Positions 1 to 64,000 of a stretch of 64,000 nt of DNA are shown here, in pieces. The translations under genes and the position numbers were made by a program. Below the pieces are notes generated by a model. That model was given only the letters and a program-made list of their open reading frames with translations, did not search any database and was not told the origin of the DNA. Within the stretch, counting starts at the first letter, position 1, and each line of letters begins with the position of its first letter. Source of the DNA: Bacillus niameyensis (GTDB lineage Bacteria > Bacillota > Bacilli > Bacillales > Bacillaceae_C); the NCBI RefSeq assembly GCF_001375535.1, contig NZ_LN831197.1, positions 1,043,752-1,107,751 of the forward strand. Reading direction: 5' to 3'.

Positions 1-628
1 CCATTGTGTGGTGAAAATCAAGATGATCTTGTGTTAAATTAGTAAACACCGCGACATCAAAATCACAACCATTCACCCTCCCCTGTACCAATGCATGCGA
101 AGAAACCTCCATGACAGCTGTTTCCACATCGTTCTCCCTCATTTTGTGGAAGATTGACTGAAGTGCCAGACTATCAGGAGTCGTATTTTTCGTTTCGTGT
201 ACTTGATTGGCGATATTCACGGACAGAGTTCCAATTAATCCTGTTATATGCTCTGAGTCCTTAAAAATCGAATTAATTAAATAACTAGTTGTCGTTTTAC
301 CATTTGTGCCGGTAATCCCGATTAAATGGAGCTTTTGTGTCGGATGATCATAAAAAGCATCTGCTAAAATGGCCATTGCTTTTTTTGTATCTTTCACTTT
401 AATGACAGGAACACCTAAATCTAAATCTTTCTCTGCAACAACAGCAACTGCACCGTTTTTAACCGCATCTTTTGCAAAATTATGTCCATCTACTTTATAA
501 CCTGATATACAAACAAACAAATTCCCTGGTGCTATATGTACATGATTATTCGCAATTCCAGTAATCTCTGGATTAGAATTAGGTAATTTTATTATAGGAT
601 AAGACTCAAACAGTGTATGCAATTTCAC
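1..628 (-). CDS. murE: UDP-N-acetylmuramoyl-tripeptide synthetase MurE (3' part outside window)
   Basis: MurE adds the third residue (meso-diaminopimelate in Bacillus) to UDP-MurNAc-L-Ala-D-Glu in the cytoplasm. I translated the minus strand from a GTG at 628 (AGAGAGG upstream). It reads VKLHTLFESYP and continues through the Mur-ligase ATP loop GTNGKTTT and the motif VMEVSSHAL to the window edge. Only about 209 N-terminal residues are present; the C-terminal ligase domains lie beyond base 1. It follows spoVD in the order known for the Bacillus wall cluster. A terminator after spoVD suggests that murE has its own promoter in the 630-760 gap. The identification rests on motifs and gene order together. 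Confidence 0.95.
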   Translation of the reverse strand, partial: MKLHTLFESYPIIKLPNSNPEITGIANNHVHIAPGNLFVCISGYKVDGHNFAKDAVKNGAVAVVAEKDLDLGVPVIKVKDTKKAMAILADAFYDHPTQKLHLIGITGTNGKTTTSYLINSIFKDSEHITGLIGTLSVNIANQVHETKNTTPDSLALQSIFHKMRENDVETAVMEVSSHALVQGRVNGCDFDVAVFTNLTQDHLDFHHTM

Positions 629-758
629 ATTTATCAATCCTCTCTAAACAAAACGGTGTTCTTAAGCAACTATAACATTCTAATCTATTCTACATAATAT
701 TTGAAGATGAAGCTATGACGAATCAATAATTTTTTTGTTTAATTATTTGTTCATGAAA

Positions 759-786
759 GGAGCGGCATTTATTTTCATGCCGCTCC
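759..786 (-). terminator. Rho-independent terminator after spoVD
   Basis: A perfect 10-bp inverted repeat (GGAGCGGCAT / ATGCCGCTCC) begins 5 nt beyond the spoVD stop. On the minus strand it is followed by a short TTTC tract, so it is a modest terminator that probably separates spoVD from murE. Confidence 0.75.
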
Positions 787-791
787 GGAAC

Positions 792-2705
792 TTATTTTAA
801 ATAAACCCTTACTGGGGAGCCTGCTTCGACCTTTACACCAGGTTCAGGACTTTGCTGTACGACAGTAGTTCCTTCTCCACTTGCCTTTAATTGTAAATTA
901 TACATTTGCTGCTGAATTTCTTTCACTGTCATTCCTTTTAAGTCTGGTACAGAAATCATTACTGGGTCGTTCCACTTTTTCTCTTTTTCAATTTGATTTT
1001 CTCTCGGTTTAACATCCAACGCGCGAAGAGAATCTTCTAAGATTTTTCCAACGATAGGTGCGGCAACTGTCCCCCCAAATTGTACGGTGCCTTTCGGATT
1101 ATCGACTGCTGTATAGACAACAATTTCCGGGTCGTCTGCGGGCGCAAATCCGATAAATGAAACAACATGGTTATTTTCTAGATATTTTCCATCCTTTGCT
1201 TTTTGAGCAGTACCTGTCTTCCCACCAACACGGTACGATTCGATAAATGCATTTCCACCTGTTCCTTGGGCAACAACACTCTCAAGCGCATGACGGAGTT
1301 CCTTAGATGTAGATTCCGAAATGACCTTTCTTTTCTCAACAGGAGTTTTTCTCATAACGACTTCTCCAGTGCTTGGGTCAATTAACTCTTTAACAATATA
1401 AGGTTGATAAAGGGTACCCCCATTAACCGCTGCCGCTACTGCAGCAACTTGTTGTATTGGTGTAACAGATACTCCCTGTCCAAAAGCTGTTGTAGCAAGT
1501 TCTACAGGTCCGACTTGATCCACTTTAAATAAAATCCCAGTCCCCTCACCTGCTAAATCGATACCTGTTTTTTGTCCAAATCCAAAATTACGGATATATT
1601 GGAACAACTTTTCCTTACCTAACCTTTGGCCGAGTTCTACAAATCCTGGGTTACAAGAATTCTCAACAACTTCTAAAAAAGATTGGCTACCATGTCCACC
1701 TTTTTTCCAGCATCTTAAAGTGGCGCCGCCAACTTTTACGAATCCTGGGTCATGAAAATGATCTTCCTCTAAATCAACCTTGCCTTCCTCCAGAGCTGCA
1801 GCAAGTGTAATGATTTTAAATGTAGACCCTGGTTCGTATGTGCTCCAGATCGGAAGATTCCGGTTATAGATTTCTTGTGGAACCTCCCGGAAATCAGCAG
1901 GATCAAAAGATGGACGACTAGCCATACCTAAAATTTCTCCGTTCTTTGGATTCATGGCAACCGAAATAATTCCATCTGGATTATATAAAGCTTCAGCATT
2001 GTCCAATTCTCGTTCAATAATCGATTGAATTTTTGTATCAATCGTTAGCTTTAAGTCATATCCATCAACAGGTGGGTCAAATTCATCTGACATATCAGGA
2101 AGTCTTCTTCCTTTTGCATCTGAAAAAAATTGAACAGAACCTTTTTCACCACTGAGTTCTTCATCATAGTATAATTCCAATCCCATTAGTCCCTGGTTAT
2201 CGATTCCTGTAAAACCTAATACATGTGAAAGGTAACTCCCGAAAGGATAATGTCGTTTAGAATCCTCAGCAATATAGACTCCCTTTAAACCTAGTGCTTG
2301 TATTTCTCTTGCTTTGTCAAATGAAATTTTTCTTCCTTCAGGAATTCTTTCTATAGAAGATTTTTTTACTAATCGTTGATATATATTTTCTTTTGATGCA
2401 TTAAGTGTTGCTGCTAGTTTTTCAGATGTCGATGCGGGATCCTCGATTTGCCTTGGAATCACGTAAACAGTAGGCGCACTTTTGTTTTCCGCGATCGAAA
2501 CCCCATTCCTGTCGACAATTTTCCCACGTTCTGGTTCGAATGGAATATTTCGGCTCCACGAATCTCTTGCAAGATCTGTTAATTCTTTCCCCATACCAAA
2601 TTGAACATACCCTAATCTAATATCAATAATAAAAAATATTAGCAGGCCTGCCAACAACATAAATGACAGTCTTTTTCTAACTGTTACTGCCGATACTCGT
2701 TTCAA
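792..2705 (-). CDS. spoVD: Stage V sporulation protein D, class B penicillin-binding protein
   Basis: SpoVD is the transpeptidase (PBP2-like) required for spore cortex peptidoglycan synthesis. The 637-residue protein has an N-terminal membrane segment (about 12-32), a PBP dimerisation domain, and a transpeptidase domain. That domain carries the SxxK serine (S294-T-F-K297), SCN (350-352) and KTGTAQ near residue 494. One PASTA domain lies at the C terminus (about 580-637), which distinguishes it from pbpB with two. The start is TTG, set by GAGGAGG 7-8 nt upstream. It lies between pbpB and murE exactly as in B. subtilis. A stem-loop separates it from pbpB, compatible with separate (mother-cell) expression. 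Confidence 0.95.
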   Translation of the reverse strand: MKRVSAVTVRKRLSFMLLAGLLIFFIIDIRLGYVQFGMGKELTDLARDSWSRNIPFEPERGKIVDRNGVSIAENKSAPTVYVIPRQIEDPASTSEKLAATLNASKENIYQRLVKKSSIERIPEGRKISFDKAREIQALGLKGVYIAEDSKRHYPFGSYLSHVLGFTGIDNQGLMGLELYYDEELSGEKGSVQFFSDAKGRRLPDMSDEFDPPVDGYDLKLTIDTKIQSIIERELDNAEALYNPDGIISVAMNPKNGEILGMASRPSFDPADFREVPQEIYNRNLPIWSTYEPGSTFKIITLAAALEEGKVDLEEDHFHDPGFVKVGGATLRCWKKGGHGSQSFLEVVENSCNPGFVELGQRLGKEKLFQYIRNFGFGQKTGIDLAGEGTGILFKVDQVGPVELATTAFGQGVSVTPIQQVAAVAAAVNGGTLYQPYIVKELIDPSTGEVVMRKTPVEKRKVISESTSKELRHALESVVAQGTGGNAFIESYRVGGKTGTAQKAKDGKYLENNHVVSFIGFAPADDPEIVVYTAVDNPKGTVQFGGTVAAPIVGKILEDSLRALDVKPRENQIEKEKKWNDPVMISVPDLKGMTVKEIQQQMYNLQLKASGEGTTVVQQSPEPGVKVEAGSPVRVYLK

Positions 2706-2788
2706 AAAAAGGACCTCCTCTTTCTAGGGCTCGTTCAAACTATATGCGAGATCCTGATTCGATAGAACGATAGGAAGAGGAAAGAAAA

Positions 2789-2818
2789 GAGCGGTGATAT
2801 ATGAATATCAAGCCGCTC
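2789..2818 (-). terminator. Stem-loop/terminator between pbpB and spoVD
   Basis: GAGCGG ... CCGCTC arms, extended inward by TGATAT/ATATCA with one bulge, are followed on the minus strand by TTTTCTTT. This fits a terminator or attenuator ending pbpB transcription before spoVD. Confidence 0.6.
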
Positions 2819-2937
2819 GACAATAACTATATCATTATAAAACCGCATATTCCGTACGTGAAATACAAATGGCAATATGAAGTTGGGGAGAACTCATAGC
2901 ACAACTGCTAAGAGGTCTCCCACATGGCAGCCTTTTT

Positions 2938-5145
2938 TCAATCTACTGGCTCATCATTCTCTTTGGATTGTTTAAGTTTATTCAAACTTTCTTTTGGAGT
3001 CTCAAAATTAACGGTAAGTTGTTCCCCAGCTTGGATAATTGTTTTTGGTTTAAGGCTTTGTTTATACACATAACCTTGACCAACAATATCAACCTTAATA
3101 CCAGCTAATTCAGCGTAATTCAACACTTCCCGTTTTGACCAACCTGTTAAGTCAGGTAAAGTGATTTTCCCTTCTGTCCGCAAAAACACTTTTTCACCCT
3201 CGATTATTTGCGATTCAGATGCAGGTAGCTGTGCTGCCACATTACCTCCTGTCCCTATCAATACAGGAACCATTTTTTTCTCCTTTAAATCTTTCAGAGC
3301 CACTTCGCTATTCGTTGTTTTATAATCTGAAAGATTAATGGTTTTTGCTTCAGGGATTTTCTCAGGTTCTATATTTAAGTATTGTAAGCTACTTTTCATG
3401 ACTGTGTTAAAGATCATCGATACAGGAACACTTCCGTTCTCGTTATCCTCTACATTCAGCTTCGGTTGTTGAACCATTACATACATAATTAATTGTGGAT
3501 CTTCCGCTGGAGCAAGTCCGAGAAACGAAAAAATATAATTGTTATGCCCTTCTAAATAACCGCCTTTTGGATCAGAGATTTGTGCCGTACCCGTCTTTCC
3601 CGCTACTTGATAGCCATCAATCTTATACCGTTCGCCAGTTCCATGTTCACCCGTGATAACTGTTTCAAGGATATCAATGACTTCTCTCGCTGTTTCTTTA
3701 CTAATTGGTTTACCTGCCACTTCTGGCTTCGTTTCTTTGACAGTTCCATCATTTGGATTCACTATTTTATCAACGACATACGGTTTCATCATAACTCCAT
3801 CATTCGCAATAGCCGTCATTGCCTGAACCATTTGCATAGCTGTTACCGTCGTTCCTTGACCGTAAACACTTGTTACTTTTTCGATTGGGTAATTATACAA
3901 AATTTTTCCTGGGACTTCATTTGGTAGAGCAATGTTTGTTTTCATCCCAAACTTGAACTTATCCATATACTCACGCCATGTTTCTGTTCCCATTTTTTCT
4001 AGTAAATAGGCAAACCCAACATTAGAAGATCGTTGAACTCCTTCTAAATAAGTAATTGGTCCCCAACCAACACCATTATTATGATCATTGATCGGTGGGC
4101 TTTTACTGTCCACACGATATTGTCCCGAAGGAAATTTATCATTAGGGTTAAATACACCTTTATCGACTGCAGCAGCCAATGAAAATATTTTCATCGTGGA
4201 TCCTGGCTCAAACGTTGTTTCGATAATCTCATTATGCCACGATTGCTCAATGCCTTCTCTCGTATCTGGATGGAAAGTGGGGCGCTGTCCCATCGCAAGA
4301 ATTCTTCCTGTTTTCGGGTCTGCTACAATCGCCATAATATTTTCCGGCTTATACTGTTCATCGACCTTTGTCATCGCATCTTCAAGAAAGGTTTGAATCT
4401 TTTTATCTAGAGTTAAATAAATATCTTGGCCATTTTCCGGCTCTTTTACATGTTTTTCCGAGTTCGGCAAAATATAATTCCATATATCGCCCTCATACTG
4501 TATGGAGCCATCTTTTCCAGTTAATAAATCATTATAACTCTGTTCCAAACCCATCTTTCCCTCAATAACGGGTTGTTTATTTTTTTCATCTGGGTCCGGC
4601 TTTTGAGCGTAACCTATTAAATGCGAAGCGAAAATACCGTTAGGATAAAAGCGTTTTGTATCTTTAATAAAGGTAATTCCAGGTAATTTAAGGTCCTCAA
4701 TTTTTTGTTTAACGTTATAAGGTAAGTCTTTACCCGCCGCTCCAAATTCAACTTGTTTACGATCTTTCGTTAATCGTTCGTAAATATCAGCTTCACTCAT
4801 ATCAATAAGCTCAGCAAGTTGCGTCGCCGTCTCTTTAGGATCGACTACATGTCGCGGTTTATCTTTATCGTTTGTTAATTTTTCATCCAACACTGCAACT
4901 AACGTATATGAATCAGTATCTTCGGCAATCACTTGACCATTTTGATCATAAATATGACCCCGATGTGCCTTTAATACCCCTTCATGCAAATATAACTCTG
5001 CTGCTTTTGCAGCTAACTCCTTACCCTCAGCTTCACCAGTATATTGAATGGTTATAAATCTAATCATCAAAACAAAAAAGAGCAGACTAAATAAAATAAA
5101 AAAGATCGCTGCTCCTATATTTCTATTCTTTTTATTCGTAATCAT
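2938..5145 (-). CDS. pbpB: Penicillin-binding protein 2B, division transpeptidase
   Basis: PBP2B is the septal peptidoglycan transpeptidase that works with FtsW, FtsL and DivIB at the division ring. The 735-residue protein has a TM segment at about 12-32, a dimerisation domain, catalytic S316-T-M-K319, SSN, and KTGTAQ. Two PASTA repeats lie in the last ~130 residues. The start ATG overlaps the ftsL stop by 4 nt (ATGA), so translation is coupled. The pair ftsL-pbpB and the rsmH-ftsL-pbpB-spoVD order are diagnostic. A 3' stem-loop at about 2890-2935 has no clear T-run. Confidence 0.95.
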   Translation of the reverse strand: MITNKKNRNIGAAIFFILFSLLFFVLMIRFITIQYTGEAEGKELAAKAAELYLHEGVLKAHRGHIYDQNGQVIAEDTDSYTLVAVLDEKLTNDKDKPRHVVDPKETATQLAELIDMSEADIYERLTKDRKQVEFGAAGKDLPYNVKQKIEDLKLPGITFIKDTKRFYPNGIFASHLIGYAQKPDPDEKNKQPVIEGKMGLEQSYNDLLTGKDGSIQYEGDIWNYILPNSEKHVKEPENGQDIYLTLDKKIQTFLEDAMTKVDEQYKPENIMAIVADPKTGRILAMGQRPTFHPDTREGIEQSWHNEIIETTFEPGSTMKIFSLAAAVDKGVFNPNDKFPSGQYRVDSKSPPINDHNNGVGWGPITYLEGVQRSSNVGFAYLLEKMGTETWREYMDKFKFGMKTNIALPNEVPGKILYNYPIEKVTSVYGQGTTVTAMQMVQAMTAIANDGVMMKPYVVDKIVNPNDGTVKETKPEVAGKPISKETAREVIDILETVITGEHGTGERYKIDGYQVAGKTGTAQISDPKGGYLEGHNNYIFSFLGLAPAEDPQLIMYVMVQQPKLNVEDNENGSVPVSMIFNTVMKSSLQYLNIEPEKIPEAKTINLSDYKTTNSEVALKDLKEKKMVPVLIGTGGNVAAQLPASESQIIEGEKVFLRTEGKITLPDLTGWSKREVLNYAELAGIKVDIVGQGYVYKQSLKPKTIIQAGEQLTVNFETPKESLNKLKQSKENDEPVD

Positions 5146-5501
5146 TTTTTCTCAACAACCCTGACATTATCTTCATCTAAATTTAAGCCTAGATCTTTTG
5201 CCTTTTCCCCAATTCTTTCATATTTACTCATATCGCTTATTTGCATTTCTAAATTACCATTAAATATCTGCTGTTCTTGAATCTCTTTTTTAACATCCTC
5301 AATACCTTTATTCACTTCATAAATCTTTGATTGAGCAGAGATAATTTGAACGGCCATTATCCCAATAAAAGCAATAAGCAGTAGAGCAAGAATTTTTTCG
5401 CCAGGAGTAATTCTGGCATGACGCTTTACTTTGATAACTTCTGTTTCAGGCTTTTGAATCGTTTGAAAATGGGGCTGATGCTTACGTGCTAAATTACTCA
5501 A
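5142..5501 (-). CDS. ftsL: Cell division protein FtsL
   Basis: A 119-residue bitopic protein with a basic cytoplasmic N terminus, one TM helix at about 35-55 (KILALLLIAFIGIMAVQII) and an extracytoplasmic heptad coiled coil. This is the FtsL/DivIC architecture. FtsL is an unstable scaffold of the divisome that partners DivIC and PBP2B. The start is TTG, preceded by GGAGGGAG with 6 nt spacing. It overlaps pbpB by 4 nt. Sequence conservation is low in this family; placement between rsmH and pbpB makes the call. Confidence 0.92.
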   Translation of the reverse strand: MSNLARKHQPHFQTIQKPETEVIKVKRHARITPGEKILALLLIAFIGIMAVQIISAQSKIYEVNKGIEDVKKEIQEQQIFNGNLEMQISDMSKYERIGEKAKDLGLNLDEDNVRVVEKK

Positions 5502-5528
5502 ATAAATCTCCCTCCGTCCAATTCTATT

Positions 5529-6461
5529 TTATAGTTTCTCTGCAATTCTTAATTTCGCTGATCTCGCACGATTATTATTAGCTAATTCTTCATCTGATGG
5601 TATAACGGGTTTTCTTGTAACCAATTTCAATATTGGTTCGTAACCTTGAGGTATAACAGGCATTCCTGGGGGTAATTCAGGCCCTTCACTAGCTGATTTA
5701 AAAACACTTTTACAAATACGATCCTCAAGTGAATGGAAGGTAATGACACAGATCCTTCCACCTGGGTTAAGTAAATCAATCGCCTGGTTTAACGATGATT
5801 CAAAGACATGAAGTTCATCATTTACAGCGATTCGAATTGCTTGGAAAATGCGTTTTGCAGGATGTCCACCTTTTCTTCTTGCAGGGGCAGGAATTCCATC
5901 TTTAATTAGTTCAACTAACTGTCCAGTTGTTTCAATAGGGGCTTTTTCTCTTGCAGCCTCTATTTTCCGCGCAATTTGTTTTGAAAATTTCTCTTCTCCA
6001 TATTTGAAAAATATCTTTACTAATTCTTCATACGGCCAATGATTGACTACATCATAAGCCGATACATCTCCAGTAAGATCCATTCTCATATCAAGAGGGG
6101 CATCATGATGATAACTAAATCCTCTCTCGGGAGTATCAAGTTGCGGCGAGGAAACACCCAAATCATAAAGAACACCATCAACTTTGGATATGCCTATTTT
6201 CTCCAATTCTTCACTAAGATTTCGAAAATTACTTTGTATAATCGTTAACTTCTCTAGATGATTTGATAAACGAATCTTTACACTTGCAATTGCTGTTTCA
6301 TCCTGATCAAAGGCGATTAAACGCCCCTTATCGGACAATTGTGAGAGTATTTTCTCCGTGTGGCCTCCACCACCTAGAGTACAGTCTACGTAAAGACCAT
6401 CTGGATCAATGTTCAATCCTTCAAAAGCTTCGTTTAACATTACTGTTGTGTGATTAAACAT
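5529..6461 (-). CDS. rsmH: 16S rRNA (cytosine(1402)-N4)-methyltransferase
   Basis: RsmH (MraW) methylates N4 of C1402 in the 16S rRNA P site using SAM. The 310-residue protein opens with [15 protein letters not shown] and the SAM motif [15 protein letters not shown], followed by [12 protein letters not shown], a helical insertion domain and [11 protein letters not shown] near the C terminus, all family signatures. ATG at 6461 has an SD site (AGGTGAAG). It lies between mraZ and ftsL. The 174-bp gap to mraZ holds an interspersed repeat rather than the usual short spacer. Confidence 0.96.
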
Positions 6462-6512
6462 GGGATTACTTCACCTTTCCCGCGTTATGACTTTCTTTAT
6501 TAGATAGTGCTT

Positions 6513-6631
6513 GGTCTAGCTCCAGCGCCCAGCGACTAGCATATTTTCAGCTTCTTCCTACGATAAGTCAACATCGGCTCGTCAGAAGCTTAAAAAGCTT
6601 GTACGTCGCTAAACGGGCGCTTGCGCTTTTC
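6513..6631. repeat. Interspersed hairpin repeat, copy 1 (mraZ-rsmH gap)
   Basis: The ends are inverted: AGCGCCCAGCGAC (6524-6536) against GTCGCTAAACGGGCGCT (6605-6621), allowing a small bulge. The interior carries CTTCTTCCTACGATAAGTC, also present at about 25.9 kb with the same ends. No reading frame is conserved. It resembles the short structured repeats scattered in Bacillus genomes (CTCCAGCGCC ... GGCGCTTGCGC). It lies inside the mraZ-rsmH operon, so it is probably transcribed. Confidence 0.8.
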
Positions 6632-6635
6632 TTAT

Positions 6636-7067
6636 CTATATATCAAAATCGATCATGTTCTCCGCAATGTCAGAAAATGATTCTTCTGATTCTGCAAAGT
6701 ATTCTTCCCATAATTCCTTATTCCAAATCTCAATTCTGTTCGATACGCCTAAAATGACACATTCCTTTACTAGCTTGGAATATCCGAGCAGTGAAGAAGG
6801 CAAATTAACTCTGCCTTGTTTATCCAATTCACATTCAACCGCTCCTGAGAAAAAAAACCTTGTAAAAGCACGAGCATCCTTCTTTGTCATGGGCAATAAT
6901 TTCAACTTTTCTTCTAATTGACGCCATTCATTAAGAGGGTAACCAAATAAACATTGATCAAGACCTCTAGTAATGACAAATGTCTCTCCTAGACCATCGC
7001 GAAACTTAGCCGGGATGATCAAACGACCTTTTGCATCAATGTTATGTTGATATTCTCCCATGAACAT
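6636..7067 (-). CDS. mraZ: Transcriptional regulator MraZ
   Basis: MraZ is an AbrB-fold DNA-binding protein that binds its own promoter region at the head of the dcw cluster. It begins [20 protein letters not shown] and contains two swapped-hairpin MraZ domains (first at about 5-50, second about 76-125, with the DKQGRVNLP signature). It ends NMIDFDI and is 143 residues, the family's usual length. I chose ATG 7067 (GGGGG 10 nt upstream, and family N terminus) over the longer frame at 7082. Putative operator repeats lie just upstream. Confidence 0.95.
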
Positions 7068-7099
7068 GATACATGCCCCCACTTTCTATATTTAATTTA

Positions 7100-7126
7100 C
7101 CACATTCCCCCACCTTCTACCACCAC
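7100..7126 (-). promoter_or_regulatory. Putative MraZ operator (GTGG repeats)
   Basis: On the minus strand the bases 33-60 nt upstream of mraZ read GTGGTGG, GGTGGGGG and TGTGG at roughly 10-bp spacing. Direct TGGGN/GTGG repeats in front of mraZ are the known autoregulatory site of the family. An AT-rich stretch (TAAATTAAATATAG) between it and the gene could be the -10 region. The site is assigned by eye. Confidence 0.55.
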
Positions 7127-7173
7127 TTTTTACATCTCGATTAAAAAAATCTTGAAAATGCCATGTAAACAAA

Positions 7174-7202
7174 AAATCCCTTCCTAATTAAGGAAGGGAT
7201 TT
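7174..7202 (-). terminator. Terminator after bshC
   Basis: Perfect 12-bp arms AAATCCCTTCCT / AGGAAGGGATTT with a 5-nt loop are followed by a T-run on the minus strand, immediately after the bshC stop. It isolates mraZ transcription from bshC. Confidence 0.88.
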
Positions 7203-7205
7203 TGG

Positions 7206-8834
7206 TTATATTTTAATAATTTTATGCTTGCCATCAAAGACAAACTGCAAACTCATAAGCCTTCGAATGAAATCTTCTCCACTAATATTTAAATAATAAT
7301 AAATGTTCCATACTCTTTCTTGAGGACTTCCATTCGGTCTAAGTGATCTTTCAATTCGATTATATTTCTCTAATTCACTTTGATGTTTTTGTTCTAACGC
7401 CCAATTTGCCTTTTGCTTTAGAAATTCAATTTGCTTTATGTGGAAGTCCAAATTTTTTTGAGCAAGTGGCAATAATCCGCGATCTGAAGCTTCCAGTCGT
7501 TTTAAAATAGCTTGATATTTCTCATCCAATGTAGCGGAAATTTCATCAAGCTGACTTCCCAGCAGCTCATCTGCATTCGCCTTTAAATATTTTTCCCTTT
7601 TTCCCGCTACTCCACCTTTAAGAATTTCATCGAGGGAAAGGTTTAGTTCATTAATGTCCCTTTCAACCGCAGATTCTAAGAAGGTCATATTCATTCTTGG
7701 AATAAGAGGAGGCATCTCCATCTTCAATAATTCGAACGCCTGCTTCAATTCGCCCCAATATGCAATTTCTCCAGGACCTGCAATGAATGCAAGCGTCGGA
7801 AACAGCCATTCTTGCATAAGGGGCCTCGTTACTACATTATTACTTAATCGTTCTGGTTCACTTTGCAATACTTGCAATAAGTCTTCTTTTCGAATTTGAA
7901 AATGGCCTTTCCCAGATTCAAATATACCTTCTTCCGAATTATAATTAAGCAGAATACGCTCATTGTCCTTATAGTAAAATAAATTGGCTGCGCCGTTATT
8001 GATTTCAATCATATTGTTAAAGCCAAATCCGCTAATTATGTCTTGTTGGGCAAAGACGGATTTAGTAATAGGAGCAGCCTGCTCAATTAGCTTATAAAAA
8101 AAAGGTTCTTCTAACGTTCTTAAATTAGGATCAGCTGAATCAATAATTAAGACTCCATACTCTTTAAACAAGGACATAATCAAATAAGAGAAAAACTCTG
8201 TAACTGTTTGACATGCTGCAACAGCAGTATGTAAGGTGTCCAACATTTCCTTCGTATAGCTCCGTTCACCAAAATGAAGAAATACTGTATCAATCCATTG
8301 GCTCATGACTTCTTTATCATAATGAATATCAGATGCCATATGCTTTAAGTTAGGATTTCTTGGAAAATTAATTTTCTCCATTTCCTTACCAACTTCTACA
8401 TAAACATGATTAATCTCTAAAAAATCATGATCTTCACCAGCAATCCAAAATACTGGAACGACTGGAATTCCTAATTGTTCCTCTTGTTGCTCAGCAAGCT
8501 TAATTATAGAAATAATTTTATGTATTGTATATAAAGGTCCTGTTAATAACCCCGCTTGTTGACCACCAATCACAACAGTAGAATTTTCACAACGTAACTT
8601 TTGTAAAGATCTTTTTGTTTGTTCCGAAGAAGGAAATGGCTTCATGTATGCCTCTATACATTTAGCAAGTCCTTCTCGATCAAAATTCCTTTTCAAAAGA
8701 TCCGAAACCCTTTTTTCAAAAACAGTGTTCTCCGTTATATCATAATGAAAAAAACCTTTTACAGGTTCTTTTTGTGCTATATAAAGAGAAGCAAAGTCGT
8801 TCGTTGCAGGAATGACAATGCTTTCAATATCCAT
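7206..8834 (-). CDS. bshC: Bacillithiol biosynthesis cysteine-adding enzyme BshC
   Basis: BshC (formerly YllA) ligates cysteine to glucosaminyl-malate, the last step of bacillithiol synthesis, a low-molecular-weight thiol of Bacilli. The 542-residue protein has the family's core motifs: VIGGQQAGLLTGPLYTIHKI at about 90-110, PVFWIAGEDHDFLEINH at about 128-144, and AFIAGPGEIAYWGELK in the second half. A helical coiled-coil region follows at about 430-500. Length matches the family (about 540). It lies directly upstream of mraZ as in B. subtilis. Confidence 0.93.
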   Translation of the reverse strand: MDIESIVIPATNDFASLYIAQKEPVKGFFHYDITENTVFEKRVSDLLKRNFDREGLAKCIEAYMKPFPSSEQTKRSLQKLRCENSTVVIGGQQAGLLTGPLYTIHKIISIIKLAEQQEEQLGIPVVPVFWIAGEDHDFLEINHVYVEVGKEMEKINFPRNPNLKHMASDIHYDKEVMSQWIDTVFLHFGERSYTKEMLDTLHTAVAACQTVTEFFSYLIMSLFKEYGVLIIDSADPNLRTLEEPFFYKLIEQAAPITKSVFAQQDIISGFGFNNMIEINNGAANLFYYKDNERILLNYNSEEGIFESGKGHFQIRKEDLLQVLQSEPERLSNNVVTRPLMQEWLFPTLAFIAGPGEIAYWGELKQAFELLKMEMPPLIPRMNMTFLESAVERDINELNLSLDEILKGGVAGKREKYLKANADELLGSQLDEISATLDEKYQAILKRLEASDRGLLPLAQKNLDFHIKQIEFLKQKANWALEQKHQSELEKYNRIERSLRPNGSPQERVWNIYYYLNISGEDFIRRLMSLQFVFDGKHKIIKI

Positions 8835-8927
8835 AGATTAACTTCCTTTCCGTGCATTTCTTAAATAATCAGATAAAGTATAGCAAATTCGCCAGTGAAA
8901 TGATATTTTCTTGCCTATAACAATCCT

Positions 8928-9326
8928 TCACGTTATCTTCACTGCTTCAAGGATGCTTTTACATAGACCGTAAATAAATAAACAAATATAACAAACCGAG
9001 AACAGCAAAAAGGTCAATCTCCAATATCCAACGAGGACATTAGGGTAAATAATTTCCCCTCGCTTTTTCCAATAAGTTAGCACAAATAGAATTCCAACTG
9101 AAAGCATGATTAAGAGAATGAGCCCAATCAATGATTTAGACCAGATCGCTAAAATAAGATAATGTACAGAAAAAATTAAAATAAAAGTAGTTAAATTGAT
9201 TGCATATCCTCTTGCTTTACGTTGGTTTCCGCTAGTTTTCTTTACAACAAGGAAAATCAGAATATAAAAAAGAGCGGGAGCAATAATAAAAACGGCTGCT
9301 AAAGAGGAGAAAAAGTTAGCCATCAC
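8928..9326 (-). CDS. DUF3397 family membrane protein
   Basis: A 132-residue protein with four predicted hydrophobic helices (about 8-28, 42-62, 66-86, 104-124), matching the small DUF3397 family often found beside bshC/panE in Bacilli. Its function is unknown. Its start overlaps the end of the ketopantoate reductase gene by 11 nt, so the two are likely co-translated. Start GTG at 9326 lies 8 nt after AAGGGG; an ATG follows at once. Confidence 0.75.
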   Translation of the reverse strand: MMANFFSSLAAVFIIAPALFYILIFLVVKKTSGNQRKARGYAINLTTFILIFSVHYLILAIWSKSLIGLILLIMLSVGILFVLTYWKKRGEIIYPNVLVGYWRLTFLLFSVCYICLFIYGLCKSILEAVKIT

Positions 9327-10221
9327 TTTTTATGCCCCTTTCCTGTTCCAATCCTTTAATCATTGTATAAAGAATTTTAGCTAACGGCAATATTCTGCCC
9401 TGCTCCTCGCCTAGATTAAGGACATACCCTAAAATCGAATCAATTTCGGTTTTTCCTCCACCATTTATATCTTTATACATGGATGACCAATTTTCTTTAG
9501 TATTCGTACAAATCGCCTCGACTTTTCTAAAAGACTCTCTTTCATCAACATTAGGTAAAACAGAGATTATTTCTTTATGAAGTTTTTGAAATAAAGCAAA
9601 AAAATATGTATTTTTAATTAATTCTCCGTTTTTCACGCTCAATACTGCAGTTAAAGGGTTAATTACAGCGTTAGCTATTAGCTTTGCTTGTAACATCTCA
9701 TCTACCTGATCAACAAATTGAATTGGAAAAAACGTGTGATCGACAATCGGAAATAAATCAATCACTTCCTGTCTTCCTCGATAGAGTGCTATATTTGTAA
9801 CACCTATACCCGTGTGGTTAACTTCATTTGCGGTCTCTCGTTTAGCTCCATGTTCGACAGTTCCGACAAAGATCGTTTCATGAGGCAGCTTTTCAAAAAA
9901 ATCTAAATGACCCATTCCGTTCTGAATGAAGAGGAGTGGACATTGCTTTGGAGTATTTAACAGAATAGGGAGAATAGAATCTAGATCATATTGTTTGACT
10001 GCTACGATGACCATATTTTGCTCAGATATTTGCTCGTCATGTGATCTTGCTGCAACATTACAGATTTCCCTATTATTCTGCCTTGTTAAGATGATTCCCT
10101 TCGAATTTAATACATCAGACTGCTCTTTCGTACGCGAGAAAATCGTTACAGTATATTTAGAGCTATAATACGCTCCAAACAAAAGACCGACTGCTCCACC
10201 ACCGATAATTCCAATTTTCAC
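9316..10221 (-). CDS. panE: Ketopantoate reductase (ApbA/PanE family, YlbQ-like)
   Basis: Ketopantoate reductase uses NADPH to reduce 2-dehydropantoate to pantoate in CoA synthesis. The protein has an N-terminal Rossmann fold (KIGIIGGGAVGLLFG), the pattern VAVKQYDLDSIL and a helical C-terminal domain with LIANAVINPLTAVLSVKNGEL, typical of ApbA/PanE. I place the start at GTG 10221, within range of GGTGATG. The length, 301 residues, fits. B. subtilis has ylbQ at this place. Several paralogues of this family have other substrates, so the exact substrate is inferred. Confidence 0.85.
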   Translation of the reverse strand: MKIGIIGGGAVGLLFGAYYSSKYTVTIFSRTKEQSDVLNSKGIILTRQNNREICNVAARSHDEQISEQNMVIVAVKQYDLDSILPILLNTPKQCPLLFIQNGMGHLDFFEKLPHETIFVGTVEHGAKRETANEVNHTGIGVTNIALYRGRQEVIDLFPIVDHTFFPIQFVDQVDEMLQAKLIANAVINPLTAVLSVKNGELIKNTYFFALFQKLHKEIISVLPNVDERESFRKVEAICTNTKENWSSMYKDINGGGKTEIDSILGYVLNLGEEQGRILPLAKILYTMIKGLEQERGIKSDG

Positions 10222-10574
10222 GTCATCACCCATATCAAAAATAGTAAAATATATTTTTATTGTAACAAAATTATTTCACGCCAGGTATCTTTTTGCGAAC
10301 AAACTAGGATAAAAGAATTCTTTCTCTCGTATGGATTTTCTTTATATATATAGCAACTTATCCTACAGGAAGGAAGTCACAATGGGGGGGGGGAAATTGG
10401 ATTAGTGACTCAGTCAGTGTCATCTATATAAGAGTTAAAAAGGACCTTGCAGAAAATCCTCTTGTTTGATATCCTTCTGGAATGAACGAGCAAAAAATCG
10501 AAAAAAGAAAATATGAAACTATTTCGATTTATAATCGTACAATAAAGTGTAACTTATTCTTAGGAGGGAATCGT
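10222..10574. other. Intergenic region with ten-G homopolymer and a micro-ORF
   Basis: Divergent gap between panE and the DUF4064 gene. It holds a run of ten G (10384-10393). The run begins at the second codon of a possible 16-codon ORF (ATG at 10381-10383, AGGAAGG upstream, stop TAA near 10429). No other feature was recognised. The ylbP acetyltransferase found near here in B. subtilis is absent. Confidence 0.5.
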
Positions 10575-11012
10575 TTGAAAAGAACTGGAGAAATCACATT
10601 AGGTATTATCGGTATTATTTTAAGTGCATTAGGATTTTTATTTGGATTGTTCTTTTTAGTACTTTTTAAATCAGAGGAATTTAAAAGTGAGATGATGCTG
10701 GAAATCGCTAATGACCCCACTCTTTCGTATGAAGAGGTGGACGCGGTTATCACCTTTTTCTCTGGGTTAGGGGGAGCTATCATCGTCGCAGCTATTCTAG
10801 GTGTTATCGCTGGTATAATTGGTGTTATTTTCGTCAAAGGAAATAAAAAACCAAAAGCTGCTGGATGGTTGTTCATCATTGGAGCTATTTTAGTAGGACT
10901 CATTTCAATGGGAAGTGGATTCCTTGCGGCACTACTCTTTTTAATCGCTGGTATTATGTGTTTTGTAAGAAAGGCACCTGTAGAACCAAGCGATATACAA
11001 ACAAACTTTTAA
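10575..11012 (+). CDS. DUF4064-type small membrane protein
   Basis: About 145 residues from a TTG at 10575, chosen because AGGAGGG lies 6 nt upstream; a longer frame from 10482 lacks such a site. It begins LKRTGEITLGIIGIILSALGFLFG and has four hydrophobic helices with GIIG/GVIAGIIGV glycine-rich packing motifs. A short charged loop (about 35-50) lies between the first two. This pattern matches the DUF4064 family of Bacillus membrane proteins of unknown role. It is transcribed opposite to its neighbours and shares a terminator with the rsfA-like gene. Confidence 0.75.
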   Translation: MKRTGEITLGIIGIILSALGFLFGLFFLVLFKSEEFKSEMMLEIANDPTLSYEEVDAVITFFSGLGGAIIVAAILGVIAGIIGVIFVKGNKKPKAAGWLFIIGAILVGLISMGSGFLAALLFLIAGIMCFVRKAPVEPSDIQTNF

Positions 11013-11024
11013 TCGCATTCCATG

Positions 11025-11059
11025 AAAAGGAGCCATATAAGTAATTTATGGCTCCTTTT
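11025..11059. terminator. Bidirectional terminator
   Basis: A 13-bp inverted repeat AAAAGGAGCCATA / TATGGCTCCTTTT lies between two convergent genes (DUF4064 and the rsfA-like gene). T tracts on either strand are short. Confidence 0.75.
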
Positions 11060-11069
11060 CCCTTGATAT

Positions 11070-11615
11070 TTATTCAGTTAATTCAATAGCCATTTTACGT
11101 GCTTTATCTAGAAGCGACATCAATGAATGATAATCCTCCCTCAATTGCTGATATTCCTTCGACACTGTTTCCAATCGTTTTTCCACTTCCAATTTTTCCT
11201 GTTGTAAAATTTCCGTTTCCGATTTCAATTTACTATTTTCATTCTTATACTGATCCACTAATTTTAGTTCACTTTCGATCTTTTCGAAAATATTAGTTAC
11301 TTCTGGAAGAATGGAAGAATCTGCATTTTGCTCAACTTTCACATTATCTTCATTATTTTGTTCACTCGAAGCTGTAGTACTTTGCTTCTTACTTTCCTTT
11401 CTTTGCTTTTTCGCAAAATCGATTCCCTTTTTATATTGTTTTCTAATATTAGAATTCCAACGAAATCCACATGCGGCAGAAGTCCTTTTCAGCTTTATCC
11501 CCGCCTCTTCAAAGGCTTTAAGCTGGGTGCTTCCCTCCCGAATATGGGCAAGGACTAATTCAGCAAGTATAAAATCTTCATCTGGAGTCCAGGCATCCTG
11601 TCGTGAAGTTGTCAT
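11070..11615 (-). CDS. RsfA family transcriptional regulator (YlbO-like)
   Basis: RsfA-type proteins are Myb/SANT-like DNA-binding regulators; B. subtilis RsfA modulates forespore sigma-F genes and YlbO is its paralogue. The N-terminal ~55 residues ([20 protein letters not shown] ... [16 protein letters not shown]) have the tryptophan spacing of a Myb/SANT helix-turn-helix. A basic linker and a long coiled coil (about 95-175) follow. I start at ATG 11615 (AGGGGTGATC upstream) rather than the GTG at 11624. It lies beside rpmF as ylbO does in B. subtilis. Which paralogue it is cannot be settled here. Confidence 0.82.
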
Positions 11616-11698
11616 TTTGATCACCCCTACTTTTTTGTAAGTATATGCCTGGAAACCGAAAGATAGAATATAGTTTAGATATAAGCAAAATAAAAAAA

Positions 11699-11731
11699 AC
11701 GTGAAGAGATGTTACCTCTTCACGTTTTTTT
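11699..11731 (-). terminator. Terminator after rpmF
   Basis: The arms ACGTGAAGAG / CTCTTCACGT with a 7-nt loop are followed on the minus strand by eight T. It overlaps the rpmF stop codon region. Confidence 0.88.
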
Positions 11732-11900
11732 ATTTTGCTACTTCTTTCCCTTTATATGTTCCACACTCTTTGCAAACACGGTGTGCAAGTTTCATTTCTC
11801 CGCAGTTTGGACATGCAACCATACCTGGGACTTGTAATTTAAAATGAGTGCGGCGTTTTCTTTTAACTGTTTTTGAAGTTCTTCTAGCTGGTACTGCCAT
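11730..11900 (-). CDS. rpmF: 50S ribosomal protein L32 (zinc-binding form)
   Basis: A 56-residue protein translated by hand: [20 protein letters not shown], then two Cys pairs, CPNC and CKEC, and a YKGKEVAK end. This is the zinc-ribbon (C+) version of L32, a component of the large ribosomal subunit. ATG at 11900 follows an AAGGAGG site. It forms the conserved ylbN-rpmF pair (DUF177 plus L32), and its own terminator follows. Confidence 0.95.
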
Positions 11901-11934
11901 CATTCACACCTCCTTAAAATAGTCACTATTAATG

Positions 11935-12477
11935 TCAATGATCCTTGTCTTTCAGAACATCTTTCAGCCCCGCTAGACGGGGATCAATCGGTTTTTCTGC
12001 ATTTTGCTTTTCAAGCTGATATTGCTCTTCAGTCATGACTGTCCAATCTTTACCTGTTTGTACATCCTCTTTTAATGCTTCATCGGAAAAAACCTGGAGT
12101 GGAACTTCAACTATCAATAGTTCTTCAATAACAGGATTTAAATCCACCACACCTCTTATTGGCTCGTGGATATCTTCCTCATCATCATCCAGTTTACGGT
12201 CATCTGGCATTAATAAAAACACTTCAGATGAATGGATATCAATTGGATATTCTGTATCTACAAGAGTCCGGGCACACGGCAAAGTCAATGTACCTGTTAA
12301 GTGAAGATGAAATTCAACCTTTTCACGGTTTACGTCCATCGTACCAGTGACTTGTATAGGTGTAACTGCTCTAATTTCTGGATCTCTTTTCAATAGATTT
12401 TCTGAGACATCAACAGTCTGATCAATATTCACATTTTGATTGCGAAATTTTTGTAATTGAGCAACTGTCCATTTCAT
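11935..12477 (-). CDS. ylbN: YceD/YlbN family protein (DUF177)
   Basis: A DUF177 protein immediately upstream of rpmF, the near-universal bacterial arrangement; in several lineages the family supports 23S rRNA accumulation. About 180 residues, with the family pattern CARTLVDTEYPIDIHSSEVF, an acidic middle (DDDEEDIHE) and IDPRLAGLKDVLKDKD at the C terminus. The start was set at ATG 12477 (AGAGGTG, 6 nt spacing, MKWTVAQL N terminus), 3 codons inside the longest frame. Confidence 0.9.
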   Translation of the reverse strand: MKWTVAQLQKFRNQNVNIDQTVDVSENLLKRDPEIRAVTPIQVTGTMDVNREKVEFHLHLTGTLTLPCARTLVDTEYPIDIHSSEVFLLMPDDRKLDDDEEDIHEPIRGVVDLNPVIEELLIVEVPLQVFSDEALKEDVQTGKDWTVMTEEQYQLEKQNAEKPIDPRLAGLKDVLKDKDH

Positions 12478-12571
12478 TGTCATCACCTCTTGGCAACAAA
12501 AGTAATTATAGCTTTCAGTAAAGTGTTTGTCAATATATGTTCTTTACACTACAACAAATAATGTAGAAAAC

Positions 12572-12580
12572 TTATCCACA
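12572..12580 (+). promoter_or_regulatory. Consensus DnaA box
   Basis: TTATCCACA, a perfect match to the DnaA box consensus, lies in the divergent gap between ylbN and tmcAL. Only one perfect copy was seen, so it is not an origin; it may be a regulatory or titration site, or chance. Confidence 0.4.
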
Positions 12581-12748
12581 TTTTCATATTACCCTATTAT
12601 CTTCCTTTTAACTAAGGAAATGAATTCTTTATGTTTACATAATATTTTTATTGTTAATAATAACACGAGACATTGTTTGAGTTTTGTTTTTCAAATGAAT
12701 AAGTTATGATAAGGTACAATTATTCTTATTCTAGGTGGAGGTAAAACA

Positions 12749-13960
12749 ATGGATAGTGTTGGAATCGTTGCCGAATATAACCCCTTCCATAACGGGCATC
12801 AATATCAGTTACAAATGGCAAAAAAAATCACCGACTCCGATATTGTGATCGCCATCATGAGTGGTAACTTTCTGCAGAGAGGCGAACCCGCTCTCGTTTC
12901 CAAATGGGCGCGCACTAAAATGGCTTTACAATTAGGGGTTGATCTAGTTATTGAACTCCCCTACGCTTTTACTATTCAAAAAGCGGAAATATTCGCTTTC
13001 GGGGCAGTATTTATATTAAATGCAATGAAGTGCAAGAAAATTTGCTTCGGAAGTGAGTCTGGGGATATTACAACTTTTTACCAAACTTATGATTTTATAG
13101 AAAATCATAAAGACGATTATGAGGATTTTATACGGAGCTTTATTAAAACAGGGATGAGTTATCCGAAGGCACTTTCAGAGGCATTTAAAAAGCTTAATCC
13201 AAAACACGACACTATTGACCTATCAAAACCAAATAATATTCTCGGATTTTATTACATATCAGCAGCTTCTGTCATAAATCCTTCTATCAAACTTTATACT
13301 GTCAAAAGAAAAAACGCTAATTATCATGATACCTTCTTCAATCAGTCAAATATTGCTAGTGCAACTTCGATTCGAATGGCTATTCAACAAAATAAATCAT
13401 TGGAAGCCATCAATGCTTTTATTCCTTCGCAAACATTTCAAGAATTACACAATTATAAAAAGGAATTTAGTCAATATCATACTTGGGAACATTACTGGCC
13501 ATTCTTACAATATAAATTATTATCGATGAACGATAAGGAATTGGAAGCTATTTACGAAGTAGAGGAAGGACTAGAGAACCGTTTATTAAAAGCTGCCCGC
13601 ACATCGGAAAATTTCACTACTTTTATGCAACAAATTAAAACAAAACGGTATACTTGGACAAGGTTACAACGGGTTTGTGTCCACATTTTAAATAACACTC
13701 AAAAACAGACTATACAAATGATCAGGCAAACCCCCGAATACATAAGATTACTTGGAATGACTAATAATGGAAGAGAATATTTGAGGAAAATAAAAAAGGA
13801 CTTACCTATTACACTTATTTCCAAAATTTCAAGTCAAGATAATGACATGCTATCACTTGATATTAAAGCTACTGATATATATGCGCATGCATTAAAAGAG
13901 CCTTTTCGTTCAAAATTGCGCGCACTAGAATTTGAGCAACCACCTATTATTTACCCGTAA
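12749..13960 (+). CDS. tmcAL: tRNA(Met) cytidine acetate ligase TmcAL (YlbM)
   Basis: TmcAL makes N4-acetylcytidine at the wobble position of elongator tRNA-Met using ATP and acetate. The 403-residue protein starts MDSVGIVAEYNPFHNGHQYQ. HNGH is the HIGH-type nucleotidyltransferase motif, and MSGNFLQRGEPALVSKWAR follows at about 45-65; both are hallmarks of this family. The rest is helical with a basic C-terminal half. ATG 12749 is preceded by GGTGGAGG. Orientation opposite to ylbN and ylbK matches B. subtilis, but ylbL, normally next to it, is missing. Confidence 0.95.
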   Translation: MDSVGIVAEYNPFHNGHQYQLQMAKKITDSDIVIAIMSGNFLQRGEPALVSKWARTKMALQLGVDLVIELPYAFTIQKAEIFAFGAVFILNAMKCKKICFGSESGDITTFYQTYDFIENHKDDYEDFIRSFIKTGMSYPKALSEAFKKLNPKHDTIDLSKPNNILGFYYISAASVINPSIKLYTVKRKNANYHDTFFNQSNIASATSIRMAIQQNKSLEAINAFIPSQTFQELHNYKKEFSQYHTWEHYWPFLQYKLLSMNDKELEAIYEVEEGLENRLLKAARTSENFTTFMQQIKTKRYTWTRLQRVCVHILNNTQKQTIQMIRQTPEYIRLLGMTNNGREYLRKIKKDLPITLISKISSQDNDMLSLDIKATDIYAHALKEPFRSKLRALEFEQPPIIYP

Positions 13961-13967
13961 ATTCTCT

Positions 13968-13993
13968 GGGGATGTATATCCCCGATTTTTTAT
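13968..13993 (+). terminator. Terminator after tmcAL
   Basis: The arms GGGGAT / ATCCCC with a 4-nt loop are followed by a T-rich run (ATTTTTTATTTTT) on the plus strand, just past the tmcAL stop and overlapping the end of ylbK. Confidence 0.8.
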
Positions 13994-14772
13994 TTTTCTT
14001 TATAAAAACTAGATATAGCTTTTTTAATATCAGGAATCATTTTTACCGTCTCCTCCTCTCCTCTCGAAATAATTTCTTCAATATTTTTAAATGCTCTCGC
14101 ACTATATTCTTCTACTTGAGGCCGAATCATAATATCTGTATCGATTTCTCTTGCAACCCCTACCTCCGTTTGTAATATGTCAATGCTCTGCATGATAACA
14201 TCATAGACTGTTGAGATTTCTGCTTTCTTATTTACTCTTGCAACATCAGACCCAATCACTATATCCGCCCCCATTTTACGAACGGAGACAACCGGTACCT
14301 TATCTACAACACCTCCATCGACTAAAAGCCGACCATCAATTTTCTCAGGTGTAAATATCCCTGGAATCGCTATACTAGCCCTCACAATTTCTGCAATATT
14401 ACCAGTCATAAATTCAACTTTTTCCCCTGTTTGTAAGTCAGTAGCAACAACACAAATTGGCATTTTAAGCTGTTCGAGGTTTTTGTTATGCGTAAAGAGC
14501 TGAATTAAGTGTTTGACCCTTTTTCCTTCAATAAATCCCATCTTAGGAATAGTAAAATCAAAATAGAAATTTCTACGAAAGGAGGTCGATAATTTAATTA
14601 ACTGATGAAGATCATGACCAAATGCATATAAACAGCCAACTAATGCTCCCATACTACTTCCAGCAATCATACTCACAGGAATATGATGGTCTTCTAACGC
14701 TTTTAAAACACCTAAATGGGCAAATCCCCTTGCACCACCCGAACCTAAGGCTAAACCAATTTTAGGCACCAT
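13990..14772 (-). CDS. ylbK: Patatin-like phospholipase family protein YlbK
   Basis: A 260-residue patatin-fold hydrolase. Glycine-rich oxyanion loop LGSGGARGFAHLGVL at about 8-22, nucleophile elbow GSSMG (Ser about 40), and catalytic Asp in VDGGVVDKVPV (about 152) form the Ser-Asp dyad of the NTE/RssA group. The substrate is unknown. It is cytoplasmic or peripheral, with no signal peptide. It sits between tmcAL and ylbJ; in B. subtilis the protease gene ylbL lies between ylbK and ylbM. Confidence 0.92.
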   Translation of the reverse strand: MVPKIGLALGSGGARGFAHLGVLKALEDHHIPVSMIAGSSMGALVGCLYAFGHDLHQLIKLSTSFRRNFYFDFTIPKMGFIEGKRVKHLIQLFTHNKNLEQLKMPICVVATDLQTGEKVEFMTGNIAEIVRASIAIPGIFTPEKIDGRLLVDGGVVDKVPVVSVRKMGADIVIGSDVARVNKKAEISTVYDVIMQSIDILQTEVGVAREIDTDIMIRPQVEEYSARAFKNIEEIISRGEEETVKMIPDIKKAISSFYKEK

Positions 14773-14861
14773 TTTTGACCGCCTCCTGCAACATCTTATG
14801 GTCTAATTAGCAATTTTATGAGTATATTGATTGTGTGGGTGTTGGACAGGGGGTAAACCGA

Positions 14862-16088
14862 TTGAGTTATGTAAATATATCAAAATTAAAAACTATCTTA
14901 CTGGCTTTTAGTGCAGCTTTAATCGCCGTCTCGATGATCATTCTTCCGGAAGAATCTCTTGATGCTTCTGTCCGTGGGTTAAACATGTGGTGGGGGATCG
15001 TATTCCCATCTTTATTCCCATTTTTTGTTGTCTCTGAACTGTTAATTAGTTTTGGAGTTGTAAGATTTATGGGAGTCATACTAGAGCCGTTAATGAGGCC
15101 TTTATTTAGAGTTCCTGGAGTTGGTGGATTTGCTTGGGCGATGGGGATGGCAACTGGATTTCCTGCTGGAGCAAAGATAACTGCCAGACTTAGACAAGAA
15201 AATCAAATTACGAAAATAGAGGCTGAGAGACTAGTCTCGTTTACAAATTCTTCAAGCCCGCTCTTTATTTTTGCAGCCATTTCTGTCGGTTTTTTTCATA
15301 ATCCACGATTAGGCTTTCTTTTAGCGATCGCTCACTATTTAGGAAATTTTTCGGTTGGGCTCATTATGAGATTTTACGGGAGAAAAGAAAAACAAAGTCA
15401 ATATCGGAAATCAAGCAAATTAATAAATATAAGAGAAGCTTTTTCTCAGCTTCATCAAACCCGACTAAAAAATAATAGGCCAATAGGGAAATTATTAGGC
15501 GATGCGGTTGTTTCCTCAATAAACACCTTATTAATGATTGGTGGTTTCATTATTCTCTTTTCTGTATTGAATAAAATTCTTTACCACCTTGAGATCACTC
15601 CTTTATTAGCAGCTATGATTGAAAATATACTGCTACTTTTTAATTTACCTAAGGAGTTTGGAACGCCGTTGATTGCTGGAATCTTTGAAATTACATTGGG
15701 TAGTCAATTAACAAGTAAAATTCAAGATTCCACTATTTTACAACAGGCAATTATTGTAAGTTTTATTCTAGGATTTAATGGCTTTAGCGTCCATGCCCAG
15801 GCAGCTAGTATTTTAGCTGAAACAGATATTAAATTTAAACCGTTTTTTTTCGCGCGTATAATGCATGGTTTTCTCTCCGGTCTATTTGCTTTTGTTCTAT
15901 GGCAGCCATTTGTCCGACACTTTCATATAGACTCCGAACCTACAGCCATCCCAGTGACTTTCCTTGGAACAAATGAATGGTGGACAGGAATATTGCAGTT
16001 CCTACTTAAAGTTGGACCCATTTTGACTATTTCATCATTAATTCTTTATTTAATCATATATAAAAAGAGAATGGACTTCATAAAATGA
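14862..16088 (+). CDS. ylbJ: Sporulation integral membrane protein YlbJ
   Basis: YlbJ is a polytopic membrane protein needed for heat-resistant spores. About 409 residues, with gate-like nucleoside-recognition segments: MWWGIVFPSLFPFFVVSELL near the start, GMATGFPAGAKITARLRQ, FTNSSSPLFIFAAISVGFF, and a second half with ILGFNGFSVHAQAASILAETD. There are about eight TM helices. I chose TTG 14862 because AGGGGG lies 8 nt upstream; the longer frame begins at 14835. It is monocistronic and shares a terminator with coaD. Confidence 0.92.
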   Translation: MSYVNISKLKTILLAFSAALIAVSMIILPEESLDASVRGLNMWWGIVFPSLFPFFVVSELLISFGVVRFMGVILEPLMRPLFRVPGVGGFAWAMGMATGFPAGAKITARLRQENQITKIEAERLVSFTNSSSPLFIFAAISVGFFHNPRLGFLLAIAHYLGNFSVGLIMRFYGRKEKQSQYRKSSKLINIREAFSQLHQTRLKNNRPIGKLLGDAVVSSINTLLMIGGFIILFSVLNKILYHLEITPLLAAMIENILLLFNLPKEFGTPLIAGIFEITLGSQLTSKIQDSTILQQAIIVSFILGFNGFSVHAQAASILAETDIKFKPFFFARIMHGFLSGLFAFVLWQPFVRHFHIDSEPTAIPVTFLGTNEWWTGILQFLLKVGPILTISSLILYLIIYKKRMDFIK

Positions 16089-16102
16089 AATCCATTCTCT
16101 TT

Positions 16103-16104
<2 letters not shown>
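16062..16104. terminator. Bidirectional terminator between ylbJ and coaD
   Basis: The arms AAAAAGAGAATGGA / TCCATTCTCTTTTT flank a 15-nt loop. The hairpin overlaps the last codons of ylbJ and reaches the coaD stop. T-runs exist on both strands. Confidence 0.85.
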
Positions 16105-17154
<1,050 letters not shown>

Positions 17155-17273
17155 GACGTCACCATTTTTTGTCGTTTTTTCTCATATATCCTATCATAAG
17201 TTAAATTACTTATTCAACATTGAATCATTTATCTGGAATCTTCTTGATTCTATTATTTTTCTAGAATTCATAC

Positions 17274-17302
17274 GTATAATCAATATTATCTAAGGAGATA
17301 AT
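17274..17302 (+). promoter_or_regulatory. Sigma-F-type forespore promoter
   Basis: GTATA (17274-17278), a 15-nt spacer and GGAGATAAT (17294-17302) match the sigma-F consensus (GYATA / GGNNANANT) at every defined base. GGAG could be misread as a Shine-Dalgarno site, but no start codon is suitably placed after it. The promoter precedes the csfG-like RNA. Confidence 0.8.
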
Positions 17303-17308
17303 AAACAT

Positions 17309-17457
17309 AACAGCATCAAAAGATGTTGTTGCCAACCGCGGAGAAGACTTACATTCCCCTTAAGTTCTTCCTCCGGTTTCTCCTCTCCCTTTTTGCCTTC
17401 TAAACCGTTAGACGGCATAGAAGGACCCTGCATTTTTATAATGCAGGGTATTTTTTT
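17309..17457 (+). ncRNA. csfG: csfG-like forespore small RNA
   Basis: CsfG is a sporulation-specific non-coding RNA known from the ylbH-ylbG interval of endospore formers and transcribed in the forespore. Here the same interval, downstream of rsmD (ylbH), has a sigma-F promoter and an expected start near 17309. A bulged stem-loop follows (CGGAGAAGACTTA against TAAGTTCTTCCTCCG), then a pyrimidine-rich tract (17364-17399, TCTCCTCTCCC within it) and a strong plus-strand terminator. There is no convincing ORF. The neighbouring genes point the other way, so the terminator must serve this RNA. The start position is inferred from promoter spacing. Confidence 0.82.
17425..17457 (+). terminator. Terminator of the csfG-like RNA
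   Basis: Perfect 9-bp arms ACCCTGCAT / ATGCAGGGT are followed by A and seven T on the plus strand only. The minus-strand side lacks a T-run. Confidence 0.9.
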
Positions 17458-17459
17458 AT

Positions 17460-18848
17460 TTATTCAATACTTATCTTTCCTTCCTCTTCCACTATTTCAA
17501 CATTGAATAATGTTTCGATTAAATATAATTCGATAAAGCTTTGACCATTTTTTGTAACAATCACAGGATTTTTCGAACCATAACGATCACCATTCAAGTC
17601 AAAGTATCGTTTATCTGGATAAAACTGATATTGGATTGCTCCCTTTTCAGCTATGAAAGTCTGATCTTTTATATGCGTACTATAATTTAATGCTTTTAAC
17701 AGCGGTAGTAATTCAATTATAGACTTGTCCTTTACATGAGAAATATAAATATCAGTTAATTGAACGTCCTTAACAAAGACATCTCTACTATCATAAAAAA
17801 TAATTGGAGAAAAAGGATTTTGCTCATTAGCATTGGAGACGAAAAAAATGACTTTGTGTCCAGTTGCCTCGCTAAGAACTTCATCCAGCATAACACTATC
17901 TAATTTTCCTTCAGGAATCGATTGAAATAAATCCTTCCATAACTTTATTTGTTCTTTCGTAAGGGTATTACTCCATTCCGTAAACATTTTTTTTGCTTTT
18001 TCTCCTTTTGGGGGAGAATCGTTCATAATGGCAACTATTAATTCCTGCAGCCATTTTTCATTTTTTGCAAAAGAATAACTGCTTTCTAAATCAACTAACA
18101 TTAATTCTCTTTCCAGTGCTTCCTTATTACTCGGCTTATTCATAATATGGAGACGACCAGAAACAGTTTCTTTATGCTCATCTGTAATGACAACATATTT
18201 CTGTTGCTTGTTTAACTTCTCTACATCCATTCTTTTAAAATCGAGCGACTTTTTTAACTCTGGAGAGGTAAATATAACAAGATTTTGATTCACCTCAATT
18301 TTTTCAAGTTGTTTCGATTGCCAATATAATGCTGGAACATTGGGTGTTTGATCAAAAACATAATAGTCAAGTAAATTCATTTTTTTTCGAACTTGTCGAT
18401 CTGCTTCACTAACCCATTCTCCATCTCGCCAATCAAATTCATTTAATTGAATATGTGTAGATGAGAGTTGCACATCCTTAAGTTTTATATACGGAAGTTC
18501 CCACAAAAAGCTTTCTGATTTGTTAGGTGCCTTTATAGAATATGTAAATTTAAGTTCACCATTTTTCACTTCTACATTCGCAGATCCTTGAAAGCAACTC
18601 GTTTCATCGTTAGTAAAACATTGGATATCTTCTATATTCTTTGGTTGTATGATTTTATAATTTTGGTCATTTAGATTTGATAATGTCTGCTCAATATGGA
18701 ACATTCCTTTTCGATGTTGAATCCGAAAGTTTTGTGTTGCATTAGTTTCATCATTATTTTTCCCCGAAGAATAAACATTCCATTGGTACACTAGTAAGCT
18801 TCCTACTAAGCCGATTAAGATCACGAATAAAAAAAAGATCTTTTTCAA
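17460..18848 (-). CDS. Unrecognised membrane-anchored extracytoplasmic protein
   Basis: A 462-residue protein not identified by family. A hydrophobic N-terminal segment (IFFLFVILIGLVGSLLVYQW, about 4-23) without a lipobox suggests a signal anchor, with the rest outside the membrane. The body is charged and of mixed alpha/beta character. The last ~45 residues (PVIVTKNGQSFIELYLIETLF ... GKISIE) resemble the stalk/copper-amine-oxidase-N-like module of Firmicute surface proteins. It lies between the csfG RNA and ylbG, where B. subtilis has no gene, so it looks like a lineage insertion. It is followed at once by the csfG terminator on the other strand. Confidence 0.7.
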   Translation of the reverse strand: MKKIFFLFVILIGLVGSLLVYQWNVYSSGKNNDETNATQNFRIQHRKGMFHIEQTLSNLNDQNYKIIQPKNIEDIQCFTNDETSCFQGSANVEVKNGELKFTYSIKAPNKSESFLWELPYIKLKDVQLSSTHIQLNEFDWRDGEWVSEADRQVRKKMNLLDYYVFDQTPNVPALYWQSKQLEKIEVNQNLVIFTSPELKKSLDFKRMDVEKLNKQQKYVVITDEHKETVSGRLHIMNKPSNKEALERELMLVDLESSYSFAKNEKWLQELIVAIMNDSPPKGEKAKKMFTEWSNTLTKEQIKLWKDLFQSIPEGKLDSVMLDEVLSEATGHKVIFFVSNANEQNPFSPIIFYDSRDVFVKDVQLTDIYISHVKDKSIIELLPLLKALNYSTHIKDQTFIAEKGAIQYQFYPDKRYFDLNGDRYGSKNPVIVTKNGQSFIELYLIETLFNVEIVEEEGKISIE

Positions 18849-18956
18849 TTTAACTTCTCCTTAAGCTATACTACTAATTATATCGGCACAAATTGGACAA
18901 AATCTAGCCGATATCTTCTTGCAATTGCAATTATCCTTCTTCCTGTACAATTACAA

Positions 18957-19015
18957 CAAAAAACTGTCACATCTTAAAAGACTTGTCCCATATGGGAGGT
19001 CGTTTTAAGTGACAG
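18957..19015 (-). terminator. Terminator after ylbG
   Basis: Outer arms CTGTCAC / GTGACAG enclose an imperfect inner stem with CCCATATGGGA at its tip and are followed by TTTTTTG on the minus strand, directly after ylbG. Confidence 0.8.
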
Positions 19016-19025
19016 CCTAATCGTT

Positions 19026-19301
19026 CTATAAGCCAACCCGATAATCATATTCCTTTGCTTTATCAGGTTTGGAATTTTCGTACTCTGTTTTTAAAAAAGG
19101 CTTGTATGATAATTCTACCTTTTTAACAAATGGCATAGCAGCCAACTTTTCGGCAAGCCCATTAGCTTCCTCCTGTGAACAATACAGGACAACATACTTC
19201 ATTCGGCGAGATACATAGTGGATATTTCCAAAACGCCTTAAAGCTTTCGCGTTTTTTAAGCTGAATAACCAAACAATAACCCCTTGTCTATTACTAAACA
19301 T
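19026..19301 (-). CDS. ylbG: YlbG family protein (DUF2129)
   Basis: A 91-residue protein of the small UPF0298/DUF2129 family. [34 protein letters not shown] is the conserved N-terminal half and [14 protein letters not shown] the centre. Function is not established; it is a cytoplasmic protein conserved in Bacilli beside ylbF. The gap to ylbF is 27 nt, so they are one operon. Confidence 0.92.
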
Positions 19302-19328
19302 TCTTTTTCCCCTTTATACGCTTTGTAA

Positions 19329-19769
19329 CTAACAGCCGCAACTACCACCAGATCCACACCCCCCACTACATGAAGAACCAGTTTCAAAGAAGGGATTTCC
19401 TGTAGGAACCTTTATATTTTCTGATACAGATCTAGCAATTAACACGCTAATTTCATCTAACAACGATTGCAACTCATTTTCTGCTCTTCTAAAATTAGCA
19501 ACGTTTTCATCAAGATCCATTTCTCTTTTATATTCACGTGTTTTTACCATAATTTCTTTGTAATCTGGATGAAACCGCCCGAACCTTTGGACATCTTCAT
19601 ATAGATCCTTCATTTTAGTAAATTCACGGATTCTCCGTTGTGTATCTTGATCTTTTTGCAATTTATTATAATAAAATCTGTAATTCTCGGCAATCTCAGA
19701 CTTTATGATTTGTTTGCCAAGCCATTCAGCTTTTTCAATTATTTGAATACTCTCGATTGTAGCAAGCAT
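19329..19769 (-). CDS. ylbF: YlbF, Y-complex subunit controlling RNase Y
   Basis: YlbF, with YmcA and YaaT, forms the Y-complex that steers RNase Y cleavage and affects competence, sporulation and biofilm formation. The 146-residue protein is mostly alpha-helical (about 1-110, with QDTQRRIREFTKMKDLYEDVQRFGRFHPDY). It ends in a cysteine-rich tail, CSGGCGSGGSCGC, consistent with the Fe-S ligation reported for this complex. AGGTG precedes ATG 19769. It is next to ylbG as in B. subtilis. Confidence 0.93.
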   Translation of the reverse strand: MLATIESIQIIEKAEWLGKQIIKSEIAENYRFYYNKLQKDQDTQRRIREFTKMKDLYEDVQRFGRFHPDYKEIMVKTREYKREMDLDENVANFRRAENELQSLLDEISVLIARSVSENIKVPTGNPFFETGSSCSGGCGSGGSCGC

Positions 19770-19821
19770 GTGCTCACCTCCAATCGTATTTTAACATGTT
19801 TTTAACAGAGTTGCGACTTTT

Positions 19822-20202
19822 CTACGGAATTGTTACAAGAAAATTACGAGATAGGCCTAATGATTGATTTTCTAATGATACTACCTCCATCCTAAAGTTA
19901 TGCGGACCTGCTTGTACATTTTTAACGACGAATGCAGCGGTATCATATTCATTGTAAAACCGATTATCAATATATAACCTGATTTTAGCAGCTTGATCAT
20001 CGTTTTTATTAAAAGAAACGGTCGGAACAATACACTCAATTTTAACATCATTGCCCTGAATCATATGCCGGAAAGAAAAAAGTGAATGATCTTTTTGCAC
20101 CTCTGAAGCTTCTACAATGATTGTCTCTGGTTCAGGTATTTTATTGACACATCCTGTAACGATGATAAGGGATACTATAATTATGATGATCATTCTAACC
20201 AT
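19822..20202 (-). CDS. Small predicted lipoprotein
   Basis: A 126-residue protein with a hydrophobic leader ending in the lipobox-like IVTG-C at about residue 17, so it is probably diacylglyceryl-anchored on the outer face of the membrane. The mature part looks like an all-beta domain (IRLYIDNRFYNEYDTAAFVVKNV). Function unknown. It sits between ylbF and ylbE. Confidence 0.7.
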   Translation of the reverse strand: MVRMIIIIIVSLIIVTGCVNKIPEPETIIVEASEVQKDHSLFSFRHMIQGNDVKIECIVPTVSFNKNDDQAAKIRLYIDNRFYNEYDTAAFVVKNVQAGPHNFRMEVVSLENQSLGLSRNFLVTIP

Positions 20203-20365
20203 AAAATCACTCCTCTTTCTTAGTTTTCACTAAAGAAAGAGGGTTATCCATAAAAATTGTTGCAATCATTCGTACAAGTGAAAAAAGAGTGAAGTAAAAA
20301 TTAAAACTTAATTAAAGGACGTTCTCTTTCATCCCTATTTTCCGGGTTTAGCTCCACTCCTATGA

Positions 20366-20602
20366 TCATGTATTATTTAATGTCTGTAACATATTCATCA
20401 TCATGGAAGCCATATGTAGGCTGTTGGAAAACTTTTCCACACGATGAGGAATTGTTTTCTTAAAGTAGTGTAAAGAAGCTATTTCAAATTCTTCCAATGA
20501 AGTAGGTTCCCTTGATAATTTTCTATACCAATAAGGTTGTTCCCTTAAAAACTGCTTAAGTTCATTTTTGGAATAAATATATTGCATAACCTCTTGTCTC
20601 AT
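20366..20602 (-). CDS. ylbE: YlbE-like protein
   Basis: A 78-residue protein with the YlbE family core: EVMQYIYSKNELKQFLREQPYWYRKLSREPTSLEEFEIASLHYFKKTIPHRVEKF. Function unknown. It is 13 nt downstream of ylbD on the same strand, matching B. subtilis ylbD-ylbE. The 160-nt gap behind it carries nothing I recognise. Confidence 0.88.
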   Translation of the reverse strand: MRQEVMQYIYSKNELKQFLREQPYWYRKLSREPTSLEEFEIASLHYFKKTIPHRVEKFSNSLHMASMMMNMLQTLNNT

Positions 20603-20615
20603 TGATACTCCTTTC

Positions 20616-21017
20616 CTAATCTTTCCTGAAGGAAAAAGGATGATTATTTGTTTGTGGTTGACTGCTAGCTTTTTGACTTTCCTGTCCTTGGAATTGCCCT
20701 ATGACACCTTGTATTGCTCCAATCGCCTGACTAAGTTGCTGTATATGCCCTTGGACTTGGTTAATATCCATATTTTTGAAAATTTTTGTAATCTGATTCA
20801 AGCTTAATTTACTATCAGATTGATTTTCCTCAGTTCCGACTCCCTCTTTCCCCTGATAATTCGCCCATTTTGGATCATCTTCTCCAAGTAAATACCAATC
20901 TTCATACAGCTCTTGCCATGTATATTCTTCATTACGGACATTTTTAATTAATCCAGGGTGCTTTTGTATAAATTCTTTAAATTGCTCTACTGAGGGATGC
21001 AGACTTTTTCTTTCCAT
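20616..21017 (-). CDS. ylbD: Spore coat protein YlbD
   Basis: The 133-residue YlbD family signature is SVEQFKEFIQKHPGLIKNVRNEEYTWQELYEDWYLLGEDDPKW at the N terminus, followed by a linker rich in Gln/Ser and FQGQESQKASSQPQTNNHPFSF at the C terminus. YlbD is reported as a coat-associated protein in B. subtilis. It is the first gene of a two-gene unit with ylbE. Confidence 0.9.
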   Translation of the reverse strand: MERKSLHPSVEQFKEFIQKHPGLIKNVRNEEYTWQELYEDWYLLGEDDPKWANYQGKEGVGTEENQSDSKLSLNQITKIFKNMDINQVQGHIQQLSQAIGAIQGVIGQFQGQESQKASSQPQTNNHPFSFRKD

Positions 21018-21094
21018 CGTTAATCACCTCTACTCTTTACTAATCCTATATATAGGTTATGAAATGAGTGGATACATGTGACAAAAGTAAATGA

Positions 21095-21120
21095 AAAAAA
21101 GACCTTGGGAAAAGGCCTTT
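21095..21120 (-). terminator. Terminator after ylbC
   Basis: The arms AAAGGCCTT / AAGGTCTTT (minus strand, one G-U pair) with a 5-nt loop are followed by seven T, just after the ylbC stop. Confidence 0.82.
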
Positions 21121-21124
21121 TATT

Positions 21125-22222
21125 TTATTTCTCTTGAATAAAGTTTTGAGTATAGTATTTTCCAAAAACACCAACACCTAGTTTGGAATAGTTTTCATCC
21201 AATAAAGTTTTCCGGTGTCCATCAGAGTTTAACCATCCCTCTACTACAGCGGGACCATCCATATATTTCTCAGCAATGTTTTCAGCTACAGTCTGATATT
21301 CAATTTCCTCTTCTTGCAATCTTTCCTCAAGAGATCCAAATTCAGGTGATTCGTGGGAGAGGTAACTGTTTTCAAACATATCTTTACTATGATCATAGGC
21401 GACCTTGCTTAATTTATCATCCCATTCCAAAGCATTTAATCCCAAACGATTTCGAATCACATTCGTAATATCAAATATTTGTTGCTCTGCCCCATTTTCA
21501 ATTTCTTTCCATTCCTGAATATCTAAATCCGCTGGCTCTAATAAATCGCCATGATACACCAATTCATATGGTTTTTGCGTAATTAATGTATTCTTATCAT
21601 AGAATCGAATACTCGATAAAGTTCCTGAAAATTTATCAATCGACAATTGAACGAAAATCTCACCCAATTGGACAAGTGGGCGAAGGTTTAAATCTTCTTC
21701 CGATAACTCGAATCGATAGGTTCCACCATCCTTAGATACTAATATTTCTGTTTCTAAGATTGTCGTCCGAAAGATATCTTCAATGGATTGACCAATTTTA
21801 TAAGGAGAAACATTCAATTGATTGCCAATAGCATAGATTGTGACGACCGAATCATTTAAAACACCAACTTGCATATAAGTACCATAAAAGCTTTTATAAA
21901 TCCACCATTCATAACCATAGGCAGAAATATCTATTCTTTGAGGTTCTCCATAATCCTCTACTAGAGTTTTACTCTTTTTACCAATGTATACCGAAAGTCC
22001 CTCTTTCGGACGTGTTGTCTCATCCGATTGTTCATCATTTATAAAATAATCAATTTTAGGTGGTATTGAATGATTATCATCTTTCAGTGGCTTTGAATGA
22101 TCTTGAGGAACAGAATAATAATAAATCATAATAAAAAAAATGACAGTTGTTAAAATCGTTATACGGATAAATGTACGCAGTCCTATTCCTCCTCCATAAA
22201 TAATATTATTTATATCATTCAA
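21125..22222 (-). CDS. ylbC: CAP-domain protein YlbC
   Basis: An extracellular CAP/SCP-like protein. An N-terminal membrane segment (about 15-37) is followed by the CAP-associated N-terminal domain (about 75-215, GLSVYIGKKSKTLVEDYGEP). The CAP domain follows (about 245-360) with RNRLGLNALEWDDKLSKVAYDHSKDM and VEGWLNSDGHRKTLLDENYSKLGVG. Function unknown. The frame is open to a TTG at 22222 without a ribosome site. GGAGGAGG ahead of codon 15 suggests a real start at a CTG near 22180. Confidence 0.88.
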   Translation of the reverse strand: MNDINNIIYGGGIGLRTFIRITILTTVIFFIMIYYYSVPQDHSKPLKDDNHSIPPKIDYFINDEQSDETTRPKEGLSVYIGKKSKTLVEDYGEPQRIDISAYGYEWWIYKSFYGTYMQVGVLNDSVVTIYAIGNQLNVSPYKIGQSIEDIFRTTILETEILVSKDGGTYRFELSEEDLNLRPLVQLGEIFVQLSIDKFSGTLSSIRFYDKNTLITQKPYELVYHGDLLEPADLDIQEWKEIENGAEQQIFDITNVIRNRLGLNALEWDDKLSKVAYDHSKDMFENSYLSHESPEFGSLEERLQEEEIEYQTVAENIAEKYMDGPAVVEGWLNSDGHRKTLLDENYSKLGVGVFGKYYTQNFIQEK

Positions 22223-22271
22223 TTTAAACCATATTTACCCTATATTATCATTTCTATGCTACATTAGAAAA

Positions 22272-22299
22272 TAAAAAAACCCTGAATCACCAGGGTTTT
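22272..22299 (-). terminator. Terminator after ylbB
   Basis: The arms AAAACCCTG / CAGGGTTTT with a 6-nt loop and a T-run on the minus strand lie just past the ylbB stop. Confidence 0.85.
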
Positions 22300-22318
22300 G
22301 AACGAATGCAATAGATTT

Positions 22319-22753
22319 TTAATGAAAAGGTTGATTCTCATCTGGTTCCGATATTTCAGAAAGTGCAATTTTCGCTTGATCATCTGTCAAATCCCTAACC
22401 GCTAAATCTGCTAGTGCCACAATTCCTACAAGTTCTCCATCTTCTACAACAGGCAGGCGACGAATTTGTTCTTTCGCCATTATTCTAGCGGCTTCTTGAG
22501 TAGGGGTTTCTGGAGTGACTGTAATAAGTTGGTTACTCATAATTTCACTTACTTTAGCTGAAATAGAGGTTTTTTCCGCTATACAACGTAAAACGATATC
22601 TCTGTCGGTTATTAACCCTTTTAATTGGCGATTTTCAACAATGGGAATAACGCCTACATTATCATTTTTCATCTTCATGGCAACTTCCTCAATACTGTCA
22701 CTCATAGAGCATGTTTGTACGTTTGAAGTCATAATATCGCGAATTTGTGTCAT
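22319..22753 (-). CDS. ylbB: CBS-domain protein YlbB
   Basis: A 144-residue cytoplasmic protein consisting of a CBS pair: CBS1 about 1-60 (IRDIMTSNVQTCSMSDSIEEVA ... VGVIPIVENRQLKGLITDRDIVLR) and CBS2 about 68-125 (VSEIMSNQLITVTPETPTQEAARIM ... LVGIVALADLAVR). CBS pairs bind adenosyl ligands. There is no fused catalytic domain. It lies between ylbA and ylbC as in B. subtilis. Confidence 0.92.
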   Translation of the reverse strand: MTQIRDIMTSNVQTCSMSDSIEEVAMKMKNDNVGVIPIVENRQLKGLITDRDIVLRCIAEKTSISAKVSEIMSNQLITVTPETPTQEAARIMAKEQIRRLPVVEDGELVGIVALADLAVRDLTDDQAKIALSEISEPDENQPFH

Positions 22754-23087
22754 TTTTCCTCATCCTCCCATTACTTTTCAGCTTTTTTTGCATCCAAGTA
22801 TGAAGCAATTAAAAGTAGTTTTCACTCTATCTTTCACAAGTCGTTCAAAAACTATACGAAATAATCAACGATTTTAAAAATGAATATTTCATTTCATTGC
22901 AAGTCCAAGCTTTTTCGACTATTATTAAAAAGGAAGATAGAGGCATGCTATTTATAAGCTTATTTGGAGTCTGAAGTTTTCCAATTTGACCTTATACTCT
23001 TTTTAGCAATGCTTTCACTTATCGTACTTATGCATGTATTCATGAACATAACAAAAACTAGGCTGAAAACTAAGGAGGGACATGACC
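22754..23087. other. Divergent intergenic region ylbB/ylbA
   Basis: 334 nt between divergent genes. I see only AT-rich sequence that must hold both promoters; no repeat, RNA or ORF could be supported. Confidence 0.5.
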
Positions 23088-23447
23088 ATGAGATTTGAAG
23101 ATACTCAAATTGAAACATTACATATTGATTTGAACCGTTTAGATGAAGTAATGAAAGAAAATTCCATGGTTAGAGCAGGCCAATGGGACTACGAGCGAGT
23201 TACTTATGACTACAAATTTGAAATTAGAGAAGGTACATATTACTTAAGAGTCCAAGGTTATGCAACAAGCGGAGATGTGGGCGCACATGATGCTTATATC
23301 CAACTAATGAAACCGATTCTTGGTAAATACTATTATCCCCATGGAATTGAATATGGGGAAGATGAGCACTTTCCAGATCATCTTGTAAATCAATGCAAAC
23401 AAATGCTGAACAAGATTTATAAAGAAGCTTCAATCTTTGCAGACTAA
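23088..23447 (+). CDS. ylbA: YugN-like family protein YlbA
   Basis: A 119-residue protein of the YugN-like family (MRFEDTQIETLHIDLNRLDEVM ... YEDHFPDHLVNQCKQMLNKIYKE pattern). Function unknown, cytoplasmic. I use the second ATG (23088), 8 nt after AAGGAGGGA; the first ATG at 23082 is too close to the site. It is monocistronic with its own strong terminator. Confidence 0.9.
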   Translation: MRFEDTQIETLHIDLNRLDEVMKENSMVRAGQWDYERVTYDYKFEIREGTYYLRVQGYATSGDVGAHDAYIQLMKPILGKYYYPHGIEYGEDEHFPDHLVNQCKQMLNKIYKEASIFAD

Positions 23448-23452
23448 TAATG

Positions 23453-23493
23453 AAAATGAGCACGAGCGGAAGATTATTGCTCGTGCTCATTTT
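23453..23493 (+). terminator. Terminator after ylbA
   Basis: The arms AAAATGAGCACGAGC / GCTCGTGCTCATTT flank an 11-nt loop and are followed by TTTGTTTT, immediately behind the ylbA stop. Confidence 0.88.
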
Positions 23494-23569
23494 GTTTTAA
23501 ATTGTGTATTCTTAACACCTGCTTATATAATAAAGCTTAGAACACTGTGTATAGAGAGGAGTTCCCATT

Positions 23570-24628
23570 TTGAATAGGCTTATTAAAAAGAAATATTTCA
23601 TGATCGGACTATTTATTATCATCGGCGCTTTATTGTTTTACTTTATTTTACCTATATCGATCCCTCTAATAGTTGCCATCTTAACAGCTATAATGTTAGA
23701 ACCAATCGTTCAAATCATTCACAGAAAACTTAAATTAAATCGCCAGTTAGCAATTACTCTAGTATTTACCGTTTTTACTCTTCTCTTGGCATTGGTTACC
23801 TTTTTTGTTGTTACAAAAGTGGTTGCACAGGGAATCAAATTTATTGAGGATGCCCCAATTTATATTAACAACGTGACAGAAATGTGGCATCAATATGAGG
23901 AACACTTTGAAAAGGCGGCACAAGATTTCCCTGCCGAAGTTGTCAATGCTTTTACTGAAGAGGTCAACACTCTGTTTGAATCTCTAATAGCCAGTTTAAA
24001 GCAATATGTAAATATCGAGAAAATTAGTGCGTTTTTATCTTATATCCCGAATTATTTAGTTAGTTTTCTCGTTTATTTAATTGCATTATTTTTATTTATG
24101 CTCGATCTTCCTAAACTAAAAACAGGCATTTATAAATATATGACTGAGCAAACATCGGAAAAAGTAACGTTTATGACTTCAAGATTATCATCAGTTGTAT
24201 TTGGTTTTTTTAAAGCTCAATTTCTTGTAAGTCTTATCATATTAGCTGCGTCACTAATTGGATTGTTTATAATTGCACCAAAAGTTGCGGTAATTATGTC
24301 GCTAATTATCTGGATAATCGATTTAATTCCTATAATTGGCTCCATCGTTATTTTAGCCCCGTGGTCATTGTATCATCTTATGACTGGAAATATCGCTATG
24401 GGAACAAAGCTTGCTATTTTAGCAGTAATTTTACTCATTATTAGAAGGACTGTTGAACCAAAGGTTATGGGACAACATCTTGGTTTATCTCCACTAGCAA
24501 CATTAATATCAATGTACTTAGGGTTGAAGCTGCTTGGAATACTAGGCATTATCATTGGACCTACATTACTAATTCTATTTAAGTCCGCACGTGAAGCTGA
24601 TATTATAAAAATTAACTTCAAGATATAA
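23570..24628 (+). CDS. AI-2E family membrane protein (YtvI-like)
   Basis: A 352-residue polytopic protein of the AI-2E/PerM family. Paired N-terminal helices (about 12-50), a helix at about 63-85, a central extracytoplasmic region (90-150), and C-terminal helices with the family patterns IIWIIDLIPIIGSIVILAPW and RRTVEPKVMGQHLGLSPLATLISMYLGLKLLGILGIIIGP. The family includes exporters, antiporters and sporulation protein YtvI; it resembles YtvI but a role cannot be fixed. TTG start with GAGGAG 8 nt upstream. It shares a terminator with ctaG. Confidence 0.85.
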   Translation: MNRLIKKKYFMIGLFIIIGALLFYFILPISIPLIVAILTAIMLEPIVQIIHRKLKLNRQLAITLVFTVFTLLLALVTFFVVTKVVAQGIKFIEDAPIYINNVTEMWHQYEEHFEKAAQDFPAEVVNAFTEEVNTLFESLIASLKQYVNIEKISAFLSYIPNYLVSFLVYLIALFLFMLDLPKLKTGIYKYMTEQTSEKVTFMTSRLSSVVFGFFKAQFLVSLIILAASLIGLFIIAPKVAVIMSLIIWIIDLIPIIGSIVILAPWSLYHLMTGNIAMGTKLAILAVILLIIRRTVEPKVMGQHLGLSPLATLISMYLGLKLLGILGIIIGPTLLILFKSAREADIIKINFKI

Positions 24629-24685
24629 GAAAAAACGGAAGCGCATTGCTTATCAATGTATAAAGTCTCCTTAATTAAACAAAGT

Positions 24686-24724
24686 AAAAGCGTTTATTCA
24701 AGATTACTTTGAATAAACGCTTTT
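24686..24724. terminator. Bidirectional terminator (AI-2E gene / ctaG)
   Basis: The arms AAAAGCGTTTATTCAA / TTGAATAAACGCTTTT are 16 bp and perfect with a 7-nt loop, between convergent genes. Confidence 0.85.
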
Positions 24725-24741
24725 AAATGAATATACAAAAA

Positions 24742-25653
24742 CTACTCTACATGACGAGGGTTACTTTGAAGCAAAGCAGCTTTCGTAATTTCGTCACCTT
24801 CCCGCTTCTCCTTCTCATACCATTCAAAAAAGACCTTTACTAAAAAGATACCTAACACTATTTCTTGAAGAACCTTCATAATAACAGCACCGGTTTGCTG
24901 ATCCACTCTTGCAGGTACATTAGTAAACAACTCTGGACCACTTATAGAAAGTCCGGATAAAGTACTTCCTGGCACACAAAGTTCCATCGCTTTTAACCAC
25001 ATCTCACCATTTGTATAAGTTTCATACATAGCTGCAGGGGCAAACATAATCATTCCACAAGAAGGTAATAGTAATATCCCGTCTGCAAGAATATATCCAA
25101 CTTTCTTCAAGCCATGTAGTTGGTACTCGTCTGGAAGTTTATTAACCAATGGCCACCAAAGAAACATGGAAAAGATAAATAAAACGATCGTATAGCCTGC
25201 ATGAACGAAAAAGTTAAGTTTGACTGTATCTAAAACGGATGGTATGTGATACATAGAAAATATTCCATTAAATAATATAAGTGCCATTAGCGGTTTAGTC
25301 ATGAATCGGAAGATCGGTTTAAACCAACTAACATTAATGACCTTTTTCCAGACCCAATTAGGGACACTCATAATCAACATAGGAGGAATCACTAGATAAA
25401 GAAAAGCCATTTGAACCATATGAAAGGTAAACATAATATGAGCCATTAAATCAACTGGAGCACCTTTTATCACATAAAGAAGAACCATAGAAATGACAAA
25501 AAGAATGGCTTGACCACGTTTTAACGGTTCACTATCTGAGTATTTATGTCGCAGTTTAACTGTAATAAAAAAGTAAGCTGCGATCATAAGCAGTACGAAT
25601 ATCAAAAAATAAGGACTCCACAAAGCACGGAATCCAAATATACCTAAAGGCAT
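24742..25653 (-). CDS. ctaG: Cytochrome caa3 oxidase assembly factor CtaG
   Basis: CtaG is a multi-pass membrane protein needed for caa3 oxidase assembly (copper centre). The protein has seven hydrophobic helices and family residues such as FHMVQMAFLYLVIPPMLIMSVPNW and GMIMFAPAAMYETYTNGEMW. I start at ATG 25653 (MPLGIFGFRALWSPYF), 6 nt after AGAGGTG; the longer frame begins with a GTG at 25662. It is the last gene of the cta block but separated from ctaF by 363 nt of repeat DNA and a terminator. Confidence 0.94.
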   Translation of the reverse strand: MPLGIFGFRALWSPYFLIFVLLMIAAYFFITVKLRHKYSDSEPLKRGQAILFVISMVLLYVIKGAPVDLMAHIMFTFHMVQMAFLYLVIPPMLIMSVPNWVWKKVINVSWFKPIFRFMTKPLMALILFNGIFSMYHIPSVLDTVKLNFFVHAGYTIVLFIFSMFLWWPLVNKLPDEYQLHGLKKVGYILADGILLLPSCGMIMFAPAAMYETYTNGEMWLKAMELCVPGSTLSGLSISGPELFTNVPARVDQQTGAVIMKVLQEIVLGIFLVKVFFEWYEKEKREGDEITKAALLQSNPRHVE

Positions 25654-25744
25654 ACTTTTCACCTCTTTTGGATTACTTCCTAACCTTCATTATACGTTTC
25701 CAAAATTGATAGTTCAACGTGTGCAATTGACATATTGATGAACA

Positions 25745-25777
25745 ATGAAAAAGCCAGCCCAAATGGCTGGCTTTCTC
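25745..25777 (-). terminator. Terminator between ctaF and ctaG
   Basis: A perfect AAAGCCAGCC / GGCTGGCTTT stem with a 5-nt loop and a T-run on the minus strand ends the ctaCDEF transcript ahead of ctaG. Confidence 0.85.
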
Positions 25778-25789
25778 GTTCTATTGAGC

Positions 25790-26012
25790 TTTTCTTTTGG
25801 CTATCTACAGCACCTAGCGACTTGCAAACTTACGCCGCTGGACAGGCGCTTTCGCTTTTCTATTGGCCAGCTACAGCGCCTAGCGACTTGCAAACTTACG
25901 TCTTCTTCCTACGATAAGTCAACATCGGTTCGCCTTTTGGTCTCACCGTGTTTCCTTTATCTCGTCAGAAGACTTTAAGTTTGTACGTCGCTGAACAGGC
26001 GCTTTCGCTTTT
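25790..26012. repeat. Interspersed hairpin repeat, one long copy plus a partial copy
   Basis: The segment holds two copies of CTAGCGACTTGCAAACTTACG (25810s and 25878 onward). Each is later followed by CAGGCGCTTTCGCTTTTCTAT. The longer copy (about 25862-26012) contains CTTCTTCCTACGATAAGTC and ATCTCGTCAGAAG as in the mraZ-rsmH copy. Its ends, AGCGCCTAGCGAC and GTCGCTGAACAGGCGCT, are inverted. The short copy (about 25797-25862) looks like a deletion product of the long one. There is no coding potential. It lies immediately 3' of ctaF. Confidence 0.82.
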
Positions 26013-26016
26013 CTAT

Positions 26017-26337
26017 TTACCACCAAACGATTGTCATGAATGCTAGGATTGTGGCGAATCCGATGATAACTCCGCCGAATATGAAAAGCTGTGGTGCCTC
26101 ATGTCCTTTATGACTCATATGCATAAAGTAATAGAGCTGAAAAATTACTTGAACGATTGCTAGTAAAAGAATAAATGGAACAACAAACCATTTATCAAAC
26201 CCAGCATAGACCGATCCAAAAGCACATAGTGTCAAAAAGATTGAGATTGCAAAGGAAATGACTTGATGACGCATTTCCTCTGCATTTCTCTTACGACGAT
26301 ATTCATATTTAGTTGAATTTAATTGTTCATTACCCAT
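26017..26337 (-). CDS. ctaF: Cytochrome caa3 oxidase subunit IV (CtaF)
   Basis: A 106-residue COX IV-type subunit with three TM helices (about 27-50, 52-74, 82-105) and the motif QLYYFMHMSHKGHEAPQLFIFGG shared by the CtaF/QoxD group. It is an accessory subunit of the aa3/caa3 terminal oxidase in the cytoplasmic membrane. It is 4 nt from ctaE in the operon. Confidence 0.94.
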   Translation of the reverse strand: MGNEQLNSTKYEYRRKRNAEEMRHQVISFAISIFLTLCAFGSVYAGFDKWFVVPFILLLAIVQVIFQLYYFMHMSHKGHEAPQLFIFGGVIIGFATILAFMTIVWW

Positions 26338-26341
26338 ATTA

Positions 26342-26950
26342 TCACACCATCCCCATTAGATATACGACAGTGAAGATAAATACCCATACGACATCAATAA
26401 AGTGCCAATAAAGGCTTGCTACATAGAATTTTGGCGCATTGTAAAGGCTCAAACCTCTTTTAGCATTACGAACCATTAGTGCAATAATCCAACCAAGCCC
26501 AAATACAACGTGCCCACCGTGGAAACCAACTAGAGTATAAAAAGCGGAACTAAAAGCGCTTGTCTTATACCCAAAATCCAAACCAGTTGTATAATGCCAA
26601 AATTCATAAATTTCCAAGCCAAGAAAGACTAACCCTAGAGCGACAGTAATAAACAACCATGCCTGCATTTTCTTGAAATGGAAGTTTTTCATATGATACA
26701 TAGCATATACACTAGTAATCGAGCTTGTAAGTAATACCATTGTCATAATAAAGGCTAGTTCCAGTCCGAAAATCTCTTTTGCAACAGCTGAATCTTTTAG
26801 AGCTAAATAAGTGGCAAATAATGAGGCGAATAAAACAGTCTCACCACCAAGGAAAAACCAGAAACCTAAAAATTTGTTTTTCGCTTCAAGAGTACCTCTT
26901 TCGGGTGCCTCAGGCCATGTTTTTGCTGTATATTTTTCTTCAACATGCAT
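26342..26950 (-). CDS. ctaE: Cytochrome caa3 oxidase subunit III
   Basis: A 202-residue subunit III with five TM helices. It has the conserved FLGFWFFLGGETVLFASLFATY at about 27-49, GFHGGHVVFGLGWI at about 142-156 and SLYWHFIDVVWVFIFTVVYL at the C terminus, all COX3 hallmarks. Its start overlaps the ctaD stop (ATG at 26950). Confidence 0.96.
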   Translation of the reverse strand: MHVEEKYTAKTWPEAPERGTLEAKNKFLGFWFFLGGETVLFASLFATYLALKDSAVAKEIFGLELAFIMTMVLLTSSITSVYAMYHMKNFHFKKMQAWLFITVALGLVFLGLEIYEFWHYTTGLDFGYKTSAFSSAFYTLVGFHGGHVVFGLGWIIALMVRNAKRGLSLYNAPKFYVASLYWHFIDVVWVFIFTVVYLMGMV

Positions 26951-28818
26951 TATGCCTTAACCCCCTTATCCTTCTCATCGATTAGCTCAGACTTTGGAAT
27001 ATGAAATCCATGGTCATCTTTCAATGATCTAAGCATCATAGAGCCGAAAGCTACTACAAGACCAGCAATCAATACTGGATCTCCCCATGCATGTTCATTA
27101 CGGTAAATTGCACCATAAGACGCGATAACAAAACCAAGAGAAATAAACACAGGAAGAATGGAACCATTTGGCATATGAATGTCACCGACTGGTTCAGCAG
27201 GTGTTAATTCCTTTTTACCTTCCATTTTTTCAATCCAATACGTGTCAACGCCACGAACTAACGGTAGCTGCTTAAAGTTATAGAATGGCGGTGGTGAAGG
27301 TAGTGCCCATTCTATAGTACGGCCATCGCCCCATGGATCGTTACCAACTTTTTGGTTTTTAACTGATGTTGCAATAATATTATAAAGCAAAATTAGAACT
27401 CCAGCAGCCATAAATGCGGCTCCGATAGAACTGATCAAGTTTCCAAGCTCAAGCCCTTGCCCCTCACCATATGAAGCGATTCTTCGTGGCATCCCCATTA
27501 AACCTAAGAAATGTTGAATAAAGAATGTTAAATGGAAACCAATAAAGAACAAGGCCCAAGTGATTTTACCTAGTGCTTCATTTAACATCGTTCCAAACAT
27601 TTTAGGCCAGTAGAAATGGGTAGCCGCCAAAATAGCGAACACTACTCCTCCGACAATAACATAGTGGAAGTGAGCTACTACAAAGTAAGTGTCATGGAAT
27701 TGATAGTCAGCAGGAGCGACTGCAACCATGATACCTGTTACCCCACCCATAACGAATGATGGAATGAAACCAGCTGCATAAAGCATAGGTGTTGTAAACT
27801 TTATACTTCCACCCCACATAGTGAATATCCAGTTAAATATTTTTATTCCAGTTGGTACACCAATCGCCATTGATGCTACTGCAAAGATAGCATTGGCAAT
27901 ATTACCAAGCCCAACAGTAAACATATGGTGAGCCCATACCATGAAACCAAAAAATCCGATTAATACTGTTGCGAACACCATTGAGGAATAACCGAACAGA
28001 CGCTTCCTTGAAAAAGTAGCGAAAATCTCCGAAAAAATTCCAAAGGCCGGCAAAATTAAAATATAAACTTCTGGGTGTCCAAAGATCCAGAAAAAGTGTT
28101 CGAAAATAATTGTATTACCACCTGCCGCAACATTAAAGAAATTCGCTCCAAACATTCTATCGAATGTTAATAGGAACAATCCAATTGTTAGCGGTGGAAA
28201 AGCAAATAAAATTAAAGCTGAAATAACAAATGTTGTCCAACTAAACATTGGCATTCTCATATATGTCATACCAGGAGCACGCATATTAATAATCGTTACG
28301 AGGAAGTTAATCCCGCCCATTAGCGTACCAAATCCAGAGATTTGAATCCCTGTTACATAAAAGTCAACTCCATGACTAGGTGAGTTCATCGCCAACGATG
28401 CATAAGACGTCCAGCCTGCATCAGGTGCCCCTCCTAAAAACCACGAAGTATTCAAAAGCAAACCACCTAACATAAACAACCAAAAACCTAAAGCATTAAG
28501 AAATGGAAAAGCTACGTCACGCGCTCCTATTTGTAGCGGCATGATCAGGTTCATAAACCCTATCAATATCGGCATCGCCGCTAAAAATATCATTGTCGTT
28601 CCGTGCATCGTCATCATTTCATTAAATATTTGGGCACTAACAAAACCACTATCTGGAACTGCTAGTTGAATACGGATGATCAATGCTTCAATACCGCCTA
28701 TAAGAAAGAAGAATCCGCCTCCGGCAATATATAATACACCGATCTTCTTATGGTCTACAGTCGTCATGTAGTCCCAAATAATAGAACCTAAGCCCCGTTT
28801 TTGAGCCATTGTACTCAC
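26950..28818 (-). CDS. ctaD: Cytochrome caa3 oxidase subunit I
   Basis: The catalytic heme-copper subunit, reducing O2 to water and pumping protons. The 622-residue protein has twelve core helices plus C-terminal helices. The CuB/heme-a3 region reads HFFWIFGHPEVYILILPAFG (His-Pro-Glu-Val-Tyr crosslink motif), then WAHHMFTVG and FHDTYFVVAHFHYVIVGG. GTG start with AGGAGG 7 nt upstream. It lies in the ctaC-D-E-F operon. Confidence 0.97.
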   Translation of the reverse strand: MSTMAQKRGLGSIIWDYMTTVDHKKIGVLYIAGGGFFFLIGGIEALIIRIQLAVPDSGFVSAQIFNEMMTMHGTTMIFLAAMPILIGFMNLIMPLQIGARDVAFPFLNALGFWLFMLGGLLLNTSWFLGGAPDAGWTSYASLAMNSPSHGVDFYVTGIQISGFGTLMGGINFLVTIINMRAPGMTYMRMPMFSWTTFVISALILFAFPPLTIGLFLLTFDRMFGANFFNVAAGGNTIIFEHFFWIFGHPEVYILILPAFGIFSEIFATFSRKRLFGYSSMVFATVLIGFFGFMVWAHHMFTVGLGNIANAIFAVASMAIGVPTGIKIFNWIFTMWGGSIKFTTPMLYAAGFIPSFVMGGVTGIMVAVAPADYQFHDTYFVVAHFHYVIVGGVVFAILAATHFYWPKMFGTMLNEALGKITWALFFIGFHLTFFIQHFLGLMGMPRRIASYGEGQGLELGNLISSIGAAFMAAGVLILLYNIIATSVKNQKVGNDPWGDGRTIEWALPSPPPFYNFKQLPLVRGVDTYWIEKMEGKKELTPAEPVGDIHMPNGSILPVFISLGFVIASYGAIYRNEHAWGDPVLIAGLVVAFGSMMLRSLKDDHGFHIPKSELIDEKDKGVKA

Positions 28819-28845
28819 GATTTAACCTCCTTTTTTCAGCCATTC

Positions 28846-29913
28846 TTACTTGTTTTGCACTTTTAATTCCATTAAATAAGCTGCTAAAGCATCTAGTTCT
28901 TCATTGCTAATCATCTTTTCATTAAATTCAGGCATTTCATTTCCTGGTTTAATTTTCTTACCTTCACGAATCCATCTTTTTAATTCATCTTCATTATGGT
29001 CCAAGATACCAGCTACGGCTTCTCTTTCCCCAAAATTCGTTAAGTTTGGAGCAAGTCTATTATCTTCAGTTGGAGAAATAGCGTGACACGACATACAACT
29101 ATTATTAAATACTTCCTCACCTTTTCTTGCTAAGTCTGTAGTAGGTTCAGGAGCACTAGCATTCTTCATATCATCTACCCACTGATTGAAATCGTCCTTA
29201 GAAAGTGCTTTTACTTTAAAGTCCATATAAGCATGTGATGGACCGCAGAGCTCAGCACATTTCCCGTAAAATATTTCGTTTACATTATCTGCTTTATCCT
29301 GTTTCACATCTAAGAAAAACTTATTGACGTTATCAGGGTTGGCATCAAGTTTACCTCCAAGTGGTGGAATCCAGAAGGAGTGCTTTACGTCCGCAGATTG
29401 AATTTGGAAATAAACCTTTTCTTCAGTAGGAATGACCAAATCTTGACTTGTAACAATTCCTAAATCAGGATATTCAAATTCCCACCAATATAGATGAGCG
29501 CGTACGTTGACAACTAAATTCTCAGGGTTGCCGTCTTTATCCTTCTTCCCTATAGCTGAAACATCACCTTGAGCAAATGTAACAGCAACAGTAGGAACTG
29601 CAATGACTAAAATGATTAAAATTGGAATAACAGTCCAAACAATTTCAAGTGTATGACTGCCCTCAACTTGTTTTGGAATTTCGCTATCGCTTTTGCGGCG
29701 GAAACGTACCACAACAATCGTGAATAGGATCACGACTACAATGATAACGAGAGTCATGACTCCAAGACTAAATAGAATTAAGTCATATTGTTGTTTCGCC
29801 ACATCCCCTGCCGGTTGTAACGCGGAGAGAAATGGCTTACCGCATCCTGATAGGACAAGCGCTAACATCGCGAAAATCGAAACGAGGCGCCATTTTCGCA
29901 GCCAATGTTTCAT
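28846..29913 (-). CDS. ctaC: Cytochrome caa3 oxidase subunit II with fused cytochrome c
   Basis: A 355-residue lipoprotein. Lipobox LVLSGCGKP (Cys about 24), two TM helices (about 45-70, 92-112), and a CuA domain with HLYWWEFEYP, DVKHSFWIPPLGGK and CAELCGPSHAYM (Cu ligands). A C-terminal cytochrome c domain follows (about 262-352) with heme motif CMSCH and axial Met in GNEMPEFNEKM. The fused cytochrome c makes this a caa3 oxidase taking electrons directly from cytochrome c. Confidence 0.97.
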   Translation of the reverse strand: MKHWLRKWRLVSIFAMLALVLSGCGKPFLSALQPAGDVAKQQYDLILFSLGVMTLVIIVVVILFTIVVVRFRRKSDSEIPKQVEGSHTLEIVWTVIPILIILVIAVPTVAVTFAQGDVSAIGKKDKDGNPENLVVNVRAHLYWWEFEYPDLGIVTSQDLVIPTEEKVYFQIQSADVKHSFWIPPLGGKLDANPDNVNKFFLDVKQDKADNVNEIFYGKCAELCGPSHAYMDFKVKALSKDDFNQWVDDMKNASAPEPTTDLARKGEEVFNNSCMSCHAISPTEDNRLAPNLTNFGEREAVAGILDHNEDELKRWIREGKKIKPGNEMPEFNEKMISNEELDALAAYLMELKVQNK

Positions 29914-30043
29914 AATGTAATCAAACCCCTCTTTCGTATAATGATCTTCGGCAATTAATTCTGCCTTTAAAGTATATGGATTTCTTATAAATAAGAAAGA
30001 ATTCCCTAAATAAAATTACATGATCCCTATAGTACAAGATCTT

Positions 30044-30964
30044 CTATATTACCGTAAAAATAACCATTGAAGTAAACAGGATTGTTAAATAGTTCAAAGA
30101 GTAAACAAACATACTCGTTGCCCATTTCATATCATCCTTTTTCTTATATCCCATAATACCCAATACTAACCATCCAATATTCAATGCAGTCGCTAGTATG
30201 ACAAAAAGGATTCCCAATGATTGCATGAAAAAAGGAATTGGTAAAAGCAAAGCGACCCAAATCATAATATGACGTTTTGTAACTGCAAAACCTTTCACAA
30301 CAGGGAGCATTGGAATTCCGGCTGCTCTATATTCCTCAACCCTTCTCATAGCTAATGCATAAAAATGAGGAGGCTGCCAAATAAACATTAATAAGAATAG
30401 CATCCAGGCCATTGGTGGCAATGTAGGATCAACTGCTGTCCAGCCAATCAAGGGCGGAATCGCACCTGAGAGACTTCCGATAACTGTGTTACTTACATAT
30501 AGCCTTTTGGACCACATGCTGTAAAGAACGACATAACTAAATACACCGATTATTCCCATTATTCCAGTCGTTATATTTGTTAAAAATAAGAAAAGTAATC
30601 CTATGCCAACCAATAGAAAACCGAGTAATAGAACTTTTGATCCACTTATTTTACCAGTTACTGTTGGCCTGCCTTTTGTCCTTTCCATTATTGGATCGAT
30701 ATCTCTATCTATGTAATTATTTAGTGCACATGAACCAGCTATGATCATGGATGAACCAAGTAATGTGAAAAGAACAATGTCTAACGAATCTAAAAAATGT
30801 TGATTTGTATAGACAAAGGCAAGCCACAATCCAGTAAAGGTTGTAATTAAATTTGAATTCACTATCCCAATTTTAATCAACGATGTAAAGTCTTTCCATC
30901 TAGTGGTTGTTGTAGGTGTGTCAACTGCTTCATCAAGTGAAGCTATTGTTCGACCGTCTCCCAT
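30044..30964 (-). CDS. ctaB: Protoheme IX farnesyltransferase (heme O synthase)
   Basis: CtaB prenylates heme b to heme o in the membrane, the precursor of heme a for CtaD. The 306-residue UbiA-type protein has the Asp-rich loop [19 protein letters not shown] at about 83-101, the second loop [14 protein letters not shown], and about nine TM helices. ATG 30964 follows GAGGAGG. It is divergent from ctaA (heme A synthase), the next enzyme of the pathway. Confidence 0.96.
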
Positions 30965-31420
30965 TCCGTATCCTCCTCTCTATAAAAAATAGATTTCCAT
31001 ATACAACTATAATGCATTTTCGATAACTTTTCTTGGTTTTAGCTGAAGTTTCAGTATTTGTTCACTTATTTTCCTTTTTTGATCCTTTTTCAAAAGAATT
31101 CACGCAACTTGTCAACATATTGTAACATTTCGACTTCCATATAGAAAAAAATCGGCCTATTTCTTCTCCCAATTGAATATTAAAACATATATTCCACGAA
31201 ATTGGGAACAATTTGCAGGCTGTTTTATGTCTAATTTATGGCAAATTTAATGTTATTTAGTAATTGTCTATCTATTTTTATCAAATTCAAGCCTTACTTT
31301 CAACAGTAAGAACTAATTATAGCAGGTTTGTAACAATTTTTTCAGTTGTTTTTTAGTAATTGATTAGGTAGTATCGGATATGAACTATAAAATGTTATCT
31401 TAATATAAGAAGGTGAAGTT
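30965..31420. other. Divergent regulatory region ctaB/ctaA
   Basis: 456 nt of AT-rich DNA between divergent heme a synthesis genes. In B. subtilis this region is under ResD control. I see no repeat, RNA or ORF that I can support. TATAAAAT at about 31388-31395 is a possible ctaA -10. Confidence 0.5.
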
Positions 31421-32368
31421 TTGAGTCGTCATTTAAAATGGTTTTCTGTTTTAACTACACTCGTCATGCTTGGCGTTCTAATCGGAGGAGCATTAGTAAC
31501 CAAAACGGATTCAGGAATGGGTTGTGGGAGATCATGGCCCCTTTGTGACGGGAAATTAATCCCTTCTGAAATTACACCTGAACTTATTATTGAAGCTTCC
31601 CATCGCCTTGTGTCTGGTGCAGCAGGTTTTATGGTTTTGATTATGGCTATTTGGGCTTGGAAAGCAATTGGGCATATAAGAGAAACGAAATTACTCGCTT
31701 CCTTGTCTATCGGATTTTTAATTTTGCAAGCCTTAATTGGCGCCGCCGCAGTTATTTGGCCACAGTCTGACTTTGTTCTAGCACTACACTTCGGAATTTC
31801 ATTAATATCATTTGCCGCAGTTTTATTACTAACAATGCTTATTTTTGAAGTGGACAAGAAGTTTGATACGCAGAAGTTGGTTATTGACAAAAGAATGAAA
31901 TTCCATATTATCGGGTTAACGATCTATAGTTATTTAGTTGTTTACACTGGAGCGCTTGTAAGACACACGGAATCAAGTTTAGTATGTAAAGATTTTCCTT
32001 TCTGTGATAATGGAGCAATCTCCTTACCGTCCAATATTTATCAATGGATTCAAATGGGTCATCGTACAGCTGCCATTCTCATCTTTTTATGGATTGGGTA
32101 TGTGATGATTATCGCAATAAAGCATTACAAACACCAAAAAGTTATGTATTGGGGATGGATCATCGCATTTTCATTAGTTTTCCTTCAGGCTCTATCAGGT
32201 GCTAGCATAATCTTTACTGGTGCTAATCTCTATGTAGCTTTAGCTCATGCAGTGTTTATATCCTTTCTATTTGGACTGTTATGCTATTTTATTATGTTAC
32301 TAACGCGGAATAATAAAGCCATAACTAAAAAGTCTGGAAACAAGACATCTATAAATATTATTTTTTAA
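31421..32368 (+). CDS. ctaA: Heme A synthase CtaA
   Basis: CtaA oxidises the methyl group of heme o to the formyl of heme a. The 315-residue protein has eight TM helices in two four-helix halves. Each half bears a Cys pair in its first extracytoplasmic loop (CGRSWPLC at about 35-42; CKDFPFC at about 190-196) and conserved His residues ([37 protein letters not shown]). TTG start with AAGGTG upstream. In B. subtilis pycA lies between ctaA and ftsW; here ftsW follows directly. Confidence 0.95.
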
Positions 32369-32419
32369 GCAGAATGAATGCTTGCTAGTCCTTCCGTACT
32401 TAGCCTTTTCTTATCTAAT

Positions 32420-32454
32420 AAAAAAACTTGCACTTAATTGTGCAAGTTTTTTTA
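32420..32454. terminator. Bidirectional terminator between ctaA and ftsW
   Basis: The arms AAAAAACTTGCAC / GTGCAAGTTTTTTT with a 6-nt loop lie between convergent genes and have T-runs on both strands. Confidence 0.9.
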
Positions 32455-33681
32455 TTGATGAATTCTCATGCTTTGTGGCCGTTGAAATTTTTTTTGAACT
32501 GTAGCTGAATCAGGATGATCTTTTTTCTTATCTGTTTTATATTTTTCATCAAAATTAGTAAACATCGATATATTAACTAACAACCCCATTGCAATTGATA
32601 AAATTACAATCGACGACCCTCCGTAACTAATAAACGGTAGAGTAACACCTGTTATCGGAATGAGACCGGACATGCCACCTAAATTTATAAAGGCTTGAAT
32701 GCCGATCATCGCTGCTATCCCAATAGCCAACATACTTCCAAAGGGGTCACGGGATTTAACGCCGATATAAATACCGCGAAGGACTAAATAAGCAAGTCCG
32801 ATAATGACAAACGCCACTCCAAATACACCGAGTTCTTCAGCAATAACGGCCATAATAAAATCAGTATGGGCCTCCGGTAGATACCCGTATTTCTGAATTC
32901 CTTGTCCTAATCCTACGCCCTTCAATCCCCCAGAACCAATGGCTAAATAGGAATTGACGAGATGATATCCTTCTTGATTGTAAGTACCAAATGGATCGAG
33001 ATACCCGGTTATACGCCCCATATTTCCTTTAGTAAAAAACGAATCGAATTTAAAGTAAATAAACGGGGATAACACAGCAACTAATCCAAGACCGAGTGTA
33101 ACCAATTTTGCAATCGTTTTAAATCTCATTCCCGAACAAATAATGATGACTATTCCAATTAAAAACGTTATGAGTGCCGTTCCATTATCAGGCTCAATTT
33201 TAATTAAAAAACAGACAAGAATAAGATAGAAAACAGGAGGTAAAACACCGATATTTAATTGGTCAATATACTTTTGTTTATTTGCATATACCGCTGATAA
33301 ATAAATAATGACACTCATTTTAACAAATTCAGACGGCTGGATAGTTCTCAACCCTAGCTTAATCCAGCTTTGTGCATTGTTTGATGTATGCCCAATAATC
33401 TCTACAGCGATTAATCCAAAGACCGCACCACATGTCATCACTATTAAAAACTTTTTATTGCGGAAGGCCTTATAGGGGAATATAGCGAAAAAAAGAAAAA
33501 CAACGAAGGCAATTAACAGATTTATTTTCTGTTTTTCGTAAAAGTAATCGGCAGGATAATTATACCGTTGTACGGCCCAAACCATGCTTGAACTATAAAT
33601 CATAATAAGCCCAAACACCGAAAGTAAAATGTATATTATAATTATAGAATAATCATAAGATTTCATGATTTTTTTAAACAT
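32452..33681 (-). CDS. ftsW: Division glycosyltransferase FtsW
   Basis: FtsW is a SEDS-family peptidoglycan polymerase partnering PBP2B at the septum. The protein has ten TM helices and family motifs YSSSMVWAVQRY, IQPSEFVKMSVIIYLSA (catalytic-loop region), EAHTDFIMAVIAEELGVFGV and TGVTLPFISYGGSSI. I start at ATG 33681 (MFKKIMKSYDYS, GGAAGAG upstream) since the longer frame's extra 19 residues do not match the family. It is 108 nt downstream of ylaN with a terminator between. Confidence 0.95.
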   Translation of the reverse strand: MFKKIMKSYDYSIIIIYILLSVFGLIMIYSSSMVWAVQRYNYPADYFYEKQKINLLIAFVVFLFFAIFPYKAFRNKKFLIVMTCGAVFGLIAVEIIGHTSNNAQSWIKLGLRTIQPSEFVKMSVIIYLSAVYANKQKYIDQLNIGVLPPVFYLILVCFLIKIEPDNGTALITFLIGIVIIICSGMRFKTIAKLVTLGLGLVAVLSPFIYFKFDSFFTKGNMGRITGYLDPFGTYNQEGYHLVNSYLAIGSGGLKGVGLGQGIQKYGYLPEAHTDFIMAVIAEELGVFGVAFVIIGLAYLVLRGIYIGVKSRDPFGSMLAIGIAAMIGIQAFINLGGMSGLIPITGVTLPFISYGGSSIVILSIAMGLLVNISMFTNFDEKYKTDKKKDHPDSATVQKKFQRPQSMRIHQ

Positions 33682-33726
33682 AAAACTCTTCCAATCTATG
33701 TATTGGTTTACCATGGTCCCAAGGTT

Positions 33727-33764
33727 AAAAAAACTCAAACAATTTCGGTGAACTGTTTGAGTTT
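33727..33764 (-). terminator. Terminator after ylaN
   Basis: The arms AAACTCAAACA / TGTTTGAGTTT with a 12-nt loop are followed by seven T on the minus strand. Confidence 0.85.
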
Positions 33765-33788
33765 CATTTTAAATGGATTAGTTAGCCC

Positions 33789-34070
33789 TTATTGTTTCAT
33801 GGAAGCTTCATGAAGTGTAGATAGCTGTCTTTCAAGGGAATCCATTAATTCTTTCCCATACTTAGCATCAACTAGTCCCAAGCGAACAGCAAAGTCTATT
33901 TCGCGGGATAACCCAAACATTTGTGTATCAAGCACTTCCTCGTATAAAGGGCATTGCGGCATTGTTAAATTGTCCATTTGCACTTGAATTAAACGCAAAA
34001 TCTTTTCAGCGTCTGATTTCAACAATGCATAGGCTTTTTCACGATGATCAATTTTCGTATCTGACACCAC
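33789..34070 (-). CDS. ylaN: YlaN family iron-homeostasis protein (DUF1507)
   Basis: YlaN is a small helical protein, recently linked to iron-dependent relief of Fur repression in Firmicutes. The 93-residue protein contains the invariant core [40 protein letters not shown]. Start set at GTG 34070, with AAGGGGG 5-6 nt upstream. The longer frame to 34115 adds residues absent from the family. Confidence 0.93.
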
Positions 34071-34385
34071 ATTAATCCCCCTTATCCATATGAAAAGCGA
34101 TGCCCTGACAACCATTTAAATTTTTATAAAATTCCAGTCTATAACCTTTGACAACTTCCTAAAACTCGCCTGTCCTACACTAGGCAAGGAAATAGAAAAT
34201 GATTTTAAATAAATAGACAATACTATCTGTAAAGTTTACATCTAAACTCTATAAATTGCAAGAGCAAAAGGACTTAGTAGTCCATAATAAAGAGGATTTC
34301 GAAAAGTTTTCACATTGTTTAAGATGCTTTACAATTGTCACGGTCGTTCGCATCATTTACACTAAAAGAAAAGGGGGAAATAGTA
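34071..34385. other. Intergenic region ylaN/YlaL-like gene
   Basis: 315 nt between divergent genes; AT-rich. It presumably holds both promoters, but I could not pick them out and saw no repeat or RNA. The glutaminase gene ylaM, neighbour of ylaN in B. subtilis, is not here. Confidence 0.4.
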
Positions 34386-34874
34386 GTGAGCATGATCATG
34401 ATGATTAAGGGTAAGGTGAAATTCCCAATCACACTTGATGTCGGTTCTTGGATCTTTGATGACCGCCGAATTGATTTAGATATATACTTTTCTAACGATA
34501 ATAACGGGGAAGAAACTGAAGTTGAGCAACCCCATGTTTCCAAACATTGGGATCGTACTGTTAAGGAGGGTGCAATACTTCCAAACTCGCAACCTAAGCG
34601 CCAATCAGAGAGAATGAAAATGAAGATTGGTACATTTGGTATCAAATTGGAGCCCTTTTTAAAAAATGCTGAGCCAAATGAGGATGCAAAAACGCTTGTG
34701 TTTGAAACTAACTCTGGTGAAATCTCTGTACCATTGCATGATGGGTATAATATAATTGCCCAGTATTCTCTTAAAGGAAAACGCCTTGAAGATGGGCCAG
34801 TACATATTCTTTATCCTGATGGTTCTAACCTTGAAGAACCGATTAAAAATGTGAAAGCGTTTCGGGTGGATTAA
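34386..34874 (+). CDS. ylaL: YlaL-like conserved protein
   Basis: A 162-residue cytoplasmic protein. It opens with a beta-rich segment containing KFPITLDVGSWIFDDRRIDLDIYF and has HVSKHWDRTVKEGAILPNS in the middle. A C-terminal domain ends with KGKRLEDGPVHILYPDGSNLEEPIKNVKAF. The sequence recalls B. subtilis YlaL, and the position next to ylaN supports it; function unknown. GTG 34386 has AGGGGG 8 nt upstream; the longer frame from 34335 lacks a site. It is the last recognisable host gene before the prophage. Confidence 0.7.
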   Translation: MSMIMMIKGKVKFPITLDVGSWIFDDRRIDLDIYFSNDNNGEETEVEQPHVSKHWDRTVKEGAILPNSQPKRQSERMKMKIGTFGIKLEPFLKNAEPNEDAKTLVFETNSGEISVPLHDGYNIIAQYSLKGKRLEDGPVHILYPDGSNLEEPIKNVKAFRVD

Positions 34875-34988
34875 ACTGTGATGAGCTTTTAAAAGCAAAA
34901 AAAGTGAAACTTCGTTTATTTAAAAGAGACGGATGGTTAATAGAGGTCACTGAAAAAGTTTTTCGTAGCCTAATGGTTTATTAAATAA

Positions 34989-35034
34989 AAAGAAAGGCTT
35001 TTCTGTTCAAAATTGAACAGAAAAGCCTTTCTTT
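34989..35034. repeat. Perfect 22-bp palindrome (terminator-like)
   Basis: AAAGAAAGGCTTTTCTGTTCAA and its exact reverse complement are separated by only two A. It starts 114 nt after the YlaL-like stop. It could be a bidirectional terminator, though such long perfect arms with a 2-nt loop are unusual and also fit a mobile-element end. Confidence 0.7.
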
Positions 35035-35474
35035 GTCTATTTCTTGCTCCTTCTCGTTCATGAGCTTCAATATTCACTTGAGGTTTACAGCGAATATGGT
35101 TGTGGCTCCTGAATCTCCATGCCAAAAAGACCCATAGACGATGCAGTATCGTACTCGTGTCCATTTTTTAGGTTCCCATATTCGTAATTCCTATATCTCG
35201 TCAGAATCATTCATAAAAGTTTGTTCATTAGAAAACGAGTTATATTCCATCAGCAAAAATTCAATTAGGAACTTAATATGTGGTTTATCAAGTCCCGTCC
35301 GAGGGAATTAAGGATGCTACGGGACATGAGATGCTTCATCATGCCCCTTTCAGGGATAAAAACGGCAACTATGGGACATGAAACACTTTATTATGTCCTT
35401 GTTCGTGGAAAAAAAGGAACCAATGGCATTGAGACACGGACTATTTAGTGACCTCTTAATACCATCCGTCTTTT
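35035..35474. other. Host/prophage boundary region
   Basis: About 440 nt without a supported gene, between the palindrome and the first phage-type gene. It holds a 52-bp imperfect tandem duplication (35319-35423). The left attachment site should lie in this area but cannot be defined, because the right end of the prophage is outside the window. No tRNA is present. Confidence 0.5.
35319..35423. repeat. Two-copy 52-bp imperfect tandem repeat with hairpins
   Basis: Unit 1 begins ACGGGACATGAGATGCTTCA and unit 2 ATGGGACATGAAACACTTTA. Each contains an internal hairpin (GGGACATGA/TCATGCCCC and GGACAT/ATGTCC) followed by a purine-rich A stretch. Compensating differences (GCCCC versus GTCC) hint at conserved RNA or DNA secondary structure. 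Confidence 0.6.
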
Positions 35475-35660
35475 TTATAGTAGATCTGCAGCGATTTGAG
35501 CAAGTTGGGATCTTTCCCCTTTGATCAGTTTGACATGTCCCGCCATCGGCTGATCCTTGAAACTTTCCAAAATATAGGTAAGGCCATTATTGTATTCATC
35601 TATGTACCTATGTGGTATACAGTTGTTTTTCTTTCTTCTATTATATGCTATTCTCATCAT
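35475..35660 (-). CDS. Small phage protein coupled to replication-relaxation gene
   Basis: A 61-residue protein, not recognised. It is basic at the N terminus (MRIAYNRRKKNN) with no TM segment. Its start overlaps the stop of the replication-relaxation gene by 4 nt (ATGA), which argues that it is real and translated by coupling. It is the last gene of the prophage at this end. Confidence 0.6.
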   Translation of the reverse strand: MMRIAYNRRKKNNCIPHRYIDEYNNGLTYILESFKDQPMAGHVKLIKGERSQLAQIAADLL

Positions 35661-36298
35661 CCAATTTTAATTTTTACTCCTCCTCGCTCTTTTTTTACTT
35701 TAGTACAATTCAATTCAGTTTGTTGTTTTAATGTACTTAAGAAATAAGTAAAGCTATGGGATTGGAATATTTTAAATGGATAATCATCAATAGCATATCG
35801 TTGTTCTGATAATATTAAAATTCTTGGAAATGGATTTATAACTTTACTCTCAAACAAATCAACATAGCGGTTTAATTTATCCTGCATCTGTTTTTCGGAG
35901 TAAATGCTTTTTTGCACTTCGATAAAGAAAGGTGTTTTTCGGTATTCACAATAAATATCAGGTTCTGCCATTCCTTTTTTCCCGAACTTTGGCTCGACCA
36001 GAAATGTATCCAACTGTCCCAGCCGTCTGATCTCTTTATACACTTCCAAAATGGCTAGAAAGTGACCTATTTTCGCACTGTCCCTTTTCATCTGAACTTC
36101 TGACCCAAAGTATACATACGGAATAAAAGTCGTAGAACGGCTTATATGACCTTCTCTTAGAAGTCTCAATAAAACATTGTTAGCGGCATATGATGGATTT
36201 TTGAGGTTGGAGAAATGTAGTTCCGCTATTGAGTCACGATCCATTACTCTAAATTTATTTAAGTTGCTTATAATCGCTATATCACGCTTAGTTAACAT
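35657..36298 (-). CDS. Replication-relaxation family protein
   Basis: About 213 residues. The N-terminal winged-helix-like half (LTKRDIAIISNLNKFRVMDRDSIAELHF ... VLLRLLREGHI) and C-terminal half (EPDIYCEYRKTPFFIEVQKSIYS) match the replication-relaxation family of phage and plasmid proteins. The latter segment looks like a PD-(D/E)XK-type core (D ... E-x-Q). I chose ATG 36298 (MLTKRD) over 36310. It overlaps the FtsK-like gene by 11 nt. Together they form a module seen in Bacillus phages and mobilisable elements; the biochemical role is not established. Confidence 0.82.
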   Translation of the reverse strand: MLTKRDIAIISNLNKFRVMDRDSIAELHFSNLKNPSYAANNVLLRLLREGHISRSTTFIPYVYFGSEVQMKRDSAKIGHFLAILEVYKEIRRLGQLDTFLVEPKFGKKGMAEPDIYCEYRKTPFFIEVQKSIYSEKQMQDKLNRYVDLFESKVINPFPRILILSEQRYAIDDYPFKIFQSHSFTYFLSTLKQQTELNCTKVKKERGGVKIKIG

Positions 36299-37424
36299 CG
36301 AGAAACACATCCTTTTCAGTTATAGGTTGTTCTTCTTGATTAACTTCTTTCGCTTCTTTAGAGACCATAAATAGATTTAGTAATCTTTTAGCTTCATCCT
36401 GCTTCAAATATGGGGCTTGAAGTTCATATAGTTTATCACTGTTCATAATAAACCTTCCGCTTGTTTCTATCTTCTCTGCGTTGGGTGTATTAACGATTCT
36501 TGCTTCCACCTTATCCCTCAACTTAAATCCCATGCTAACGGTCAAATTAGCCCTAATAGTCGTGTCTAATACTTGAGCATTTGGACGTTGCATAGACAAA
36601 ATAGCAAACACTCCAAGAGTTCTTCCGATGGCCACAATTTCAGTTAGTATATCCATGATTCCTTCATCCTTCCTTAACATGACAAACTCATCTATACAGA
36701 CAACAATATAAGGACGTTTATGCTCTACTGGAACATTATCAATGTGGTCAACCTCAAATACTTCGGTTAGATCACTTCTCTCGTCTAATTCTTGTTTTAT
36801 ATGTCCAAGCATCCTCTTTATTTCTCTAGGACTACTGAGCACGCATTGGACATGCTCCACCTTGCGGAATATATGAAACTCTGATTTCTTGCAATCTGCA
36901 AGGTACAATTCCAATTCCGATGGTTTCTTTGTTTTAATTAAGGTGGTTAATATGGAACGTAACTGAGTAGATTTACCTGAACCAGTTTCACCCGCTATTA
37001 AAATATGAGGTTGTTTTAGCAGATCAAATGATACATATTTTCCGTAACGGTCCAATCCTGCAATAATTCCCAAACGATGTTCTTTTAGGCTTTCTTTGAA
37101 TTCTTCGAAGTTATAGGTTAGCTCAGAAGTCATAGCTTGCTGATAAACAGTTAGGACATACTTTTTAAATTCCCCTTCAAGCTCAATTGATTTACCAAAG
37201 TGCTGCAAGAACACAAAATAGTTCTCTTTTAATAATTTGGGGTTTAATCCATTAGGTAAAGTAAATACGTATTCTAATATTTCATTACTAATCTTTAATG
37301 AATGGATTTTAGGAAATACCTTTCTTATTGTTCCATCTGACATTTTGTAATTTAGATGTATCTTTCCTGATCTGAAGGTGTCGATTAACTTTTTTCTAGC
37401 TTTCAATTTATCCCAGAAACTCAT
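36288..37424 (-). CDS. FtsK/SpoIIIE-like DNA translocase
   Basis: About 378 residues: an N-terminal ~130-residue domain of unknown type, then the FtsK ATPase core. Walker A is HILIAGETGSGKSTQLRSIL, Walker B IVVCIDEFVML, with the sensor stretch AILSMQRPNAQVLDTTIRANL. It lacks FtsK's TM domain and gamma domain. The start at 37424 overlaps the stop of the preceding membrane protein (ATGA), hinting that the 65-residue protein may be its membrane partner. Such ATPases drive DNA in conjugative elements (YdcQ-like) and occur in some Bacillus phages. Confidence 0.88.
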   Translation of the reverse strand: MSFWDKLKARKKLIDTFRSGKIHLNYKMSDGTIRKVFPKIHSLKISNEILEYVFTLPNGLNPKLLKENYFVFLQHFGKSIELEGEFKKYVLTVYQQAMTSELTYNFEEFKESLKEHRLGIIAGLDRYGKYVSFDLLKQPHILIAGETGSGKSTQLRSILTTLIKTKKPSELELYLADCKKSEFHIFRKVEHVQCVLSSPREIKRMLGHIKQELDERSDLTEVFEVDHIDNVPVEHKRPYIVVCIDEFVMLRKDEGIMDILTEIVAIGRTLGVFAILSMQRPNAQVLDTTIRANLTVSMGFKLRDKVEARIVNTPNAEKIETSGRFIMNSDKLYELQAPYLKQDEAKRLLNLFMVSKEAKEVNQEEQPITEKDVFLDVN

Positions 37425-37618
37425 AGTAACCACTTCAGCAATAAATTTGTTTCAATGAAATAAATCCCAGTTGCATAACCAGCGAAAGGCAAAATTAGTC
37501 TAACGATAGTTCCCAACCAAGGGAATCCATATTCTTCAGCAAGCTTATCGAGCATGGCTACACCTATAATCGATGCTCCACCAATTAACATAATTGGTTC
37601 AAATAGCATTTTTTTCAT
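37421..37618 (-). CDS. Small two-helix membrane protein
   Basis: A 65-residue protein with hydrophobic segments at about 8-24 and 35-58 (GTIVRLILPFAGYATGIYFIE). No family recognised. It is the first gene of the minus-strand trio ahead of the FtsK-like ATPase, with a 4-nt overlap; a membrane anchor for the translocase is an inference. Confidence 0.65.
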   Translation of the reverse strand: MKKMLFEPIMLIGGASIIGVAMLDKLAEEYGFPWLGTIVRLILPFAGYATGIYFIETNLLLKWLL

Positions 37619-37943
37619 TCCTTTCCCTTTTTTAAATCGGTTCCCCTCCCTTTCGCCCTTTCCCTCCCCTCCTCAATCGTTCGCTTCGCTCTCTCTTAAC
37701 AGGTTTTTACTTTCTTATCAATTCAATCTTTCTCCTTGTACAAGTGCACTTTTCTAAATGAGTAGATACTGTTACGAAAGTGCATTTTAAAACATTTGAA
37801 TTCGTTACGATATTGTTTTTCAACTGTTTTGCTATCGTGATAATAGCCTATGCACACGCATCAATTTAATTGCTTGTACTCAATAATTTAATTTTGGAAA
37901 GGGAATAATTAAATAATCACGAATATGTACTTAGGTGATGAAT
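37619..37943. other. Divergent control region of the FtsK module and an XRE gene
   Basis: 325 nt between divergent phage transcripts. It contains two direct copies of AAGTGCA(C/T)TTT (37742 and 37778) 36 bp apart, likely operator sites. Nothing else was recognised. Confidence 0.5.
37742..37788. promoter_or_regulatory. Putative operator: direct repeats AAGTGCAYTTT
   Basis: Two 11-nt near-identical sites start 36 bp apart in the divergent gap upstream of the XRE gene at 37944. AAGTGCACTT is itself palindromic, as expected for a dimeric HTH repressor. Confidence 0.4.
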
Positions 37944-38198
37944 ATGTTAATTAAGTTGAGAAGTAATATTGGTGAGTTGATATCGGAAAGTGGTTTGCAA
38001 AAAAAGTTTATTGCCGGAAAATTAAAAGTTAGTGTTGCCCAGCTCAGAAATTATGAAACGGGGCATAGTCTTATTCCCTTTGATAAAGCGTATGTGTTAG
38101 AGGATCTTCTGAAAAGTAGACTTGACTGCAGCATTACCGATTTTTACGAAAGGATTGATCAGGATGATCAAGCAAGTGAAAATAATATTTCTGGATAA
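37944..38198 (+). CDS. XRE-family HTH regulator
   Basis: An 84-residue protein with a Cro/C1-type helix-turn-helix: GLQKKFIAGKLKVSVAQLRNYETGHSLIPFDKAYVLEDLL at about 18-58. AGGTGATG lies ahead of ATG 37944; the GTG at 37935 is less likely. It is transcribed opposite to the FtsK module and overlaps the next gene by 35 nt. It probably represses one of the flanking phage transcripts. Confidence 0.8.
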   Translation: MLIKLRSNIGELISESGLQKKFIAGKLKVSVAQLRNYETGHSLIPFDKAYVLEDLLKSRLDCSITDFYERIDQDDQASENNISG

Positions 38199-38427
38199 AG
38201 ACGGAGGTTCGTTTTTGATTTATGTAGATGTGGAGGTTAAGTATAATCAGGATCCAATAATGAGTGTATATAAGGTAGTTAATCGAAAGAGGTACGAATT
38301 TCCCGATGTTGCAGGTATTCAGGAGGTAACTGTGGATGGTGTGGATATTACAGACAAGATCAAAGAAATTGATAAGGATTACCATTTGAAAATGATTAAG
38401 AAAATGGATGATATTCTTCCGTTTTGA
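38164..38427 (+). CDS. Unrecognised small phage protein
   Basis: An 87-residue protein from ATG 38164 (AAAGGA 9 nt upstream), overlapping the XRE gene in another frame. It has alternating hydrophobic/charged beta-like stretches (VKIIFLDKDGGSFLIYVDVEV, RYEFPDVAGIQEVTVDGVDITD) and a basic helical C terminus. No family recognised. The overlap and the terminator right behind it support expression with the regulator. Confidence 0.6.
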   Translation: MIKQVKIIFLDKDGGSFLIYVDVEVKYNQDPIMSVYKVVNRKRYEFPDVAGIQEVTVDGVDITDKIKEIDKDYHLKMIKKMDDILPF

Positions 38428-38429
38428 TA

Positions 38430-38459
38430 AAAGCCCCCACATAGTGAGGGCTCTTTTTA
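38430..38459. terminator. Bidirectional terminator (XRE unit / endolysin)
   Basis: AGCCC / GGGCT arms with CACATAGTGA between them and T(5) on the plus strand lie between the convergent XRE unit and endolysin gene. Confidence 0.7.
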
Positions 38460-39353
38460 TTATCCACGTAACTTTTTAAGCAATTGCGAATTCTGTGTAG
38501 CAGTTCCTCGGTAATTTTTAATTCCGTGTTTTGCTGCTAATTTTTTTCGGTTGGCATAGGATGAAACTACTTTGATCGATTTTAGGTAATCTACAATAGA
38601 ATTAGTCTTCTGATCACCTTTAGGCTTCGGATTGGCTGGCTCCTCAACCTTAGGAGCAGATCCGCCCTTCATCTTATTTAATAGTTCAATGTTTTGAGCT
38701 GCAGTACCCTTATAGTTTTTAACGCCATACTGTGTTGCAAGCTTTTTACGATTAGAAAAAGATGAATCGATTTTCTTACTGTTTAGATAGTCAACAATAG
38801 AATTACCTTTATATTCTGTCGCTGTTTTTGACGGCTTATTTTCCTCTTTAGGTTTGGACACTTCTTTCGCAACTTCTACCGCGCCAATACCTCCGATGAA
38901 ATGCGCCCACCCTGTGAGTAATTTATGCGGACAATTTTTGCCTGACCAGTGTTTATGGGTCAATATGTTACCTTTCGGGATGTTGTGATCTTTTATTAAC
39001 TTTGAAATAAGCCATTGCGCGTTTTTAACAGCTTGCTCGAAATTGCCATCGCTATTTTCGCAGATTTCAATTCCGATAGATTGGCGATTGCCCGCGCCAT
39101 TACCATCGCCTGCGTGCCATCCATTTTCATTTAATGGTAAATGCTGATAGATTTCCTTGTCATCGACTGTAAAGTGCCAGCTTGCTGTACGTCCACCTGC
39201 CCCGTTAAGTAAGTATCTTGCATGCATTTCAGCATTAGCTCCCTTCGAAGCATTTGCCGTGTTGTGTACCGTGATATATTTCGGAGTCATCGCGTATCCT
39301 GGACGTTGTCTCGTTTGTGATTTCGGAATAATTTTCTGTATGATTTTAGGCAT
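38460..39353 (-). CDS. Phage endolysin: N-acetylmuramoyl-L-alanine amidase
   Basis: A 297-residue lysin. The amidase_2 domain (about 1-140) has zinc-ligand histidines in YITVHNTANASKG and LTHKHWSGKNCPHKLL, plus GNGAGNRQSIGIEICENSDG. Two tandem C-terminal wall-binding repeats of about 46 residues follow: SIVDYLNSKKIDSSFSNRKKLA (about 180) and SIVDYLKSIKVVSSYANRKKLA (about 250), as in XlyA/CwlA-type lysins. It cleaves the MurNAc-L-Ala bond at lysis. AAGGAGG precedes ATG 39353. It is downstream of the holin. Confidence 0.94.
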   Translation of the reverse strand: MPKIIQKIIPKSQTRQRPGYAMTPKYITVHNTANASKGANAEMHARYLLNGAGGRTASWHFTVDDKEIYQHLPLNENGWHAGDGNGAGNRQSIGIEICENSDGNFEQAVKNAQWLISKLIKDHNIPKGNILTHKHWSGKNCPHKLLTGWAHFIGGIGAVEVAKEVSKPKEENKPSKTATEYKGNSIVDYLNSKKIDSSFSNRKKLATQYGVKNYKGTAAQNIELLNKMKGGSAPKVEEPANPKPKGDQKTNSIVDYLKSIKVVSSYANRKKLAAKHGIKNYRGTATQNSQLLKKLRG

Positions 39354-39393
39354 GATTATTTTCCTCCTTTTAAATTAGAAAAAGAGCAACGAT

Positions 39394-39789
39394 TTACTCG
39401 TTACTCCCCTTTTTATTAAGTGTTTCTACAGCTTTTTTAAGTACATCAGGAATTGGTAAGTTTGTTTTTCCGACTGTTTCCAAGATACTTAGTAGTTCAT
39501 TGGCTAAATAAAAGAAGATAACCGCATCTCGAATGAAGTGGTTATCTCCCATGATTGTATCAATTGCATGTGCTACAGCGACAAGCAACAAAATAAGTAC
39601 TTTTCTAGCAATACCTTTAAATCCAATTTTGCTACTTAGCTGACCTAGATAAGCTGCTACCGTCACCCCCATAACATAATCAATAACGTTGAATACAACT
39701 AGAATCTGTATCAATGGCGACCACCCTCCAAATAAAAATGAGGCAGCGGCCCCGAAAAATGCAACGATGAATTTCAAAATGTTTTCCAT
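39394..39789 (-). CDS. Phage holin (toxin-secretion/lysis holin family)
   Basis: A 131-residue holin of the Cp-1/TcdE-related class. Hydrophobic helices lie at about 8-38 (FIVAFFGAAASFLFGGWSPLIQILVVFNVIDYVMG), 60-78 and 88-103; a charged tail ends KKAVETLNKKGSNE. It makes the membrane lesion that releases the amidase. A terminator separates it from sinI upstream, so it needs read-through or its own promoter. Confidence 0.9.
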   Translation of the reverse strand: MENILKFIVAFFGAAASFLFGGWSPLIQILVVFNVIDYVMGVTVAAYLGQLSSKIGFKGIARKVLILLLVAVAHAIDTIMGDNHFIRDAVIFFYLANELLSILETVGKTNLPIPDVLKKAVETLNKKGSNE

Positions 39790-39810
39790 GATATCCTCCT
39801 TTTTAAAAAC

Positions 39811-39838
39811 TAAAAGAGCACCTCATAGTGAGATGCTC
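39811..39838 (-). terminator. Terminator after sinI
   Basis: The arms GAGCATCTCA / TGAGGTGCTC (minus strand, one G-U pair) with a 3-nt loop are followed by TTTTAGTTTTT. It lies 3 nt after the sinI stop and ahead of the holin, which makes riboswitch-sinI a self-contained unit. Confidence 0.82.
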
Positions 39839-39840
39839 CG

Positions 39841-39966
39841 TTAAAACATTATTTTTTTGTCACTTCTTAAAAATTCTCTAATCATTTCGGTGGGTATCCC
39901 CATGGCTAACGCTTCTTTTATTAGCTCAACCCATTCTTTATCCAATTCCTTTTTACTATTAATCAC
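39841..39966 (-). CDS. sinI: SinI-type anti-repressor carried by the prophage
   Basis: A 41-residue protein, translated by hand: VINSKKELDKEWVELIKEAL then AMGIPTEMIREFLRSDKKIMF. The first helix ELDKEWVEL(I)KEA and IP.E.IR.FL match the SinI dimerisation domain, which in B. subtilis binds SinR through the same helices and lifts repression of biofilm genes. GTG start, with AGGAGG 6 nt upstream. The leader is a c-di-GMP riboswitch and a terminator follows. The target may be host SinR or a phage repressor. It is not near sinR here, and no SinR-like C-terminal domain is seen on the prophage's XRE proteins. Confidence 0.88.
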   Translation of the reverse strand: MINSKKELDKEWVELIKEALAMGIPTEMIREFLRSDKKIMF

Positions 39967-39975
39967 CGCAAACCT

Positions 39976-39998
39976 CCTAAAATAGCATGTATTTTAGG
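39976..39998 (-). promoter_or_regulatory. SD-sequestering hairpin (expression platform)
   Basis: CCTAAAATA / TATTTTAGG, a perfect 9-bp stem with a 5-nt loop. The 3' arm contains the first AGG of the sinI Shine-Dalgarno site AGGAGG. The 5' CCT (39998-39996) also belongs to the last strand of the upstream aptamer, so aptamer and hairpin should be mutually exclusive. Confidence 0.7.
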
Positions 39999-40072
39999 TA
40001 GCTCAGCCATCATAGTTTTATAACCTTAGACCTGTAGCTTTGCGTCTCAACCTTTCGATTGATTTGCCTTTT
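39991..40072 (-). ncRNA. Cyclic di-GMP-I (GEMM) riboswitch upstream of sinI
   Basis: On the minus strand the leader contains, in order and spacing, the GEMM-I invariants: AGGCAAATC, a CAATC-GAAA-GGTTG tetraloop hairpin, GAGACGCAAAGC, then GGTCTAAGG ... CTATGATGGC (the 11-nt GAAA-receptor halves) and GAGCTACCT closing the structure. This matches the Vc2-type c-di-GMP aptamer nearly base for base in the core. Bound ligand should hold the closing strand and free the sinI ribosome site, predicting an ON switch; that polarity is inference. P1 looks weak (AGG/CCT plus mismatches). Confidence 0.9.
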
Positions 40073-40132
40073 TCTAGGTTATATTAATGATTCGACACAA
40101 AAGGAGGGAACCCTTCTTCTTACCTATAAAAT

Positions 40133-40155
40133 AAGCACCTCCAAATGAGATGCTT
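40133..40155 (-). terminator. Weak terminator after the 60-residue phage gene
   Basis: AAGCATCT / AGGTGCTT (one G-U pair) with a 7-nt loop on the minus strand, followed by ATTTTAT. It nearly copies the hairpin behind sinI (GAGCATCT.../...AGGTGCTC). Confidence 0.55.
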
Positions 40156-40337
40156 CAATTATTTTCATAGATGTTAATAATGTCGATTTGGTCAGCATTT
40201 AAAACTATCTGATCTTCGGTAATTAAAAATTTCCCACCGTTGATCTCTACAGGCATGACCATTTTAAGATTAGTATCTGTCTCAATCTCCACAGGTCGCC
40301 CGTTTTTAAACAAGACGAATACTGAGTATTTTTTCAC
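40155..40337 (-). CDS. Small phage protein of unknown function
   Basis: A 60-residue protein (VKKYSVFVLFKNGRPVEIETDT ... ITEDQIVLNADQIDIINIYENN) that looks like a small beta-barrel or beta-sheet protein. GTG start with a strong GGAGGGGGAGGG site. No family recognised. It lies between the tyrosine recombinase and the riboswitch-sinI unit and ends in its own weak terminator. Confidence 0.65.
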   Translation of the reverse strand: MKKYSVFVLFKNGRPVEIETDTNLKMVMPVEINGGKFLITEDQIVLNADQIDIINIYENN

Positions 40338-40406
40338 AGATCCCTCCCCCTCCTTAATACCTATATACGATATTGAGAAGGGAATTCCTTCTAAAATAAG
40401 AATTCT

Positions 40407-41411
40407 TTACTGGGCATGATACCTTTTATGAGCTTGTCTTTTTCTTTCCTCTGATACGTGAGCATAAATTAAAGTAGTGCTAGGATTTTTGTGTCCTAAA
40501 ATGTGTTGCACGTCGGCTAATTCTGCTCCATTCTCCATCATTAGTGATGCTTTTGTATGCCTAAATGTATGAGGAGTTAGCTTTTTAGACAGTTTCGCTC
40601 TGTTTTCAATTTTATCAATAGCTCTCTGAATACTCCTGCCTGTTAATTGATTGAACGGCCTTCTTTCCCTGATAAATACATAATCGCTATCACCTTCAAG
40701 TGGTTCTTTTCGAGTGTTTAGATAATTGTTTAGATGGTGGAGAGCCTTGAAAGTTAAGTAAACCCTTCGTTCCTCATCTCCTTTCCCAATTATGGTTGCA
40801 CTTTTATCTTGGTAATTAATGTCGCTAATCTTCATATTAGCGATTTCAGATAACCTACAACCCGTTGAATATAAAACTTCAACTAAAGCCCGTTCCCTAT
40901 ATGTTTCACACGATTCTCTAACCATTTCCAACTCATCTACAGTTAAAGCCTTCAAAAGACGTTTTGGCTTTTTAGGTGATTTTATTTTAGAAGATGGGTT
41001 TCTTAGTAATAACTCTTCTTCAACTAGCCATCCGAAAAAACTTTTTATAACCGACAGTTTCCTATCAACTGTACCAGGTTGCCATTTTTTATTTGATGCA
41101 AGGTAAGCTCGGATATCGGAAGTGGTTATCTGGACTACTCCTTTTTTAACAAACTTACAGAACAGCCTTAGCTCAAGCATATACCCTTCCAAAGTTAATC
41201 CACTTAATCCTTCTATTTGTTTAGCTGACAAAAACATATCGACTTTTTCTGATGTGTCATCTTCGATGTCTAATTCTGTTTTTCTTTTAATTTCATAATT
41301 GCTAAGGACTTCTTCAAGTCTATGCATCAATTTAACTTCGTCTATGTCAGGGGCAACAATGCTGGTTACAACATTCAAGTCCATCATGAGTCTTGCTACA
41401 TCATTGATCAT
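40407..41411 (-). CDS. Tyrosine recombinase/integrase (XerC/D-like)
   Basis: A 334-residue recombinase with an extra ~55-residue N terminus. A core-binding domain follows at about 55-145 (GLTLEGYMLELRLFCKFVKK), then the catalytic domain from about 150. All active-site residues are visible: Arg in YSTGCRLSEIANMK, Lys in IGKGDEERRVYL, His-x-x-Arg in TPHTFRHTKAS, His in LGHKNPSTT and the nucleophile Tyr in LIYAHV. ATG 41411 follows GAGGAGG. It is divergent from an XRE gene. It is the best candidate for the prophage integrase, although it sits about 5 kb inside the left edge. Confidence 0.92.
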   Translation of the reverse strand: MINDVARLMMDLNVVTSIVAPDIDEVKLMHRLEEVLSNYEIKRKTELDIEDDTSEKVDMFLSAKQIEGLSGLTLEGYMLELRLFCKFVKKGVVQITTSDIRAYLASNKKWQPGTVDRKLSVIKSFFGWLVEEELLLRNPSSKIKSPKKPKRLLKALTVDELEMVRESCETYRERALVEVLYSTGCRLSEIANMKISDINYQDKSATIIGKGDEERRVYLTFKALHHLNNYLNTRKEPLEGDSDYVFIRERRPFNQLTGRSIQRAIDKIENRAKLSKKLTPHTFRHTKASLMMENGAELADVQHILGHKNPSTTLIYAHVSEERKRQAHKRYHAQ

Positions 41412-41430
41412 AGTGATATCCTCCTCAACT

Positions 41431-41500
41431 GTTACGTTTTACGTTACAAATAATATAACATGTTACATTTAACGTGTCAACGTGTTATATTAAACGTAAC
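41431..41500. promoter_or_regulatory. Operator array between recombinase and XRE gene
   Basis: GTTACGTTTTACGTTACAAA, then GTTACATTTAACGTG and CGTGTTATATTAAACGTAAC. The element GTTACRTTTWA occurs in both orientations at least three times, with CGTG...CACG symmetry between the last two. This fits a repressor-operator cluster controlling both divergent genes. Confidence 0.7.
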
Positions 41501-41518
41501 AAAAAAGGAGTTGATATT

Positions 41519-41734
41519 TTGTACATACATATAAAACTCAATGAAATACTTGAAGATAAAAAGCTTTCCCATCGCGAATTTTCGAGGATGACAGGAATCA
41601 GACATCCTTCTATTAGTGAAATGTGTAATAACCAAACGAAGAGGATTCCTTTAGAAAACCTCGCGAAAATATGTGAAATTCTAGATTGTGAAATAACTGA
41701 TGTCTTGGAACTAAGAAAAGAGCAGCCAAAATAA
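41519..41734 (+). CDS. XRE/Cro-type regulator divergent from recombinase
   Basis: A 71-residue protein consisting almost only of a Cro-like HTH: KLNEILEDKKLSHREFSRMTGIRHPSISEMCNNQTKRIPLENLAKICEILDCEITDVLEL, resembling small YozG-type regulators. I start at TTG 41519 (AAGGAG, 8 nt spacing) rather than the frame's first codon at 41474. The operator cluster in front suggests auto- and cross-control of the recombinase. It is monocistronic with its own terminator. Confidence 0.85.
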   Translation: MYIHIKLNEILEDKKLSHREFSRMTGIRHPSISEMCNNQTKRIPLENLAKICEILDCEITDVLELRKEQPK

Positions 41735-41753
41735 AAATGGTTGCTCTTTTTTT
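41716..41753 (+). terminator. Terminator of the XRE gene
   Basis: The arms AAAAGAGCAGCCA / TGGTTGCTCTTTT (one G-U pair) flank a 9-nt loop and are followed by seven T. It overlaps the XRE stop codon. Confidence 0.85.
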
Positions 41754-41794
41754 ACTGCTGTTTTAAATATTCACTACGTCGCAAAAGAGTCCAA

Positions 41795-43660
41795 TTACGC
41801 TGTAATAGGTAAGTTATTTTCTAAGAATGACAACATCTTCCCAGCGATGACTGAATGACCTAACGTGTTAGGATGTAATTTATCTAATGTATAGTAATCC
41901 ATATTCGCACTATTAAACCCACTCATACTATATAAGTCTAAACAAGGAATACCCCATTTTGCAGACACTTCTTTAACAGCATTTGCAATCTGTTTGGTGT
42001 TTCTTGGAGAATCTGTTTGTTGTAGTGGTGTAAAGGTTGCAATTAAATTAGTTGGGTACTTAGCAATTAAGCCAGACAACAATACATTATAAGCTCCCAT
42101 AAATGTCTTAATATCCGTACTATCAATCGAACCAATCGGCACTCCCGACCCAGCATCGTTAACCCCACCAAATACAGTGATAATATCCGCATCGTCATCC
42201 ATATCCTGATAACGTAAAACCATTGGGTTTATTTCCCAATTTCCGTAATCGGCAACCGTACTACTTGATATGCCATAATTTCTAACGATACAACCCGTTT
42301 TACTTGCGATTTGTTGGTGATAAGACGTTACTTGTAACCCATTGGTGATACTATCGCCTAAAGCGTTCCATTTCTTGCCTTTTAGTCTACTTGGAATCTC
42401 AAATTGATAATCGTCTGTAAAGGTAACTGCTTGTTTCTTAGTGTACGGTACATACTCATTTGGCAATGTTTCTCCTTCGACAAACATTTGATCCTCTAAT
42501 GTCGCATCTGTTTTCGGAAAACAAAAACGTATATAACTCACGCCATTTGGAATGGTTGTTGTATTTCCACTAGCGTATGATTCTCCTGAAACGTAAACTT
42601 TATTGTGATTATAAAAAGCTCTGCTTGCCATTGATTTTGCAGTATATTTTTTACCTGCTACAACTGGAATAAAGCCACTTAAAACGTAATCTGTGTTATC
42701 AGATATTACCCCACCTGCTGTAATACTTTTATTAACTTCCACATCACTCTTATTGAATAAGTTTCGTAACGACACGTATAAAAATGTTGTATTGGTTGGT
42801 GTTACAACACTTCTTGCTACCTTCTTAGCTTCTACAAAATCAAAAGCATTGGGACTAAATTCTAAATTTCTAAACGATACATTTTTATAAATACCGTATG
42901 GTATATATTCACTGGGTAACGTTGAACCTTCAACAAACATTTGATTTTCAAGCGTTGCAGAATACTTGTCGAAAGCAAAACGAATGAAGAAAGCGTTGTT
43001 TGGTGTCGTTGTTTTATTTCCAACTGAATAAGATTCACCAGATACATACTGCCTATTATCGCTATAAAAAACTCTACTACCCATAGACTTCGCAATATAG
43101 GTCGTACTAGGTTTAATAGGAATAAAATCGCTTAAAAAATAATCTGCACTATCAATAATTTCACCTGTCGTATATATTGCTTTACCTACCGAAGCAGTTT
43201 CTTTGTTAAATAAGTTAGTTCCGCTTGATTGTAAAAAAGTAGTTGATTCTACCGTAACGGAGTGACTTTTTGGTGTCGATAAAACATTAATAGGTGTTCC
43301 ACCTGCACCATCTTGAATTATACCAAGAGTTTCACTGTCAAAATCATTTACGGTAATCGGTTCAGCCTTTTTTCTAACCTCATCTTCATTCGCTTTATCT
43401 GCCAATTGCGACGTAAACGAATCTAATCTGTCACCCAAAAGGGGGTGATTTCCTCTCGCATCTACGACCTCAGAAGGTTGCGGATTTTCTTTAATTAATC
43501 GATCGACACGCTCTAATTGTTCATCGGCTGTCTTTTTCGCTGTGTCCGCTGTTTCTCCCGTTACTTCCATACTTTGCGCCAATGCCTCGCGAACATCTTT
43601 ACCGTAAATTTCATTTCTAACTTTATTAGCCAAATTTCTAATAATCTGTGGAATTGGCAT
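41795..43660 (-). CDS. Tail/baseplate protein with duplicated module and SGNH hydrolase domain
   Basis: A 621-residue protein. The N-terminal helical segment (1-60) is probably tail attachment. Two ~105-residue modules, about 150-255 and 300-406, share LFNK, DYFLSDFIP/DYVLSGFIP, SGESY.(S/A)GN.TT.P and ENQMFVEG.TLP.EY(I/V)PY. The C-terminal SGNH/GDSL esterase (about 430-620) has GDSITNG (block I), GGVNDAG (block III) and DKLHPNTLGH (block V: Asp and His). Likely host-surface glycan binding plus de-esterification, e.g. of acetylated wall polymers. It is the last tail gene. Confidence 0.88.
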   Translation of the reverse strand: MPIPQIIRNLANKVRNEIYGKDVREALAQSMEVTGETADTAKKTADEQLERVDRLIKENPQPSEVVDARGNHPLLGDRLDSFTSQLADKANEDEVRKKAEPITVNDFDSETLGIIQDGAGGTPINVLSTPKSHSVTVESTTFLQSSGTNLFNKETASVGKAIYTTGEIIDSADYFLSDFIPIKPSTTYIAKSMGSRVFYSDNRQYVSGESYSVGNKTTTPNNAFFIRFAFDKYSATLENQMFVEGSTLPSEYIPYGIYKNVSFRNLEFSPNAFDFVEAKKVARSVVTPTNTTFLYVSLRNLFNKSDVEVNKSITAGGVISDNTDYVLSGFIPVVAGKKYTAKSMASRAFYNHNKVYVSGESYASGNTTTIPNGVSYIRFCFPKTDATLEDQMFVEGETLPNEYVPYTKKQAVTFTDDYQFEIPSRLKGKKWNALGDSITNGLQVTSYHQQIASKTGCIVRNYGISSSTVADYGNWEINPMVLRYQDMDDDADIITVFGGVNDAGSGVPIGSIDSTDIKTFMGAYNVLLSGLIAKYPTNLIATFTPLQQTDSPRNTKQIANAVKEVSAKWGIPCLDLYSMSGFNSANMDYYTLDKLHPNTLGHSVIAGKMLSFLENNLPITA

Positions 43661-43662
43661 AT

Positions 43663-45321
43663 TTAAGCACCACCTTCTGGTTGTTCTAATTTCGATAATC
43701 TAAATTCATAGTTATCTATCTTTCTGGCCATTACCTCTAGTAATTGAACTAAGTAATAATAGCCATTCCTCTGAGCAGATCCTTCAGCTTGATTTTTATC
43801 AAACTCTTGAAATGCATATGATATATAGACTCCGAAATCATAAAAAGGAAAGTTAGGATTATTGTTCGTTACAGATTTAGAGATATCATATAGCTTGGCG
43901 AAATCAGAACTCGACATTAATCCATCTTGGTCAAACCATGCTAAGCCAATATCTGCACCAGGGATATCTTCAATCATTTGCTCCAATCTCTCGATTGAGC
44001 CTACGACGCTTTCAATAGAGTTAGATATGCTAATAATGTCCTCGTCTGTGATATTCTCGTAGTTTTCTAGTCGCTGTTTTGTGGCTTCTAATTCTGTTTT
44101 TGCACTGGTTAAGTCAACAGTTAAGGTTCCGATTTTGTTGCTTTGCCTAGAGACGGTCTGCTGTAACTCAACTACATTTTGTTGAGCTTTATTAGCTTCA
44201 TAGTTGTATTGAGCAGTTGTCTTGAATTTATCTCCAATTGTCAAATCGTTCTGATTCGGATTAATGATGTCTATAGTTTTTCCAATCACTTTCAAAGTTT
44301 CATTAATTCCCATAACGGGGTTAATAACTGGATAGTAATATCCAACTTCAAAGCTATCTGGATCCTTTCTTAGTAGGGACAGATCGAGAGCAGAAACGAA
44401 ATATTTTACTTTGACACGATTATTTTCTTGCAAATACTGCTGTCCACGTGTCATTAGAATGGAAGGTTTTGTGATATCATCCCAAATCTTACTTCTGGTT
44501 ACTACGCTGAAATTAGACCTTGCCTCTTCATCTTCCAGGTAGTCCTTCCCGCCGTTAACAGATGCAATTGTTAATCTTGCTTGGCTAACATCTGTTGCTC
44601 CTTCATCTTCTGATTCTAATGACATTCCTAAAGGTATTAATCTTGTAATTATTTCGGAAGGATCAACTTCTTTTGTAATGCTCTTAAGATTCTTGGCTAG
44701 TCTTATTTCTGTCTGTTTGATCTCAACAGTTTCTGCAAGGTAATCCAGATAACGGACACCATTTTCTTTACGGGCCTTTATTACCCCACCAAGACGACTA
44801 ATAAGCTTGTCATCTATACTGTCAAAGGTGTTATCATACCCCAAGTACCTATAAACGTTATCTGTGCTATTAGTGACTGTTACATTACCAAGCACAAACT
44901 TTTTATCTATGTCATCATGAGCGATATCTGAATTATGATTTTTGATCATAACCTCAAAAAACTCCCGCACCGTCATATCGTGATATTCACCATGACGTTG
45001 GCAAGAGTCATTTAAGTAGCCTAATTCAGATTCACATATAAAGGACTTGGCAAAAACACCTGTGTCGCTCATGGCGTCTGTTGGTGCTAAAATACGCCCG
45101 TCAAACTCAATCTTTTCAGTCAACATGTTTTCGACTGTGATAAGAGTTTTTAACGGACGTATTAAACCGTATCCTGGATTGTTGGGTAATATCGTGAAAC
45201 TAAAACTGTCTGCAGCATTCTCGATTTGTTTTATTTTACCGTCGATAACTTTTAAGTCATTGAAATCTGGATGGTGTATAACTAATTCTGCACCATCGTT
45301 GATTAAAGTTATTTTATACAA
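43663..45321 (-). CDS. Prophage tail endopeptidase / tail-associated protein (Tal)
   Basis: A 552-residue protein of the prophage endopeptidase-tail family. N-terminal baseplate-hub-like domain at about 1-380 (YKITLINDGAELVIHHPDFNDLKV; DISITKEVDPSEIITRLIPLGMSLE), a coiled coil at about 385-470 (NVVELQQTVSRQSNKIGTLTV), and an acidic tail ending EQPEGGA. It follows Dit directly (2-nt gap), the fixed order of siphovirus baseplates. Confidence 0.87.
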   Translation of the reverse strand: MYKITLINDGAELVIHHPDFNDLKVIDGKIKQIENAADSFSFTILPNNPGYGLIRPLKTLITVENMLTEKIEFDGRILAPTDAMSDTGVFAKSFICESELGYLNDSCQRHGEYHDMTVREFFEVMIKNHNSDIAHDDIDKKFVLGNVTVTNSTDNVYRYLGYDNTFDSIDDKLISRLGGVIKARKENGVRYLDYLAETVEIKQTEIRLAKNLKSITKEVDPSEIITRLIPLGMSLESEDEGATDVSQARLTIASVNGGKDYLEDEEARSNFSVVTRSKIWDDITKPSILMTRGQQYLQENNRVKVKYFVSALDLSLLRKDPDSFEVGYYYPVINPVMGINETLKVIGKTIDIINPNQNDLTIGDKFKTTAQYNYEANKAQQNVVELQQTVSRQSNKIGTLTVDLTSAKTELEATKQRLENYENITDEDIISISNSIESVVGSIERLEQMIEDIPGADIGLAWFDQDGLMSSSDFAKLYDISKSVTNNNPNFPFYDFGVYISYAFQEFDKNQAEGSAQRNGYYYLVQLLEVMARKIDNYEFRLSKLEQPEGGA

Positions 45322-45323
45322 AT

Positions 45324-46031
45324 TTAGATCAACTCCTTTCGAAAATGAAAGGATATTTCCCCGTTACCGGTTATAGTAATCTTGTTTTTAGGTTCCCGAA
45401 GTAAGAAGTCATAGGATTGCGACTCTCCTGCAGGAATGTTGAATGTTTTATTACCCATTAGCATGGTCATCGGTTCTGTAGCTTTGATCACAGGCTTGGC
45501 TGTGCGTGTACCAGGGTTATATAAGGTAACGTGTAAAGTACCATTCACCTTAAATTTAGTTTTTTGAGCGTAATCAAGAAGAAAGTTAAACTCGTCCCAG
45601 ATGTCGTTACCTTCATCAAGTTCACTAATTTTAAAGGGATATGCAGTAAATTCTACCTGAAGCGAGCCACCGACCCATTTAAAATTACTGCTAGGTCCGT
45701 CCTCTATTTCAGCTAAAAAGTAATAACCAGGTATTAAGTCATCTTTTAACATTCCTTTTTGATTGGTGGACATTAGCCAATTTATGACCTCTGTTTCATA
45801 AAAGTAATAATCTTTGGATTTATCTCGATAGGCTATTTCAAAGGTATACTTAAGGATTCTCTCACTATATTCTTGACCTCCATATATTTCGCTAAAATCA
45901 TAAACTATATCTGAATAGGGTACCCTTTCAGTGTTCTTAATCTTTGAAGGGTTGCCTATTTCTCTATCAGATATAGTCAAACCGAAATCTTTATAACTAT
46001 GTTTTCCGTTAAATTCAATACCTGTGAACAT
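45324..46031 (-). CDS. Distal tail protein (Dit)
   Basis: A 235-residue phage tail family protein. The N terminus FNGKHSYKDFGLTISDREIGNPSKIK, the ring-forming N domain and the galectin-like C-terminal domain with NPGTRTAKPVIKATEP and NKTFNIPAGESQSYDF are typical of Dit/SPP1 gp19.1-like proteins. It forms the hexameric hub joining tail tube and baseplate. It starts in the stop region of the tape-measure gene (1-nt overlap). Confidence 0.9.
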   Translation of the reverse strand: MFTGIEFNGKHSYKDFGLTISDREIGNPSKIKNTERVPYSDIVYDFSEIYGGQEYSERILKYTFEIAYRDKSKDYYFYETEVINWLMSTNQKGMLKDDLIPGYYFLAEIEDGPSSNFKWVGGSLQVEFTAYPFKISELDEGNDIWDEFNFLLDYAQKTKFKVNGTLHVTLYNPGTRTAKPVIKATEPMTMLMGNKTFNIPAGESQSYDFLLREPKNKITITGNGEISFHFRKELI

Positions 46032-49000
46032 TAATAGGCCACCCTCCTTCCAAACATTCCAGTACGCCTAGCTTGTTCTTCGTCTAATACTTCGCCGACT
46101 TGTCTATCTTTTAGGTAAATATCTGTCTTTTTCTCCAAAAGTTGCAATAACAATTCATTTGTCCTTTGCAAGTACTCATTTTGTTGAAGGATAGCAAGCA
46201 ACAACTCATCGTTATTCCCACCTTTAGTTGGCGTAGTTGGCGCGCCTTTTGGACCTTCTTCGCCGCCGCCCTTTCCGGATAATGCTAATAGCTTCATTGC
46301 ATCTGTAGCAGTAGAAACATTTAATTCATTTGCTTCAGGAATTGCAGCCATGGCCATTTTTCCTGCTGCTTTGGCTACGTTTTTAACTGTGCCTAATATT
46401 CCAAGCTCAAGTCCTTCCCCAGTATGAATACCGAGTTTTTCAAGAACTCTTGAAGGTGAATGGATATCAAGTATACTCTTGATTTTTCCTGTTATGGCGC
46501 TTGTTACACTTTTTACTGCATTTGTTACAGCTGTTATCTTAGATGTAATTCCATTGATAAGACCTTGGATTATATCTTTACCGATTTGTTTAAGGTCGAT
46601 ATTTTTGAGGAATGTTTTGATTTTATTCCAAACCTCAACGATCTGGTTATGTGTTTCATTCATCTTGTTTCGACCGGAATTTTTCAGATCTTCGAATTTG
46701 TTCTTTACATTTGCCAAAACTTCATCAATTGTCGTCTTAACGCTAGTCTTTATGTCCTTCCACGTTTTACTAACAATGTTTTTAAATTCCTGAAATTTAG
46801 TGGACGCGAAAGTTTTAATAAATTCTATTGAGTTTTTAAATATATTTACGACTTCGCCCCAGACGAACTTTATATGATTCCAGATCATATTCATTTGGTT
46901 ATTGATAAAAAATCCTATTTCCGAAAAATCCCCGTGAATTATGGATTTAATAATACCAATTGCGTTTTCGATCGTTTCACGAATGGTATCCCATATTACT
47001 TCGAGGAGAAGCCAAATAGAGTTCATTATCTGAGATATATTTTCTTTGATTGTCTGGAATCCATTATTGTTCTCGCCAAGAATAAACCCAATTGCTTTTA
47101 CCCATAAATCTTCAATTTTCATCCAACCGTTATAAAAGAAGTCGAACAAAAAGTTCATAATCGAACTAATAGATTGCTGAATAAATAGCAACGAATTGTC
47201 AATCAGATTCGCTATCTCTTGCCATACATTTGCCGTTGTATCCTTTATAGCTTTCCAATAGCCTGAAACGAATTCGAAAAATCCTGTTATTAACAGTCGA
47301 GCGTTTTCAATAACCAATTCAATATATGAAATTATAATATCTTTAAAAGCAGACCAATAATCAGCAGCTGCGCCTGAGATATTCTCCCAAATTGCTGTAA
47401 GATTGGACCTGAACTCTTCCATATCCCCGGTTACTAAGTTTATTAAAAGTAATATGGGTCCAAGGATTATGTTTTTAATGATTTCCCAATAGGATCCTGC
47501 AATTGTCTTTATATTTTCCCAAGTTCTTCTCAAAAAAGAGGCTATGTTTCCCCATAATGTATTTGTCGCCTCTTCTGCAGGCCCCCACATACTGATGAAA
47601 AAATCAATCATGGGCGAGATTAAGGTTGTAATATAATCTATACCAGCGTTGAATTTATCGGTCACTTTCCGCCAGATTTCTCCAAAAAATCCAGTTACAG
47701 ACGACCATATAACTTTTATTCCTTTAACTACTTTCGCGAAAAAGGTAATAATGGACGACCATTTTTCTTTGATCCAATCGATTGCATTAGTAAATTTAAC
47801 GGTGACTAACTCCCACATATCTGTAATGTGGGATACAAAACCTTTAACAAAATTAATAGTTAAGCCCATTATTTGCCCCAGTAATGAGGATTTAATAATT
47901 CCCCATATGATGCTTGTAGCACCTTGGAACATCTGTTTAAGGCCTTCCCACATTTTAGAGAAGTCGCCAGTGAATAATCCTGAAAAAGCTTTAATAGCGC
48001 CTAATATAAAATCTAAAGCACCAGAAATTATACTCTTAATACCTGACCATGTAGACTTAATGATGTGCTCCACAAAAGGCATAACGAATACAATTACAGT
48101 TTTTATTTTCTCAAAAACTGTTCCGATGACCTCGGCATACCATTGAAAAGCAGTCGACAAACCTTTACCGATATTTTTAAAAGCCTTCGAAAGTTGACCG
48201 CCTTCAGAACCTGCAAAATCAGATATCTTTGCCTTAATCTCATTAAAAAAGCCTACTACCGCATCGATGCCTGGTTGAATATAATCTCGTAGTTGCCCAA
48301 ATACTTCCTTTAATTTAATGCCTAACTCTTGGACAAAACCTCTGAATTTTTCTGACCTTTTATAAGCAATGATGAATCCAGTTGTTAGTAAGGTTAGAGC
48401 AGTAATGACTAGCCCAATTGGATTTGTTAATCCTGCAGCAATTCTTGCTAACAATCCGAGATTCTTTGCCCCTTTTCCGGCGATTGATCCAAACTTTACT
48501 AAGACCTTAGATTTTCCGATAAACTTAAAAAAGCCACCAAGTGACTTTGATAATTTGGCAACAATCCCTCCGAAAGTACCCAATCCTACTAGAACAGGAC
48601 CAATGACAGCCGAAAAACCGATGAATTTACCAATTAGATTTTTCGTGTCTGCGTCCATGTCTTTAATCCACTTTACTGTAATCATGGCAAAAGACACAAT
48701 CTTCTCTAAAGCTGATCCTAGACCTTGAAAAATCGGTTTAAATAAATCATCCGAGTTTTTAAATAGGTCCCTTAACTCGTCAAGCATGGTTTTTACACCA
48801 TCGAAGATCCCATGATCAAGTACCATCCTAGCACCGACTTGAGAAATTGATGCTTTAAAGTTTTTCCATTTACCCATCAAGGTTTCCCCTGATTTTTCGA
48901 TCATTCCTCCTGCAGCGATCGTATCACCGTGCATACCGGATGTACCTTTTAGGATTCCTTCCGAAACCTCATTTAGAACTTCGTTGATGTCGACTCCATC

Positions 49001-49945
49001 TTTTTGGATTTTCTTTCTGACTTCTTCCTTTTTCAGTCCCCATTTGTTGCCGAGTACTGAAAGGATATCAATTCCAGCAGTAGCAAACTGATTAATCATC
49101 GTTCCGTCAATTTTCCCGCTTAATAAAGCTCCTTGGAATACGTTTGACAATTGAGTAACGAGTTGGTCATCGTTTTTCATTGCTGATAATTCCATAGCTA
49201 CATTTGCATAAAGTAAAGCTTCGGTTTCCTTAGCATTCGATGACATCATTAAAGCAACTGGATTAGCGATTTCTGCAAGCCCGAATGAAGTACCTGTGAC
49301 TAGATCAGTTACTCTCTCCATTACACCTTTTGCTTTCTCTTCACTTTTTAAGATGTTATTAAGCATGAAATCAACTTGTTCTAGGTCTGCTGCTCTTTTA
49401 AATCCCATGGTAGTAACAGTGCCGATCAACCCTGCAATAGGGGTAGTGATATATGTTGTAAGTGTTTTTCCAGTACTTTTTGCTTTGCTACTAACAACAT
49501 CTAACTCGTTGCCAAAATTGATCAGAGCATCACCAGATTTTGTCCAGTTAGAATTCGCTATTTCTTGCTCTTTTCTAAAGTCTTGGAATGCTTGCTTGGT
49601 GCTCTCAACGCGTCTTTCTAAATCTCGTAGCGTTGCTGCCTCATAATTATAATTTGCGGCCGCTTTATCAGCTTCCTTCGATCCTTCACCATGTGCCTCG
49701 ACCATTTTTTCATATGCTTTCTTTGCACTTTCAGTAGCGATTTTTTGTGCTTCTAACCTTCTGTTTAATCCATATAATTGGGTTTCATATTTTTTAACTG
49801 AACGCTCTGAACGGTCGAAAGCAGACAAATTCAACTTCATTTCACTGTTGACTCTTTTTAATTTAGACTTAAGATCTGTTAGGCCACTATTGACCTTCAT
49901 CGTTTCGAGATCAAGTTCAATGGATAAACCTTTTAACTTTTCCAC
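46031..49945 (-). CDS. Phage tail tape-measure protein
   Basis: A 1304-residue protein that sets tail length and occupies the tail lumen. N-terminal coiled coil (about 1-145), a tape-measure core with PVALMMSSNAKETEALLYANVAMELSAM at about 220-250, hydrophobic segments at about 430-540 (VGLGTFGGIVAKLSK, GLVITALTLLTTGFIIAY), then many Trp-containing ~45-residue helical repeats (WSSIITFF, WENIKTIAGSYW). A C-terminal motif IHSPSRVLEKLGIHTGEGLELG (about 1200) is typical of the family. It starts with GTG after AGGAGG. The length predicts a long flexible tail. Confidence 0.93.
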   Translation of the reverse strand: MEKLKGLSIELDLETMKVNSGLTDLKSKLKRVNSEMKLNLSAFDRSERSVKKYETQLYGLNRRLEAQKIATESAKKAYEKMVEAHGEGSKEADKAAANYNYEAATLRDLERRVESTKQAFQDFRKEQEIANSNWTKSGDALINFGNELDVVSSKAKSTGKTLTTYITTPIAGLIGTVTTMGFKRAADLEQVDFMLNNILKSEEKAKGVMERVTDLVTGTSFGLAEIANPVALMMSSNAKETEALLYANVAMELSAMKNDDQLVTQLSNVFQGALLSGKIDGTMINQFATAGIDILSVLGNKWGLKKEEVRKKIQKDGVDINEVLNEVSEGILKGTSGMHGDTIAAGGMIEKSGETLMGKWKNFKASISQVGARMVLDHGIFDGVKTMLDELRDLFKNSDDLFKPIFQGLGSALEKIVSFAMITVKWIKDMDADTKNLIGKFIGFSAVIGPVLVGLGTFGGIVAKLSKSLGGFFKFIGKSKVLVKFGSIAGKGAKNLGLLARIAAGLTNPIGLVITALTLLTTGFIIAYKRSEKFRGFVQELGIKLKEVFGQLRDYIQPGIDAVVGFFNEIKAKISDFAGSEGGQLSKAFKNIGKGLSTAFQWYAEVIGTVFEKIKTVIVFVMPFVEHIIKSTWSGIKSIISGALDFILGAIKAFSGLFTGDFSKMWEGLKQMFQGATSIIWGIIKSSLLGQIMGLTINFVKGFVSHITDMWELVTVKFTNAIDWIKEKWSSIITFFAKVVKGIKVIWSSVTGFFGEIWRKVTDKFNAGIDYITTLISPMIDFFISMWGPAEEATNTLWGNIASFLRRTWENIKTIAGSYWEIIKNIILGPILLLINLVTGDMEEFRSNLTAIWENISGAAADYWSAFKDIIISYIELVIENARLLITGFFEFVSGYWKAIKDTTANVWQEIANLIDNSLLFIQQSISSIMNFLFDFFYNGWMKIEDLWVKAIGFILGENNNGFQTIKENISQIMNSIWLLLEVIWDTIRETIENAIGIIKSIIHGDFSEIGFFINNQMNMIWNHIKFVWGEVVNIFKNSIEFIKTFASTKFQEFKNIVSKTWKDIKTSVKTTIDEVLANVKNKFEDLKNSGRNKMNETHNQIVEVWNKIKTFLKNIDLKQIGKDIIQGLINGITSKITAVTNAVKSVTSAITGKIKSILDIHSPSRVLEKLGIHTGEGLELGILGTVKNVAKAAGKMAMAAIPEANELNVSTATDAMKLLALSGKGGGEEGPKGAPTTPTKGGNNDELLLAILQQNEYLQRTNELLLQLLEKKTDIYLKDRQVGEVLDEEQARRTGMFGRRVAY

Positions 49946-49970
49946 GTTTTACCTCCTTTCTTTCGTAATA

Positions 49971-50010
49971 AAAAATCCTTAACCGCCAAATGCAGCGATT
50001 AAGGATTTTT
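49971..50010 (-). terminator. Terminator-like hairpin overlapping the 3' end of gpGT
   Basis: The arms AAAAATCCTTAA / TTAAGGATTTTT flank a 16-nt loop and are followed by TTTTTTATT on the minus strand. It lies inside the last codons of the frameshift product and upstream of the tape-measure gene. Confidence 0.7.
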
Positions 50011-50191
50011 CTTGTTTAGGCTTATTCTTTTCTCTTAAAAGTTCAACGATGAAATGGAAAGGCATATTCAGCACTTCATTTATATCTTTTCCCTGTTTCA
50101 TTAAATCAAGGATGAGTTTGTCCATGTATTGTTTTTGTTTTGCGAAAGAAAAGTCCTCATCCGTTAACCTTTCTTCGCCAAGAATTTTTTT
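49979..50191 (-). CDS. gpT-like extension reached by -1 frameshift (tail assembly chaperone)
   Basis: From the A7 run the -1 frame reads ILGEERLTDEDFSFAKQKQY, then MDKLILDLMKQGKDINEVLN and a tail ending SLIAAFGG, with a stop at 49979. It has no start codon of its own and occupies the space between the gpG-like gene and the tape measure. This is the layout of lambda gpG/gpGT-type tail chaperones, where the fusion helps tape-measure folding. The fused product would be about 177 residues. Confidence 0.8.
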   Translation of the reverse strand, partial: KKILGEERLTDEDFSFAKQKQYMDKLILDLMKQGKDINEVLNMPFHFIVELLREKNKPKQEKSLIAAFGG

Positions 50192-50511
50192 GTTTCATCA
50201 TTTTGCTGACCTTGTGCAATAAACATGACTTGATCCTGGAGTGTGCCAATTGCATCAGGTGCGTGCAATTTATTCATTAAATCTTCTTTAGTAAATTGAC
50301 CACCATAGACCCTATCAGCAACAAATGTCATCATTTTGTCCATGAGGTCTCTCTCGGATGTTTTTTCGTTCTCTGATTCATTCATCAAATCCATAGCTTC
50401 ATATACAACAGCAAACGGAATGAATACAGGAGTCAAATATTTCTTAGTGACGATCTCACCTTCTTTAACCTCTTCTACCAATTCAATCATGTTTCTCTTT
50501 AAATTTGCCAT
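50164..50511 (-). CDS. Tail assembly chaperone, gpG-like
   Basis: A 115-residue helical protein (MIELVEEVKEGEIVTKKYLTPVFIPFAVVYEAMDLM ... MTFVADRVYGGQFTKEDLMNKLHAPD), typical of the short tail chaperone that precedes the tape-measure gene in siphoviruses. Near its C terminus the codons ACA-AAA-AAA form a slippery site that would send a minority of ribosomes into the -1 frame. Confidence 0.87.
   Translation of the reverse strand: MANLKRNMIELVEEVKEGEIVTKKYLTPVFIPFAVVYEAMDLMNESENEKTSERDLMDKMMTFVADRVYGGQFTKEDLMNKLHAPDAIGTLQDQVMFIAQGQQNDETKKFLAKKG
50185..50191 (-). other. Programmed -1 ribosomal frameshift site
   Basis: On the minus strand A-AAA-AAA in the zero frame (third base of ACA, then two Lys codons) is a canonical heptanucleotide slip site. 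Zero frame ends nine codons later (FLAKKG stop region); the -1 frame stays open for about 68 codons. Confidence 0.82.
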
Positions 50512-50541
50512 GTAGTTACCTCCATAAAAAAGAGCAAGAAG

Positions 50542-50736
50542 TTAATCTTGCTCTTTAATTAGTACTTTTCCAATTTTGTTTTTTGTAGATGACAATTCTT
50601 TAATCCTAGCAACTGATATCTTTTTATTTGCAGGTTTTGGAAAGGGATCCCCTGCAAAATAAATTTTACCTTTATCTTGCAGGTCTTTAAAATCCGATAC
50701 AACAATGTATTTTTGCTTTTGGTCTATCTTAGACAT
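50542..50736 (-). CDS. Small phage protein between major tail protein and gpG
   Basis: A 64-residue basic protein (KYIVVSDFKDLQDKGKIYFAGDPFPKPANKKISVARIKELSSTKNKIGK). It has a beta-rich start and resembles small phage proteins carrying an SH3-like fold next to tail genes, but I cannot name a family. ATG overlaps the end of the major tail gene; the ribosome site GGAGGGGG lies inside that gene's last codons. Confidence 0.7.
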   Translation of the reverse strand: MSKIDQKQKYIVVSDFKDLQDKGKIYFAGDPFPKPANKKISVARIKELSSTKNKIGKVLIKEQD

Positions 50737-51344
50737 TATGCCCCCTCCGGTTCAGATGGAGTGCCGGATGGATAAGGTTTACCAAATACTTTCAGGAATA
50801 AAGCATCTCGGTTCGTAGTTTCTCCCTTTTTATCACGAGCAAAAATGACGGATTTTTCCTTTTCAAATCCGTCCACTTTCCGATCCATAAACTGCGCTTC
50901 GATTTCCTCACTGGAAAACTCAACACTGTCTTCTTTTGTTTGACCTTCGATGTTAGGGCGAGTGAAAATTCCTTTCGGCAATCCAACGTATTCTTTGGAT
51001 CCATCTTCATATGTCTTTGCAAAAACTACGGCTACATATGGAGGATTATCTCCACTGCCCATAGCTGTCAATCCTTCAACAACTTCTAACCCTAGTAATT
51101 TCTGTTTATCCTCGATAGGTATTGTGTGGAATTGAGAAGTTACAGAAACATCACCACTAGACACGGCCATCTCAGCGGTTTTGTTATCACCATACGCCCG
51201 AACAATTTCTTGCGCCATTTCAACATTGACATTTTGAAGAAATTTAACTCTTTCAATATAGTCAGCTACTAATTTATCTCCTACTTCACCATAATAAAAT
51301 TCATCCACACCCGTAGCTGCACGGTATATTTTTTCTTCTGCCAC
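50736..51344 (-). CDS. Major tail tube protein
   Basis: A 202-residue protein of the siphovirus major tail protein family (phi13-like): YRAATGVDEFYYGEVGDKLVADYIERVKFLQNVNVEMAQEIVRAYGDNKTAEMAVSSGDVSVTSQFHTIP, then VAVVFAKTYEDGSKEYVGLPKGIFTRP. It forms stacked hexameric rings of the tail tube. It ends in SGTPSEPEGA, the same last seven residues as the capsid protein. Confidence 0.9.
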   Translation of the reverse strand: MAEEKIYRAATGVDEFYYGEVGDKLVADYIERVKFLQNVNVEMAQEIVRAYGDNKTAEMAVSSGDVSVTSQFHTIPIEDKQKLLGLEVVEGLTAMGSGDNPPYVAVVFAKTYEDGSKEYVGLPKGIFTRPNIEGQTKEDSVEFSSEEIEAQFMDRKVDGFEKEKSVIFARDKKGETTNRDALFLKVFGKPYPSGTPSEPEGA

Positions 51345-51356
51345 TATTCATCACTC

Positions 51357-51740
51357 CTATAAATTATTAAAATCTTCCCTATATAAAGATCCTCTGTATC
51401 TGTTGGCATTTCTATAAATACCGCTGTCATACTCGTTGGGGCCTTTGATTTGATGGAATTTCAATTCCTTCCATAACACATCGCGAATCGAATTTGCTAG
51501 ATTTAGAGTAGTTTTTCTGTCCAAAGTCCAGACATCTATCTGAACTAAAAATTCCAATTTAGTCCAAGTGTTATCCGCAAAGTCGATAGGGGTGCCATCA
51601 TCCATGGGATCAATAATGATGAATGGATTGTCTACATCACCCGTTTCGGGATATTCATAAAATTTAATCCGACTATTAGCTAGGCTTTTTATATAATCAT
51701 CTGCGATAAGAGTTTTATAAACAATGTCAAGCACGTCCAT
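51357..51740 (-). CDS. Tail terminator/tail completion protein
   Basis: A 127-residue protein. DVLDIVYKTLIADDYIKSLANSRIKFYEYPETGDVDNPFIIIDPMDDGTP at the N terminus and LEFLVQIDVWTLDRKTTLNLANSIRDVLWK in the middle match the SPP1 gp17-like/DUF3168-type tail completion group. It sits between the HK97 gp10-like gene and the major tail gene, the usual place of this component. It overlaps the upstream gene by 14 nt. Confidence 0.78.
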   Translation of the reverse strand: MDVLDIVYKTLIADDYIKSLANSRIKFYEYPETGDVDNPFIIIDPMDDGTPIDFADNTWTKLEFLVQIDVWTLDRKTTLNLANSIRDVLWKELKFHQIKGPNEYDSGIYRNANRYRGSLYREDFNNL

Positions 51741-52134
51741 AAATAATGTGCTCCTTAATTGCTTTCTTTACGGCATCTCGATAGGCTTTTTCACTGCTCT
51801 TCATTGCTTTAGCGATTTTGCCCTTACCTGCTGGATTAGGGTTTTTTATGGTTCCCCACTCGTTTAAATGAATGATGCGATAACGGCCCTTTGGACCTTT
51901 CCAGTGAATTCTAATCGTACGAACGCCATTTTCCACATAAATATCTGATATCGTAATTTCGTCAATTGAACCACCAGTATCTTTAAAAGACTGAAATTGA
52001 GAGATTAGTTCTTTTACAAACTCTTTGGCTGCATCCTCTAATGCTTGATCGCTTATTCTTCGCATTCCTTGTTCACCAAATCTCATTTCCAATTCCTTTA
52101 ACATTTGATTTAATCCCCTGGTTTTGACACTCAT
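51727..52134 (-). CDS. HK97 gp10-like head-tail joining protein
   Basis: A 135-residue protein with the HK97 gp10 pattern: LNQMLKELEMRFGEQGMRRISDQALEDAAKEFVKELISQF, then TIRIHWKGPKGRYRIIHLNEWGTIKNPNPAGKGKIAKAM. It acts in the neck region of siphoviruses. It overlaps both neighbours by a few bases within the head-tail connector series. Confidence 0.86.
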   Translation of the reverse strand: MSVKTRGLNQMLKELEMRFGEQGMRRISDQALEDAAKEFVKELISQFQSFKDTGGSIDEITISDIYVENGVRTIRIHWKGPKGRYRIIHLNEWGTIKNPNPAGKGKIAKAMKSSEKAYRDAVKKAIKEHIIYGRA

Positions 52135-52499
52135 TTTTCCAACCCCGCGATGATCGTAATGAAATCCCTTCTAGTTAAATCAGGCTGTACAGATTTGACG
52201 TTATAATGCTTGCCCCTGTAATCAATATCATCAATTTCTATATAATGCTTGTTGGTAGGTCTGTACGTTGATAAGGGGTCCCTTATCGTGACCGTCAAAT
52301 CTTCAATAGTACCGTTTGCTTTCGCTTGTTCTAGGTCCTTCATCCAAACCCGATCAATGTCAGCCATACATTCATACAGGACCTTACGTTTCTTTTCACC
52401 AGGTTCTGGACCATCGTTTGGAACGTACTCATAAAAAATAACAGGGGTGCGAAAATCACCGCTGTTTTTTCTTGGCTTTTTATATTCAAACTTAATCAA
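52131..52499 (-). CDS. Head closure (stopper) protein
   Basis: About 122 residues from TTG 52499 (GGAGG 9 nt upstream): KFEYKKPRKNSGDFRTPVIFYEY ... LSTYRPTNKHYIEIDDIDYRGKHYNVKSVQPDLTRRDFITIIAGLEK. The C-terminal pattern is that of SPP1 gp16/HK97-type head-tail adaptors that close the DNA-filled head. The frame extends to 52544, but the extra residues overlap the preceding gene and lack a ribosome site. Confidence 0.83.
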   Translation of the reverse strand: MIKFEYKKPRKNSGDFRTPVIFYEYVPNDGPEPGEKKRKVLYECMADIDRVWMKDLEQAKANGTIEDLTVTIRDPLSTYRPTNKHYIEIDDIDYRGKHYNVKSVQPDLTRRDFITIIAGLEK

Positions 52500-52770
52500 C
52501 GGTATCATCCTCCGCCAGCACAATCCCAAGGCTAATAATATCACTTAGGAAATTATCTTCGAAAAACTCAACGGCATCATTATAAAGATAACGAGTTCGT
52601 TCAAAGACAAGTTCTTTAGCCCGTTCGTTTTCGTTAATATCAAAGTTTCCGCATTTTTCTTTTATATAAGCAACAGAAAAGGACAACAACCTTTTTAGAT
52701 TGTCATCCTCACTTGAATGAGATATATGCATACGGTCTTTGAATTCTTTTATTATTTCATCTGTGATCAA
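52492..52770 (-). CDS. Head-tail connector (gp6-like DNA packaging protein)
   Basis: A 92-residue helical protein (EIIKEFKDRMHISHSSEDDNLKRLLSFSVAYIKEKCGNFDINENERAKELVFERTRYLYNDAVEFFEDNFLSDIISLGI) of the phage gp6/gp15 connector family, which forms a dodecameric ring beneath the portal. TTG start; GAGGTGATC lies directly after the capsid stop. Confidence 0.87.
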   Translation of the reverse strand: MITDEIIKEFKDRMHISHSSEDDNLKRLLSFSVAYIKEKCGNFDINENERAKELVFERTRYLYNDAVEFFEDNFLSDIISLGIVLAEDDTVD

Positions 52771-52782
52771 TTAGATCACCTC

Positions 52783-53946
52783 TCATGCTCCTTCCGGTTC
52801 GGATGGATCCGGATCATTGGAAATATCTAGGTCTAAATCATATACTTGAGCAGCAAAATTATCTTTTGGTTTACCAGTTGCGAATTGTTTTGAAATAAAC
52901 ACGTCTGCATCTTCGAGTGCCAGTGTTTCTGTATACCTTTTCGTATCCATTTCTCCGCCGATTGCAGCAATGTATTCGCCTTTAACAAAAAACAGTACTT
53001 TCCCTTGCGGTACGAAAACTGATGTTGTTTGTATTGGATTGAATGGCAAGTTTGTCACATATACTCCATTCGCATTTAAAGTTGTGGCATTAGCGCGAAT
53101 ACCAAAACTGTTAAAAGGGTTCATAACCATTACTACTTTCCCGGCAACGTCACGAACTTTTTCTTCTTCGTTTTTTCCAACTGGACGGATTGACAATTTT
53201 TCCATAACGCCTTTTAATTCATTGATCGTAGTGCGCCCAGGTTTGAATGTTAAAATACCTGCACTCGTTTTATCCGTTACAGCCCCAGTGTCTTTATCAA
53301 CATTTTTTAATAAGCCGATAGGTTCATTTTGAGTTAGTCCGCGACCAGCAACATATCCACGTTCTAAACCAACCTTCATTGCTTCAACTAAAATCGTCCG
53401 TACATAACGTTCAACCCATGCAGGTCCTAGTTTCAACATATCTTTTGCAATTGGAATGAATGCTGTTAATTTGAGCTGTTCAATTTTCTCTTTGCGGAAC
53501 GTAGCGTTCAGTTGCCCTTTGATTTCTCCGAATAATGGACCCCACACCGCCATGCCTTCTGGATCACCATAAATAAATTCAGTTACGGCTCCTAAATTTT
53601 GAATACCAATAGCATCTAGCAGAGGATGAGCTTCAACAATATCCTCAAATACTCTTTCTTGCGTGGTTTTCGGAAGAGTATCCGTATCCTTAAATCCTCC
53701 TTCTTCAATAACGGCATTGAAGAATTTTGTTTCCTCGCTAGTTAAAACGTTCTGCCCACGACCTTGAAGTACTGCATTATCGCTCATTGTGGAATGTACC
53801 TGAGTCATGATATCCGCTTTTACATCTGTCGCAAGCGATTCAAGCATATTGTTAAGTGCAGTTTTTTGTTCCTCTTCTGTTCCGTTTTGCATAGCATTTG
53901 CAAATGCTAATTTCTTTTCTTCAAAATTATTAAATCGAATAGTCAT
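52783..53946 (-). CDS. Major capsid protein, HK97 family
   Basis: A 387-residue capsid subunit. N-terminal ~100 residues are a helical scaffold-like delta domain (EEKKLAFANAMQNGTEEEQKTALNNMLESLA). The HK97 fold starts near FFNAVIEEGGF, with LPKTTQERVFEDIVEAHPLLDAIGIQNL and later VMVMNPFNSFGI and GEYIAAIGGEMDTKRYTETLALEDADVFISKQFATG. The delta domain is probably removed by the upstream protease. It ends DPSEPEGA. Confidence 0.93.
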   Translation of the reverse strand: MTIRFNNFEEKKLAFANAMQNGTEEEQKTALNNMLESLATDVKADIMTQVHSTMSDNAVLQGRGQNVLTSEETKFFNAVIEEGGFKDTDTLPKTTQERVFEDIVEAHPLLDAIGIQNLGAVTEFIYGDPEGMAVWGPLFGEIKGQLNATFRKEKIEQLKLTAFIPIAKDMLKLGPAWVERYVRTILVEAMKVGLERGYVAGRGLTQNEPIGLLKNVDKDTGAVTDKTSAGILTFKPGRTTINELKGVMEKLSIRPVGKNEEEKVRDVAGKVVMVMNPFNSFGIRANATTLNANGVYVTNLPFNPIQTTSVFVPQGKVLFFVKGEYIAAIGGEMDTKRYTETLALEDADVFISKQFATGKPKDNFAAQVYDLDLDISNDPDPSEPEGA

Positions 53947-53964
53947 TATTTCATTCCTCCTAAA

Positions 53965-54687
53965 TTATAAAAAGAGTCTGCTCAAGTTCTGTTTTGGTTT
54001 AACAGGTTCTTGTTCAGGCTCTTTTGGGTTTGGTTTATTTTGTTGGGCATTGGCTGCATATTTAGCAACTAATTTATCTTTATTATTTTCAAATTCTTCA
54101 TCGTCTCCATCTGGCTCTACAATTTCAATTTCATCCGCGATGATATCTGCAAATCCAAGGGCAACAGCTTCATCAGCATTGAGCCATGTTTCTTCTTTTA
54201 GCAATGTAGAGAGTTCATCATCACTGCCTACAAATCGTTTTCGATAGGATGCCGTTACAGCCTTATCTACTTTCCGCAAATCCTTAGCTGTCTTTTCAAA
54301 TACTTCTGCATTCCCGTATTCAAACGTACTTGCTTGGTGAATCATCATCATAGTATTACTTGGCATTATAATTTCATCGCCAGCCATCGCTATTATTGAT
54401 GCTGCACTTGCTGCCCAACCATCAATATGAATAATAACTTTTGCTTTATGGTTTTTGAGGATGTTACCAATCGCAATACCATCAAATGCCGATCCGCCAC
54501 CACTGTTAATATGCACATGGATTTCTTTCACATCGGCATGTTCAATCTGCGACAGTATATTTTCAGCGCTATTCCTCCATCCGCCAATAAATCCATAAAT
54601 AGATAATTTCAAGCCTTTCTCAGCTTGATTAGTGATTTCAAACTTTTGTCTGATATTTAGGATTTTATTCAAATCGAATTTATTCAC
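53965..54687 (-). CDS. ClpP-like phage head maturation protease
   Basis: A 240-residue serine protease of family S14. IHVHINSGGGSAFDGIAIGNIL at about 55-77 (oxyanion glycines), catalytic Ser in GWAASAASIIAMAGDEIIMP (about 95-101) and His in NTMMMIHQASTFEYGNAEVF (about 117). The C-terminal ~50 residues are low-complexity (NKPNPKEPEQEPVKPKQ). It processes the capsid delta domain during prohead maturation. It overlaps the portal stop, so the two are translationally coupled. Confidence 0.92.
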   Translation of the reverse strand: MNKFDLNKILNIRQKFEITNQAEKGLKLSIYGFIGGWRNSAENILSQIEHADVKEIHVHINSGGGSAFDGIAIGNILKNHKAKVIIHIDGWAASAASIIAMAGDEIIMPSNTMMMIHQASTFEYGNAEVFEKTAKDLRKVDKAVTASYRKRFVGSDDELSTLLKEETWLNADEAVALGFADIIADEIEIVEPDGDDEEFENNKDKLVAKYAANAQQNKPNPKEPEQEPVKPKQNLSRLFL

Positions 54688-55833
54688 TCATTCCTCACCT
54701 CCTTCAAGAGCTTCCTTGGCTTTCTGATAGTTTTTAGTTAAAATGAACTCATCCATAATCGGATCATCTGAAGGATCGAGACCAAGAGCGTCTCTCAACT
54801 CATTACCATCCACCACACTAGAAGATCTTAATTTATCCACCGCAACCGCTAAATCAAACATATCCCTATAAGCAACACGTCTTACAATAATTTTTTTATC
54901 ATTCGTAAAGTCGCTTTGGGAAATAAACTGCATGTTCATTTCAACTTCCAAAATCTTTAGTATAGGATCAATGCAAAACTTCATATAATTTCTAGTGATT
55001 TTTTCAATATCAGCCATATCTCCCCGTAATAAAGGAAGAGGCATTCCGACAGCATTGGCGACCTGGTCCATAAATCCATTGGTGATTTTATTAATTTCAT
55101 CAACACTCGTACCAGAAGTGTTTTGCTTTGATGAATGCTCTGTGTACGTAAGTCCCTTTTGTTGAGGGATAATAGCTATGGCCTTTTCTTTAATCGCCTT
55201 ATAAGTACGATCGATGAATCTCTGTAATTTAGAAGTTGCTTCTTGACCTTTGCCAAAAGCTGAATCAACATCTACGGTGGATCTAATTTGATGTTTTCGC
55301 AACTGGAATTCTATCAATCTGCCTAGTAATTCCCCGTAATCATAAAAAAGACTATCAATCAGTTTTGATAGTTTGTCATTTCCATATTCAAAAAACAGAA
55401 CTTCCTCACGTTTATAAGTTCTTTTAAACTCATACCCTTTGACGATAACATTTCTAAAAGAATCTTGATAAATGGCAAATTCAGCCCTCGTATAATTGTC
55501 TGCTACTAGAAGATCGTCCGTATCCGTTTTGATGATCAAACATTCACCATTATAAATAAGTTTATTTATCACTTGATTCCAGAACGTAGCTGCGGACTGA
55601 TTTACATTAGGTTTTACATTAAATCGGTAATACATTTCATTTTTTAAGTACTTTTTATTTTGCTTAATACGGAATTCTGATTGAATAATGGTCCTAGAAA
55701 TCATTCCTATAACTGATTCGATTGCCAATCGCTTGAGCGCTGTTTTTCTAGCTTTATCCTCATAGAGTTCAATATCATCCATGATTTCAATTTCTTCTTT
55801 ACTGCCAAACCACAGGAACCCCAGTATAATCAC
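54688..55833 (-). CDS. Portal protein, HK97/phi-type
   Basis: A 381-residue phage portal: LKRLAIESVIGMISRTIIQSEFRIKQ at about 35-60, MYYRFNVKPNVNQSAATFWNQVINKLIYNGECLII, and VANAVGMPLPLLRGDMADIEKITRNYMKFCIDPILKILEVEMN at about 260-305. It forms the dodecameric DNA gate. The frame begins with a GTG at 55833 immediately after AAAGGCG, so the exact start is uncertain by a few codons. Confidence 0.92.
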   Translation of the reverse strand: MIILGFLWFGSKEEIEIMDDIELYEDKARKTALKRLAIESVIGMISRTIIQSEFRIKQNKKYLKNEMYYRFNVKPNVNQSAATFWNQVINKLIYNGECLIIKTDTDDLLVADNYTRAEFAIYQDSFRNVIVKGYEFKRTYKREEVLFFEYGNDKLSKLIDSLFYDYGELLGRLIEFQLRKHQIRSTVDVDSAFGKGQEATSKLQRFIDRTYKAIKEKAIAIIPQQKGLTYTEHSSKQNTSGTSVDEINKITNGFMDQVANAVGMPLPLLRGDMADIEKITRNYMKFCIDPILKILEVEMNMQFISQSDFTNDKKIIVRRVAYRDMFDLAVAVDKLRSSSVVDGNELRDALGLDPSDDPIMDEFILTKNYQKAKEALEGGEE

Positions 55834-55852
55834 CGCCTTTCAATTAATTTTT

Positions 55853-57493
55853 CTAAAACTCAATCTCATCTAATATAAAGTCCATTTCTTCATCGATTAA
55901 ATCATCCCGATAAAGGGCATGAATGAATGCTTGGAACCCGTCGGTTTTTCTTCTGATTTCATCTTTTTTACCATAGGTACGATTTCCTTTAGGATCCGTA
56001 ATTACTTTAACGTTCCAGGTATACCATCGCATTAATGGGTTATTGCCAAAAATAACCCTACGTTCCGCGAAAATAGTTTCAACTCTTGGGGCAAGCAAGG
56101 CTTCAATCCCTTTTGTCCTAACATACATAATTTCGAAACCCTCTGCTTCAAGAGCCGTCTTGACCAAATCCAATCTAAAGGTATCAGCAACAATTGTAGT
56201 TAGCCCATAGAACTCCCGCATTTTCACAAACCAATTAACGATATGCTTAATATTGATTACAGGCTCGTCCACTATCGTTAGAAATCCTTCTTCTGCCCAA
56301 TCCTCAATAGGTGCCTCAAGGTTCACCCTTCTTAGAAAATTCCTATTTACAAACGAGTGGCTTTTCCAAATATAGTCATCTCCGTTTTTAAATAACAAAC
56401 CTACAGCAACGAAGTCTCTAACAGATGCAAAGTCTAATCCACCAACGCAGCTTCGATGTTTTAAATCAATTAATTCTCTGCTAGTAGCTTCAATTTCTTC
56501 CCAAGTTGCTACAGAAGTTTCTAGATCGGTTGCCGGGCAATTCATTCGTTTAGTCATGAATCGGATTCTTGCAGATGGTTTGGAATTACCTAAAGTAATG
56601 TACTGAGTTTTGACTTTCCGGAAAAGGTCCTTAGCATACTCGCTCATCGGCTCATGAAACATTGGATTTGCTTTTTGCCAATTGGAGTAATCATCCATTT
56701 CCTCTTCATCATCCAATGTGGCCATAAATACAAATAATGGGTCCTCCAAAGCTTCGCCATTTAAAACTCGAATGGCTCTTTCTTTCAATTCGTCTAGGTA
56801 GCCGCCGCGAACAAATCCGTCAGTGGTAATAAAGAATTCTCTTGAATGTCTAACCTTTCCTAATCCAGAAGAGAAAACATCTACAATCGCGGAATCGGCA
56901 TATTCATGGACCTCATCATAAATAACGCAACCATCACGCAAACTATCTTTAGTCTTAGCATTAGATGTGTGATATTTAATCTTACTGCCATTGGTTCTAC
57001 TAACAATTTCTGATCTTTTTGCATGGAATAATGATTCCAACACTTCATTGTTAGCCGATGTTTTAACGACATTGTAAACCTCATTAAATGATGTCATTGC
57101 TTGTTCTTCACTGTTAGCGACGATGGAAACATTATAGTTTTGTATGCCGTGTAAATCACTAATAAAAAAGTTTACTAAAGATGATATTAACCCGTTCTTT
57201 CCAGCTCCTCTTGCTTTATATAAAAAGAACTGCTCAAAAAACGGGTGTCCTCCATCCTTGTAATATAGAAAAACAAAAGCTGTTATAAATTTTTGGAAAG
57301 GCATTAAGGTGAAATAGTTTTTTTCAGTAAATGCAATATATTTTTCATGCATTTCTGTATCAAAATAAATATCATCACGATTAAGAACATATTTTTTCAG
57401 ATAAGAAAATAAAAGAACCAGATACTTACTGACTTTGATTTTGCCAGTTTCGTATTGGTTCATATAGTATTTGACGTGTTTATTAATTTTCAT
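55853..57493 (-). CDS. Terminase large subunit
   Basis: A 546-residue packaging motor. ATPase: Walker A-like KARGAGKNGLISSLV at about 88-102 and Walker B CVIYDEVHEYADS at about 190-202. Nuclease domain: first Asp in CVGGLDFASVRDFVAVGLLF (about 350) and a later VADTFRLDLVKTALEAEGFEI. HK97/P27-associated type, which usually cuts cos sites with HNH help. It lies 2 nt from the small subunit gene. Confidence 0.95.
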   Translation of the reverse strand: MKINKHVKYYMNQYETGKIKVSKYLVLLFSYLKKYVLNRDDIYFDTEMHEKYIAFTEKNYFTLMPFQKFITAFVFLYYKDGGHPFFEQFFLYKARGAGKNGLISSLVNFFISDLHGIQNYNVSIVANSEEQAMTSFNEVYNVVKTSANNEVLESLFHAKRSEIVSRTNGSKIKYHTSNAKTKDSLRDGCVIYDEVHEYADSAIVDVFSSGLGKVRHSREFFITTDGFVRGGYLDELKERAIRVLNGEALEDPLFVFMATLDDEEEMDDYSNWQKANPMFHEPMSEYAKDLFRKVKTQYITLGNSKPSARIRFMTKRMNCPATDLETSVATWEEIEATSRELIDLKHRSCVGGLDFASVRDFVAVGLLFKNGDDYIWKSHSFVNRNFLRRVNLEAPIEDWAEEGFLTIVDEPVINIKHIVNWFVKMREFYGLTTIVADTFRLDLVKTALEAEGFEIMYVRTKGIEALLAPRVETIFAERRVIFGNNPLMRWYTWNVKVITDPKGNRTYGKKDEIRRKTDGFQAFIHALYRDDLIDEEMDFILDEIEF

Positions 57494-57494
57494 T

Positions 57495-57824
57495 TTATAT
57501 CAAATCATTTGCTGAATACTTTGGTTTCCTATCATTATTGTCATCAATAAAATTAAATGTACGTTCTATGTTCATAATCGATGAATTCACTTTATTCATT
57601 TCGGCAAGTAGAGGGTGGGACTTCACAAAAATCTGACTGCCGTTTTTTACAGTGATGGAAACCCCTTCTTTTTTTACAGTCCGATCCATTCTTCTATATA
57701 CCTCAATATGCCGTAAGTACCTACCGACTTTTTCTACTTCAACGGGATTGCTTGTATCTATATTAGACATCAAGTGATCCTTTATTTTATCTATGCCGAC
57801 ATCGATTCTTAGAGACCTCGTCAA
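57495..57824 (-). CDS. Terminase small subunit, P27 family
   Basis: About 109 residues. VEVEKVGRYLRHIEVYRRMDRTVKKEGVSITVKNGSQIFVKSHPLLAEMNKVNSSIMNIERTFNF is the P27 family pattern (KEG...NG....HP). It recognises the packaging site. I use TTG 57824 (AGGGGGG upstream); a longer frame to 57872 adds 16 residues from a G-rich spacer. Confidence 0.87.
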   Translation of the reverse strand: MTRSLRIDVGIDKIKDHLMSNIDTSNPVEVEKVGRYLRHIEVYRRMDRTVKKEGVSITVKNGSQIFVKSHPLLAEMNKVNSSIMNIERTFNFIDDNNDRKPKYSANDLI

Positions 57825-57911
57825 AAGCACCCACCCCCCTATACGCGAATTTTTCTGAAAAAATCTGGACAATCGAGCCCCCTGCCCGGTCCCCGGGTTT
57901 ACTTTAATTGA
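57825..57911. other. GC-rich spacer, candidate cos region
   Basis: Between the small coiled-coil gene and terS the sequence changes to GC-rich tracts (GAGCCCCCTGCCCGGTCCCCGGG, split here as GAGCCCCCTG / CCCGGTCCCCGGG) with short palindromes. Phages with HNH beside P27 terS usually cut cos nearby. Placement is inferred. Confidence 0.4.
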
Positions 57912-58124
57912 CTAAAGCATTCGAGGGGGGGTACCTGCTGGTCCTTTTATTTGGGAAATAGCCTCGTCTAATTCCTTAATTTTTGCTTTATTTTCTGTTT
58001 CTCTTGAATCTAATTGATCAGCTTGCTCGTATAACTCTTGAATTTGTTTGTTTATCCATTTATTATCTCCATGTAACCTTTCCTTAGCTGCCTCTAATAC
58101 TTCTACTACAAACTTCTTTTCCAT
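57912..58124 (-). CDS. Small coiled-coil phage protein
   Basis: About 70 residues from ATG 58124 (AGGTGG upstream). MEKKFVVEVLEAAKERLHGDNKWINKQIQELYEQADQLDSRETENKAKIKELDEAISQIKG is almost entirely heptad-rich helix, then a proline-containing tail. No family name. It lies between HNH and terS, overlapping neither. Confidence 0.7.
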   Translation of the reverse strand: MEKKFVVEVLEAAKERLHGDNKWINKQIQELYEQADQLDSRETENKAKIKELDEAISQIKGPAGTPPRML

Positions 58125-58128
58125 TTCA

Positions 58129-58452
58129 CTACCACCTTTCATCATCCCATTTGGGTTTCTTTCGTTTGAAGATCCTTCCTTCCTTTACATTGTGATGATA
58201 AACGCAAAGTGTTTCTAAGTTATCCAATACAAGAGCAAGTTGAGGATAATGTTCAATAGGATATTTATGGTCAACGTTTAGGACTATCTCTTTGCGTTGA
58301 CCATATTCTTTGATGGAATCAATAGTAACCTTTCCTTCCTTTTTACACCATTGACATTCGTAGTTGTCGCGACTCAAAGCTTGCTGTCTTAACTCTTGCC
58401 AAGCTGATGAACGATAAAACTTTTTTTTCTGTTCAGGTGTTTTGTATTCCAT
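58129..58452 (-). CDS. HNH endonuclease
   Basis: A 107-residue HNH protein with zinc Cys pair CQWCKKEG, then LNVDHKYPIEHYPQLALVLDNLETLCVYHHNVKEGR carrying the HNH (DH, N, H) residues. Small HNH proteins beside terminase assist cos cleavage in HK97-type siphoviruses. It is the first gene of the late operon. Confidence 0.92.
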   Translation of the reverse strand: MEYKTPEQKKKFYRSSAWQELRQQALSRDNYECQWCKKEGKVTIDSIKEYGQRKEIVLNVDHKYPIEHYPQLALVLDNLETLCVYHHNVKEGRIFKRKKPKWDDERW

Positions 58453-58483
58453 TGATCCTTACTCTACTCTCCTTTTAAGAAAA

Positions 58484-58519
58484 TAAAAAAGGCACCCAAA
58501 ATTGGAGTGCAGTGCCTTT
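58484..58519 (-). terminator. Terminator upstream of the late operon
   Basis: The arms AAAGGCAC / GTGCCTTT flank a 16-nt loop and are followed by TTTTTTATTTTC on the minus strand. It would stop early transcripts before the HNH gene, or act as an attenuator of late transcription. Confidence 0.75.
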
Positions 58520-58577
58520 GCTTCGTTTTGTTATATTTTTCGATACTACTATCTTATCAGCCTTTTTACGGAATATC

Positions 58578-58616
58578 CTGCCATCATTCTGCCAAAAGTC
58601 TGCCATTTTTCTGCCA
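58578..58616. promoter_or_regulatory. Four CTGCCA iterons at exact 11-bp spacing
   Basis: CTGCCA occurs at 58578, 58589, 58600 and 58611, each start exactly 11 bp from the next (TGGCAG on the minus strand). They lie between the ArpU/recombinase genes and the late operon, so they are a candidate activator array for late transcription. The remaining 58520-58794 gap holds only a CTAGCC/GGCTAG hairpin (58664-58679). Confidence 0.8.
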
Positions 58617-58794
58617 CTCTATTTATCCCCCTTACAGTTACCCATATCTTATATTGTGTTGAACTAGCCGTAAGGCTAGAACCATTGATGCCACTGGTTT
58701 AATTACATATCACTAAAATGAATTCCACATTGCTTTATTATGGATAACTAATAAGAGTAAATAAAAATAAAAGCCTCCAATTAAATGGATGGCT

Positions 58795-59337
58795 TCATAT
58801 TCTAAACTCTTTTATTGCCTTGTTCATAGCGTCTTGGTCAATTCCGATATAGCGTAATGTGAAAGCTGGATCAGAATGATTAAGTATCTTCTGAAGTAAA
58901 GCTACGTCTCCGGTTTGCTTATACAAATGGTATCCGAATGTTTTTCTTAAGGTGTGCGTCCCGATGTCAATTAACCCTACATGCTCAGCAGCACTTCTTA
59001 GTATCTTATAAGCCATGCTTCTACCGATAGGCTTATTAATACCTTCTCTGCTTTTAAAGAGAAATTCATGATCTTCTTTTCCAATAATGTATTGTTTTAA
59101 TTCCCTCTGCAGTTGCGGAGTCATATCCAAATACTTATCTTTTTTTGTTTTCATTTCAGTTATTTTGAAATATGATCTTCTGGCATCTGATACTCGTAGA
59201 GGTAAGATATCAGAAATTCGCAAACCTGAATTAATACCTACTACAAATAACATATAATTTCGTTCATTTTGTTCCTTTAAATGTCGCTTAACTTCTCTAA
59301 TAACTTCTGGATCTCTAATCGGTTGAACGAAGTTCAT
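58795..59337 (-). CDS. Minimal tyrosine recombinase (catalytic domain only)
   Basis: A 180-residue protein. Arg in GINSGLRISDILPLRV, Lys in KTKKDKYLDM, His-x-x-Arg in GTHTLRKTFGYHLYKQ, His in LNHSDPAFTLRYIGI with nucleophile Tyr: the full catalytic set. There is no core-binding domain. Such short integrase-like proteins commonly follow arpU in Bacillus/Enterococcus phages. Its start overlaps the arpU stop by 4 nt (ATGA). Its role in integration is doubtful given the longer recombinase at 40.4 kb. Confidence 0.88.
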   Translation of the reverse strand: MNFVQPIRDPEVIREVKRHLKEQNERNYMLFVVGINSGLRISDILPLRVSDARRSYFKITEMKTKKDKYLDMTPQLQRELKQYIIGKEDHEFLFKSREGINKPIGRSMAYKILRSAAEHVGLIDIGTHTLRKTFGYHLYKQTGDVALLQKILNHSDPAFTLRYIGIDQDAMNKAIKEFRI

Positions 59338-59786
59338 GCTCCTGCCACCTCTTCCACATATACTTCAATGCCAAGAGCAAAGGCTAATTTATAAAAGGCT
59401 CTAGATTTGTATCGGTGATAGGAACGTTCACTCATATTCAATTCACTGTACACCTCGTAATCAAATACATCATCAACGGTCATATATCTCTTAATGAGAA
59501 TAGCTCTTTCTTTAAAGCCTAAACGATTTACTGCTAGCGTGACTCTCTTGATGTATTTATTTCTTTCTAATTCATAATTGGCGTTGTTTATAGCTGCCTG
59601 TTCTGTTGAAGAATGGAAAGCATTCGTATTAGTTGGTGGAATGAGTGAAAAACTTTGAGTAACTTTTGGAAGTTGATTGAGTTCTTGAGTCAACAGCATG
59701 ATTCTGTATTTTTCTAAAGCTTTTTCAACTTCTTCTTTAGTGGCTTTACGATCAATAGCAGATAATTGGAAATCAAACTGATTCAT
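59334..59786 (-). CDS. ArpU-family late transcription regulator
   Basis: A 150-residue protein of the ArpU/RinA-like group that activates packaging and lysis operons. A helical N-terminal part (KATKEEVEKALEKYRIMLLTQEL) is followed by a sigma-4-like HTH: ALNRLGFKERAILIKRYMTVDDVFDYEVYSELNMSERSYHRYKSRAFYKLAFALG. I start at ATG 59786 (GGGGGG upstream). It precedes the 11-bp iteron region, its natural candidate target. Confidence 0.88.
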   Translation of the reverse strand: MNQFDFQLSAIDRKATKEEVEKALEKYRIMLLTQELNQLPKVTQSFSLIPPTNTNAFHSSTEQAAINNANYELERNKYIKRVTLAVNRLGFKERAILIKRYMTVDDVFDYEVYSELNMSERSYHRYKSRAFYKLAFALGIEVYVEEVAGA

Positions 59787-59805
59787 TACTATCAACCCCC
59801 CAAAT

Positions 59806-59979
59806 TTATTTTTGTCTAATGGCTCCACCCTTGCCCCTTCCGTAAATAGGTCTGTTAACCCCCATGAGGCTCTTTAAATCTGACTCTGAAAATCTTTCTT
59901 TCGTGGATTTCCTAGGTTTTCGGTTTTTCTGTTGCTTTTTTTCCCATTCTCTCAGCTGATCCTTCAAGTCCTTGTTCAT
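59806..59979 (-). CDS. Small basic phage protein
   Basis: A 57-residue very basic protein (MNKDLKDQLREWEKKQQKNRKPRKSTKERFSESDLKSLMGVNRPIYGRGKGGAIRQK) from ATG 59979, set by AAGGAGGGG 4 nt upstream. Possibly nucleic-acid binding; no family recognised. It is upstream of arpU. Confidence 0.68.
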   Translation of the reverse strand: MNKDLKDQLREWEKKQQKNRKPRKSTKERFSESDLKSLMGVNRPIYGRGKGGAIRQK

Positions 59980-60000
59980 AATTCCCCTCCTTCCTTTTAC

Positions 60001-60044
60001 AAAAAAAGGACACCAAAAGAACGAAGATCGTTCAATTGGTGCCC
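60001..60044 (-). terminator. Terminator in early region
   Basis: On the minus strand GGCACCAATTGAACGATC pairs imperfectly with GTTCTTTTGGTGTCC and is followed by seven T. Confidence 0.8.
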
Positions 60045-60078
60045 CGGTTCTTCCGCTTGGCATCCAGTATTCAATTAG

Positions 60079-60255
60079 TTATCCTTGAGATGTGTATTTT
60101 ATATCAAAGCATTTTGGTTCTCCATCTCTCCACACGATAGTTTGGGTACCAAAACCCCTTGGGAGATCGTCGACTTTTATTAATTGCCCGTCTCTAACGT
60201 AGTAAGTTGCGTTTTTATCTAATTCTATATGAGCAACATTTATTTGCTTTTCCAC
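60079..60255 (-). CDS. DUF3954 family small phage protein
   Basis: A 58-residue protein too short for many gene finders. VEKQINVAHIELDKNATYYV then RDGQLIKVDDLPRGFGTQTI and VWRDGEPKCFDIKYTSQG match the DUF3954 pattern (YxVxDGQLxKVxxPPxGFGxQxIxW) of Bacillus phages. GTG start with seven G, 5 nt spacing. Function unknown. Confidence 0.8.
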   Translation of the reverse strand: MEKQINVAHIELDKNATYYVRDGQLIKVDDLPRGFGTQTIVWRDGEPKCFDIKYTSQG

Positions 60256-60294
60256 CAGAACCCCCCCATTTTATGGTAAAATAAAACTAGGTCG

Positions 60295-60318
60295 TCAGGA
60301 GAAATCCTGGCTTTTTTT
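60295..60318 (+). terminator. Plus-strand terminator-like hairpin
   Basis: CAGGA-GAAA-TCCTG is followed by GCTTTTTTT on the plus strand, opposite to all nearby genes. ATGGTAAAAT (extended -10-like) lies only 20 nt upstream, so a very short antisense RNA is possible. Confidence 0.5.
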
Positions 60319-60433
60319 ATTCTTCGTGTTCTATCACTTCAAAGTACTTCCTGCATTCTGGACAAACTTTTCGGGGAATGATTTCAAACAGTAATTCTGT
60401 AATTCTACATTCATTGCAAATATACTCGATCAT
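60317..60433 (-). CDS. Tiny Cys-pair (zinc-ribbon-like) phage protein
   Basis: A 38-residue protein: MIEYICNECRITELLFEIIP then RKVCPECRKYFEVIEHEE. The CxxC...CxxC spacing suggests a single zinc ribbon. AAAGGA lies 9 nt upstream of ATG 60433, and the upstream gene's TGA abuts it (TGAATG). Function unknown. Confidence 0.68.
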   Translation of the reverse strand: MIEYICNECRITELLFEIIPRKVCPECRKYFEVIEHEE

Positions 60434-60565
60434 TCAGATCATTCCTTTTTTTAATACTCGCTCATCATAAAGGTCTTCAAGTTCCAAATCGCTTTTTAAC
60501 CTTAATACATTTTCATCAATGCCAGTTCGTCTTACTAACTCTTCAATGAGTTCATCGCGTGTCAT
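60434..60565 (-). CDS. Tiny acidic phage protein
   Basis: A 43-residue helical acidic protein (MTRDELIEELVRRTGIDENV then LRLKSDLELEDLYDERVLKKGMI). Strong GGAGGTG site ahead of ATG 60565. It overlaps the preceding gene by 14 nt and abuts the next start. Function unknown. Confidence 0.65.
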   Translation of the reverse strand: MTRDELIEELVRRTGIDENVLRLKSDLELEDLYDERVLKKGMI

Positions 60566-60773
60566 AATTATTCACCTCCAATCCCTTCTGAGCCATTAGG
60601 CTAACAATCCTTACATCCCATTTGCTGATTTCTCTCAGAGTGGCGAGTAACCGCTTGTTTTCATTCTCTAACTCTACGATTCTAGCTGCAGCATATTGAC
60701 TTCCAAAGTCATCTGATTTTGAGAAAATATCCTTAATCATTTCGTTCATTTCTGGATATGTTTTCACTCCCAC
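60552..60773 (-). CDS. Small phage coiled-coil protein
   Basis: About 73 residues from GTG 60773 (GGAAGGAG, 8 nt spacing). It has a helical leucine-zipper-like stretch ARIVELENENKRLLATLREISKWDVRIVSL. No family. The frame is open to 60803, but the extra residues lie within the upstream Cys-pair ORF. Confidence 0.62.
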   Translation of the reverse strand: MGVKTYPEMNEMIKDIFSKSDDFGSQYAAARIVELENENKRLLATLREISKWDVRIVSLMAQKGLEVNNYDTR

Positions 60774-60874
60774 CGACTCCACTCCTTCCGACAATCCTTG
60801 CATATATAAACAATTGACTGATCATCATTTATACAAACTCCACGAACCATATTTTCACGAATCCCCCTTTTCAT
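60764..60874 (-). CDS. Tiny Cys-containing phage protein
   Basis: A 36-residue protein: MKRGIRENMVRGVCINDDQS then IVYICKDCRKEWSRWE. The CKDC pair plus an upstream Cys looks like a minimal zinc finger. ATG 60874 has no clear ribosome site; an internal ATG at 60850 follows AAGGGGG by 12 nt. It overlaps the next gene by 10 nt. Confidence 0.5.
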   Translation of the reverse strand: MKRGIRENMVRGVCINDDQSIVYICKDCRKEWSRWE

Positions 60875-60892
60875 ATTGCTACTGAAAGGAAT

Positions 60893-61468
60893 CTAATTTC
60901 CAACGAACGCTTTATCTGCTTTAGTGTTTCTTTTCAAGTAATCTTCACGAATCTGTTTTTGTAAATCATTTACCTGCTTTTCTGCCACACATGCCCTTCT
61001 CGCAATTGAGCAAAGGAATTGCCACGTCAAAACGTCTGTATCCCGATAAGGTGCTTTCTTTTTAATCCTTGAACTAAGGTCATCGTTGACTTCAATTAGT
61101 CCGCACTCCCCTGGAATTTCATCGACTGAAATCAATCCTTTTGGTGTGGCAAAATAAAAGTAATTTGATAACGCCAATGCTTGTTGTCTCTTGTCAGGAT
61201 TGCTTATTTCACTTAGGAAGTCTGAACGGCTTACTTTTATCTCATAAACAATTCTTTCGTGCTGTTTCGATGGGTAAAGATTGATTGCCCAAGCGTCAAA
61301 TCGCTGTTCGGGGTTGAAAGGTTTTACTTTTCCTTTTTTATAATCAAATGTTCTGTATCCTGTGCCTGCCCTTAATTCTTCGAAAAAGGCCCACTCTTTC
61401 CCTGCTGTATTAACATCGGTTGCTCCATGCCTTTTTGCCAATGCACTTACTATATTCTTCGCTTTCAC
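60893..61468 (-). CDS. MmcB-like/PD-(D/E)XK nuclease-fold protein
   Basis: About 191 residues from GTG 61468 (AGGAGG, 6 nt spacing). RFDAWAINLYPSKQHERIVYEIKVSRSDFLSEI carries the Asp ... Glu-x-Lys of a PD-(D/E)XK core and matches MmcB-type DNA-repair proteins. FYFATPKGLISVDEIPGECGLIEV follows, as in that family. It may act in phage recombination or repair. Catalytic activity is inferred from the motif. Confidence 0.75.
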   Translation of the reverse strand: MKAKNIVSALAKRHGATDVNTAGKEWAFFEELRAGTGYRTFDYKKGKVKPFNPEQRFDAWAINLYPSKQHERIVYEIKVSRSDFLSEISNPDKRQQALALSNYFYFATPKGLISVDEIPGECGLIEVNDDLSSRIKKKAPYRDTDVLTWQFLCSIARRACVAEKQVNDLQKQIREDYLKRNTKADKAFVGN

Positions 61469-61507
61469 CTTCACCCTCCTATGCCACAATTTCTTTCGGA
61501 ATGTGCA

Positions 61508-61699
61508 TTAAATATTTTTCTCTGATAACAGCTTTATTGCATCAGATGTATCCTTAATATTTGCGATGATTCTCCGTTTAAAAATCTCAACTTGTTCTTT
61601 GGAATGATGATTGTACTCGCCCTCCGCTATTTCGTCTAATCTATCCTCAAGATTATTCCTGTGGTTTTTTAACACTCGAATTACATAGTTTGGTTCCAA
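61508..61699 (-). CDS. Small helical phage protein
   Basis: A 63-residue charged all-helical protein (VIRVLKNHRNNLEDRLDEIAEGEYNHHSKEQVEIFKRRIIANIKDTSDAIKLL). TTG start with GGAGGG upstream. Not recognised. It lies between the methyltransferase and the MmcB-like gene. Confidence 0.65.
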   Translation of the reverse strand: MEPNYVIRVLKNHRNNLEDRLDEIAEGEYNHHSKEQVEIFKRRIIANIKDTSDAIKLLSEKNI

Positions 61700-61735
61700 T
61701 TTTCAACCCTCCTATTACACAATTTCTTTCAATTC

Positions 61736-62956
61736 TCACCTAGCAAGTTTCAATTCTGTGTTGCAAAGTTCCGGTAAATTAGCTCTCACTAACGCTTCTG
61801 CAAATGGTGGAGGAACTGAATTTCCCACTCTTGCAACTTGCTCTGTTTTCGGATACTTATTTCCTTCAAAATCTCGCTCAATAATGTAATCGCTGGGGAA
61901 TCCTTGCGCATTGAATAATTCTCTAGGTTGCAGCATCCTCATTCCAATATCTGTAATCTGATATTCCTGTCCCGCAACGGTTACAAGTCCAAATCTATCC
62001 TTGGTCGGTAACGTGTGAATGGGTTCGTTTAATGATTGGCCAACTCCTTGACCATAATACTTGATCAAAAATGCTTGTACCAAACTAGCCTTATTTACTG
62101 TTGTTATAGTTCCAAGCGGCTGTTTTAACTCGTGCCCAGTAGAACTTTTATAATGTTGTGCAATAAAAGCTGTAACCAATCCGAAACGATTTGCAGTAGG
62201 TATGGTCGCTAATGGTTCGTCAAGTCCGCTTGCTCTGGTCTCTTTTCCTTGATGTGTGTAATAGTGTTGAATAAACACAGCTTGATCTTTTACGATAAAG
62301 GGATTAGGATTATCGATGATAAATTTCTTTATACCTCTAGCTATGCGCTTTTGAGTGTTTTCTGCAAGGGGCTTTTTTCTATCAAATATTGATGGGCACG
62401 GTATTGACCAATCAATAATGTCTCCTGCAGTTCTATATGGTTTTTTCAGACCTAACTGAACATTTACTTCATCCGATTCTCCATGAGTAGTAGACGGCCA
62501 AACAATTGGTTTTCCATCACATCTAGCAATCATGAAGAATCTTTTTCTAGTAGTGGGTGCTCCATAATCGCAAGCTCTCAATTCTTTAGTGGCCACTTTA
62601 TACCCCAATGCTTTAAAAGATTTTACAAACGACTGAAATGTCATGCCTTTTTTATCAGGATCCGGTACCCATTCGTTTTTTTCGTTTAGTTTTAATGGTC
62701 CCCATGTTTTAAATTCTTCAACATTCTCCAACATGATCACCCTTGGTCTTACCCTAATAGCCCAATTGATCGCTACCCACGCCAAGCCTCTCACTTCTTT
62801 GCTAACAGGCTTACCGCCTTTGGCTTTAGAAAAGTGTCTGCAATCGGGAGAAAACCAACATAATCCTACCTTGCGTCCTTTTACGACCTCTCTTGGCTCT
62901 ATATTCCAAACGGATTCAAGATAATGTTCTGTGTCTGGATGATTTGCTTTATGCAT
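61736..62956 (-). CDS. DNA (cytosine-5)-methyltransferase lacking motif I
   Basis: 406 residues with C5-MTase motifs IV (FSPDCRHFS, Cys39 nucleophile), VI (MLENVEEF, Glu-Asn-Val at 77-79), VIII (YGAPTTRKRFFMIAR) and X (ARVGNSVPPPFAEALV), and a target-recognition region with repeated T(H/S).G....L..PL.T(I/L)PT elements. It starts at MHKANHPDTEHY, a segment preceded in relatives by about 45 residues bearing the SAM-binding motif I (DLFxGxGG). In this frame a TGA lies 10 codons upstream, so motif I is missing. Probably a 5'-truncated, inactive gene, unless the lost part is supplied elsewhere. Confidence 0.85.
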   Translation of the reverse strand: MHKANHPDTEHYLESVWNIEPREVVKGRKVGLCWFSPDCRHFSKAKGGKPVSKEVRGLAWVAINWAIRVRPRVIMLENVEEFKTWGPLKLNEKNEWVPDPDKKGMTFQSFVKSFKALGYKVATKELRACDYGAPTTRKRFFMIARCDGKPIVWPSTTHGESDEVNVQLGLKKPYRTAGDIIDWSIPCPSIFDRKKPLAENTQKRIARGIKKFIIDNPNPFIVKDQAVFIQHYYTHQGKETRASGLDEPLATIPTANRFGLVTAFIAQHYKSSTGHELKQPLGTITTVNKASLVQAFLIKYYGQGVGQSLNEPIHTLPTKDRFGLVTVAGQEYQITDIGMRMLQPRELFNAQGFPSDYIIERDFEGNKYPKTEQVARVGNSVPPPFAEALVRANLPELCNTELKLAR

Positions 62957-62983
62957 GGCATTTCCTGCATTTTTCCGTGTATT

Positions 62984-63094
62984 TCATTTTTCATCACGAA
63001 TTTTCTGTGAAAGTATCTTTCTGAAACAGTCTTCGCATAGGTGCTTATCCCAATATCTAGCAATGCTTGTTTTGCACTCGATACATTTTTTCAT
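62984..63094 (-). CDS. Tiny two-Cys-pair phage protein upstream of the methyltransferase
   Basis: A 36-residue protein: MKKCIECKTSIARYWDKHLC then EDCFRKILSQKIRDEK; CIEC and CEDC resemble a zinc ribbon. An AAGGCGGTG site precedes ATG 63094. Its stop overlaps (ATGA) a 12-codon frame, MKYTEKCRKCHA, that ends inside the methyltransferase start. This suggests a deletion junction there. Confidence 0.6.
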   Translation of the reverse strand: MKKCIECKTSIARYWDKHLCEDCFRKILSQKIRDEK

Positions 63095-63109
63095 GGATAC
63101 ACCGCCTTT

Positions 63110-63418
63110 TTATAAATCTTCTTCTTTTACAAAAACTCCGTTTATCATTTTTCCATTGCGATCTTTGATTTCGTTGTATGAGACCTCGACGCAATCCTCA
63201 ATATTCATACCAATTTGCATAGAAAGTATTGTTAATACAACATATATATCACCAATGGAATCAACCACTTGACGACCATTGTTTTTCGCAAACCCTTGAG
63301 CAAGTTCTCCAACTTCCTCCATGAGTTTCAACATTTGCTTACTTGGATCTGCTGAATGTAAATTTCTATTTTCAGCCCAAACTTTAATAGCTTTTGTTAA
63401 CTGATCTAGATTCATCAT
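63110..63418 (-). CDS. MazG-like nucleotide pyrophosphohydrolase
   Basis: A 102-residue protein of the all-alpha NTP pyrophosphatase group: QMLKLMEEVGELAQGFAKNNGRQVVDSIGDIYVVLTILS carries the E-E-x-x-E ... D-x-x-x-D metal-binding pattern. MazG-like proteins hydrolyse nucleoside triphosphates and in phages are thought to blunt host alarmone or nucleotide signals; the substrate here is unknown. It overlaps the upstream gene by 4 nt. Confidence 0.87.
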   Translation of the reverse strand: MMNLDQLTKAIKVWAENRNLHSADPSKQMLKLMEEVGELAQGFAKNNGRQVVDSIGDIYVVLTILSMQIGMNIEDCVEVSYNEIKDRNGKMINGVFVKEEDL

Positions 63419-63900
63419 ACAATCCTCCGTGTATTCTTTGCTTTTGTTGTAGCTGCCATTTCGGGACTCATACCTTTCTTAATCCTGTAGTAGAATGTTG
63501 CCATCGCTACTCCGTTTTCTTTTGCTAATTTCCTGTATTTGGTTGCTTCATCTGGACTCATTCGAGTGATTGGAGTATTAATCGCCTTTTCCCTGCTCCA
63601 ACCTTCTCTTAATATCCGCGTTCTAACCCTGTCGCGCGTAAGTCCGTTTCCCTCGATAATTTTCAATTCCTCTTCTGAAAAGTGGAACGATATTGATTCG
63701 GCTATCGGTGTTTCGTTTTCCATTGAAATGCCTTTTCTTCTGTTTCTCTCATGCTTGTTCAACGTTTCGTATTCGATGCCCAATAGCCTTATCTGATCAC
63801 ATAAATCACAGCCGTTACACTTATTGTTTGAATGAGGGTGTGCTTTACTAAGTCTTGTAATTTCATCGAGTATGTCCAAGCGCTTTTGATAAACATTCAC
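63415..63900 (-). CDS. Phage protein with CxxC and tandem HTH-like repeats
   Basis: A 161-residue protein, family not recognised. N-terminal RLSKAHPHSNNKCNGCDLCDQIRLLG has a Cys cluster (C-x2-C-x2-C). The second half has two related helical units, RDRVRTRILREGWSREKAINTPI and AKENGVAMATFYYRIKKGMSPEMAAT. Each ends in G(W/M)S.E.A, reminiscent of short HTH repeats in phage and homing-endonuclease DNA-binding regions. Sequence-specific DNA binding is an inference. Confidence 0.65.
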   Translation of the reverse strand: MNVYQKRLDILDEITRLSKAHPHSNNKCNGCDLCDQIRLLGIEYETLNKHERNRRKGISMENETPIAESISFHFSEEELKIIEGNGLTRDRVRTRILREGWSREKAINTPITRMSPDEATKYRKLAKENGVAMATFYYRIKKGMSPEMAATTKAKNTRRIV

Positions 63901-64000
63901 CGAGTAAGCCTCCTTCCCGTTCCTCTATATGCCCTAACATTGCTCTATCTACTGCAATCATGAGAATTTCTACTGGTGGTCTACGAAAGTGTTTGCTCAT
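63863..64000 (-). CDS. Small phage protein at window edge
   Basis: 45 residues: MSKHFRRPPVEILMIAVDRA then MLGHIEEREGGLLGECLSKA and LGHTR. ATG is exactly the last codon of the window (64000-63998), so an upstream extension cannot be excluded. It overlaps the next gene by 38 nt and contains that gene's GGAAGGAGG ribosome site. Function unknown. Confidence 0.55.
   Translation of the reverse strand: MSKHFRRPPVEILMIAVDRAMLGHIEEREGGLLGECLSKALGHTR

Follow-up and report, generated by a model that had tools for sequence, protein, structure and literature searches.

Outside B. subtilis, to our knowledge, it is poorly explained how cyclic di-GMP (c-di-GMP) feeds into the SinI-SinR biofilm switch. In B. 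subtilis, the role of c-di-GMP in biofilm formation is slight.

The aptamer class and the SinI family are already known, and their pairing on a chromosome is in print as a table line: in the part of PMC4342826 available to us, Table 4 lists a (c-di-GMP)-sinI leader for Bacillus methanolicus MGA3, as an entry without a mechanism. The locus described here resembles that entry in having a c-di-GMP riboswitch 5′ of a sinI-type gene but differs, as far as a table line permits comparison, in being phage-borne, unlinked to sinR and predicted to act on translation. A second precedent comes from the prophages of C. difficile 630, in which, according to the accessible portion of PMC3649979, the c-di-GMP-I riboswitches Cdi1_4 and Cdi1_5 occupy equivalents of the PhiCD119 lysis module, with CD2889 and CD0977.1 as possible targets. 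Our locus likewise has a prophage c-di-GMP-I riboswitch near lysis genes, whereas its first gene is of the SinI type and a terminator-like hairpin precedes the lysis genes. Within the B. cereus group, Bc2/cbpA (PMC7423583, seen in excerpt) is another Bacillus c-di-GMP-I switch that is ON with ligand; there, however, an adhesin gene is controlled at transcription, whereas here a regulator would be controlled by a predicted translational switch. Finally, the sections of PMC7793685 at hand report that in B. thuringiensis high c-di-GMP accompanies raised sinI expression and more biofilm, ascribe no riboswitch to sinI, and describe the c-di-GMP riboswitch preceding mcpA in the B. cereus group as “off”. 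The portions of PMC2614493 and PMC8876208 covered make no mention of a sinI riboswitch, and the literature searched (titles and beginnings of abstracts, leaving aside subscription papers and preprints) held no further description of a riboswitch-sinI unit. Within the same literature, we did not find the phage-borne pairing, its likely translational mechanism or the sibling phage units with a CheY-like gene that are described below.

In our opinion, the locus is fairly likely to be a prophage moron in which a c-di-GMP-I riboswitch controls translation of a 41-aa SinI-type anti-repressor of SinR, being ON with ligand and favouring biofilm; we infer ligand binding, the ON direction, SinR as the target and the biofilm outcome. 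The features below lie in the window, that is, the whole 64,000-nucleotide stretch of Bacillus niameyensis DNA that was analysed, and are given in the direction of reading.

40407..41411, minus: tyrosine recombinase inside the prophage (Phage_integrase, 134.7 bits; PHROG 1, integrase)
40155..40337, minus: 60-codon ORF 5′ of the unit (without a match to PHROGs at E 0.001 or to Pfam above cut-off)
40133..40155, minus: terminator-like hairpin 5′ of the riboswitch, after the 60-codon ORF (terminator scan)
39994..40078, minus: c-di-GMP-I riboswitch aptamer (RF01051; cmscan, 86.6 bits, E 9.8e-16)
39976..39998, minus: predicted expression-platform hairpin, CCUAAAAUA-caugc-UAUUUUAGG (9 uninterrupted pairs)
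39841..39966, minus: SinI-type anti-repressor ORF, GTG start, 41 codons (Pfam SinI PF08671, 42.4 bits)
39815..39839, minus: terminator-like hairpin separating the SinI-type gene from the holin (11-pair stem, then a T run)
39394..39789, minus: holin (Phage_holin_4_1, 138.7 bits; PHROG 199, holin)
38460..39353, minus: endolysin, N-acetylmuramoyl-L-alanine amidase (Amidase_2; PHROG 5182, endolysin)

The riboswitch and the gene behind it

An earlier note, made from the letters alone, had placed a c-di-GMP (GEMM-I) riboswitch at 39991-40072 and proposed an Infernal search with RF01051 as the check. This search, run with cmscan over the whole window, bears out the class: the minus-strand match scores 86.6 bits (E 9.8e-16) against a gathering cut-off of 35 bits, covers model positions 1-87 of 87 and contains no pair flagged as non-standard. 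The place was likewise right, while the ends, at 39994-40078, lie a few bases off on each side. The core motifs follow one another on the minus strand in the order that had been described (GGCAAA, the GAAA loop, GACGCAAAGC, GTCTAAGG and TATGATGG). Judged by eye on the RF01051 alignment, the ligand-contact letters are of the c-di-GMP type: what we take to be G20, A47 and C92 of the published aptamer are present as the G that precedes CAAA, the A in the centre of GCAAAGC and the first letter of the CC within GCUACC. The likeness to the RF01051 class thus consists of a full-length covariance match and of contact positions of the c-di-GMP type; what sets this member apart is its place in a prophage, in front of a SinI-type anti-repressor, and its binding of c-di-GMP is a prediction. 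A search of the whole genome (4.68 Mb, 6 contigs) gave two RF01051 matches, the window aptamer and one on the chromosome.

The first ORF 3′ of the aptamer, which the earlier note missed, is the 41-codon SinI-type gene running from 39966 to 39841. Its Pfam match exceeds the cut-off for PF08671 (31.4 bits), phmmer aligns the protein with the solved SinI chain 1b0n_B at E 3.7e-4, and a Shine-Dalgarno sequence, AGGAGG at 39978-39973, lies six bases 5′ of the GTG start. The protein shares with B. subtilis SinI (PDB 1b0n, 5tmx) the core ELDxEWVELxxEA, aligned over residues 6-38, but it has 41 residues, is phage-borne, lacks an adjoining sinR and has a riboswitch in front. It consists of the SinI domain alone, with no HTH family among its Pfam matches, and it has no PHROG match at E 0.001.

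For comparison we used 51 riboswitch-SinI units, the set that a single regular expression retrieves; the tree and the fold, helix and pN/pS counts rest on this set and leave out ten or more units that were verified (L043, L044, L049, L052, L053, L055, L061, L084, L086 and L087). With the window as reference, pN is lower than pS over a 24-codon core in 50 of the 50 relatives in frame, as against 33/50 in frame +1 and 0/50 in frame +2; the count is somewhat flattered because 4 of the 24 codons are fixed in type by the search pattern, and synonymous change in these core comparisons is near saturation (median pS 0.84). The comparisons point clearly to selection on the coding frame of the SinI-type gene across relatives.

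The host circuit and the proposed target of the SinI-type protein

The host carries sinI (48 aa) and sinR (109 aa, with an HTH and a SinI domain) on contig C6 at about 572 kb, together with 9 GGDEF domains and 2 proteins of the M73/TasA type. Since SinR, GGDEF and TasA-family genes are all there, the parts needed for the model are present. The whole-genome search found no RF01051 match at the host's own sinI, so that the SinI-type gene of the prophage is, within detection, the only one in this host to be gated by a riboswitch. A third SinI frame, without a usual start, lies convergent to sinR, at the place that is occupied by a riboswitch-sinI site in the relatives G006, G010 and G014. Altogether, six host SinI-domain matches exceed the cut-off, the 41-aa prophage protein and SinR included; in view of the other SinI-domain proteins, the prophage protein could be redundant.

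According to the model that we favour, at low c-di-GMP the CC near the 3′ end of the aptamer would be paired in a hairpin with the Shine-Dalgarno sequence, and the gene would be off. When c-di-GMP is bound, the ligand and helix P1 would engage the CC, and the hairpin would lose its base; the Shine-Dalgarno sequence would open and the SinI-type protein would be made. The protein would then bind host SinR, as SinI of B. subtilis does, SinR-repressed matrix genes would be released, and the lysogen would respond to rising c-di-GMP by committing itself more strongly to biofilm life.

Neither the window nor the prophage stretch beyond it yielded a SinR-type partner, the sole SinI-domain match there at E up to 1 being the 41-aa gene itself; for this reason, SinR is a target that we infer. 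The protein may instead act on another phage or host repressor with a SinR-type dimerisation domain and, for example, tune lysogeny or polysaccharide genes. Two viral contigs are consistent with such a role, since in each of them what by eye is a tyrosine recombinase is immediately followed by a SinI-type gene that has no riboswitch (L147:929-1051 and L148:987-1112). So is a second SinR-like ORF of the host (L081), whose neighbours on both sides resemble, by eye, surface-polysaccharide genes and whose SinI-domain score, 23.6 bits, is below the cut-off. The solitary SinI-domain match in the prophage speaks against a partner there, and we hold a target other than SinR to be unlikely, if the best of the alternatives.

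The prophage and its lysis genes

PHROG matches to a holin, an endolysin and an integrase confirm that the unit lies inside a prophage, as had been proposed, and further matches in its surroundings are to replication-initiation-like, FtsK-like, tail, Dit and tape-measure proteins. The prophage is of the siphovirus type, and IMG/VR contains the same element as a viral contig of 40,006 bases (L032/L146). Its borders were sought in two ways that failed: as direct-repeat att sites, the only candidate was a 14-base A/T match, taken as chance, and a tyrosine integrase was expected at a prophage end. The right end instead has an ORF that by eye resembles a serine recombinase (L195:10872-12413), beside a phoH-like gene. 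Like L147 and L148, the window has a tyrosine recombinase upstream of its SinI-type gene.

A terminator scan of 39700-40400 reported three sites, one of them inside the holin ORF, whereas shuffled sequence gives 0.4; the other two flank the unit. No convincing promoter emerged from the same interval (two promoter-like sites against 2.1 in shuffles), and the sole minus-strand site is upstream of the first terminator. Having its own leader, a single gene and its own terminator, the unit is organised like a moron. The flanking hairpins at 40133-40155 and 39815-39839 have similar stems, which could have aided entry of the unit by recombination.

The riboswitch-SinI unit was found in three more prophages or remnants: L126 (G163:C5), L140 (G400:C62) and L082 (G009:C29). 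In L126 and L140, xtrA is about 1.6-2.2 kb away, a PHROG 190 resolvase-type gene adjoins the unit, and no lysis gene was recognised beside it. In L082, the unit lies 5′ of a lysis gene of the XhlA family (35.8 bits, cut-off 34.7) that carries a stop, and the SinI frame has no ATG, GTG or TTG. Because of the XhlA match L082 is likely a prophage remnant; the other genes read on its contig do not look phage-like.

These places bear on the proposal that the riboswitch times lysis, so that c-di-GMP would control the holin and the endolysin, besides or instead of the SinI-type gene, by read-through. The earlier note had rightly put the riboswitch next to the lysis genes: the holin and the endolysin adjoin the unit. 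Both are read in the same direction as the SinI-type gene, and the holin begins less than 60 bases from that gene's end; the C. difficile prophages have c-di-GMP-I riboswitches in the lysis module (PMC3649979, in the portion accessible), and in L082, too, the unit precedes a lysis gene. Lysis-gene control is nevertheless set back by what lies between. In an arrangement of the C. difficile type the first gene would be a lysis gene, whereas here the SinI-type gene and the 11-pair terminator-like hairpin at 39839-39815 intervene; this hairpin makes the lysis genes neighbours rather than a likely target. Moreover, the predicted switch acts on the Shine-Dalgarno sequence of the SinI-type gene, and the units of L126 and L140 recur at their distance from xtrA with no lysis gene recognised alongside. 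We therefore regard control of lysis as improbable.

The suggestion that the prophage reads the second messenger of its host stands as regards the aptamer class and the place by the lysis genes; any switching of those genes, from which the riboswitch is separated by the SinI-type gene and the hairpin, is not supported. Since the SinI-type gene comes first behind the aptamer and is followed by a hairpin, the prophage probably does more than read c-di-GMP: judging from the order of these elements, it would probably turn the signal into an antagonist of the host biofilm repressor.

The predicted expression platform

The first two letters of the 5′ arm of the platform hairpin are C residues (39998-39997) close to the end of the aptamer on its 3′ side, and the last three letters of the 3′ arm are the first AGG in the AGGAGG at 39978-39973. 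In the free fold of the leader, CCUAAAAUA is paired with UAUUUUAGG and the Shine-Dalgarno sequence is sequestered. We take the two C to be C92, the pairing partner of the ligand, and C93, part of P1. As the ligand and P1 would use this CC, binding should break the base of the hairpin, and because the hairpin formed with the aptamer's CC is what hides the Shine-Dalgarno sequence, the fold predicts translation ON with c-di-GMP. The raised sinI expression of B. thuringiensis at high c-di-GMP (PMC7793685, as far as its accessible sections go) is in the direction expected for this model.

None of 100 linker shuffles gave a helix as good as that of the window. An anti-Shine-Dalgarno helix of at least 6 uninterrupted pairs is present in 32 of the 51 units, against 12.2 expected from linker shuffles, and missing in the other 19. 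The helices of the other prophages compare with their shuffles less favourably than that of the window (L082, 9 pairs, 6/100 as good; L126, 9 pairs, 8/100; L140, 6 pairs, 52/100).

In the model with 6 nt of 5′ flank, imposing the aptamer on the fold increased the fraction of the Shine-Dalgarno sequence that is unpaired from 0.18 to 0.81 in the window and, on average, from 0.37 to 0.60 in the 51 units, of which 26 gained more than 0.2 in accessibility and 2 lost more than 0.2. With a longer 5′ flank (50 units, one of the 51 being skipped), accessibility went up in 38, by more than 0.2 in 29, and fell by more than 0.2 in 3. It should be noted that shuffled linkers gain as well (mean 0.15 against 0.23 for the real ones; in the window, 0.42 against 0.63), so that much of the effect comes from the aptamer CC and the Shine-Dalgarno sequence alone. 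A real unit gains more than its own shuffles in 31 of the 51 cases (Wilcoxon p 0.010). The shuffle controls thus back the modelled switch only in part, and the models lend moderate support to an ON switch at translation. Formation of the aptamer in the window has a modelled cost of 13.8 kcal/mol with the 6-nt 5′ flank and 17.0 with 15 nt; in view of this large cost, co-transcriptional folding may be needed.

The opposite polarity, an OFF switch in which the ligand reduces the amount of SinI-type protein and promotes motility or departure from the biofilm, has a parallel in the mcpA riboswitch of the B. cereus group, described as “off” in the accessible part of PMC7793685, and in the few units that lose more than 0.2 accessibility (3/50 with the longer flank, 2/51 with the shorter). 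Yet modelled accessibility increases in the window and in most units, and the arm opposing the Shine-Dalgarno sequence shares its CC with the aptamer; we consider an OFF switch doubtful, to about the same degree as control of lysis. That the unit is a decaying passenger without function is the least probable reading, for although the L082 copy has no start codon of the usual kind and the lysis gene behind it is interrupted by a stop, the window copy is intact in aptamer, Shine-Dalgarno sequence, start, 41-codon frame and terminator-like hairpin, the signature of coding-frame selection across relatives is clear, and the unit recurs in other prophages.

Further phage-borne loci

Two exact-pattern scans of viral contigs yielded 9 distinct stretches with the aptamer core, all 9 over the RF01051 cut-off; one of them is partial (36.8 bits) and one is the window's own prophage. 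At L031:10702-10784 and L037:5848-5929, a c-di-GMP-I riboswitch is followed by a CheY-like receiver that stands alone, beside xtrA; the receivers score 82.4 and 89.5 bits, respectively, with Response_reg. L039 also has a receiver behind the aptamer; the neighbours read do not mark its contig as phage. A scan of viral contigs with the SinI profile gave five loci, one of which is the window's own, and the riboswitch is absent from the other four (L147-L150). Searches of an annotated phage collection returned one weak record with the 41-aa protein (tblastn, E 5) and four records with 39390-40110 (blastn), the latter as weak partial matches over 5 to 24% of the query.

The SinI frames of L082 (about 1500), L150 (about 1400) and L078 (about 2300) each have a good Shine-Dalgarno sequence and no ATG, GTG or TTG. 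An ATT or ATC lies at fitting spacing in these frames, and either decay or an unusual start may account for them.

Chromosomal units

A riboswitch-sinI unit is found 5′ of chromosomal sinI, often with sinR, in many Bacillales. RF01051 matches occur in all 16 of the same-genus genomes searched, and 11 of these have an intact aptamer before chromosomal sinI (G001, G002, G003, G006, G007, G010, G011, G012, G013, G014 and G015). In G004 and G008 (2/16) the match has only 63 bases and is interrupted before sinI; G000, the host, and G009 have the riboswitch-SinI unit solely in a prophage or remnant; and G005 has three RF01051 matches, with no SinI at the two that were read. Two observations concern individual chromosomes. 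In L016 and L017, the aptamer of chromosomal sinI is broken after CTAAGG by extra, palindromic-looking sequence (GCGCAAGCGCC). In G013 (L014/L054), the riboswitch-sinI frame reads on to 167 codons with partial SinR-like sequence, and the start region of sinR looks rearranged.

Wider searches with the joint pattern gave matches in 23 of the 34 genomes covered at the level of the family and in 149 of the 397 covered at that of the order, many of these being chance matches. Twenty order-level places picked by eye all had an RF01051 or RF03167 match and, again by eye, a SinI-like ORF. A stricter pattern picked out, by sequence pattern alone, 42 named places in the genome collection; sinR, recognised by a simple motif, lies within 2.5 kb downstream in 13 of the 42, and for several others the sequence ends before 2.5 kb. 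The riboswitch-SinI unit thus occurs both linked to sinR and on its own.

Derivation of the prophage unit from a chromosomal sinI leader of the same genus was considered, and the tree of the 51 units does not support it. All four prophage units are placed, together with 13 others, in a group of 17 rows (support 93/89, below the star level) that is separate from L014 and L057-L060, which are linked to sinR. On the tree, the prophage label requires 4 changes, shuffled labels a mean of 3.9, with 500 of 500 shuffles as low; the tree therefore shows no single prophage lineage. A rule by which a prophage carries the unit only where a chromosomal unit is missing was likewise dropped as a general one. 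It fits G000, with two RF01051 matches (in the prophage and at a Spo0E-like gene), and G009, with one (in the remnant), but in G400 a further match, on a different contig, agrees with the joint pattern as well, and G163 has five.

Implications

We give even weight, for and against, to a broader proposition: that temperate phages of Bacillales carry a class of c-di-GMP-gated morons at recurring places, and that, where, as in the present host, the sinI leader has no detectable riboswitch, the prophage supplies the c-di-GMP input of the SinR circuit. If this is true, the exchangeable moron would be a c-di-GMP-I riboswitch with a small regulator of host lifestyle, either a SinI-type anti-repressor or a CheY-like receiver, inserted near lysis genes or near xtrA. 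The motile/biofilm decision of a lysogen would then become a phage trait, and temperate phages could deliver second-messenger input to a developmental switch of the host. The module is small, an aptamer and about 40 codons, and offers a direct, testable wire, since one RNA would place SinI synthesis under c-di-GMP.

Other structured leaders of the host

The window also contains a ylbH leader RNA (RF00516, 91.9 bits) at 17336-17458, minus strand, an ordinary Bacillus element. The second c-di-GMP-I riboswitch of the host (G000:C6:1867333-1867417, minus strand; L002/L083; 84.4 bits) lies directly 5′ of a 59-aa Spo0E-like gene (PF09388, 44.7 bits); it would couple c-di-GMP to Spo0A phosphate. The leader of this gene is of the same AAAATA...TATTTTAGGAGG type as that of the window unit.
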